From contig NC_132880.1 of the NCBI RefSeq assembly GCF_030463535.1, positions 36,302,842 to 36,366,841 of the forward strand: a DNA stretch of 64,000 nucleotides, in the 5' to 3' direction. A program made the position numbers and the translations under genes. This DNA is from Salminus brasiliensis (lineage: Eukaryota > Chordata > Actinopteri > Characiformes > Bryconidae). Of this stretch, positions 1 through 64,000 are shown in pieces. The notes beneath the pieces were generated by a model that was not told the DNA's origin, ran no database searches, and saw only the letters and a list, made by a program, of their open reading frames with translations. The number at the start of each line of letters is the position of its first letter. Position 1 is the stretch's first letter.

Positions 1-715
1 CCTTTGGACGTGTTTTAGTGCTGAGCGATACACTCTCATACTAGGATTGTCTCTTTCTAGGTGTGTTTTTAGTGTACCAGGATTGTCCCCTAGTATTAAT
101 GTCACACTGTGTCTAATCTTGACGCCACCACTAGCTTGAACTAGATACAGAAGGTTCTCAAGAAGCGTATGTGCTGCTACTGGATTACTGTCCTATTTTC
201 TCATCTACTCTTCATTGTTCTTGATCATAAACTGGAAATGCATCAGTCTTTAATGTCTCAGCTGCTAAATATGAATGTTTCTGTTTGATTTTGACTGTGT
301 GTTTCTCTCTACACTGAAACACATAGGCACATTTATACAACTGCTCTCTGTCTTTAGCTCATCATATGAGATTACAGCCGCGAGTGTGACTTCCTCTGCT
401 TTTGCTCTCCTGGGGGATGATTAGGATGTGATTTCTACACACACATGCTCGCTCACTCATACACATAGCGGCATGACACTGGGAGGGCGAAATGTCATCT
501 GCTGTTTTAGACGGCACTGCTGCACTGTCTCAAGCTCTCTCTTTTTCTTCTTTTCTTTCTCTTTCCTTTCCCTTTCCCTTTTTTTCCTCTCATCCCTCTT
601 TCTGTCATCCCTCATCCCATCTTACACACTGATTTCACTGACAGTCGGTTTCTCTTCCTACTCATTTTCTCCCTCTCTATCTTACTCCTCTTTTTATCTT
701 CTTCCCTCAATCATA

Positions 716-718
<3 letters not shown>

Positions 719-754
<36 letters not shown>

Positions 755-791
755 GTGTGTCTGTGTGTCTGTGTGTCTGTGTGTGTGTGTG
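719..791. repeat. (CT)n then TG-rich microsatellite
   Basis: A run of about 16 CT units passes directly into a GTCTGTGTGT-type interrupted TG run. It is simple-sequence DNA inside a ripor2 intron. Confidence 0.9.
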
Positions 792-1034
792 CGTGCTGGA
801 GAGCTGAGTTGAGAATGTGCCAAATGTGCTTGTCTATTTTAAAGACACTGGTGCTGAGATGCTTCATCAGCCACATCAACATGGCAATGACTGTCTCCTT
901 TTTACCAACAGGGTGTGTGTGTCCCTTGGGGATGAACAGTTACCAGTGTTAATGATGTACTACTGGATAACACTCAATGATAATCATACTGTTTAAAATT
1001 GTACTAATTCTATACTAATACTAATTCTGTGTAG

Positions 1035-1405
1035 GCACACACACACACTCAGCTTCTCTCGTCTCTGTAGAGAAGTTTTGCCAATAGAATAGGACTCTCT
1101 AGAGCAGATAAACAAGAACCTATTAGCACTACGCCCAATGCAGTATAAGAGCTGTGAATTAGTGGTACTGTGTTCTCTGGAACGACGGCGCTCCAGCCAA
1201 TACTTTTGGGATGAGTTGGGGATCAGATGAAGTGATGTGGTGATTATCCAACATTCTGACCTCACTAATGCTGTTGTTGCTGAATGCAATTAGATCCTCA
1301 CAGCAATGTTCCACAATCTAGTAGAAAGCATTCCCTGGACAGTAGAGACAGTTCCACCAACAAAAGCAGTATAAACCTTCGTTTCAGAAGAACCACTTGC
1401 ACATA
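1035..1405. mobile_element. MITE family A, degraded copy
   Basis: It shares internal phrases with the copies at 35655-36060 and 42163-42600: a 'caatagaataggactct' stretch, 'ttttgggatgagttggg', and 'gctgaatgcaatta..atcctcacag'. The terminal repeats are not clear in this copy. The family looks like a non-autonomous DNA transposon; its superfamily is not proven. Confidence 0.6.
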
Positions 1406-1953
1406 GAAGAGGAAGAAGGTCCAATAGGAAGATTCAGGAAGTTAAAAAAGATGATTAAAACAATTACTTTAAAACTTCAGATCTGGATCTGTAGGTGTTT
1501 TTGTTCATCCTTCCACTGTGAGAAGATGACTCAGAGCTGTGAATTTGAAAGGATGTAGAGCTGATCAAGAAGCTCTTACTGGGAAAAGGAAACAAAAAAA
1601 GAACATATTTAAGTCAAACTGCTGAATTTGCTGGCGTTCTCAGAAGAGCCCACCCCAGAGTCCAGACCTCAAATGTTTGAAAATGTAATGTGTTTGTGAT
1701 GGCTTGTTGGAGCATTTTCTGCTTCTCACTGTCCAAGACTAAACTTTGAAAGTGTGGGAAAATGCACACTTGCAGAATTCTTCAGAAATGTAATCGTAGG
1801 CCTGGTGAATGGACGCTTTTCCCTGCACTGAATATCATAAAAAATATGTTGATGCCTCTGCTTTTCGTGGCCAGAAGTCCAAGAAAGCATAATTGGCCTG
1901 GGTGTGAGTGTGTTGAATTTCTCAAGACTAATCCTGTGTGTCTTTTGCTGCAG

Positions 1954-10566
<8,613 letters not shown>

Positions 10567-12900
10567 GAGAAGCTGGAAAAGCCTGGGTGAAAGCCCCAGC
10601 TTTACTCTTTTTGCTCTGTGGCCCAGCGCCAGCCGTGGCATACATGATCCTTAAACTGAGAGCGTGCCGACACTGAGCACTTCAGAGCTCCTCAGAAAAG
10701 CCGCTCAATAGCAGGGCTCCTCACGCCGAGACTTCTGAAGCCATTTCCCTCTGCACAGATGGGTTACAGCAGTACACTTATCACTTTTATGGTCACGACC
10801 ATTCATATCGCTATTGATCTTACAATAATAACAGTCTTTATTAAATATCATTTAATTATTTGTTAATATTAGTTGATGTTCCTGAATTTTGCACTTATCA
10901 GAGGCATGTAAATAGAGCACATGGTTATCTGTGTATTGTGTGGCATACCCTACGTGAACTACCTGAACTACCTGAGAGCTACCTTGCTTCCTGTTTGGTT
11001 TCAGGAATACTGAGGGACAGGTTTAATTTAACCCTCCTAGTTACTGTGTGTGTGTGCGCGTGTGTGTGTGAGAGAGAGAGAGAGAGCATGTGAGCATGTG
11101 AGTATGTGTATGATGATGTAAGTAAGCTCTAACTGTTGGGATCACTGGACACAATTTGTGCTCGTCTCCACACCGCTCATCATGGACGCTTTGAGAACAG
11201 ACAAGAGAAGCACAGATCTGTTCATCCAGCCCCCTTGTTTAGTTCCCTTATCGATCGACCAGTGAACCGCTCATCACCTGCAAAGGATTCATTGATTGAT
11301 TGACTGATGGATTGACTGATTGACAGCCAGTCTGCTTGCCTTTAACCTATCAAGGGTCAGTATTGCCTTGTATGGAACAATGCGCAGTAGAAGAAGAGGC
11401 CTGCTCGAGGAGACCTTCTTCAGATGTTATTCCAGAGATATATGGTAGAAATACTATGGTGGGTTGGAATTCTTACTCAAGGACAGACTGGCACTGTGCT
11501 GCAGGTGTGTATGCTTGGGTGTGTGTGCGCGTGTGTGTACGGATGTGTGTTAAAATGCACTTTTTGCTATATGGAGTAAGAGAAGTGTTAATGGAATTAC
11601 TGTGAATTTGATGTTTAACTTCAATGAAGACTGGAAGTACAGTGCTCTGTGATCCAACTAGCTTCTGTGCCTATTGTAACTGTACTACTGAGTCACATTT
11701 ATTATTTCCTGTGGCGACTGATTTTTCTTGACCTAATTTATTTTTTACTTGTCGCTTGTCTTGCATCGTTTTCTTTTTTAACCACTCAAAATGGATTGTA
11801 TCTGCAATACGTATACTAAACCTAGCTACTTATTTATGTGGACATTTAATACAGTACTCCTCCAGTATTTGTAATTACTGAGATACTCCATCAGCCACAC
11901 ACACATACAAATACTCATAATGTTTAAATGTAAAGTTTTATTCTTTTTTTTTATGTTTTCATGATTTTTAAAAGATGTTCTGTCTAACATTTCACATACC
12001 TCAGTGTAAGAGGTCCTGTAACTTCAATTGCAATATCATAGGAACCCCCTTCTTATTCTTTTTGATCTTTTAAACACCTACAATGTAGAACTTTATGGTT
12101 GTGTAAACAAGGCATTAGGATTTTGTTACTGCCTAAATAATTACACCAAAGGAAAAAGCAGGAAAGTCACTGAAGAAGCACATTTTCAAAAAGATTGTAC
12201 TGAGAGAACGTGGATATTCCCTGTAACAACATGCTAATCAAGCACAACTAAGCTACTTTTTAGCTTTCATCGTTTCTATAGAAAACTGTCATAAAAAACT
12301 GCACAAGTTTCTAAAGCCATAACTGATGTAAAACCAATCTTAGCCTGACTTGTTTCGTTTCTTAACCTGCATCAGTATAATGACGCAGATTAAATGGCCT
12401 TTTGTCCATTAGCATATTACCAGTTGGAAGTTCTTGTCTGTTCTGTGAGTTCTTCTCATTCACATCAGTGTTTCTGGGCTTGAGCATCAATCTTTAAGGG
12501 AATAGTTTTCTTTGTGCATATAAGTACAGGTAATTAAGGTGACTAGTGTAATGCACATTGGTATGCTTTATTCAAGTCCAAGGTAAGACAAAAGCCTTGC
12601 CTCATTTTTACATTTGTTTTTATTTTTCCACTTAAAGCTTCTGAAACCCTGCTAAATATTTTAGTTTTAATGATGTCTGGCTTGAGATGACTTTTTTTTT
12701 TTTTTTTTTTTTTTTTGATACCAGTGGCTTGTCCGATCCTCCAGCTTTTTAATCTATAACCACTTGGTTTTGAACAAACGCAGAACATTTATTGTTACAT
12801 CTGTTCCGTAACGATCTCTCGATTGGATTTTCCTCTTTTGAGTTTACAGTATTTCCTCTGTCTATTGAAAGTGGCAATAAAGTTTATTTTTGCAGAACTA
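10567..12900 (+). other. ripor2: ripor2 3' untranslated region (inferred)
   Basis: Non-coding sequence follows the TGA at 10564-10566. It has short TG/AG simple repeats near 11045-11090 and 11510-11550 and a T-run at 12691-12716. The best poly(A) signal is AATAAA at 12876-12881 (gtggcAATAAAgttt). The exact cleavage site is not visible. Confidence 0.55.
12876..12881 (+). terminator. ripor2: Candidate poly(A) signal of ripor2
   Basis: A canonical AATAAA followed by a T-rich stretch, about 2.3 kb after the stop codon and before the convergent gmnn 3' end. Confidence 0.5.
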
Positions 12901-13762
12901 TCAGGGCAAACCTGCTAGCTGTTGTAATCTTTTGCCATATGTGGAAATCTGGCAGGACATGTTGAGTTGTGCTGAACCTGTTTGCATACCTCAGACCAAA
13001 GGTGACTGAACATTAACAGACCATTGGACATATTAGGTTTAAGCTACTCATTCATGATTTTCCTCATTCTTTTGTAATGAAATCTCATCAGATAAAGCTT
13101 GAAAGTTCAGCCCTGTTATTTCAGCTCCACCTCTCATTGTTTCCAACTTGGAATCTAATAAAGGTAACAGAGGCTTCAGGGTCTTCAGTGAGAAACTGTT
13201 CTCTTGGATTGCCATTCTGGACCAGCATGTGAACAGTGTCAACATGACACAAGCTTTGTTCTGCTATTAAACCTTAGCCCCCCCCCCCCCAAAGGAGTGT
13301 CAAGACATTTACAAGAATTCACAATGATAGTCATAGTCAAGAGAGTAGAAGCACATTTTAGGCATTTAAAATACCTTGGTAATGATAGTCTGTGCCAGCT
13401 CTGGCCCATCTTTACCTATTCTAGATTATTGGGTTATCAGCAGGTTGATGGCAAACAATCTACCCATACTTTAAAGAATTAATCTGAGTCAGATGACCCA
13501 ATATGTCTGCAAACCCACACTGTGGAACTGAAATTAAGTCCATTTCAGCAATGCAGCAATGACTGATTTAGTGTCTTGTACAGATTAACAATACAATGAT
13601 TGCTGCTGTTAAGAGCAGGGTTAAAACAAAAAAAATTAAACTTCAAACACTGGGTTTGTTGGTGATCCCAGCCAAAACAGATTCATGAATACTGACTACA
13701 TTCCCACAAGCAGCAAACATTTAAACAGGTAAAGACTGACAAGGTTTATGAAAATATGGCAC
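12901..13762. other. Spacer between convergent ripor2 and gmnn
   Basis: AT-rich sequence with a C10 tract near 13280-13290. No coding exon or clear mobile element is seen. Confidence 0.5.
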
Positions 13763-13768
13763 TTTATT
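13763..13768 (-). terminator. gmnn: Poly(A) signal of gmnn
   Basis: TTTATT on the plus strand is AATAAA on the minus strand, about 240 bases downstream of the gmnn stop codon at 14011-14013. Confidence 0.7.
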
Positions 13769-14010
13769 CATGTACATGTCCATGTTTTACATATGTACAG
13801 AAAGCATCACATCTACACAAGCCATAAAACAGTCAAATTATTTACAAAGTTAAATAAAAAAAATACTAAAACACAAATGTAATTGCACTTCACTTGTTTG
13901 AGAGAAAAGGCAGTCAAAGTAGTTCAATTATGACCAATGAAACATTCCAGAACCAACAATGCACAAACATCACTTCTATAGTTCACATCTGGATAAAGCA
14001 CTAATGAACA

Positions 14011-16263
14011 TCACTTTGGCTCTTCTGCATCGGAGACAGCATCATCTTCCACTTCTGGCACAGGCTCTTTATTCTCTGCATTTTCCAAGTCTGGTTCTTC
14101 ATCCTCTGCATCACTTATATTGTCCTCCTCTTCACTCTGGTCTTCTGCATCATCCTCCTCCTCATCATCTACTGCATCAAAGGCCATCTCTCGCAGCTCT
14201 TCCAAGTTATCCGGGCTTTTTCCAGTTAACCTCTGCAAATCAAGTTAACATTAGTTAATTCAAACCCAAGAAACCAAGGTAACAAGACATTGAGCAAGAG
14301 AGAGAGTGCTTACCTCTATCATGTCAGCCATATGTTGGACATGCTGTGCTAGCTCCTGAAGTTCATCATTCTCACTCTTCAGTTGAGCAATTTGCTCATC
14401 TTTGGCTTCTATCTCCTTGTGCAGCTGGTTGAAAAATATTTAAAAGTGAGCAAATTGGGTGATTTGCCATCAGCTGCTCACTGAACTGGTTGGTAAGGTT
14501 CAGTAACTTTTTTGCAGAAAGATCAAGTCACTTACCTTCTCATTCTCCTGAAGGACATTGAACAGTGCTTTCCGCCTCTCCTCTGCCATTTCCTTCCAGT
14601 AGGCAGATGTAGGAGTTTCTAAAATACAAAAAGCTCATGTTTAACTAGAGCAGGCACAACCGATCAAAATGCAACACCTTATTTATTAAAACAAGCCATC
14701 AGAGTTCATACTATACTTCTAAAAACACAAAAAAAAAGTCTAGAGAACACATATTGCAAAAAAGGGGTGCCAAAAGTTCCAGGTTTTGACTTGGGAGGGC
14801 ATTTGTAAGTATAACCAGCAATCAAAGGTATAACAGGCTCCTAGAAGCAAGGAACCACCCATTTTGCAATAACTCAGAGAGTTTAGGCCAGACATCATTT
14901 GCTGTTGATGTTTTGAGAACAAACTTTTAGCAGCTATCCAAACAAACAAGTTGAAGTTGTACTATTACAAAGACTGAATAAATCAAGCCATAAATACCTC
15001 AAACACTGGTTGCCCAGTATCTACATCAAAATCCCCAGATGAACTGTCCAAACAACCCACAATAAATAAATCCCCCACCCACCTCAAATACAAAAAGCTT
15101 AAAGATTGCTCTTGAGTGAGTGACCACAAAACAATGTTTGATCACATCAGAAAAGTTACCTTTGACCATCAGCTCATAGGCTTCCTGAGAGATCCCTTCA
15201 GGCTGGTTTTCATTTTCTGGATCTGTGGTTTTTACTGCCACTTCAGCTTTAGCCCTCTTTGATCCCTTCACTTGGTCCACACTCCAGAGCTTCCTCTTAG
15301 GAACAGCCTTACCAGTCTAAAAGGAGATTAGAATAAATTAACACATTTGATACTGTGGTCTACAAACTGGTTACTGTAAAACCTAAAACCTCAGGCCTTG
15401 TACCTCAGTTAACTTCCCAAAGCTTTTATTCAGTGTAGATGGCTGAAGGACTTGCAGTGTTCTCCTCCCTGCCAAAGAATCTGAAGTCTGTGCGGCAAAA
15501 AACTTCTACAAGAGAGGAAACATCTTGATTAAAATACACCAAGACTAAAGGCATTAACCAATGACTGCATTAGGGTTTATAAAAACAAAAAAGCCATAAA
15601 GGCAGTTCAGGATTTTCCCACATCTCAATTTAATGCCCAACTGCACTCCCCTCCCTGCGTACAACAAACTGCATTCACCTGACTCATTGTTCTCCACTTA
15701 CACTCTTGTTAAACTGTCATTATAAGACAGAAATGAGCGCACTAGCCAAACAGCCCTGTGTCGGTAAGCCTAGAAAGCGTGGGAAAGGGGCAGGCCAGTA
15801 ATCAGCTGCATGGGGCAAACACCTCAAATTCCCACAGGCAGCGATTGGTCCTTCTGAATCATTATCTTACCTCAAGATTCTTTAACAAATAATTACTGTG
15901 GGAACTTGCCTCAAAAAGCTCATTACAGCCAACTACAAGTTAGGAGTTGGTTAATGTTTTCACCCACAAACAATACAGTGGCAGGCTAAGCCACAGTTAA
16001 CAGGTTTAAACAGCAGTGCACAATGTACTAAAGGTGCACATGCATCAACAATGATTAATTCAACAGAGCAGCAGTTCCCTGCAGTCACACCAAACCCTGT
16101 GTTTCACAGAGTCACTTTACAGAAGGAAATGAGTAACATTGAAATGCTCAGTACATACATCCACCAGTTCACCCACATACTTAAACTGGGCACAATCAAG
16201 GCCTCTTACCTTTATATTTTCACGGGGATTCTCCGCTTGCTTCATTTTTCTGACAGAATTCAT
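14011..16263 (-). CDS. gmnn: gmnn, geminin DNA replication inhibitor
   Basis: Coding exons on the minus strand, 5' to 3': 16263-16210, 15505-15404, 15316-15160, 14618-14536, 14424-14314, 14232-14011. They total 729 nt, 242 residues. The start is [10 protein letters not shown] destruction box RRTL (residues 32-35, then QVLQP) matches the APC/C degron of vertebrate geminins. A KRK basic stretch follows near 59-61. [13 protein letters not shown] begins the coiled coil (about 111-165), which dimerises and binds Cdt1. The tail (about 188-242) is very acidic. Human geminin is 209 residues; the extra length here is mostly the acidic tail. Known role: a nuclear S-G2 protein that sequesters Cdt1 to block re-licensing and also affects neural fate. 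It converges with ripor2. Confidence 0.97.
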
Positions 16264-17400
16264 TGCTTTAGTTCAAGGTTACCTGCAGACAAGTTAAGAC
16301 ACAAGGGCAAACTCAGTACAATTTCATCCAGCTAAACCATCATTCTAACAGTCAGTCTGTCAACATGCATGGAGATCAGGGGCTCAATCTTTTAAGTGTA
16401 AAAGAACTAGGATTGGGGGGGGGGGGGTTTGGAAGTCATACCCAGATAAACACAATAGAGCAATTTGGGTTTAACTGCTCAAGTAAACCGATAAGAATGG
16501 ACTTTGGCTGATGAAGGCAGAGGCATTTGGGTGACCGCTGAAGGTAAGCCATGTGGAGGTGCTAAACGCACACCAGGAAAGGCGCAAAGCAGAAGTATAG
16601 GTAATTAGGACCTGAATAACCTGGCCAGGTCTATATAAAAAAAGCGTAATTAAAGTGGAGAAATCCTTGTTTTCATTCTTCACTTTTTGTTTTTTAAATT
16701 TTAAACGATTGTACAAAAGAGGCACCAGAGAAAACAGGCCAAAAACAAAGTGGGTCTGCTCATGCGCACAGCCGCCGAGTAGCACTTACCGCTGGGTAGG
16801 TAAACAGGACACCGGGCTCTGGAACAAAGTGGTTAGGTGGGCTTGGAGCGCAGAGCGACGAGCTCACACAGCCCACCAAATGTTACCGAGTACTGTTAAT
16901 AAAACCGGGCTGAAACTCAGTAGCTAGTTATTGTGCCAGGCGGGAAAAAAAAAAACAAGCTAGCCTTGTTTAGCAGAACAGCTAGAAACTGGCCAGCACG
17001 CAAACCACACACCAGCTGCGTCCTCAGACGACATCAACAGAGAAGTGAAAGACATAGAAACGCAGGTCGCGTTGCCAACCTAAAACGTTACAAAAAAATT
17101 AAGTTACACGACGTTAATAACTTAAGTCAACCACGCAAACTAGCGAGCGTCCCTGCTCATGTAGATACTCCACCGAACATTTACCACACCCGCCGCTTAC
17201 ACTAGCCCATAACACCAACACCGTGACGCTAAAAGTCCCGCATTAGCAGCCCCCCAAAAACAAACCAAAATATATATATATTAACGTACTTACAGATAAT
17301 AGCCGGATCTGCCGCGACTGCTCGGACAAACACTCCCGCGGTTCAACGCTGCGATGAACTCAGACTCGCGCCACGCGCTTAAGTATGGCTTTGTACTCAG
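16264..17400 (-). other. gmnn: gmnn 5' region: first intron and non-coding exon 1
   Basis: The ATG exon appears to begin at 16282 (minus-strand acceptor CTGCAG|GTAACC). A good donor (GTAAGT) at 17293 on the minus strand defines a non-coding exon from 17294 to about 17390. The intron between has a G10 run near 16417-16427 and no coding sequence. Confidence 0.6.
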
Positions 17401-17401
17401 T

Positions 17402-17425
17402 CACGTGACTCCGGGATTTGGCGCC
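17402..17425. promoter_or_regulatory. gmnn: gmnn promoter: E-box and palindromic E2F site
   Basis: CACGTG at 17402-17407 and TTTGGCGCC at 17417-17425 lie just upstream of the non-coding first exon. TTTSGCGC is the E2F consensus, and mammalian geminin is an E2F-regulated gene. The match is seen in the sequence; the function here is inferred. Confidence 0.65.
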
Positions 17426-17940
17426 ACGGAGAAATCCCATAGCGCCCCCTACATGAAGCTCTGTCAGCGAATGACAGACCACACAGACCACTGACAGGCT
17501 CGTTACTAAGCTAGCTAACTATTATGCGACTATTTCATAACATTCAGACACTCAGTGCCAACTAAATTAGCTTACCCCTTTTTTTAGGTTTTCCGGTTTC
17601 ATGTTTGTTCTCTTTGCCGGCTGCTTTGGAAACAGCGTTCAGTGTAACTTTCAGGTTCATCATCCACTCATTAGTCTGAGATCTTCTAAGAGCCTCTATG
17701 CAGGTCATCACTCAGACAGCTTACACTCCCTCACTGAGGACCTGCAGTCTGGACCTCCTCACCGCCTCATCACTTAAACCCCTGCAACAGTCTTCAAACT
17801 CATTTGTGTAACATTACAATGCTGTGCTTTAATTACTCTTATTTTACATTTCTCATTAGTCATTTGTACTACCTCCTTTTTACTTCCTCTACTTTTTCCC
17901 CCCAAAATTTGTAGTTTTTCTTTTCTTTTTCAGTAAATGC

Positions 17941-18200
17941 TAAACAAATAGACTGATCATAAAATATGTTCTTAGATTCTCATCAGAAACAGCAAAAAAA
18001 TATATATTATATATATTTATATTTATTATATAAATATTTATATATTTTTTATTATATAAATATTTATACATATTATATTTATTATACATATATGTATTAT
18101 ATATGTTTATATTATTTATATTAAAAAATATTATATATAATTTTTTTTGCTGTTTCTGATGAGAATCTAAGAACATATTTTATGATCAGTCTTATTGTTT
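17941..18200. repeat. Large AT-rich inverted repeat (foldback)
   Basis: The arms 17951-18000 and 18142-18191 are perfect 50-bp inverted copies. They extend imperfectly outward to about 17942 and 18200, around a 141-bp spacer made almost only of A and T. This could be a foldback/MITE element or a palindromic AT-rich repeat. Confidence 0.9.
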
Positions 18201-18383
18201 ATGTCTATATATCCTTGGGTTCTTGACAGAAAAATAAGAAAAAGAAAAATAATACTTATGAAACATCCTCTATACTGAGAATGTACACTTCAGACCATCT
18301 TGCTAGCGTCCACGATTTTAATATGCAAGTATGAAGTTGAGACATAAGAACCCCTACTGCGCCAACAACAACATGCAGGACGA

Positions 18384-18385
<2 letters not shown>

Positions 18386-18454
<69 letters not shown>
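18386..18454. repeat. (TA)n microsatellite
   Basis: About 34 uninterrupted TA units; the flanks are not recognised. Confidence 0.95.
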
Positions 18455-18455
<1 letters not shown>

Positions 18456-19861
18456 GAGAAAGCTAAAATACTGTGAACTACACCGACCGCAAAAAAATGG
18501 TAGAACATGTGCATCATATTGGCAAAAAATTAAAAACGAAAACCAAACAAACACAATAAACGAAGAACAAACAAAAATAATATTTTATTCCTCAGTCAAC
18601 AGAAACATAAACAGTGTGAATCTATGCTGATCACAGCAGCTGATGGGGTTCATTTACTGACCGGCTGTTTCCTAAGCGCCGTTGCCCCCTGGCTGCGCGC
18701 GCACCCTGTGACGGTGGTAAACAGGAAACCCGTCGATGTGCCTGAAACCTGCTTTACCTTCAGCTACATTAACACTGTAGCTCCTCAGTAAAACTAACCG
18801 AACGAAGTTTTGGACACTGAACATGTCTTGGCTTTAACCTGATCCCCTAAAGCAACACACACCTAACAGAATCCCTGCAGACAAGATTGTCCTATTAGAT
18901 GGCTTTAAAAAATCGATCATCGTTTTCCAGGAATGATTTGGAATACACTCGTTTAGTTAATAAGGTTTTTTTTTCCTTCTTCTGGATAAAAAGTTGCCAT
19001 TTAAGCGTGACAGCGACATGTTGCTGTAACCAGTGAGCAAATCACTCCTGTAAACGATTAAAAAGACACCGACGATTAAGGCCTGTGCTTCCTAAACACA
19101 CTATGCTGTTGTTAATTGTATGTGCTGTTTGCCATTGCTCAATATTTTCATGCACGTTATGTTAGAGACAGTTTGCCAGAAACAGGCTCCTTGTTAAATG
19201 ACGTGTCTGTAGAGAGCTGCACAAACATGGGGATGTATCCGCTATTACTCTCTGAGTTCAATCTCTTTCCTGCGATAAGATCATTCATAGCTGTGGGCTG
19301 TGATGGCAGTGGACTGTAGTCTATTAGACTAAGTTTATGGCCTTACAGATTAGATCACGGTAAGGCATCTCACAGCTCTTAAAAACATCAGCAAACAGGC
19401 TCATATTTTAGTCACATGTCTACCACGTGACGTCTTCAGGAGGTTGCCAGATTGGCACACATGTCGATGTCATATACAAACACTCCTGATCCAACTAATG
19501 AGCTACCGAACAAGAACAGGGGGTGCTAGAACAGGGCAGAACCATGGGCCTCGTTCACCAATATCTTCCAATGTTTGATTTGAAGAATTTTCTTCAATTT
19601 GTTCTTGAGAATGTCTATTTTCGACTCATGATGTGTTTTAAACCACAGAGTTGTTCACAGCTATGCTCTTATAATGATAGATCCCAGGTTAGAATCTATG
19701 TAATTTACTAATGAGTCCCTCATGTGCTCGGTCCGGGGTGTTAGTGTAGGACAAACACAAACACGTCTACAGCATTACAAATTACATTACATTCCCCAGC
19801 ACCGGGAACCACAGAAGACTACTTCAGTATCTAAACCCTCTGACCGTTAGCCCTGGCCTTG

Positions 19862-19863
<2 letters not shown>

Positions 19864-19907
<44 letters not shown>
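19864..19907. repeat. (TA)n microsatellite
   Basis: About 22 TA units. Confidence 0.95.
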
Positions 19908-19912
<5 letters not shown>

Positions 19913-20084
19913 CATATATGTACAGGGGCAGCTGAGAAATAAATTATAGACGGAAAACTGGGTTTATGAACCTGTGGTATAGAGGAGCGGTTCTTAATCC
20001 TGGCCCCTGATAAGGCCTACTGCTCAGGCCTACTGCCCTGACACCACCACGTCATCTCCATTTATGCTTAAGAATTGTAAATAC

Positions 20085-20216
20085 AAGGGTTTTAATGACA
20101 GGATTATGGGTTCGATATCCGGGTTTTGCAAGATGCCACTCTTGAGGCCCTTTACCCTCTCTGCTCCCTGGGTGCCGCAAGCAATGGCTGCCCACCACTC
20201 CGGGCACGTTTGCTCA
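20085..20216 (+). mobile_element. SINE family 1, 5'-truncated copy
   Basis: It contains a B-box-like 'gggttcgatatccggg', 'gccactcttgaggccctt', 'taccctctctgctccctggg' and 'ggctgcccaccactc'. This is a diverged copy of the adjacent full SINE, giving a head-to-tail pair. Confidence 0.7.
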
Positions 20217-20220
20217 CGTG

Positions 20221-20527
20221 GGGCAGTGGTGGCTCAGCGGTTAGAGCGCCGGGCTATCGATAACAGGGTTGTGGGTTCGATTCCCGGGCTTGGTAAGCTG
20301 CCACTGTTGGGCCCTTGAGCAAGGCCCTTTACCCTCTCTGCTCCCCGGGCGCTGGAGTTGGCTGCCCACCACTCTGGGTGTGTGTGTGTACTCACTGCCC
20401 CTAGCTCACTAGCGTGTGTGTGAGTGTGTGTTCACTACCACAGATGGGTTAAATGCGGAGGACCCATTTCGCTGTACAGTGCACACTGTACAATGACAAA
20501 TACGTGCACCTTTTTTTTACCTTTAGT
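20221..20527 (+). mobile_element. tRNA-derived SINE, family 1
   Basis: The 5' end reads 'gtggctcagcggttagagcg' (A-box region), followed by 'gggttcgattcccggg' (B box) about 40 bases later. Then come 'gccactgttgggcccttgag', an internal GT-rich site and a 3' part ending 'gacaaatacgtgcacc' plus a T run. The same unit recurs at 20985, 32389, 34348 and 50890, so it is a dispersed Pol III-type retroposon and not a tRNA gene. Confidence 0.88.
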
Positions 20528-20559
20528 GTGTGTGTGTGTGTTCACAGATGGGTTAAAGG

Positions 20560-20868
20560 CCAAATAATTCCATCGGTGTCCAAAACAGAATATGTTTGTC
20601 TTGTCTGGTCTATATATTATAGCTATAGCCTGGGTGTCCGAACGGCCGAGTCGCTCGCTGTCTTCAAGACCCACCTCTTCAGAGAATACTTGGACGATTA
20701 GAGTACTGTGGTCACCTTATTGACCTGTGTTTAGTAATGTCTAATCTTAAAGGTATCTTTGAACTATTAGTCTATTCTAACTAGATAAGGTTTTTTGGGT
20801 AAATAGCAAAGCACTTTGTAAGTCGCTCTGAATAAGAGCATCTGCTAAATGCCATAAATGTAAATGTG
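20560..20868 (+). mobile_element. L2-like LINE 3' tail
   Basis: It encodes VRTAESLAVFKTHLFREYL, the common C-terminal phrase of fish L2-type reverse transcriptases. A 3' UTR ends in 'aagtcgctctgaataagagc' and 'tctgctaaatgcc'. The inverted, longer copy is at 34778-35300. Confidence 0.7.
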
Positions 20869-20984
20869 CAGCTGTTCATACTTTGTATTAGGGCCCGTTT
20901 CCTGCTTGAAACTCCAGATGTAGTCTTACACCACCTGTTCTTAAAAATGTTATTATTATTAAATATAAAATGTTATTAAGGTAA

Positions 20985-21127
20985 GGGTAAAGGTGCACAT
21001 ATTTGTCACTGTACAGTGTAAGGGCCTTGCTCAAGGGCCCAACAGTGGCAGCTTGCCAAGCCCAGAAATCGAACCCACAACCCTGTTATCCATATCCCGG
21101 AGCTCTAACCGCTGAGCCACCACCACC
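20985..21127 (-). mobile_element. SINE family 1, internally deleted, inverted
   Basis: The reverse complement shows 'gtggctcagcggttagagct', 'gggttcgatttctggg', 'gccactgttgggcccttgag' and the 3' end 'gacaaatatgtgcacctt'. The middle GT-rich part is missing. Confidence 0.8.
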
Positions 21128-21249
21128 ATAATTATTATTATTACATATAAATTATTATATAATGTTATATTATTATTATATGTTATTATTACATATATAA
21201 ATATAAAATGTTATTATTAAATGAATGTTATTAATGTTGTTAAAAATGC

Positions 21250-22150
21250 CCCTCTTTTAAACGCAATCCTCAGCATGAAGGTTGATTTCAGACGGATCTG
21301 GCAACCGCGTCCCTTCAGCGCTGCGTGACGTTCAGAGCAGCCATTTTGAGTCGTTTGTTCAGAGACGCGGGTTTGTTTTTCTCCACAGACCTGCGGGGAG
21401 AGGAGACCGAAGACTCGACAAAAGAACAGCTCCAAAGACATTTTCCACAACCAGTTTGTCATTATGGGTCCACCGCGAGGCAAATCTAGCCGTTTATTAA
21501 CCGAAAGAAGGGAGAATTTCAGTTGGTTTGTTCATTTATCTTGACATGGCATGGGTGGCTTGGTCGGTCGGTCTGTGACGACGGAGGAAAACAACGCAGC
21601 GGAGAGAGAGGAGTTGGGCAGAAACTAGAGAAAAAAAAGAGTGTTTATTTCAAAGCTTGTTATTCGACAGCAGAAAACGTTTCAAAAGAGTTGTGGTTTC
21701 TTGTTTGAACAACAACAACAACGAAGTTACGGCGGTTAATCCGATCACAAAATGATAACGGCAAACACGCGAGATGAGTGAGAGTAGTTAGCTAGCTAGC
21801 ACTAGCTGCCTCTGCTAACTTAGAGCCCCCCCCCCCCACACACACACACACACACACACAGCGCGCAGTTCCTCTTTCTGCTGGCAGAGCCCGGACGACC
21901 AGAACCAAAAGGCGGAAAATGTAACGGTCAGGCCGTGAGAAACCCGTTTGCTTGCGAGCGATCAGTGAGCTATTCCAGTTCGTCTGAAATGTAGCTGACA
22001 TTAAGTGAACTCGGCGTGTTGTTGGCGAGGACGGTGCAGGCGCGTGCGTGTGTGTGTTCGTGTGCGTGCGCGCGCAGCTCAGCCTAGCTGAGTTAACTAC
22101 GTTTCGTTAGCTAGGCAGCCAAAAGGAGCCTGACATGGAGACACACAGCA
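21250..22150. promoter_or_regulatory. CpG-rich promoter/5' region, probably of c6orf62
   Basis: CpG frequency rises sharply (gcgtgacg, ggtcggtcggtc, gcgcgcag) relative to the flanks, upstream of the c6orf62 start at 22949. There is a C11/(CA)n stretch at 21827-21860 and GCTAGC clusters. A non-coding first exon is expected here, but its borders cannot be read with confidence. Confidence 0.5.
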
Positions 22151-22948
22151 GCGGCGACACTACAGCAGACCGCGGGCCGACTTCACGGCCTTAAATCCCA
22201 GGATGTCCAGCAGTTTCTGTGTTCTTGTACCTGGTGCCAAAGCCTCCAGGCATCTTACATTTCTCTGCCATGGTCGCCTTTAACCCCCCTGTCATTCACT
22301 CGTGCGTTACCGAAGACCGTTTTTGATGCAATATGAGCACAAACGAGACGTGTCGTGAAAGAGACTCCAGAGTCCACCGCAGCAGTCCGCTCTCGTGAAG
22401 CGTAAAAATACAATGTTTTAATAACTAGGTAGCAGATTCGTTCAGCTTCAGCCAGGGATGTGCTTCTCCACTTAACCATAAAAAAAGAAGAAGAAGAGGA
22501 AGAGGAGAGCTGAGGGCATGTCGTTTGTTTCGCCAGTTGCTGTTAACTTCCATCTATAGGGACGCGGATCTGTCTGAGGCGTGTTTCAGCGCTGAGCTCC
22601 GGGCTGCAGTAGTGAGGTGTCTGAGGGGTGAAACTGGCCTGTCGCTCAAACATGGCGTGATAATTCAGACACGATACGAAATCGAGCCCCATGTGCACTT
22701 ACCCAGACTGCTCTAAAATGACTTGATTTAGTGTAAAAATGATTTGATTTTGGGAGATTCGTTTCATTAGGATTAGTGTAAATTACTGGTAGTGCCGGAT
22801 CTTTCTTTTCTTTAACTGTTCATTTTATTTTACACAAAAGTAACGCAATTTGAACATCGTAGCCTACTCTAGAAGGCACTGAGAGAGAGAGAGAGGGGTG
22901 AGAAGTTTGGTTAAAGTTTACAAAGAAAGAAATAATAACTATATAACC

Positions 22949-25399
22949 ATGGGAGACCCAACATCGCGAAGAAATCAAACGAGAAACCGACTCCGAGCCC
23001 AGCTCCGGAAGAAAAGGGAATCTTTGGCTGACCAGTTCGACTTCAAAATCTACATAGCCTTCGTGTTTAAGGAAAAGGTGACCCTGCATACCTGCTCATT
23101 TGCGTCCTTAAACTGGATTGAATTGTGAATTGCAATCATGCCCAGGAGTGTTGAACTGCTTTGCATTTTGTTTTGAATGTTTTGAGTAGACTGGGGTGGA
23201 GGGCACAGTTTGACGGGGAACCTGTACAAGGGTAACATGCTGAAACTCCAGATGTAGTCTTACACCACCTGTTATTAATGGAAGGAAGTCGTGGGAAATA
23301 ATTGGGTTGGGAACCGAGGGCCAAAATGTCCCCACCCCCTACCAAACACACCTAGTAAATGTGAAAATTGAGCAGGAAACTTGCCAAACTGTGCGGGAAT
23401 CATAGTTTGCTACCCCGCTTGCTGGTCTGTGCAGAGAGAGCCGTGCAAGGTTGAAGGCTCAGGGCAATATTTACATCTGTCTATATGGGCGTTCATCTTA
23501 AATGTCACTGTTCTGCAAACACCCTGTCTCCAAAATAGTGACAATTTCTTTTTACAGGAGAAGGAAAATCAAAAAGATTAGTTATTTTGACCGTGTAAAA
23601 GACAGCGGTCAGTTTGATGTGGTCAGAGTGGAAAAACAGCAAAAGAGATATAAGATATTGTGCAACAGAAAGTGTGATTCTAGTTACACAGATGAATCAA
23701 ACGGGGGAACTTGACCAACAAAATAAGACCTAAGAGAGAATTCTGTTGCACATGCTGTACTTGGCTTCATTCGTTCAACAAATGATAGCAGAGAATATTT
23801 TGACCACTGTATTAATTGTTAACGGTATTGTTCAAAGTTCACAAACAACCAGTTTTGTATTTGTAAAATTTTCTCAGATATCGAGTTGTTAACCCACTAT
23901 TGCGAATTGAAAATTGTGCTGAGTGTGGCGTTACCTCCATAGTATTCAGAAAATGTGAACTCCCTTTCATTTCCATCATATTCCTGATTTGATCTATTGC
24001 ATAAGGCATAACTACTTGGCCATTGATCTAACAATGTCTTGTTTTTCTTCTGAGCAGAAAAAGAAGTCTGCTCTCTTTGAGGTAGCTGAGGTGGTACCTG
24101 TCATGACCAACAACTATGAAGAAAATATCCTCAAAGGAGTGAAGGATTCAAGCTACTCCTTAGAAAGTTCTTTGGAACTTCTTCAAAAAGATGTTGTGCA
24201 GTTGCATGCCCCTCGCTACCAGTCAATGCGCAGGGTAAGAAAAATATGTTGGTTTATGATGAACCAGATTAATTTATGGCCCTAATAGGGATGAACAGTG
24301 TACAGAATTGTGTTGGACATAATGTCACATCCCGTATTTTGTTACAATGCTCTGTGGGGACATCTTACATGAATGAAGATCGGTGCACAATGAAGAATAC
24401 TGTAATTTGCATGTTGTGTCAATTTACCAGTACTGCAAGGACAAATAATGCAATGAGGAAGTAATTGGTACATCAGGCATAACTCTTGTTATTTTAATGG
24501 ACAACAGAAAGTGTTTTTGTGCTAGTCAAACTGTGGACCCCTTAAAATAATCTCAGCATTCCACGTGTCTCATGGTAGTTCAATTAGTTTCTTACTTAAG
24601 ACACTGTTTTAAACTTTAGACCAAACTGAAAGTTAGCACTTTCTGTTGTTCATTGTTCATACACTAATCCTGTCCAGAAGGAAAAATGTACAATAGGCTT
24701 ATTTGTGTAGAATAGCATGGACTGTAAAATGATCATTATCTTAAAAACCTGCTAGTTGTTGTTGCTATTCTTGTCTTCTGATGATCTTTTTGTGATTTTC
24801 CCCATGCTTTCTGAATATGTAAAGGATGTAATAGGTTGTACCCAGGAAATGGACTTCATCCTATGGCCCCGCAATGATATCGAGAAGATTGTCTGTCTTC
24901 TGTTCTCCAGATGGAAGGGAGCTGATCATGAACCATTCAGGCCTGTTCAGGTGACTATTTCCCTTGTATCTAGTAGAAGTTACGTGCTTCAACAAGATGT
25001 GCCTAAATGTAGTGCTAACACACCCTTGGTGTTTTGTCTGGCTTTTTATTCAAAGGCAAAGTTTGAATTTCACCATGGAGACTATGAGAAACAGTTTTTG
25101 CATGCTGTTGGCCGTAAGGACAAGGCTGGGATGGTTATGAACAACCCCAATCAGTCTGTGTTTCTTTTCTTGGACAGACAGCACTTGCAGGTTGGTCCTG
25201 TTAAAGCATTTCAGGTGTAGGAACAGAAATGTGCGCTTGTACACCACAGTCACCCTTCACATTTTTCCTACAGACTCCAAAAACCAAGGCCACAGTTTTC
25301 AAGTTGTGCAGCCTCTGCCTCTACCTGCCGCAGGATCAGCTGACCTGTTGGGGGGTTGGAGATATCGAAGACCACCTTCGTCCATACATGCCAGACTAG
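22949..25399 (+). CDS. c6orf62: C6orf62 homologue, conserved protein of unknown function
   Basis: Exons: 22949-23077, 24058-24234, 24825-24950, 25056-25190, 25274-25399 (TAG). They total 693 nt, 230 residues; every intron lies in phase 0. The start has a good context (aaccATGgg). The N-terminus is basic ([18 protein letters not shown]) and reads like a nucleic-acid-binding or nuclear-localising helix. After it come [18 protein letters not shown], the tract [20 protein letters not shown], and the end [10 protein letters not shown]. Length and sequence match the mammalian C6orf62 protein (229 residues) nearly throughout. I know of no established biochemical role and assign none. It lies between gmnn and acot13, as in human. 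Confidence 0.95.
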
Positions 25400-26560
25400 G
25401 AGAGACATAGATGATTCCTCCCAAAGCCACTGAAGCAAGTTGACCTCATTCACATCCCTCAGTTGAATAGAATTGAACTTGTGCTTGGAACGCTCCTTTT
25501 TGTTAACCACTCATTTCATTATGAGGTTAATTTAGTTGGCTTTTTGTTCCCATATTCCTCTTACCAACCAGTTTTGGTTTGGTTCACCCATTACTTTTTA
25601 CCCTTAACCTGTCTGCTTTTATTTGAACTTGCACGAACATTGTTTTGAGTGGTTGTTCTCTTGGAGCAGCACTGTCAACAAGAAGTCACAGAAGGAACTC
25701 TTTATATTGGGGGAATAAAAAAAAGCAAACTGATGCAAGGGGTTCCTTAAATATGGGCCTCTTGGACTGTCTGATATCAGTGACATGAGTGGATAGTTGT
25801 TAACTTGTCTCTAAGTTTGAGGGGAAAGGATAGTTTTAAGAGTAATGACAATCAGTGACAGATGATCAAACAGCCTGCGTAGTCTTGGTAAAAAAGGCTA
25901 GTTTTCCTAGATGAACAATACTTGGCAAATTTATTTGGTGTAGACATTGCTTATCATTTTCAACTGCCTGAGTTTTGCTGGACAATTTATTTGAGTGTCA
26001 TTCCTTGCCTGTAAGCTGTCAAACCTTTCTTCATCATTTTTTTTGTTTTGTTTTTTTTTGTCATTTTTGGAAGAGTGATGCCTGATGGGTTGGCGATATT
26101 AAAGACTTTTATGGTGGATTCTAGATAGGCTGTTGGGGGTTTGTCATTTTTGAAAATTAATGTTACCAGCCATGCAATTCATGCATTGTTCATTCATGCT
26201 ACTGATACCTGATTTTGTCTTTGGTGGTTGCTATTCAGTTGGGTACTAATGCTTAAGTTCATGTACTGATCAGAATATTTTGGTGGGTATGGGGAGGGGG
26301 ATTATGCATAATTGAATTTTTTTTTGTTTGTTTTTTCTTTTTGACAACCCCCTTTTAAGTACTAAGAACTGCATAGCCTGGAACTTGGTATCTGTAAGCC
26401 AGCTTTGTTGGGTAATAAAACAAAACCTACCCACCCCTCTCACTGTAAATCTCATAGGTTCATCTGAAGAGATTGCTGTGTTCATGACTTGCTCATTCTG
26501 TTTGTCTTTAAATAATTCCACACTGCTAAACATCTCAATACAGTGCAAACATTAAAAAAT
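25400..26560 (+). other. c6orf62 3' untranslated region (inferred)
   Basis: Non-coding, with candidate AATAAA signals at 25714-25719 and 26414-26419. The later one is within about 180 bases of the acot13 poly(A) signal on the other strand. Confidence 0.5.
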
Positions 26561-26585
26561 CGTGTTGTGGTACTTTTATTATAGC

Positions 26586-26591
26586 TTTATT
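26586..26591 (-). terminator. acot13: Poly(A) signal of acot13
   Basis: TTTATT on the plus strand is AATAAA on the minus strand, about 70 bases past the acot13 stop; a second lies at 26575-26580. Confidence 0.65.
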
Positions 26592-26661
26592 ACAAATTAT
26601 GTACAACATCATGCAACAAGTTACATCGTTTTTATGACCTAGGTGAAGGATGTGGTTGTCA

Positions 26662-29600
26662 TTAGCTGCCGAGATGCTTCGTCTGCCTTCCCTGGGCAAT
26701 AAGTTTCCCATTAGCTTTGTTTGTCAGATCCACAGAAGCAAAAGCCAGGGTTTTCCCTTGTTTTAACACCTGGGCTGTGATCAAGATGTCATCTCCAATT
26801 TTGGCTGCATTCATATACCTGTCAACACCAGAGAGGCACTGTTATTTATGAAGAGCAGGAGTTCAGTATATACACTCACTGAGCAGTTCATTAGAAAGGC
26901 CTGTTTACCTACTCATTCATGCTATTATTTAATTAGCTAATCGTGTAGCCGTGCAGTGCACAAAAACATACAAATGTGGGCCACTAGCTCCAGGTATTGC
27001 TCAGTGATTTTAAACTGGGATGATCAGGCCACACGGGTTGGTTTGAGTATCTTTAGAAGTGCTGATCTCATGAGCAGAATTTAGCACAATTTCTCTTTCC
27101 TAGAAAATCTGCCAGTTAACAAAATCAGGTGCACTTGGGACAAGAAAAGCCCAAAACTGCAGGAACACTGAGTGGTAGTTCTGTGGACAGAAATAAGGTC
27201 AACAGCACAGCTAGACAGTCTCGAGCTTACCGAGAGGCTACAGTACCTCGGATAACCACTCTATACAACTGTGGCGAGCAGAAAAGCTTCTTATTATTGT
27301 ACATGTTAACTCTTAAGGTGGATGGGCTACAACAGCAGAAGACCACGACAGGCTCCTCTTCAGTCAGCCAAGAACATAAAGCTGAAGGTGCAGTAGGCAC
27401 AGGCTTACCGGACAGCTGTCTGATGAGCTAAATCTCTATTTTTGCTGCGGCACACACATAGTTGGGTTGCTGTTTGGCAGCAACAGCTTGAATCCATGGG
27501 CTATTAATACCAAGCACTCGTCACTTGAATGCGACAGCCTAGGTCAGGACCATGTGCATCCTCTTATGACCACAATTTACCCAATGACTACAAACCGGAT
27601 TCCAAAAAAGTTGGGACACTAAACAAATTGTGAATAAAAACTGAATGCAATAATGTGGAGATGGCAAATGTTAATATTTTATTCATAATAGAACATAGAT
27701 GACAGATCAAAAGTTTAATCTGAGTAAATGTAACATTTTAAAGGAGAAATATGTTGATTCAAAATTTCATGGTGTCAACAAATCCCAAAAAAGTTGGGAC
27801 AAGGCCATTTTTACCACTGTGTGGCATCCCCCCTTCTTCTTACAACACTCAACAGACGTCTGGGTACAGAGGAGACCAGTTTCTCAAGTTTAGAAATAGG
27901 AATGCTCTCCCATTCATGTCTAATACAGGCCTCTAACTGTTCAATCGTCTTGGGCCTTCTTTGTCGCACCTTCCTCTTTATGATGCGCCAAATGTTCTCT
28001 ATAGGTGAAAGATCTGGACTGCAGGCTGGCCATTTCAGTACCCGGATCCTTCTCCTACGTAGCCATGATGTTGTGATTGCTGCAGAATGTGGTCTGGCAT
28101 TATCTTGTTGAAAAATGCAGGGTCTTCCCTGAAAGAGATGACGTCTAGATGGGAGCATATGTTGTTCTAGAACCTGAACATAGTTCTCTGCATTAATGGT
28201 GCCTTTCCAGACATGCAAGCTGCCCATGCCACAAACACTCATGCAACCCCATACCATCAGTGATGCAGGCTTCTGAACGGAGCGTTGATAACAACTTGGG
28301 TTATCCTTGTCCTCTCTGGTCCGGATGACATGGCGTCCCAGTGTTCCATAAAGAACTTCAAATCATGACTCATCTGACCACAGAACAGTCTTCCATTTTG
28401 CCACACTGTTGGTGTGGCGCAACAGATAACACCACTACCTGCCAGTGTGCTACCACACCACGTGGAATACTGGGGTTCGATTCCCGGTCTGGGTGACTAT
28501 GCTGCGCTACACCAATAAGAGTCCTTGGGCAAGACTCCTAACACTACACTGACCCACCTCTGTAATACAAGGAACCTTGTAAGTCGCTCTGGATAAGAGC
28601 GTCAGCTAAATGCCGTAAATGTAAATGTAAAAGACCCCTGGCCCAGTGCAAATGTCTGAGCTTGTGGAGCTTGCTTAGAAATGGCTTCCTCTTTGCACTG
28701 TAGAGTTTCAGCTGGCAACGGCAGATGGCACGGTGGATTGTGTTCACTGAAGATGATTTCTGAAAGTATTCCTGAGCCCATTCTGTTATTTCCTTGACAG
28801 TGGCGTTCCTGTTTGAGGTGCAGTGACGTTTAAGGGCCCGGAGATCACGAGCATCCAGTAGAGTTTTACGGCCCTGACCCTTACGCACAGCGATTGTTCC
28901 AGATTCTCTGAATCTTTTGATGATGTTAAGCACGGTTGATGATGATAACTTAAAAGTCTTTGCTATTTTACGCTGGGTAACACCATTCTGGTATTGCTGC
29001 ACTATCTTTCTCGCAACAATGGTGGAATTGGTGATCCTCTTACCATCTTGGCTTCAGAGAGACACTGACACTCTGAGAAGCTCTTTTTATACCCAATCAT
29101 GTTGTCAATTGACCTAATTAGTGTTAATTGGTCTTCCAGCTGTTCGTTATATGCTCAATTTCCAGCCACTTATTGCTACTTGTCCCAACTTTTTTGGGAT
29201 TTGTTGACGCCATGAAATTTTGAATCAACATATTTCTCCTTTAAAATGTTACATTTACTCAGATGAAACTTTTGATCTGTCATCTATGTTCTATTACAAA
29301 TAAAATATTGACATTTGACATCTCCACATCATTGCATTCAGTTTTTATTCACAATTTGTTTAGTGTCCCAACTTTTTTAGAATCCGGTTTGTACTTCAAG
29401 CATGATAATGTGCCATGGCAAAAGTTGAACGGGACATTAAGGATCAGTGGTCTTCCCAGACTGAATTCAATTCATTTGAACACCTTTGGGATGTGGTAGA
29501 ATGGGAGATTCACAGCATGAAAGAAATACCTGCTAATCTCCTGAGGAATTTATTGAGGAATTGTGTGTTGCAATCATATCCACATGGACTTACCTCCTAA

Positions 29601-30953
29601 TCCCTAATACAGTATTAGAATAGTATTCCTGATAAACTGCTAGAAACACGCTGATGTGTATGTATACGAAATATGTTCACTGGCAAAGCCTTACGTGATG
29701 TTCATGTCAACGCTGACTCCTGGAGCACCTCTCTCAGTGTACATGATCGCAGTGGTGGAAATGGTATCAATCAGAGTAGCGGTCATGCCTCCGTGCAGCG
29801 TTCCTAGTCGGTTTGTGTGCTCTTCTCCCACTTTCATCTCACAGACCACCTTACCAGGACTAGCTGATAAGAGTTCAACCTGTGGGGACATTAGTGATCA
29901 GGTACATTTTTCCATACGTACATACAGTATACAGTGCAACATCACAATTTTCTTTCTCTTCTTTACCACATTACAAAATGACAAGAAATGACATAAACCT
30001 AAATATCTAAATAATATATAATATATAAATAAATGAGGATAAACCTTATTTAATCATTTCAGCTAAAATTGGGGCTGGTACTCAAAACAGCTTCCCCATA
30101 ATTTATTTTTGTATAGATTAAAAGTCACACTGTGTTCTAAACCACATTAATTTGTGCAAAACAAAGGAAAATCTGGATCTGAGTGGGTTGAGGGATGTTT
30201 TGGGTGTGTATTTGTGAAGATGAGACTGGTGACAGCTAAACTAAAAAAAAAAAACTAAAAACTAAAAAAACAAAACTAAAAACCTTAAGACAGCACAGAT
30301 GTCTTGGCTACTTGAATGTATCCAGGTAAAATGATAAATTGTGTTCATTAGATTTTTTGCTCAACTATTTCTTGAATAGCTCATTTGTCAAAACATCATT
30401 TACATTTTAAAAGTCATTTGGTAAAAGTCACACTAAAACAAATGCACATGCTGTGCTGCCAGAAAACCAAATAAACAAAACTAATGATGTATTTGTAAGA
30501 AAACATGCAGCTGACCAGTGCTGACCATATCCACAGTATGCTCAGGCATGAATGATTAAATTAAGTACTGTTAGGTTCCCACTCCTAAAACAAATAACCA
30601 ACATCACCAATAAAAGTCTTTTCTCAGCTTAAAGGAATACAGGTTTCTCCTCATTCCTGTAAGAGTATTCTCAATAATAATAATAATAAAAAAATAACAT
30701 TAAAATAAATCAGATAAAGATATACACACACGATCACACATATCTGCGAGCCCTATTTAGTTTTGCTTTTTGTTATCTATTTTATTTTTTTATTTTTTCG
30801 AAAGCCAAAGACTTAGAAGAGTAAAAACACAATGATGGTTCGGGCTCGTCCTCAAGGTTGCTCACTCACCTTGTTTAATACGCGATCAAATCCAGGACTG
30901 TCGATTATGACCCTCATTACCTGTTTCAGCGCATTTAAAGTCAGCGAGGCCAT
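26662..30953 (-). CDS. acot13: acot13, acyl-CoA thioesterase 13
   Basis: Minus-strand exons, 5' to 3': 30953-30870, 29879-29695, 26818-26662. They total 426 nt, 141 residues. The ATG begins MASLTLNALKQVM. Residues 29-141 form one hotdog domain of the PaaI/4HBT family, with the HGGMTATLID signature. N51, G58, D66 and S84 align with human N50, G57, D65 and S83, which are implicated in catalysis. The C-terminus GRQTKHLGS resembles human. Known role: hydrolysis of medium and long acyl-CoAs to free fatty acid and CoA as a homotetramer, associated with mitochondria and partnered with PCTP. It converges with c6orf62. Intron 2 (26819-29694) is about 97 percent transposon. Confidence 0.96.
27811..29050 (-). 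pseudogene. Tc1-like transposase, interrupted
   Basis: The N-terminal helix-turn-helix (QRKIAKTFKLSSSTVLNII) lies at 28640-29002. The C-terminal catalytic part is at 27811-28257, with QDNARPH and SPIENIW; exactly 34 residues separate the D and the E, giving the DD34E pattern. A SINE insertion at 28409-28632 splits the gene. A stop codon (28373-28375) follows the WSDES motif and the frame changes before the C-terminal part, so it cannot make an intact enzyme. Confidence 0.88.
28409..28632 (+). mobile_element. tRNA-derived SINE, family 2, inserted in the Tc1 transposase
   Basis: It begins 'ggtgtggcgcaacagataac' and has a B box 'gggttcgattcccgg'. It ends with 'aagtcgctctggataagagc', 'gtcagctaaatgcc' and 'gtaaatgtaaatg'. 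That 3' tail is the one at the end of the L2-like LINE copies at 20560-20868 and 34778-35300, a typical SINE/LINE shared tail. Confidence 0.85.
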
Positions 30954-31979
30954 CGCTGAATTGCTTTATATTAGACAGTAAACAACCCAATCCTGCACTG
31001 TTTTTGCTAAAAGGTGAATGATAACAGTACTCCTTCTCTTACGTTGAAGACATGCTTAAAATAAAAGTCTCTGAGTCTTTTACCCTTTGTTTTTTTTTTC
31101 AAATGGACACATTTTCATTCTTTCAGTGGAAATATTAAAACAACGTTTTTAGTTAGTAGTAGTTAGTTAAATGTGTCTTGAATACGTAAAAAGATTTTAT
31201 TAATACATTTTACAAATATGAGGACTTTTATTATCGGTATTCTCTGCTGTTCCCCCGTTCCGTCAACTAACGTGCTCGGCTAGCAACATAGCAATCCTGT
31301 AAAGAGGTCCCTGTAGTTTATTTTGTGTCTTAGAAAGGCAAGGTTTCTAATTCATAGAATTGTTCTCTGTACATAAAATAATGTTTGTGTGGATAACAGA
31401 AAAAGTAAATCAGTAATGAAGTCAAATAATAGTGTTAACCTAATTATAACAAGAACATACTTTTTTTGTATGAGATAAGATTTGTATGTCAAAATTAGTT
31501 CTTGTCAGAAAGACTTACACAATCAGTTATGTCCATTCGTATAAGTTTATCATGTGTCAAACAAAGAACAAGTTTCACTGTAATCTGGGAGGAAGTCAGT
31601 AACTATGCTATGAATCCATTCTGGACAATTTATTTATTTCTTCTGTATTATTTCGTAACCTTTGTTATATTAAGATTTTCATTACATTTAAGTAACATTT
31701 TAAACTCAGGATAATAAATCTGGAAGTAATGATATGATATAATATTTAATAAACATGAATTTTATTACAATGTTGGAATAAATGTAGACAGAGATGTAGA
31801 TGGAGGGCTAGAAGTGGAGGGCTGAATCAAAGTATTGGGAAAATGAACCTGAACAAAATAGTAATGTAGTTATAGCTGATGTTTAGTGTATGTATCAGCG
31901 TAACTAGATTTTACCAGACCTTCAGCTGGGTTTTTCAAATTTCACTTACAATAATTGAGACACAATACGATTTTAAATT

Positions 31980-32335
31980 AGGGCTGCAACAACGATTCGA
32001 TAAAATCGATAATAATGATTTTGAGTGTGAATGAAGACACTACATACAAACTAAAGACAATTCATCCTGTCTCACTTCTCACTCCCATACAGTGCAGTGT
32101 TTGCATCAGCAATGGACTTATTTTTCTTAATTATTTATTTTATTTTATTTTTAATGTATTAATACATTTTAATTTACTAATTTATTCTATTATCATTTAA
32201 TTATTGTAAGCACTTATTGGCTCTGTTATTCAATGTTCTATCTTTAAATAAAGACATGGACATGTATTTTTAATCGGATTCATCAATTAATCAAAAATAT
32301 AATTGATTATTAAAATAATCTTCTATTTTAATGTC
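31980..32335. mobile_element. Possible hAT-type MITE
   Basis: The left end 'agggctgcaacaacgattcg' with 'aaaatcgataat', and a right part 'aattaatcaaaaatataatt' with 'gattattaaaataatc', resemble the ends of abundant fish hAT-derived MITEs. Termini and target duplication are not exact. Confidence 0.45.
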
Positions 32336-32388
32336 TCACTACTCTGCAGAAGGATGTGCTACCCGGCAATGTTTGAGCCAAATTGAGG

Positions 32389-32541
32389 TGTAGCAGTAGT
32401 GGCTCAGCAGTTAGAGCGCCGGGCTATTGATAACAAGGTTGTGGATTTGATTCCCGGGCTCGGCAAGCTGCCACTGTTGGGCCCTTGAGCAAGACCCGTT
32501 ATCCTCTCTGCTCCCCGGGCACTGGAGTTAGCTGCCCACCG

Positions 32542-32582
<41 letters not shown>

Positions 32583-32660
32583 CACTGCCCCTAGTTCACT
32601 AGTGTGTGTTCACTACCACAGATGGGCAGAGGACACATTTCACTGTACAAAGTGTTCAAG
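32389..32660 (+). mobile_element. tRNA-derived SINE, family 1, with expanded internal (GT)n
   Basis: It has the same A-box and B-box layout as 20221-20527. The internal GT site is expanded to about 17 units (32546-32579). It ends near 'cacatttcactgtacaaagtg'. Confidence 0.85.
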
Positions 32661-32754
32661 ACATTTTGAAACTGGAAATACTGGAATTATATGAAACACC
32701 AGTATCAAGTATCAAGATGGACAAATAATATTTAGAGAAAGTAAATAAAGTAAT

Positions 32755-33085
32755 TTCTTCAGTTTAGAGCATTTAATTAAACAATTTATTAAATTAAAGG
32801 GGTGATTTATTAAATCAAGAAAAGGGGGTATTACATTTAGGGAACCATTTATAAAATTCAGGAAATGATTTATGAAATTGAGTTGACAATGTATTTAACT
32901 GAGGGAATTGTTTATTCAATTAAGGGAACGATTCATTGAATTTAAGGAATTCTTGAGGAGTTTTTTTTTTATTGAGGGACCCATTTAATACAGCTATACC
33001 AGACTAATACTAAATCTAGGGAACTATTTATTAAATGAAGGAAACTATTTATTAAATTAAATTAATGATTTATTAAACAGAAGCA
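32755..33085. repeat. Diverged tandem repeat (unit about 25 bp)
   Basis: About a dozen imperfect repeats of a 'gggaac-atttattaaatt-a' type unit occur in tandem. It sits just upstream of the tmem106b CpG-rich promoter region. Confidence 0.7.
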
Positions 33086-33169
33086 ACGTTTTCTAAATAT
33101 GTAAAACTCGTTGCACTTCTAGTCCAGACCAGTTAAATACAGCCACTCGTGTCTGTTCACCATCAGACT

Positions 33170-33900
33170 CGCTGTGTTCCCGGAGCTGGCGCTAGATGGC
33201 GCCCCTAACCTCAGCTCCTCTTTTAGCGACGCTACCGCGCATGTCCGCCTCGCTCACAAATATAAACAAGACCTGCATGATCAGAGGAGCCGTTAGAGAA
33301 TATAAACCACACCCGGTAAGAAAACAGTATTTGGGCAGAAATGAAGCAGACTGGAGAAACGTGTACAAAACATGTAGCTGCGTTTAGTCGAGGCAGGTTT
33401 TCTTCAGCGGACTGCTTGGAGCGCACTGTAGGTCAACTGCCGGATGTAAACTTAGCATAGCTACTTGGCGTTAGTTAGCCAGCTAGCTAACAAACTTAGG
33501 CAGCTCTGCGTTGCGTAGATAGTAAGACAGCAGTGTGTGGTCTGTAGCTATTGGGTCAAGATCGTCCGGTTTCTCCCCTTGTTTCAGAGCTAACCTTCAG
33601 TACAGTTTAGATGTTGTTAGCTAGCTCGCTAGTGCTAGTGCTAGTGCTAGCAAGATCGCTGCTTCCCACCTGTCTTTAGTTAGCTAGCTAGATTGCCTGC
33701 TTTAATAACAAGCGATAATAACAATAACCCATAAACAGTTCTTCTTTCTTTAGTAATTGTGTGTTAGCTAGCTGCTGTGTGACTGTCAGTACCATGTTTT
33801 TCCCTAATAGGAAAATAAAATACTTGGCTAACTTAGCTAGCGCTACCAGCCAAGATCCAATTGCTCTGTTGCGTCTGATGGCGAGTCCAAGATGACCATG
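33170..33900 (+). promoter_or_regulatory. tmem106b: tmem106b promoter, non-coding exon 1 and start of intron 1
   Basis: CpG-rich sequence begins near 33170 (cccggagctggcgctagatggcgcc). A donor CCCG|GTAAGA at 33315/33316 fits a non-coding first exon. The following intron start is studded with GCTAGC motifs, including three tandem 'tagtgc' units at 33633-33650. Confidence 0.5.
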
Positions 33901-34347
33901 TGTCCGATAGCGACCCCGCAGTGTGTCCGTGTGCCAGCCGGATCCAGCTAAAATAACACTACCGTCACGTTCAGTTATCTAGTGCCTCAACTTTATGGGC
34001 TAACTTTAACCCGAATACAAGCTAAAACACCGTGTACGGCACATACTGACGTGTTTAGATAAACATGCGCATAGAAGTAGCTAACTACCTTACTGCAGTG
34101 ATCAGCAGGTCCTCAGACGGGCAGGAGTTGGGTGAGATAGCGGCCAGGGTCCTCCTGTCGGTCACAGGGACCGTTAGGTCCGACAGGTAGGCGTGATCTG
34201 GATCAGCGTCAGTCAGGGTTACAGACAATCTTCCTGCTCTCTAGAGGAGGTTTAACCCTGTGCACTTCTGGGAGGGTTGTGGGGGGTTAATGTATAACAT
34301 AATTGTGTTTTTGTGCCAAAAACTGTATGGAGGCAGTGGTGGCTTTA

Positions 34348-34647
34348 GGGGCAGTGGTGGCTCAGCGGTTAGAGCGCCGGGCTGTCGATAACAAGGTTGT
34401 GGGTTCGATTCCCGGGCTTGGAAAGCTGCCACTGTTGGGCCCTTGAGCAAGACCCTTTACCCTCCCCTGCTCTTCGGGCGCTGGAGTTGGCTGCCTACCG
34501 CTCTGGGGGTTTGTGTACTCACTGGCCCTAGTTCACTAGTGTGTGTGTGTGTGTTCACTACCACAGATGGGTTAAATGCGGAGGACACATTTCGCTGTGC
34601 AGTGTACACTGTACAGTGACAAATACCTGCACCTTTACCTTTTACCT
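34348..34647 (+). mobile_element. tRNA-derived SINE, family 1
   Basis: It has 'gtggctcagcggttagagcg', 'gggttcgattcccggg', 'gccactgttgggcccttgag' and the 3' part 'gacaaatacctgcaccttta'. It lies in tmem106b intron 1. Confidence 0.88.
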
Positions 34648-34777
34648 TGTTTTAAGAAACAAAGAAATACTTTTTTCTTTCTGTCAGATAACACATCAGA
34701 TCTGTCCTAATTGTCATGGATCATGTCCCATTGAAAAGCAGTCCAGACTGAGTAACTCACTTTAAACTTTATAATAC

Positions 34778-35300
34778 ATTTACATTTATGGCATTTAGGA
34801 GACGCTCTTATCCAGAGCGACTTACAAAGTGTTTTGCTATTTACCCAAGAAAAGCCTTAGCTAGTCAGAATAGACTAATAGTTCAAAGATACCTCTAAGC
34901 TTAGACATTGCTAAACACAATACAATGGTGACTCTAATCGTCCAAGTATTCTCTGAAGAGGTGGGTCTTCAGTCTGTGTTTGAAGACAGCGAGCGACTCT
35001 GCCGCTCGGACACCCAGGGGAAGCTGGTTCCACCACTTTGGTGCAGGACAGAAAAAAGTCTGGACGTTTGTCTTCCGCAGATTTTGAGGGATGGCGGGTC
35101 GAGCCGAGCCGTACTTGAAGATCGAAGGGCTCTTGGTGCGGATCGGCTTTTGACCATTGCCATCAAGTACGGAGGGGCTGGTCCGTTCTTGGCTTTGTAG
35201 GCCAGCGTCGGGGTTTTGAATCTGATGTGGGAAGCAGCTACAGGAAGCCAGTGAAGGGAACGCAGCAGTGGAGTGACATGGCTGAATTTAGGGAGCAATA
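34778..35300 (-). mobile_element. L2-like LINE 3' fragment
   Basis: On the minus strand it encodes the RT C-terminal phrases LHWLPVAASHIRFKT, LAYKAKNGPAPPYL and LFSVLHQSGG, with several frame breaks. It then ends in the shared tail 'aagtcgctctggataagagc'/'ctaaatgccataaatgta'. A degraded relative follows at 36060-36290. Confidence 0.8.
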
Positions 35301-35654
35301 AAGTGAATGTGATGAAATCACAGAAACAGTGCATATACAATAGTTGTTTTTACAGCTTAATTTACATACATGAAATACATGAGCTGCGTAGACTGGAGAG
35401 TGAATAGTGTACTTTGAGACTTGATTGAGCAATGATTGTTAGTCTGTTTGGTTACAGATTAGTTCAGTTTTTCTGTTGTTTATCAAGTTCAACAGGCAGC
35501 GTTGCTTCCTAAACTATAACACGGGCTGGATTTAATTAAAATGAATGTATTTATTTGATTAGTTAGATACTTTATACTTTGGAGTAGTTTCTGTTTACAT
35601 TTACACATGTGGCATTTAGCAGAAGCTATTTTCCAGAGCAACAGTTTAACCATA

Positions 35655-36060
35655 CACATGGATACAAGTTTTGGGACACCTGCTCATTCATCATTTTCTC
35701 CAAAATCAAGAGTATTAAAAAAGAGTTAACTCCTCTTTAACTCCTCAACTCATCCCAAAAGTATCGGATGGCGCATCACCATCATTCCAGAGAACACCGT
35801 TCCACTGCTCCACAGCACAGTAATGGGGGGCTTTATACCCCTCTAGCCCACACCTGGCATTAGGCATGGTGCAATAGATTCATGTTTATATGCTTCAGAG
35901 AGTCCTATTCTATTCGTAATACTTCCCTACAGGGACTAGACAAGCTGTGCATGTGCATTTGTGTGTATGCTAGGAATGGGTGCAACTAATTATCTGACTA
36001 AGTATCCGAATGCATTAGTTAGAAGGTGTGTCCATAGACGTTTGGGCACATAGTGTACCT
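35655..36060. mobile_element. MITE family A, near full length
   Basis: The ends are 'caagttttgggacacctgct' and, inverted, 'ggtgtgtccatagacgtttg'/'gcacatagtgta'. The interior includes 'aactcatcccaaaagtat' and 'cctggcattaggca'. It lies in tmem106b intron 1. Confidence 0.75.
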
Positions 36061-36290
36061 CTAACCTTAGATACTGACAAATGCAATAGTCAGCACTATT
36101 GTCTGCTTAGAAACGCAACAGCACAGTACCCAAGGGAAGTCTGTTCCACCACCTTGGTGCCAGGACATGTCTATATATCTTGAGGGCTTGTGGGTGAATC
36201 ATCAGGTAGCGTATGCCTGGTCCAGTTTTGGCTCTGTAGGCTAGCATCAGTTTTATCTGATACAGACCACTGCAGGAAATAACGGAAAGC
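36060..36290 (-). mobile_element. Degraded L2-like LINE fragment
   Basis: It shares 'gttccaccaccttggtgc', 'ggctctgtaggctagc' and 'tctgatacagaccactgcagg' with the LINE at 34778-35300, with many changes. Confidence 0.5.
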
Positions 36291-36475
36291 CTGTTTCTAT
36301 GTTAGATGAGTGTTTTGGAAATCATGTAATAGATTAAGGCCTGTATGAGCTGAATCATTTTTCAGCACTTCAGTGTAATAATCATGTAATCATTATTTGT
36401 TTCTTCGTAATTAGTAAATTCTATTTGCAAAAATGTTAGTGACCCATTTCTGACTCTTTCTTAGAAGGTGCAATC

Positions 36476-39292
<2,817 letters not shown>

Positions 39293-41470
39293 AGCTTCAG
39301 CTGAGGGTGCATTGCATCTATTGCCCCACCCCCCCCAAGTCACTGCATCCTTGTTTCTGGTCAAGTTGACCTTGAGTCCACTATATTCCATTGACGAATA
39401 ATTAGGGTGGTTTCAAATCATAACTGATGCACTTTATGTTCAAATCTCCACACCTTTCCCTACACTACTGCTCCTACCAGCCACGCAAGTAAACCACTTC
39501 AGACTGAACCAGTCACATCTGCGTGGGAACATTTCCGTTTATTCAGACAAAAACACTTCAGTTGCAGATACAGCTGATAAAATTCCTAACACTTCTAATA
39601 TTTGTGTAATAATTGATATGTTATGAGGTTTAAAAACATGCACATAAGTCACAAGGTATTGTTACTCTTCTTTAATATCTGTTAACAGTAGTGAACTGAC
39701 AGCAACTTGATGCTATAAGTCATGCATGTTTTGGGATTTTTTTTTATGTCTTTTGCAGTGTTGTGTTTATTTAATAAGTACAATTATTTATTAGAGTATT
39801 GTTTTACCTCATAGCAGTACTAGTACACCCGTGGAGGTGGTGCAGTTCTTGGTTTTCATTAAAAAGTATGGTCCTCTGGCCGGTGAGGGAGTTGTACTAT
39901 AGATTTCTATAGGGTTTCTTGGTACATTTTGTTCAAACTGAATTTCTCCGTTAATTAGCTGTGCGATACCAGGTAATGACCATGAAAACGGCATTTATTA
40001 GAAAACTGTTCAATAAGAAATCCAAATGGAACAGAACATTTAATATAAACCAGTTGTATTTAGATAAAGGAAATAAGGGTTGCAATTAATTTCAAGCCAA
40101 ACATTCCACACAAGAAAGAAAGGATGTACCATTTGTAGATTTCTTTAAATTACATGTGTTGAGTAGTATAATACTAACAGTTTAAGAATACATTTTAACA
40201 TTGATTCTGCCCCAGATGTGGATAACAACATTTTTAACATTTTAAATACATTTATCAGAACAATCCTGAGGTAGATCCTTGCTTAAAGAGTTCACACTCT
40301 TAAAAATAAAGGTGCTACAAAGGATTCTTTGAGTGATTCCCTAGAAGAACTATCTTTGGTTCCATAAAGACCCATTTTTGTAAGAGATGTACACTTGTAA
40401 ATAGACAAAATTATTGGGAAACTTTCTCAATATATCTACAGGATCCCATTCTAAACCCATAGGCATTAATATCTGCAGCTCTTTGCAGCTCTAACAGCAA
40501 ACTTGGAACTCTGCAGTTACTGAGTCAGCAAAGGACTCAACTGGACTTTACATGGTATGGCACCTTGTGGCTGATTTGCTGTGGTTCCTAAACACTTCTA
40601 GGTTCAATAATACCACTCATAGTTGTTTGTGGAAATTCTTGGAGGGAAGACATTTCACAGACTGACTTGTTACAATGGTGGCATCCTACTGCAACACTGC
40701 ACTGGAATTTAGCAAGCTCTTTAGAACCACTCATTCTTTTACCAAAGAATTATAAATGCTGACTGCATGGATAGTTTCTTAACTTGATACACCTGTTGCA
40801 ATGGGACTGAATTAAACGCCTGAATTCAATGATTAAGAGGTGTGTCCCAATACTTAAACGTTTAAAAGTTCTTCAAACCAACATCTCTTTACAAAAATGG
40901 TTCTGTGGTGGACAGTTCTATGATGTCACTCAAAGTGTAGGTTTAAGCTATTAACAAACACTAAATGAACTAATAAGAGTAGGGACTGGGAGTGTGTTTT
41001 ATTGGACAATGCTTGAGTTTGCTCTCCTGCATGTTCATATAAATTACCTTTAGTTGAACTAACTGCTGTGAAAATGATTGTGCGGGAATTACTGATTGAA
41101 TTTGAACACTGAGGTATTCGCTTCAGACGTAAAACGTGTTTCACCAGTCACAGGTCTTTAAATCAGTGTATTCATTTTCTTTTTCAGAAACTAATTAAAA
41201 GTAATTATAGAGGTCCATGGTGTGCCAGCAGCATTTGTTAAAAAGTTTGAAAATGTAAATACAGATGTTTTCCAAACTGTAACTATTGCTGTATGTTTGA
41301 TAAAGTGTTGTATTAGCTTCAGCTCAGTTCTCTGAATTCTAATGAAAGAAATGAATATTTATAGATGATGAAAGTAACACTTATGTACAAGATACACATG
41401 CGCACACAGTTTTGCTACGTGGTCATCTGAAACATATTTTTTTGGCATGAATAAAGGTCTAAATCCTGTT
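39293..41470 (+). other. tmem106b: tmem106b 3' untranslated region (inferred)
   Basis: Non-coding after the TAG, with the poly(A) signal AATAAA at 41450-41455 (catgAATAAAggtc). A nested MITE pair lies within it at about 40297-40940. An earlier poly(A) site is possible. Confidence 0.45.
40297..40940. mobile_element. MITE family B carrying a second MITE
   Basis: The outer ends 'acactcttaaaaataaaggt' with 'ctacaaaggattctttgag' and, inverted, 'gatgtcactcaaagtgtag' match the element at 61617-62145. Between about 40398 and 40860 sits a different element with ends 'tagacaaaattattggga' and 'ggtgtgtcccaatact', so the second probably jumped into the first. Confidence 0.5.
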
Positions 41471-42162
41471 GTGACTTTTGGCTTGTATGTTCTTTAGAAA
41501 CATTTGATGTAAAGCAGTGTCTGGGTTTTGAGTAGTTTGCCTGGGGCCAGAAAATGGAAGATGTGTGCCTCACAGTGAGAAACCATCTCAGGCAAAGCTG
41601 TATTGAAGCAGGAGGTAGGCGACCAAACAGCCGCTGATGCCTCAGGCACTGAGGAAGTATGCTGAGTGTGTATTATTCATTCTGCTCTGCTCAGTGCAAA
41701 TGCAACTCTCATGCTCTCTCCATAAAACAGCCTGGAGTTGCTATCATCTCTAAGATGTAGAAAATGAAAGAATTTGGAACATCTCAGTCACAGAAACTGT
41801 GGGTTTGGGTTAAAGCCAGAATGCATGATTTGAATTACGATAGCCTAATCTAGATTCCTAGAAACAGCAAGATCATGATTGCCTTTAGGGGTTTCTTAAG
41901 AAGAGAGAGCTCGTACAAAATGTGTTCTTGCTCAGAGGTAAGCTGTGTTTTTGGTAATTGGCGCCCTGAGGGACATTTCTAATGGGCAATCAACAGCAGT
42001 GGGCTTACTTTATCTGGTTAACTGAGAAATCCTGCTGAGAAATACCTCCCTGATTAGCACAGCAAACGATATGGAGAACATTAAGGCCAATCAACCAATG
42101 AGACACTTCCATTTATTAAATAATCACACCATATGTAGTTGATCTGGCCTGAGGTTAGGCTC

Positions 42163-42600
42163 ACATACACTATTTGGCCAAATGTTTGTGAACACTCTTT
42201 CTAATGAATGCATTCAGTTCCTGTGGCGAAGTCAATAGAATAGGACTCTGCAGCAGAGAGATCTATTGGTCTGATGAACCTGCTTGCATCATGCCTAATG
42301 CCAGGCTTGATATAAACCCTTCTACATTGAGCTGTAGAGCAGTGATCCATCCAATGCTTTTTAGAGGAGTTGGGGAGTTTGGGATGAGGTAGGATGGTGA
42401 TCATCCAACCTCCTGATCTTGTTGCTGATCTTGTTGCTGAATGCAATAAAATCCTCACAGTAATGTAGAATCTAGTAGATAGCCTGTCATGGAAAGAAGA
42501 GGCAGTTACTCCAACAAAAGCAACATAAACTCTTTTTTTAATACCCTTGATTGCAGAAGATACAATGAATGAACAGGTGTCCCAAAACTTTTGTCTATTT
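42163..42600. mobile_element. MITE family A, full-length copy
   Basis: The left end 'cactatttggccaaatgttt' and right end 'ggtgtcccaaaacttttgtc' are inverted-type termini around about 430 bp that match the 35655-36060 copy in reverse order. Confidence 0.75.
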
Positions 42601-42954
42601 GATTTAGTTTTTATTATGAACTTTTGATGCTAAAGATATGATTATGTCAATTATGACCAACAGTCCTGTCTGTCTCCCCTGCCATTGCAGTGGGCTACCA
42701 CTAGAGGGCGAGACATATAGGACATATAGAGACATATCATGGCTGTCTAACTAAGATGGTAAACTACAGGATACCCAGAAACAGCAAAACGACGGGTACA
42801 GTGTTCCCCAGAGACTTTGTGGATAATTGGTTACCATAAGCACTATGATTCGTCTGTACTCCACAACGTCTTCCAGAGAATTCTTGACATAACTGGGCAC
42901 TGATGTTCTGAAGAAGACTGGGTGTTTTGGCACACAGTGATCATACACCACTCT

Positions 42955-43238
42955 GGACTCCATTGATTTGGTGCAGGTGTCCCAATACTTTTGTCCCTAT
43001 AGTATATGTACAACATGCCCAGCAGTTACTCATCGAATAGTTCTTTGGTATTATTATAATACAGTTATACAATGGTATTAATAGGGAGTTTGCCCCTCTT
43101 TGTTGCATTAACATCCTTGACTCTCCATTCGTTGCTGTGAGGATTTGATTGCATTCAGCAACCAAAACATTAGTTCAATGGCATGATTATGTGATCCAGA
43201 ATGTTCCAGTTCTATTGGCAATGCTTTCCTATGGAGAT

Positions 43239-43287
<49 letters not shown>

Positions 43288-43320
43288 AATTAAAGATCTG
43301 TGTCAGCAATGGGTGGGACC
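42955..43320. mobile_element. MITE family A fragment with internal (GT)n
   Basis: It has 'caggtgtcccaatacttttg' near 42976, then 'gctgtgaggatttgattgca' at about 43133 and 'tgtcagcaatgggtggga' at about 43300. A (GT)n of about 22 units (43237-43282) sits where the family has a short TG-rich segment. Confidence 0.55.
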
Positions 43321-43978
43321 TTCAGGTAGCTCAGTTCACTTATCTAAAAGCAGTCTAGCAATATGTGTGACTGTTAAGGTAGGAAAAGAACCGAGACAGG
43401 GAATTGTCTCTGGTCCAGTAACCATGTGACTCAGTGTGAACTCACAGTGTGTTTTAGGGTCCTGAATTGTTATTTTTGACTTGTGTTGAACGTCACCACT
43501 CTGAGATTTTGCAGTCATGATAAACCTCTTAATATTCCTGTTTGTCCTGCTGCTAGTCGGCCTGAGGGATTATAAAAAGCTATGTTATTACTTGCTGAGT
43601 GCCGAGGAATAAAGCCACATCAGAGGATCCACCTCAAGAGCACACAGGCCTCTCTGTTCTCCAGAAGAGCAGGTGGAATTATATACACACACCGCTGCTC
43701 TGTAACCAAGTGTTTTGCATTGCCTTTGATTAAATTAGATTCTGGCAGTTAAAGGTTTGCATGTGGTGCTAGTGTGAAGCGTGTTTCCTGTGTTTCCTGA
43801 CTGATAAAAATGTATACGCTTAAAGAGATAAATGATTCAGTCAGTAACAGGCACTGCTTTTTATTCCTCATTTTTAATATAAAATAAACACAATAATGAA
43901 CACAGTTCTACAGGAACTACAACACCTGTCTCCTCCACTTCTATTCTACTGTAAAGTTATTCAGCATCTATAGGAAGT

Positions 43979-43980
<2 letters not shown>

Positions 43981-44019
<39 letters not shown>

Positions 44020-44021
44020 CG

Positions 44022-44054
<33 letters not shown>
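43981..44054. repeat. (GT)n microsatellite
   Basis: About 74 bp of TG repeats with two short interruptions, directly before the pyrimidine-rich block. Confidence 0.95.
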
Positions 44055-44056
<2 letters not shown>

Positions 44057-44079
44057 TAGGAGGTTCTTCTCCTGCTTGT

Positions 44080-44630
44080 TGCATCTTGTCTCTCCCTGTC
44101 TCTCTCTCTCTCTCTCTCTCTCCTACTCTCCTGCCTCTGCCCCTGTCCCTCTAACTTTCTGTCTCTTTTTGTCTCTTCCTTTCTCACGCTGCCGTCCTTC
44201 AATCTGTCTTGTCTCTTCTCTCTGTCTCCCTCTTCTTTTAACTTTTACATGCTGTAAGATTGGTTATAATGAAGTGCTGTTGAAAGTCTCTCTCACTCTC
44301 TCCTTCTCTCTCTCTTTGCTCTCTCACTTCCCTGTCTTTCTGTCTCTTTTCTCTTGTTCTCTCTCTCCCTCTCTTCCTCTTGCTTCCCCATCTTTTTGTT
44401 TCTTCTCTCTCTTTCTCCCCCCTCTTTCTCTCTTGCTTCCCCATATCTCAGGACATATTATATAAAGGACATATATGTCCTTTATCTCTATTTCTTTCTC
44501 CCTTCCTCTCTCATTTCTGTCTTTACATTCATTGTATCTCTCTTCTTCTCTTCTTTATTTATTGTTCATTTTAAAATGATTATTGGTTTATGTGCTGCTC
44601 AGTTGGTGGGATGGCCTGCAGTGACTTTAA

Positions 44631-44678
<48 letters not shown>

Positions 44679-44838
44679 AATTAATCATTGGTTTTTGTTT
44701 AATTTTCTTTATTTATTGTTAATTTTAAAATTCTTGTTGGTTTATGTGCTGCTTGATGGCTGGGATGGCCTGCAGTGACTTTTGCATGATGTAGCGCCCT
44801 TGAAGGGGTCAAATAAAGTGTTGTTAAAAGTCAAAAAG

Positions 44839-44871
<33 letters not shown>

Positions 44872-45393
44872 CTCTCTCTCTCTTTCTCTCTCACTCTTTA
44901 GCTCTCTGTCTCTCTTTTTTCCTCGCTGACTCCAGTATTTCTATCCATCTTTTCTTTCTGTCGCTACCTCTCTCAATCCCTGCCTTTCCATCTCTTCTCT
45001 TTCTCTCTCACTCCCCTGTCTATCTCTCTCTTCCTGATTCTATCTCTTTTTCTTTCTCGCTCTTTTTTTCTATCACTATCTCACTTCCTCCCCCCCTCTT
45101 GCCGCCTCTCTCTTTCTCTCTCCCACTCTATCTTTCTGTCTCTCTCTCTCTCTGTTATCTGTCATGCCTCTTTTTCTAGCAGTTTCTATCACACTTCCTC
45201 TCCCTCCCTTCACTTCTCAATCTTTTATCCGGTCTCTCTTTCCTTCTCTCACTCACTTTCCTCCTTATAGCTGTCTGTCTCTCTCTCTGACTTTCTCTTT
45301 TTTCTGTCTCTCTCACGCCTTTATCTGTCCCTCTCTCTTTTTCTATCCATATTTATCTCTCTTCCTGTCTCTACCCCTTTTCTGCCTGTATGT

Positions 45394-45485
<92 letters not shown>

Positions 45486-45490
45486 CCCAC
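44080..45490. repeat. 1.4-kb pyrimidine-rich block upstream of scin
   Basis: The plus strand is dominated by C and T, with pure (CT)n runs at 44633-44675, 44839-44863 and 45401-45484. Embedded are three related non-repetitive pieces near 44240-44290, 44570-44635 and 44735-44840, which share 'ttggtttatgtgctgct', 'gggatggcctgcagtgact' and 'gttgaaagtctctc'-like text. The block ends about 190 bases before the scin ATG. Confidence 0.85.
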
Positions 45491-45557
45491 TCATATGTCT
45501 GTCTGCTTGTTTTATTTGGCCGGTTGCTGAACACACCCACTTGCTCTCTGCGCTCTG

Positions 45558-45563
45558 TATAAG
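45558..45563 (+). promoter_or_regulatory. scin: TATA-like box of scin
   Basis: TATAAG about 115 bases before the ATG at 45678, just after the pyrimidine-rich block. Its spacing suits a start site near 45590; this is inference only. Confidence 0.35.
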
Positions 45564-45677
45564 ACTGTGTTCACACTGCTGATGTTGATTCAGCCTTGTC
45601 AGGCCACAGAGCAGCAGTGTCTGTGACTCGCCTCCCCAGCACACCTTAGACTTAAGCTACGCACACCTCACTCAGCC

Positions 45678-48600
45678 ATGGTCCTCTACCATAAGGAGTT
45701 TGAGCAGGCCGGGAAGCGCACCGGGCTGCAGATCTGGAGGATTGAAAGAATGGAGCTGGCTCCAGTGCCCGAGAGCCTGCACGGAAGCTTCTATGTAGGG
45801 GATGCCTACCTGATCCTCCGCACTGTTAAACAGAAGGATGCCTCCTTCTATGACCTGCACTTCTGGCTGGGTGAGCTGAAGAACATCTGTAACTCTGAGA
45901 TAAAAAAGAAACAATAATAAAGGGGTTTAAACGAGGATATTTGTCTGACACAGGCTTAACTCTGAATATTACATAATTACAGTTTGTAATTCAGGGGGGT
46001 GGGGGTGGGGGTATGGTGTGCTGGAGGGTAGGGTGGGGTGATGCACTGCTTATGACAGGATTTTACTGAAGGTGGTTTATGTGTATGCAAATGATGCAGA
46101 TCTAGTGGAAATGTGTGTTACATTTCCCTGTGATTTTATTATGCTGGCATTCATCTGTGACAGTATACATGTCTGCTAAACACTCTGTGGTGACATAAGA
46201 ATAGGAATAGTAAACTATTCTAAACTAAACTATATCAATGGCTTGATGATGTACTGTAATGATGTGGACTACTGAGATAAAAAGAGCTTTAAATAACCAG
46301 GCTGGCAGGTGCATGATTGACCTATCAAAAAAAAGGCAGGCTGTAAAGCATCGAGTAGGAAGGTGATCAGCAGGTTTGGGTGGTTAGGTTTGGGAGGAGG
46401 GGGTTGGGGGTGGATGTGCTTATTTTGCTTTTACAGTAATGAATTCAACCATATAGGCCTACTTATAAAAATGTACACACATTTAAACATTACAGCAGCT
46501 TTTCATACGGCATGGCAAAGTTGTAGGTACTGCGGTTTGTGTGTCTGTGTTTAAAAATAACGAAATCAGTAGTGACACGTTACTTCTGCTATTGACTAAT
46601 TTTAGGGTAAAGGTTAGAACTGATTACTGCATACTTTATACTCAATTAACTTCGCTAAAGAAAGGAAATCTTTCTTACGTCTCATTGCACCACAAATAAA
46701 GTCAAAGGTTACTGTGCACAGATGGCTGTTAAAACAGGAAGGTTTTATGACGTTTCTAGGGAAGTATTATGACTGTGTGAAGTATGAGGTCCACATGAGG
46801 ATTCATCAAATGTAACAAACCACCATATTCTTATTTGCAGTGGAAAAAGAGCTTAAATTTAATGTACATTTATGTAACAGGATTCTTATTAAGATGTCTA
46901 TTAGTTCATGCACCATGCAATATAAATGCAGTGTAAATGGCATCTGGTGTTACACATGCTTTAAAAGTGTAAATAAATTTGTAAAAATAGCTAAGATTTG
47001 ATCTAAGTTAAGATACAATTTGAGATCAATTACAATAGACAGTTTTTTTTTAACCTCACCATCTTGATGAGAGCTCAATAGCACTTTCCCTGTCTGCTTT
47101 TCACTCTCTGACCTCCTAGGAACCTCCTCCATTACGAATCAATGACCACTGAGGATGTAAATGGACTCTTAATGGCTTTTCTGCCATCATGTCCTTATCC
47201 TGAGGATGTATTTACCCTAATGCAGTCAGCCACATAACGTGCAGGACATGTACAAGGCCTTTTATTGAGAAACGTGACAACCGCAAGCTTGCCACAATGC
47301 TTTTATGTACTTAGTAGCCTGAAGTATTAAAACCTGAAATGTGATGCTACTGTACCATCTTTGAGAATTATCACACTTAACACAGTGTGTGCCAACAGCT
47401 TTGTGAGAGTGTGAAAACGGATGTCTCATGTACAGTGCAGACACAAACACAGGCTAAGGCTTAGTTCCCATTTCGTTAAGGTCCCATTTTTGACATTTTT
47501 ATCCCTGAAAATTAAACAAGCTTTTGTGTTGTTTTTAAACTGCAGTGCTTTCAGAATGCATCAAATCCTTTACTTTACCACACCTTTAACATAATTATAG
47601 TTCCAAAAGAAACCATATGACTGTGAGAACTCTGAGAACATGGGCTGAATTTCAGGGCGTCTTCTGCTCTCGGTTAGAAGGCCAGACCCCCTCCCGATGA
47701 ACACAAACAAGACTGAGAGGCAGGAGATGGAAATTCAGAGGATAGTTTCATATAATTAGAAACTGGAGGAACTTCTGGTATAATCCTCATCCCAACTTTA
47801 GTTACTTCAAATTTCATGCAATGTTCTTTTCATTGATGGCCTGGTGTTTTATTAATGTCCCACTACAAATAATTGGCATGTTATTGGCAGTTAGTTCTGT
47901 GTGCTTGCAGTTTTGGAACAGTTCCTCATAAAAAGTAGTCCATGATGATTACTCATTGCTTATCTAAATTGTAAAGGAATTACATCTAAGTTACACTTCA
48001 AAACACATACAAATACACTATATGGACAAAAGTATTGGGACACCTTCATTCCATGTGTTACTTTGTACTGTGTTACCCCAACACTGCTTGTCAATATGTC
48101 TTGCTCTCTTCATGTATCTGTCCAGGTAAGGAGTGCACTCAGGATGAGAGTACAGCTGCCGCCATCTTTACCGTACAGCTGGATGACTATCTTGGGGGTA
48201 AACCAGTTCAGTACCGTGAACTCCAGGGCTGTGAATCCACTGCTTTCACCAGCTACTTTAAAGGAGGAATCACATACAAAGTATGAACCCACAGATATTT
48301 AGCTTATGTTTCTAATGTTTACTTCTAGTACTTATTAACTGTTATTTTATGCAAATCATGCGTTACTGGGGATTGTGAACAAGCCTCCTTTAGAAGGAGC
48401 AAAATTTACACCTAAATAATAAAGACTTTGGAGTCTTGAACATGGGTCATCTTTTGGGAGCCAAGTGTGGTGAACACAGGTCCTTAAGGGCTGGAATTGA
48501 TGAATACCATAGAAGAACCACTTTTGGATCCCTAAAGAACTTTTCAGTGGATAGTTTTCTAAACTAGGTATGAAAAATCTTGAAAAGAACGTTGAATATA

Positions 48601-51600
48601 TCATACATTCAAACCAGCAACGGTTTAGAAACCTTAATTTAAAAGCGTGCTGTAAAGTATGAGTTTAATGGTCTTTGCCAACCAGTGTTGAACCATGACT
48701 ACACTTAGGCCAACAGTTCAGACCATAAATGTCCAAATTCGGCTGAAGAAACCTAACTATACAATAAAACTAATTCCCTCTTGCCACCCTATGGTGGTAT
48801 TCTGTTGGTAGCCATGCAAATGGACATTTTAGTGGTTCTAGATTAAGCTTATAAAATGTATGACACGTATACCCACATTTTAGGCTTAGTTTTTACCTTG
48901 TATGTACCAGTTTAAGAGTGGTTTCAGAGCTGCTGCTGATTCTACCCACCGCACACAGTCAGTGATGTATTTAGCACTTCTAGGAGGCCTGAAGTGATGT
49001 GTGTTCTTACAAAAGTTCGTTTTACCCAACAAACCTCCAAACATGATTGATTGATTTAACTTTGTAATTAATCTGACACATGAGGCTTTCTGTCTAGCTT
49101 GTGAAGGCCCGCTGGGAAAGCTTGCATATCTGTTTCTACCTCAGTACCATGAAGAAAAGAAATTTAATTGATTTTTTTCCCCATAACTTTCAGAGTAAAA
49201 ATCAACAAAAAAATATAGACATATTTCTTAAACCATAGAAATGATTAGGGTTTCTCTGAAGGCCTAGAGGCCACTGGTGACAGCACAGATGCACACTGAA
49301 GAACATTGTGGGTTGAAACATTTAGGAAAATGTTCCAATTTTTATTTTCAGAAAATCATATTTGACACGAAGCACCATTCCCCTGTTCATCCTGGCCTTT
49401 TCACTTATAATGGCTCACTGTTTAGGACGCTAAGGATGCTAAGATCCAAAATCAACAAAAAAGGGCTTCCTGCTGAAAATGTTCCATATCCACAGCCCAA
49501 CACAAGGTGCTGGTCTAAAAAGATGTTGTTTACAAAGCAGGGATTTGTGCTTTGCAGTCAGGACTGACTCACAGAATGGAGAAGTAGGGTAGAAAAAAGT
49601 AGGAAAAGAAAAACAGGGCTTGTTTTTATTTTACTCCAGGCTGGAGGAGTGTCGTCGGGTTTCCAGCACGTAGTCACCAACGACCTCACCGCCAAGCGGC
49701 TGTTCCACATCAAGGGCCGGCGTGTGGTCAGAGCCACAGAGGTGCCTCTGGACTGGAACAGCTTCAACAATGGAGACTGCTTCATAGTGGACCTGGGTGC
49801 GGTAAGGCCACAAAAAACACAATGTGGTTGCTGCCGTTGTTTATGTGGTACAACCTATGGAATAATTAACATATCCCCCCTGAGGTGTTCACCCAAGGAA
49901 AGCATAAGTATCAAACAGGATCTCCTGAGCAGAACATACACACAAAAAGTTGCCGTGTGAGTGCTATGGGTGGGATGGTATTTGGCTTAGTCTGAAGTTA
50001 CAGTCACTGTCAATATCATTAATTAACCTAGGGCTACTCAGCAAAACCTGGAAGAACAAGACAGGTTTGGCAAGCCCACAAGATCCCTATTTTATATTGA
50101 CAGTGACCTAAGTGCAATAAACCCATGACTTTCTGCTCTAATTTATTTGAACCTTAACCATAATAAAAATACACAGCATAGTTTTGTACTGTAGCGTCCC
50201 TTGAGATAGTATGAGAAGCTTGAGATATGCTATCTTTTAAAGATTCGGCTTAATTATTGCTGGGACATCTGATGCACTGTCTGAGTGAATGAGTAACTTG
50301 GTAATAACCATTGAAATGTCCTAATGGAATGAAATGCTGTGGTCTGATAAGTTTAAAAAAGGATGTTCCACGACCAAAATGTCACTAAAAACAATAGGCT
50401 ATTGTAAAACATGCTCAATTTGAAGAAGTAATTAAAACACAGCATACAGGGAGTATCTCCAGCATGAAGTAGGATTGGCTGTTGGAATGAATAGAGCAAA
50501 TAGGGGTACTGAATAGTATAAGAATAGCACAGACCGTATGCTCAATGACTGTGGCCTGGAGTGCTCGCTCTCTCACCCTTTTTTTCAAGGCTGAGAAGAG
50601 TGTTTTAAATATGCTGTTCATCAGATATGAAAAGAGAGACGTCTTACAGGATTTAGTTATCTCTTACTTACTACTTATCACTTATTTCAATCTGTATCAG
50701 TTGCAAATGAATTTGCAAATTAGAGTTATTCATTTAAGTGTGCAGTCTTTAGCTACATGCTTATGCTTTTTATAGCCTAGGAAATCATGGCATTGATCCA
50801 TTACAATTACAGTGCCTGTTTCAACATGAAGACAGTAAAAGGAGTTAAATGACTGTGTACAAACTGAAAAGTATCAGTACTGGATAAGGAAGTACCTTTA
50901 TTGTCATATCCCAGCTTAGAAAGCCAGAGCAAGTCTTGCTACAGCACAGCTGGAGCAGAGCTTAAGTGTCCCAACAGTGGCAGCCTAAGAAACATGGGCA
51001 TTGAACCCACAACCCAATGAGCTATAACACAGCACTCTAACCACTGAACCACAACTTCCCTACTCAGTAATGGTTGTGTGCTCTGTGACTGGCCCCAGAC
51101 GCCTTGTTTCTCTCTTCTTTTCTCCCCTCTCTGCATTTTTTCGTCTGACACTCTTCATCTCTCGCCAGGTTATATACCAGTGGTGTGGCTCGAAGTGCAA
51201 CAAATTTGAGCGACTGAAGGCAACCCAGGTGGCCAATGGTATTCGCGATAATGAGCGCAATGGCAGAGCTCAGGTGGTGATCGTGGAAGATGGACATGAA
51301 CCTGGGGAGCTGACCAAGGTCAGTTAGATATACTGTGTACATACAAAACATACCATTCACTTCCTACAGTCGATATGTTTGTTTAATTTAATGTATATAT
51401 TGTTAAATATATATATATATAAAAATTGAAATGAATTAATTTATGAATTAATTGTATTTCATATGAAATGAATTGTGTATATATATATAAGCTTTTTTTA
51501 AACACCATTATTTAAGAAAAAAATTAAATTAATAAATAAATGTATATAAAATTAACTTTTAGATATAAACATAAAAATGTCTGCTTAATAAAGGAATGAC

Positions 51601-54600
51601 ACAAGGTAGCGAAAATGGTAATGTAATGTAAAATTAACTATGACTATATGTCACATTAAATAACACAAAATAAAATACAAATATATATAGAATATGAATA
51701 CTTTCTGGACCAGTTGTTGGAAGATACATGATGTGGCTTGATGTATCTGTAAATGAGTGGTCTTTCTTTGCACAATAATTTACCACAGGTTCTTGGTGAT
51801 AAGCCAACCCTACCAGATGGAGATGATAACGATGACATTGTAGCTGATATCTCTAACAGGAAAATGGCTAAACTTTACATGGTAAGGAAGTGAACAGGCT
51901 GCGCTTCATTCCACCGGTACATGAATAACATACAAATCATACAAATGCAAAGTGCTGCCACGTCAAAAAGGCTGTTGTTTATTAGGTGTCTGACGCAACT
52001 GGAAAGATGCAAGTGTCTCTCGTGTCAGAAGAGAATCCCTTCTCTCAGACTCATCTCTTGTCTGACGAATGCTTCATTTTGGATCATGGAAAGAGCAGGA
52101 TGATCTATGTGTGGAAAGGTACACCCACCTTAACCAAGCAAGCTTTAGGACAAGTGTGTGCTTTACCCCGAGGCTGTTGAGCAGAACGTTAAGACTGTGA
52201 GATAGGAAACTTGTGGTTACTGATGTTATTTTCATTGCAACAAACAGGGCCAAAATACTGATGACAGCTTGGATGTCAGCATGTGCAAAACCGCATCCCC
52301 CAATCTTTTTTGAACACTGGTTCTCAACATTTTTAGACCAAGTACCTTGCATGATCAAATTTCCCACTTACCATCTACACAAACGTTTTAGAGCACTCCT
52401 AGTTTTTTCAGTAGGCCAATACCAGTGTAGCAAAGTCCAGCTAAGTCTGCTTTTCTTATTTTGCCATCTTAGCAAAGACTTACATTTACATTCCTGGTCC
52501 CTGAGGTCCCCTCTACCTGCATCAGACCAGCTGCCACCTACCAGTCTGACCATCAGGCCCCCCACCCACCACCACCCATACCAGACCAGCGGCACACCCT
52601 CCTACCTGTTTAATGACTATGTTAAAACCTAAATGGACTCGTAACTATCTGCCACTATTAATATCACCACTATTAATTATCTGCTGTATCTGGTTTGGTA
52701 ATTTTTATCAATAATGTTTAAATAGTTCTGACCAGAGGAGGATGGGTGGGAGGGGAGGATGGGTTGACTTACTGACTCTCCACCTGTCAAACCTGCAGTT
52801 CCAAGTCTTCTCTTCAAAGCTGAATCTGAGACTTGGTCCAGTGTTAAGCTGAGCTACAAGGTGTTGTTGTGTGAGCTACTTCTCACACAAGCTGTCGACT
52901 CTCCGAAACTTCTGATGCTGTTGTGGATTTGAATCTGTCTTTGCTCTTCCTGTACCGGACCTTAAATGATGATGTAGAGAACTGTGCTCACCACCCTCTG
53001 GCTTTATTTGTTACTACTCTAAATGAAAGAGCTCCACTTTTGTGACACTGACATGGTGGTGGGGTGTACTAGACTCTATTAGACATTCCTACCTCACTGG
53101 TCCACCTTGTAGATGTAAGGTCAAAGACAAAAGCTCATCTGTTGCTGCAACAGATCTTCATGATTTGTATTTTATTAAGAACAAAATGCAAACTAATTTA
53201 ATTCAAACACAAACAGATAATGGATGGAAACGTTACAGAGTTCAGTTTTTCAGAGTTTTCAGTTTTTTTTTGCACACGGTCCAAAAGGTCAGACCTTTCC
53301 AAGGTCATCTGATGTACCACATTTGCGCACCACCAGGGGTACATTTACCACAGTTTGAGAACCAAACTGTTTTAGAGCATTTTCAGAGATTGGTGGTTAA
53401 CAAGGTACAAGTAACAAGTCAACATGTGAATGATGCATTAAAAAATATGCTTACATGTAAGGCCTCACTGTTCCTGCCTTTTCTTCTGTTCCACTGTATT
53501 GCATGACCCACTTCATGACTGACCCAGGCCGAAACGCAAACCCCAATGAGAGAAAAGAGGCCATGAAGACAGCCGAGGGCTTCATCAAGCAGATGGGCTA
53601 TCCTGCAAACACACAGGTTAACAGTCTTTTTAGCTCCATACATTGTAGGGTGATCATATGTCCTCCTTTTTGCTTTTGGGAAGAAAAATGCTTTGCGTAA
53701 AATGTCCAGAATTTCGCATCAATTGCATGTTAGCGTTTGCTTCTACAGTCACCACACATTCTTTGTATGGATTAACACAGCGTATAGTTGTTTAATTTTA
53801 GAGATATTTAACTCCATCCTACCCTCACACATATACACTGCCACAGTCCTAAATTAAAGCATGCTTGAGGCACCTTAGCCACAACACAACAGTCGTTTGT
53901 GTGTCCCCAGCATCCTCTACCAAAATATGGTCACACTATATGATATGTGTCTGATATAGCACATATCTGCTGATGCTAACACATAAGCATTCATAAAAAA
54001 TAGAAATTGGAACAACCAACACATATCAACATGACAGAGAAATGTTTAATTTATTTACATACAGTTACAAATGCCATAAAATGTAATGTATATATTAAAT
54101 GTGTGTGTGTTACCACAGGCTGCATACGACCGATGCATCGCTACATAGTGTATACAGTGTATCTCTACATCTCTACTTATTGTTAGGCTCTGTAAGTCAC
54201 AAGGCCATCTTGGTAAACCTAGTGCTTAGTCATCTTTGCATCCAGGCATGAGCACTGGCTCTTGTTTCCGGCAGTATCTCCACTCAAGTGTATTTCCAGA
54301 CTCCTGCACTACTTACACTACCTAGAAATATATTTTCCAAGTGGACAAAAATGTAAAAAAAACAAAATTCTGTGTTTGTCAATGTTGTGCCTGTGTGTTA
54401 ACTGTACAGCATATGAAATGATTAGAGCCCTCAAATGTCCTACACAGATCCAGGTGCTTCCAGAAGGAGGAGAGACCCCTATCTTTAAGCAGTTCTTCAA
54501 AGATTGGAAGGAGAGGGACCAGAGCGAGGGTCTGGGCAGGGTTTATGTGACTGAGCGCATTGCCAGGATCCAACAGGTAGAGTTTGACGCCTCCAGACTT

Positions 54601-57600
54601 CATGAGTCTCAGCAAATGGCAGCGCAGTACAACATGGTGGATGACGGCAGTGGAGAAACAAAGGTAAGCTGCACAATAGCCGTGACAGGTGCCAGAGGGT
54701 TCATGTAGTACTTGCGTGTGTACATATTGAAGGGGGTTGGGGTAATGGCATTGTGAATAGGTGAATGTGACTTGAATGGTATTGACAGATACAGCGTCAT
54801 AGTAAAGGGCAAAACGTTTTATATTGGTAGTGAACATTTGGAGTGTCTACAGCTTATCTTTAACAAGTGAAAATCCTCAGAGGCAAGTACATAAATGTAC
54901 TACACGGACAGACAGTGCACAGGCTATAAGACAAGCTACTAGACAGACATTATTCTGATGGTGTTTACTCATAAAGCTTCAGTCATCACCTAAGACATGT
55001 TCTGAAAACATTACTGGTTTTCCTCATTAAAGGAAGTTTCAAGAAGGTTAATGCATTCTAAAGAACTTTGACAAACTCTCTAGCAACCACAGTTATGAGC
55101 CAGCAGCGGTCTTATCAACCGCAGGGTAAACAACAACAAAACCGGCTTTGCTAGTTTTCATAACACTTCTACTATACACTTGTACTATACATCTAAACTG
55201 ACTGAAAGTCAAGGTATGCCATTACACTTCTAAGGCGACATGAGGTGTTATGAGATGAAGTGTAGTAGTAGGAGAATCATGATACTGTAGCAGTGAGGTG
55301 TGTTCTTATTTATAGTGGTTCACTATCATTCTATATTTGATCTATATTCAATCATCTTTCATAGTTGAGTCTTGATCGTACCTCTGTTGTAGATGTTCTA
55401 TTGGTATTGGTATGTAGAAAATGCTCTCATTTAGGTGGACTGGTGGCCCACATGGTTCAGTCCCTAAACTCTTCTGCTTAACAGACTGGGCTGATTGGTT
55501 GTTTAGTGTGCTCTGTAAAATCCCTCTGGAAGGTCTAACAGCTCTGTGGAATCCTGGTTAGGCTTCCGCTCATGTCGACAGTCAATGACGTGTCTAAGAC
55601 TTTCAGAAGGCCCAGAGTGAATGAAGTTTTCTCATGAAATTAGTCCCACCACACTCTACATTAAAATATGATTGCTTGATTCATCTGTCAATTCCTAATT
55701 ATGTTAGTGATGAATCTGATATGTTCGGCCTTCAGTTCTGCTTGTGAAGGCTCAACCAATAGGAGAGCTCGCTTAGGTGTATGTACATAGATACCATAGG
55801 AGAAGACTGATAGGATAGTTTTCCTTCTGTGTTCAGTGTTAAATAAAGTAAACATGTTAAGCCAACCAATTATAACGGTGGACTAAGAGACTACTAATAC
55901 TTATAGAGTTTAAGTATATGCCTAATTCTATCCAATAACAAGGAACTAAACATTACAGATGTATTTTATTTATTTCCCAGAAACCACTCGGCCTTTTCTG
56001 AATGCCTAGAAGGTCCTGAGGGCTCTTGACATTTAAATGATTCTTTATGTCATTTCATTAAATCCATTCAGGAGGGGCTCTTTAACCCAAAACTAATAAT
56101 AATAATAATAAAAAATAAAAAATGTAATTTGAATAATAATAAAAAAATTAAAATAAAAAATTATAATAATAATAAAAAATGTAATTTGCTTGTTTACATG
56201 CATCTCAAACTGACCTAGACTGATGAAGGCTGACAACTGAAATACATTATCACATCCACCCAGAGTCCTAGATATAAAACTGCTTCAGTAGCAATATAAG
56301 AGGTCAATAACCACGTTAGCACTGCTGGAATTTCACTTTCCTTAGTCATGGATATCATCATTCCATATATGGACATTATGTTTCATACCTTTACCATTTA
56401 CTTGTCGTTACTGACACATCACTTGTAATAGCTCATCTTCACCCATTGTCACCTCCCTTATCCCAGTTTAATGAGCACTGCTGGCTGCTGGGGAATCACA
56501 GTTTGTGGAACAAAAAGTGTAATTTACCTGGAGCCCCCCCTCATGGACAGAACCAACATTGGAAGTGAAAGAAGCATGTGGACTGTTGTGACAGAGTAAT
56601 ATTACAAGATCTGACACATATATAACACTATATAGCACTGTACAGTTCTCACGGGAGTTCTTGTACAGCTCCATCAGTGCAGCAGCAGCGTTCCGACCTG
56701 GAGTGGCAATGACTGACACGCCATTCTCCCTATTGCAAGACTGTGCAGCATTAAATATTCTGAAGCTGTTTATGGTAAAGGCATTACATAATATTGCTTT
56801 AACAGAACCCCCTGAATTAAAGTCTACACGTCAGTCACATCTTGACATTCTTATGTCTTTTGATCGATTGCTGTGGTGTACAGATACAAGATTACAAGAA
56901 TGGTGTGTCACTGTCCAAATATAGACCTGACTGTATTACGAAAGACGTGACTAAGCCACATCATTCTCCATTCAGTCTGTCATGTGTTTTGGCACAGATG
57001 CAGATAGTACCATGGGATAAAAAAAGGATTTCCAGACAATTTCAGTTGCAGATTGCACAATGTGATGTGCTCTTCAAAAAAAGGTCACAGCAAATAAATC
57101 CACAGAGATGAAATCCACTTTATGTTTTAGCTGCCAGCCTTTTGATATCCGTTACATGTTCTGTGACATGCTGAGAGTGCTGTGGCAGTTGTGTGTCTCT
57201 GACCTTATTGAGTACATTTCTAGTTGTGAATTACTGACCAACAATGTGTATATCAGTGTCTCTGACAGTGCTTTGTTTGTCTGGGCTATGCTTATTTTAT
57301 TTTCAGATTTGGAGGGTAGAGACTGGCAGTAAAGGAGAGAGCCAAGTCCCTATAGACCCTAAGACATTTGGACAGTTCTATGGTGGGGACTGCTACATCA
57401 TTTTATATACATACACACGAGGACAAATCATATACACATGGTAAGACTGAAACAAGGTTCACTCCTTTGTGTGTTTATGATTGAATCCCAGTAATGTGAT
57501 GTAATCTGAAAATGCGGGTGTTGAGGTATGTAGTCCTTAATGGGTAATTTTACTTACACTCTTTCTCTAGGCAGGGTTCCAGCACCACAATAGATGAACT

Positions 57601-60600
57601 AACTGCCTCAGCCTTCCTGACTGTGGAACTGGACCGCTCGCTGGGTGGGAATGCTGTCCAGGTGATTCCTTCAGCTCTTTTTAAAGTATCCCATTTCACA
57701 CAACAATCATCAAGATTTCCTAATAAATGAACAGTATTGAGAATTAAGAATGGCTGTGATGGTTATTCTTCTCATGATCATGCTTCAGGTCCGTGTGACT
57801 CAAGGGAAAGAGCCAGCGCATCTACTGAGTCTGTTCAAAGCCAAGCCTCTGGTGGTGTACAAGAATGGGACGTCCAGAGAGGGAGGGCAGGCTCCTGCAG
57901 CCCCAACCCGCCTCTTTCAAGTGCGCAGAAACCTGGGTACCATCACACGCATCTCTGAGGTGAGCATCTACACACACCGAAAGCATGATATTTAATATTT
58001 AACACGGATGCATGATGTTTTTAACAAAACTCTTCGTGGACTTGCATGTGTACTTGCTAACAGGTTGATGCCATAGCGTCCAGTTTGAACTCCAACGATG
58101 CCTACTTGCTCAAAGTGCCTAAGGGGGAGGGATATATGTGGGTGGGGAAGGGGGCCAGTGATGAAGAGCAGCATGGAGCAAAATACATGAGTGAGCTGCT
58201 GCAGTGCAAGGCAAAGCGCATCACAGAAGGACAAGAGCCAGGTAGGAAGACATACTTAAAGACATAAAGTATTGGGACACCTGTTCATTCACTGTTTCTC
58301 CTGAAATCAAGGATATGTAAAGAAGAGTTCATCCTGCTTTTGTTGGAGTAACTGTCCCTAATGCAACTTAAAGTAGTTGAATGCAATCATTTGGACACAT
58401 ACATATAGTGTATAACCCACACACACAAAGGGTTAAGTGCATTGCTAAGGGGCTCAACAGTGGCAGCCCACAACCCTGTAGTCAATAAGCCATCAAGAAC
58501 TTAATTTAAAGCCTGAAGCCTGAATATTACTGAAAGAGCCCATAGTCTATATTCTACCTGTTATCTGTTTATCTGTTGACCCATTAGCTAACATTATCTG
58601 TTGACCAGGTCAGCCTACATTAATGTCCGTTTCTCTTCATGTAGTAGTTGATAAATTGTGTAGCGCTTTTGGGATGATCTTGAGTGTGACCGTTCTGTTA
58701 GCTAGTTATAGTCATTAAGTAATACCACACATCATCTAATAATAAATGCGACCGCTTTGCCTGCCCCCTCCTTAGTCACAGTACTCACATTCGATTTGCC
58801 CTAAAGTGTGAAAAAAGACTTGTGTGTATGCTGCTGGTATGTGCATATCAAGTGTGGTTTCTCGCTGCTGGGTTCAGAATAGACTGCTAAAAATGATCTG
58901 GCCAACAGTGGTCATGCTGTTTTGATCATCTGTGGTCAGAAATTGACCGTTGTGCATTAGTAAAAGCGGAGCTGCTTTTTTAACTCTGTACTTCAGCTGT
59001 ACACCTACGTAGGTGTATCAGATAATGTGTACACAGTGTTTTATTGAATGAACTGGCAACTCAGCGTAAGACCTAAATCTACAATGACTTGTTCTAAACA
59101 TGTAACCTGTGGGCCTGAAGCTTGGGCGCTTTGTGTAAAATGACATTAATACTATTAATCTTGTTTACAGAGGATTTCTGGAAAGCTCTGGGTGGAAAGA
59201 CCGAGTACCAGACATCAGAGAGGCTGGAGAGCAAAACCATCACGCATTCTCCTCGCCTGTTTGCCTGCTCCAACAAAACAGGCAGATATATTGTGAGTAT
59301 TCAGCCCTCACTGTACAGAGCCAAGAACTAACAGCAAATCTATGTGGTGAGCTTGATGGAAACACATATTTATTTAGTCATGTAGAAATGGTCACATATT
59401 TTGTACAGTCATGCCGTTGTATTGCACCACAAGTCTTTACACAGGCTAAGTAAGCATCAATGAGCACCATGAGTAATCCTGAAATTGGCGGTGGATGAAG
59501 ATGGAACATATTCCTTTGGTGATGCTTGATCAGGCCTGTAGTGCAGTCATCTCATTCCTGCATGTTTCAGGAGCTTTTCTTTGCTTGAATGACCAGAATG
59601 GTCAATGATCTGTACAAAGTGCACTATACCTTAAACCCAGTGATCTGGCTGTTTCTACATACACAGACTACAATCCTTTCCAAATATCACTTTTATTATA
59701 AAATACACACACACGGCTCAGATCGGCTCAGCAGACCAAGACGCAGATACTGCGGCCCGAGAATCGCAAGTTCGAATCCCGGTTTATGCTTCATTGCCAT
59801 CAGCAGCCTTAGCCTGAAAGAGAACAATTGGTCTCGCTCTCTCTAGGTGGGTAGAGGGGCCTCTCCCCTGGTGGAAAGGCCGAGTACCATACATCAGAGA
59901 CGTTGGAGAGCAAAACCATCAAGATCATTTAATTTTGTCATGGAATTTGTCTTGTCATTTAAACTAGGGGACTAGGAGAAGCTAAATTCTATAAATACCA
60001 GACAAAAGTATATATTTAAAAATCCACAATAAAAATAAAATATCTGGTTTTGAGCAAAAAATAAAATCTACTATTATTTACAGTAGGTTACAGATTTATA
60101 TAAAAATGATTGCCCTGAGTTTTTTTCAGAGTGAAGTGACTGGAGATGATGTCCAGGGTGAGAGACCCTGCTGTAGTAAATGTGATGGCAGAGTCGCAGA
60201 TGATGATGTTCTCTGTTGTTCTTATAACACGCTGGAGTTTAGCTTCTACTTGTGAGGTGAATGATCCAAACCATGTAGTTATGGATGATGTGAGGATGGA
60301 CTTGCTAAATGATCGCTGTGTAGAGCTGGATCATCAGGGCCTTTGGCAGGCTGTGTTTCTTCAGATACCTCAGGATGAACATCTTCTGCTGTGCGCTCTT
60401 AGCTATGGAGGCTGTGTTGCCCTCCCATTTCGGGTCCCTGGGTATGGTAGTGCCCAGGAATTATTAGTAGTAATTACATACAATTTGCACATCAAAATGT
60501 CTGTGCGTGTATTTAAACACCAGCGTTATGGTATTAATAACTGACAGCTCATACATTACCTCATTTTCTCATGCTGAACTGTGTTTAAAATCATCAACTT

Positions 60601-61576
60601 TGTTATTCCTACTCAGATTGAAGAGGTTCCAGGTGAGTTCAATCAGGATGACTTGGCAGAGGACGATGTCATGCTGCTGGATGTCTGGGATCAGGTAAAG
60701 AATTTTTATATGAGAAGAGTTCATATAGCTTAAAGTATCGAAATATTAAACCCTTCACATCTCCAAGGCTTATTACACACTGAGAGGTATCATTCAGTAA
60801 CTAAAGGGACGTCTGTGCAAACTGGTGGGGTTGTTCTTTGCTAACAGAAGTTGGTAATAACGCTTTGGGGCCTTTGGCTTTTTAAGGGGTTCAAGTATTA
60901 ACAGATACCTCTGCTTTACACAAATGAATACTGTATGTATATGATGTAAATAAAACATTTTACATTATTGTTAACATGTGGTTTTAACTCCTAGGTGTTT
61001 GTCTGGATTGGAAAGGATGCCAATGAAGTGGAGAAAACGGAGTCAGTTAAATCTGGTGAGAGGGTCTTGTACGCACTCATATTAACTCCAATGAAACTAT
61101 CTCTGCCATTATAACGTACGCCATTAAGCTTGATAATAGGTTTAACATCATTATGAGTGTCAAGATGGACTACTAAAAGCACTGGCACAAGAACAAAACG
61201 GCATTAAAATACATTACAGATGAAATCATTCCCATGAAATCGTTCCCAGAATAATAGACAATAGAAGCTCTAAATAAGCATGATGGAATTAGCTTTAGTG
61301 AAACAAGGCTATGGAGTGGAGAGGAGAAAGTATAGAAAGCATTACAGTGAAACACTAGAATGTAAGATGATTATAGATATGAGAGATACAAAGCTTAACA
61401 GCTTTAAGGTAAGAGTAAAGGAAATTACAACAGAAATGTGCCCATCATTTTCTTTATCAGCATTTTGAAAGCTCGATGAATAAGCATGAATCTCAGAAAA
61501 TATGCAGATCTGAGTGAACATGGTTAAATTTCAGGATTACTGTCATTATATATAATATAAATATATAATATATATT

Positions 61577-61622
<46 letters not shown>

Positions 61623-62548
61623 TCTGAATAAGGGTAATAAAGGGTTATTTGAGCAATGCCATAGAAAAACTATTTCTGTTCCATAAAGAACCATGTTTGT
61701 AATAGAGATATGTGAGTATGAAGAACCTTTAAAGAAACACTATGGAAAGTTGGCATTTCTTGCTCCTGGCCTCCCCCTACAGTTGGGAAGTGTCATTTGC
61801 ACTTTGAACAACCACTGCAGGACACGTCTTCCTGGACGAGCAGACAGATACAGAGGCGTTGCTGACTGACATGATACAATCATATTACCAGATTTTACTC
61901 GGGTTACACAGCGTTACACGCCTCTTCAAAGTCATGTAGCGCAGTTAGCAGTGTGCCAAGCCCGGAGCAACGATAGAGAAGCTATTCTCCCAATTTTAAC
62001 AATTACTGAAGCTGTTATAATGAGGTAAAAAGGCTCCATAGTGTTGCTTTACATAAAACAAATGTTCTCTGCACCAATTGGTTCTTCTGCTGTATCTTTC
62101 AAAGAACCTTTTGTGGCACCTTTATTTTTATGAGTATAATAAACGGTTCACCCCAGAAATTCCCCCCAAAAAAAAGGACGTAATTTTCCCTTGATCCCAA
62201 ACACACTTAAAGTCATGTTGTGTTAATAATTTCCACAATATTTTATTCAGTACTTATTTACAGTACATCTATCAGGATTTCACAGTCCATTGTATGTGTT
62301 TCACACTAGTCCAGTCAATTACATGCTGCACTTCATTGATGGAGGTGAGAAGAAGGTGAATGGTGTCTCACACCAGATTGATCTCTTCCTCCACAGCTAA
62401 GACGTATATTGACACAGACCCATCAGGAAGGGACAAGGGAACACCTGTGGTGATCGTGAAACAGGGCCATGAGCCCCCTACCTTCACAGGCTGGTTTCTG
62501 GGATGGGACTCCTCCAGGTGGGAAACTGACCCTGGACAAGCACAGTGA
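45678..62548 (+). CDS. scin: scin, scinderin (adseverin), gelsolin-family actin-severing protein
   Basis: Sixteen exons: 45678-45870, 48126-48280, 49640-49801, 51169-51318, 51789-51881, 51986-52118, 53528-53616, 54448-54663, 57307-57440, 57571-57661, 57789-57959, 58064-58241, 59171-59292, 60617-60694, 60995-61055, 62397-62548 (TGA). They total 2178 nt, 725 residues (human SCIN 715). The protein has six gelsolin repeats and no villin headpiece. The N-terminal half (G1-G3) runs from [20 protein letters not shown] to the linker [13 protein letters not shown]. The C-terminal half (G4-G6) starts at IWRVETG and includes [12 protein letters not shown]. It ends [11 protein letters not shown] plus eight residues, ETDPGQAQ, beyond the human end. 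Known role: Ca2+- and PIP2-regulated severing and capping of actin filaments in secretory cells and osteoclasts. Scinderin over gelsolin is supported by close identity and by tmem106b next door; fish also have scin-like paralogues. Confidence 0.95.
48011..48045. mobile_element. MITE family A terminus next to scin exon 2
   Basis: 'cactatatggacaaaagtat' and 'tgggacacc' form a clean family-A end about 80 bases upstream of the exon 2 acceptor at 48126. No matching second end is nearby. Confidence 0.6.
48420..48600. mobile_element. MITE family B fragment in scin intron 2
   Basis: It contains 'ccatagaagaaccacttttg' and 'gatccctaaagaacttttca', the typical phrases of the family, without clear ends. 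Confidence 0.45.
50890..51058 (-). mobile_element. SINE family 1, inverted and diverged, in scin intron 3
   Basis: The reverse complement gives 'gtggttcagtggttagagtg', 'gggttcaatgcccatg' and 'gccactgttgggaca'. It ends about 110 bases before exon 4 at 51169. Confidence 0.7.
54664..57306 (+). other. scin: scin intron 8
   Basis: A 2.6-kb intron separating the N- and C-terminal gelsolin halves (G3/G4). It contains a degenerate (TAA)n block at 56095-56185. I see no exon and no well-defined mobile element. Confidence 0.6.
58265..58412. mobile_element. MITE family A, internally deleted copy in scin intron 12
   Basis: The left end 'aaagtattgggacacctgtt' and right end 'catttggacacatacatata'/'gtgta' flank only about 150 bp, so the middle is lost. 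Confidence 0.7.
58430..58495 (-). mobile_element. SINE family 1 fragment
   Basis: 'ggggctcaacagtggcagcc' followed by 'cacaaccctgtagtcaataa' is the inverse of the SINE centre; both ends are missing. Confidence 0.5.
59700..59870 (+). mobile_element. tRNA-derived SINE, family 3
   Basis: It has a B box 'gttcgaatcccgg' preceded by a tRNA-like 5' part, and a body 'gccatcagcagccttagcct' with 'ggtctcgctctctctaggtg' of the type seen in fish SINEs. It is unrelated to families 1 and 2 outside the B box. Confidence 0.55.
60125..60475 (-). pseudogene. LINE reverse-transcriptase C-terminal remnant in scin intron 13
   Basis: The minus strand reads [20 protein letters not shown], then [20 protein letters not shown], then MIQLYTAII before stops and frame changes. 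These phrases are typical of the 3' end of fish LINE ORF2. Confidence 0.65.
61575..61619. repeat. (TA)n microsatellite in scin intron 15
   Basis: About 20 TA units after an AT-rich palindromic lead-in, directly abutting the left end of the MITE-B copy. Confidence 0.9.
61617..62145. mobile_element. MITE family B, full-length copy in scin intron 15
   Basis: The inverted ends of about 65 bp match imperfectly: 'acactctgaataagggtaat' with 'gagcaatgccatagaaaaac' on the left, and on the right the inverse of 'tactcataaaaataaaggtg'. The interior is about 400 bp without a coding frame. Confidence 0.65.
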
Positions 62549-63000
62549 AGACACTGAAGGTCAACCACTGGCTGCAGAGGCAAACTCAGGGAAGCTAGAT
62601 GGCATCTCATTAATTAACACATTTAGTTACATAAAGGTGCACTTTGTTACCAGAATGCTGCAGCTGAATTGCCAAGCTTGAATTGCAGGTCAAACTCTTC
62701 CTTTAGACAAGCAGTACATGATACTCTCAGCCAGTCACACAGAAGATATTACATAAAGAGGTTCTGAAATTCATATGTATATTTTATTTTTCTGATATCT
62801 GTTTTTATCCAGTTTATTTTTTACTCTTTTCTTCTCTGTACTTCTTTATACTTTTTCTTCTGAAAACGAAGACAATTTTTATGCTTATTGAAATATTTAA
62901 AACTAAGCATTAAAGTTTGTTGTCTTACGGACGGCTTAACTCTTTTTTGTCTGACTCGTCTGAATAATATTTATATAAGGATAAATAAAGTCAAGTCAAG
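62549..63000 (+). other. scin: scin 3' untranslated region (inferred)
   Basis: AT-rich, with AATAAA at 62984-62989 as the best poly(A) signal. Confidence 0.55.
62984..62989 (+). terminator. scin: Poly(A) signal of scin
   Basis: AATAAA (ataaggataAATAAAgtc region) about 435 bases after the stop codon at 62546-62548. Confidence 0.55.
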
Positions 63001-64000
63001 TAAATACAGTAGGTCTCTTCTACATCGTTGTGTGTCAGTGCAGAGGGATATCTCATGTCGTTCTTATACATCTCCAGTATGTCACCTTTCCCAGCAGAAT
63101 AACCGGATGCAAATTTGACATCACAGGGGGCTCTGGACTCAAAACCCAATGCTGTACAGATGTCACATATCTGTGACATAACAAAAGCAGTTTTAGGTTG
63201 ACATCAAGCTCCAACGTTAGACAGACGTTGACTTAGACCATGACTTAAAACCAACAACATTATCAACATATCAATATCAACATTTACATTTAAGGCATTT
63301 AGCAGACGCTCTTATCCAGAGCAACTTCCAAAAGTGCTCAGGTTGTAAGATGTTATCAACATCTAACAACCTTAGAATTTCACGTTTTGTGGACGTTAAG
63401 ATTATAAAGTTTAGCAGCCGTTGGGCTATAGACACCATGCCTTTCAGCTCACTTTTGATGTAACGTGGCATTTGACGTCTAGAAGACGTTGGATTTTGGT
63501 TACTCAACCAACCCTACATACATTTATAGCAACATCTATAGACGTTTTTTTTTTCATTATACAAGATCTGCTTTTTGTCTCCCCAAATAAAGCGACGTTG
63601 ATCTTTAGAGTGATGTTATTAAGACGTTAGTCCTTTGGGGACACTTTACACAAGGATGAGTTTAGGACGAGGCTATTCTACCTTACATACCTACACATTA
63701 AAGTCACTCACTTTCAAGCTGAACAATCATCTCGTATGAACCTTATCTAAACAAACGACGATGATCAACACAAGGCGTGTCACTTTCTCCGAGAAATTTA
63801 ATCAAGGGCATTTTCTTCATCAACCTCAGACTCTCAAAATCCACTCAAATATGAATTGTTGTCTCACAAGTAGGCTTATAGTCCAACAAGACCACACGGT
63901 GGCGAACGAGTAAAAGGAACGCACTGAGGTGGAACGCGCCCACCCTGCCCCCCCTTTATGAGCCAGGTTGAACCCTGTAGGTGGAGCAGACCACTGAAGC
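63001..64000. other. Right-end intergenic region
   Basis: It holds a short LINE/SINE tail remnant at 63283-63335 ('gcagacgctcttatccagag') inside sequence with repeated ACGTTG/GACGTT motifs (63205-63625), probably a degraded MITE. The last 120 bases are CpG- and C-rich and could be the start of a promoter outside the window. No exon is supported. Confidence 0.45.

Follow-up and report, generated by a model that had tools for sequence, protein, structure and literature searches.

ZB, a DD34E/Tc1 transposon, is described as an element of 1597 bp with inverted repeats of 201 (PMC7913693). Fish genomes also offer precedents for insertions within insertions. At dmrt1bY in medaka, the retroelement Rex1 is reported within the DNA transposon Izanagi (PMC5789577), and in salmon, DNA transposons are described as nested inside each other (PMC2198921). 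The second intron of acot13 (THEM2) in Salminus brasiliensis contains a nest of three layers, in which a SINE lies within a Tc1-type transposon that in turn lies within an older, decayed element. Like the Rex1/Izanagi pair, the acot13 nest is a gene-associated case of a retroelement that interrupts the transposase of a DNA transposon in a fish; the medaka account concerns a promoter for which a regulatory role was shown (PMC5789577), whereas the acot13 nest is intronic and gives no indication of a role. Like the salmon nests, it has one DNA transposon within another, whereas those involve other families and loci, and the part of the salmon report that treats them mentions no SINE layer (PMC2198921).

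In the window (the whole 64,000-nucleotide stretch of DNA that was analyzed), acot13 is encoded on the minus strand. The coding part of exon 1 (30870-30953), exon 2 (29695-29879), and the coding part of exon 3 with its stop (26662-26818) join into a single open frame. Exon 3 has a 4HBT Pfam match, and the peptide joined from exons 2 and 3 aligns with solved THEM2 chains over 113 residues (E = 1.1e-61). Both introns are of the GT-AG type: intron 1 occupies 29880-30869 (990 nt), and intron 2, which starts with GTAAGG and finishes with ACAG, occupies 26819-29694 (2876 nt). The nest takes up 2798 of these 2876 nt (97.3%), leaving non-transposon intron sequence of 48 nt on the acceptor side (26819-26866) and 30 nt on the donor side (29665-29694), both likewise read on the minus strand. 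These counts agree with a preliminary description made from the sequence of the window, which had put the nest at about 97 percent of the intron with about 50 and 30 bases left at the splice sites. The nest is confirmed as real.

The middle layer spans 27591-29391 and ends in 213-nt inverted repeats (27591-27803, plus strand; 29179-29391, minus strand) with 8 mismatches between them. It is bordered on each side by a TA dinucleotide (27589-27590 and 29392-29393), the two copies of the target duplication. The left inverted repeat holds a motif of about 20 nt (18-20 nt) twice, 183 nt apart. The transposase, on the minus strand, consists of an N-terminal DNA-binding part (28633-29053), with matches to HTH_28 (E = 5e-9) and HTH_Tnp_Tc3_2 (E = 7.6e-9) that were both obtained for 28544-29053, and a catalytic part (27811-28362) matching DDE_3 (E = 1.7e-15). 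Between D2 and E lie 34 residues, the DD34E spacing. Together, the TA duplication, the terminal inverted repeats, the HTH and DDE domains, and the D2-E distance place this layer with DD34E/Tc1 elements, in agreement with the earlier assignment of 27591-29391 to Tc1. Three lesions break the transposase of the window copy: the SINE, a small deletion, and an in-frame stop.

Other copies allowed the element to be set against its own family. Among the best 40 of 546 candidates, its right half was found in at least 39 other places (with 4 further rows of inverted repeat alone), 29 of which were compared. Both ends were found in 24 other copies, a set that omits L010, L022, and L033 as outside the length filter; these copies measure 1418-1601 bp, with a TA on the left in all 24 and on the right in 22. 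The inner element is like ZB and Sleeping Beauty type elements in the length of its copies (about 1.59 kb), its 213-nt inverted repeats, its TA target, its DD34E spacing, its HTH and DDE domains, and the near-identity of its copies. The window transposase is broken, and the likeness is one of features, with no claim that the family is the same. A scan of viral contigs with the inner transposase returned no relative.

The preliminary description had proposed comparing the divergence of each layer from its family, which could be done for the inner element. On the right, where 27 other copies were compared, the window copy departs from the column majority at 11 of 759 positions; on the left, with 24 other copies, it departs at 6 of 817. 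These counts leave out L034 and L035, which are near-copies of L033; L009 is the window itself. Over both sides, the divergence from the majority is about 1.1%, a figure biased low by a comparison set composed of the best matches to the window. On this sequence comparison, the family looks young. L033, L034, and L035 (G000:C1:26201190, 26211847, and 26222507) share their 3′ flank and lie about 10.66 kb apart, which suggests that the DNA around them may be a tandem triplication.

The innermost layer is a SINE on the plus strand with limits of about 28408-28632, of which the final five bases, TAAAA, perhaps belong to the target. Its 3′ end matches the UnaL2 element of Rfam (RF00436) at 28566-28619, scoring 57.4 bits against a cut-off of 55, and its tail is a TGTAAA-type repeat. 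UnaL2 is described as ending in TGTAA repeats (PMC3747384), and the 3′ hairpin and repeat tail together mark the insertion as an UnaL2-tailed SINE. It differs from the SINEs described there in being a few bases short at the 5′ end and in occupying a site that lost target bases and shows no duplication. As to a tRNA-derived head with pol III boxes, a GGTTCGATTCC box was recognized by eye; ARAGORN called no tRNA, and Rfam gave no tRNA match. Other SINE copies occur in at least 39 places (with 2 additional short pieces) among the best 40 of 3063 candidates. In all seven that were examined, GTGG precedes TTGGTG, and the nest copy therefore lacks a few bases at its 5′ end. One copy elsewhere (L007, G000:C17:8881414-8881710) has oppositely oriented pieces of the same SINE on both sides. 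The window also contains three further UnaL2-type 3′ ends, at 20805-20858, 34785-34838, and 63289-63342.

The SINE sits between the HTH and catalytic parts of the inner transposase, and 28 nt separate its edge from the motif of the first catalytic aspartate. The same site is uninterrupted in 29 of the 29 other inner copies compared (of at least 39 other places), which confirms the SINE as an insertion that splits the transposase, as originally proposed. Measured against these empty sites, the window copy is short of 6 target bases, a number that rises to 11 when the shared TAAAA is assigned to the tail of the SINE, and comparison with the 29 copies reveals no target duplication. Target-primed insertion is reported to be able to delete target sequence instead of duplicating it (PMC2881922). 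Among the seven other SINE copies examined, a plausible duplication of 7-8 nt is present in two (L002 and L008), the remaining five being ambiguous or without one; because so few show a plausible duplication, its absence from the nest is no proof of an unusual insertion route.

The relative age of the two transposons follows from their arrangement. The inner element splits the outer one and is flanked by a TA duplication, so the outer element is the older, and this order is secure. The preliminary description had proposed a full insertion order, of which the outer-before-inner step stands on containment, whereas the timing of the SINE insertion is not proved. The SINE could already have been resident in the inner element elsewhere, with the composite jumping into the intron as a unit after its inverted repeats were recognized by a transposase supplied in trans. 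We regard this course as unlikely. Both 213-nt inverted repeats are present, and in 14 of the 29 other inner copies examined, a frame of 245-400 residues includes the D2 motif, which makes mobilization in trans conceivable. Against a composite jump, none of the 29 other inner copies compared carries the SINE, and the flanks of the seven other SINE loci examined gave no match to the inner element. Both observations are still compatible with such a jump, since a single cut-and-paste move would leave no second copy behind. Arrival of the SINE at its present site, within an inner element already in the intron, is the reading that we prefer.

The outermost layer consists of a left arm (26867-27588) and a right arm (29394-29664), both on the plus strand and both riddled with stops and frame changes. 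Its bounds near 26867 and 29664 were placed from the imperfect pairing of the two ends as inverted repeats and are uncertain by a few bases, the ends being TA-rich. Across the inner element, the host text reads gac-TA-cttcaag, exactly the rejoining that had been claimed once the inner element and one TA are removed. As an alternative, the arms could be unrelated insertions or decayed host intron, in which case the inner element would have entered an intron that already exceeded 78 nt. The Pfam evidence for both arms falls below the cut-off, as this alternative would have it: the left arm has an HTH_Tnp_Tc3_2 match at E 0.02-0.033, under the curated cut-off, and no DDE domain match was obtained for the right-arm pieces. 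Nor were relatives of the outer element seen among the loci retrieved for comparison, other than the window's own, or in viral contigs, and tblastn of inner-type transposases against it produced no convincing match. Three observations nevertheless argue for one element. The two ends pair as imperfect inverted repeats with a score of 39.5, which was reached by 2 of 2000 single-base shuffles; the left arm, even if below the cut-off, shows Tc3_2-type HTH similarity; and a D2-like motif, on the same strand, opens the right arm directly past the break. Both arms presumably resemble a common fish Tc1, in the right order. Unrelated insertions or host intron are unlikely as the source of the arms, and a single Tc1 element, weakly supported as to family, is the probable identity of the outer layer. 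Its matching ends, weak HTH similarity, and transposase-like motifs on one strand are like those of Tc1-like fish elements, from which it differs in being heavily decayed. The older Tc1 at about 26867-29664 named in the preliminary description stands as a decayed layer that the inner element split, and its Tc1 identity is weakly supported by the sub-cut-off HTH match and the matching ends.

Removal of the nest would leave 48 + 30 = 78 nt of intron. Short introns of teleosts are reported to peak at about 76 bp, a value taken as the likely vertebrate minimum, and first introns are more often long (PMC9438311). At 78 nt, intron 2 of acot13 would be typical of minimal introns, and the 990-nt intron 1 fits the tendency of first introns to be long. 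A special explanation for splicing, prompted by the question in the preliminary description of how an intron splices with so little other sequence, was rejected, since about 80 nt of other sequence poses no puzzle when 78 nt lies near the teleost peak and the usual minimal intron size.

With good confidence, we reconstruct the history of the intron as a minimal intron that received an outer Tc1-like element, a young inner Tc1-type element, and a SINE, the resulting nest being most likely passive. Intron 2 would probably have begun at roughly 78 nt, and a probable Tc1-like element would have entered it and then decayed. Later, a DD34E Tc1-type element of much younger age would have been cut and pasted into a TA inside the old element, duplicating the TA. 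The SINE, with its UnaL2-like tail, would then have been copied by target-primed reverse transcription into the transposase of the inner element, slightly upstream of its first catalytic aspartate, with 6-11 target bases lost in place of a duplication. With the splice sites contained in the 48 and 30 host bases, the nest is most likely removed with the intron as passive sequence, and we infer that splicing of the exons would proceed normally. We give about an even chance to a stronger formulation, in which a minimized teleost intron of about 78 nt moved from the short to the long class solely by nested transposition that can be read at the level of single bases, the last step being a SINE insertion of the deletion type, which disrupted a transposon from a still-young family and thereby contributed to fixing the long size.

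The layers are each of a known kind, and the nest is an ordinary, well-preserved one with precedents in fish, leaving general views unchanged. A limited literature search, run without acot13 as a term, found nothing on this intron, and six short transposon strings searched in papers gave no match. The locus is of value as a clean example of how a minimal fish intron can lengthen while its splice signals stay as they were. Given the low divergence of the inner element, earlier forms of the intron may survive in near relatives or other individuals, by which the order of insertions could be tested. Elsewhere in the window, at 3043-3131, 9330-9429, and 44287-45485, lie perfect arrays of AT and TG and a CT-rich stretch of 1.2 kb that contains many tandem repeats.
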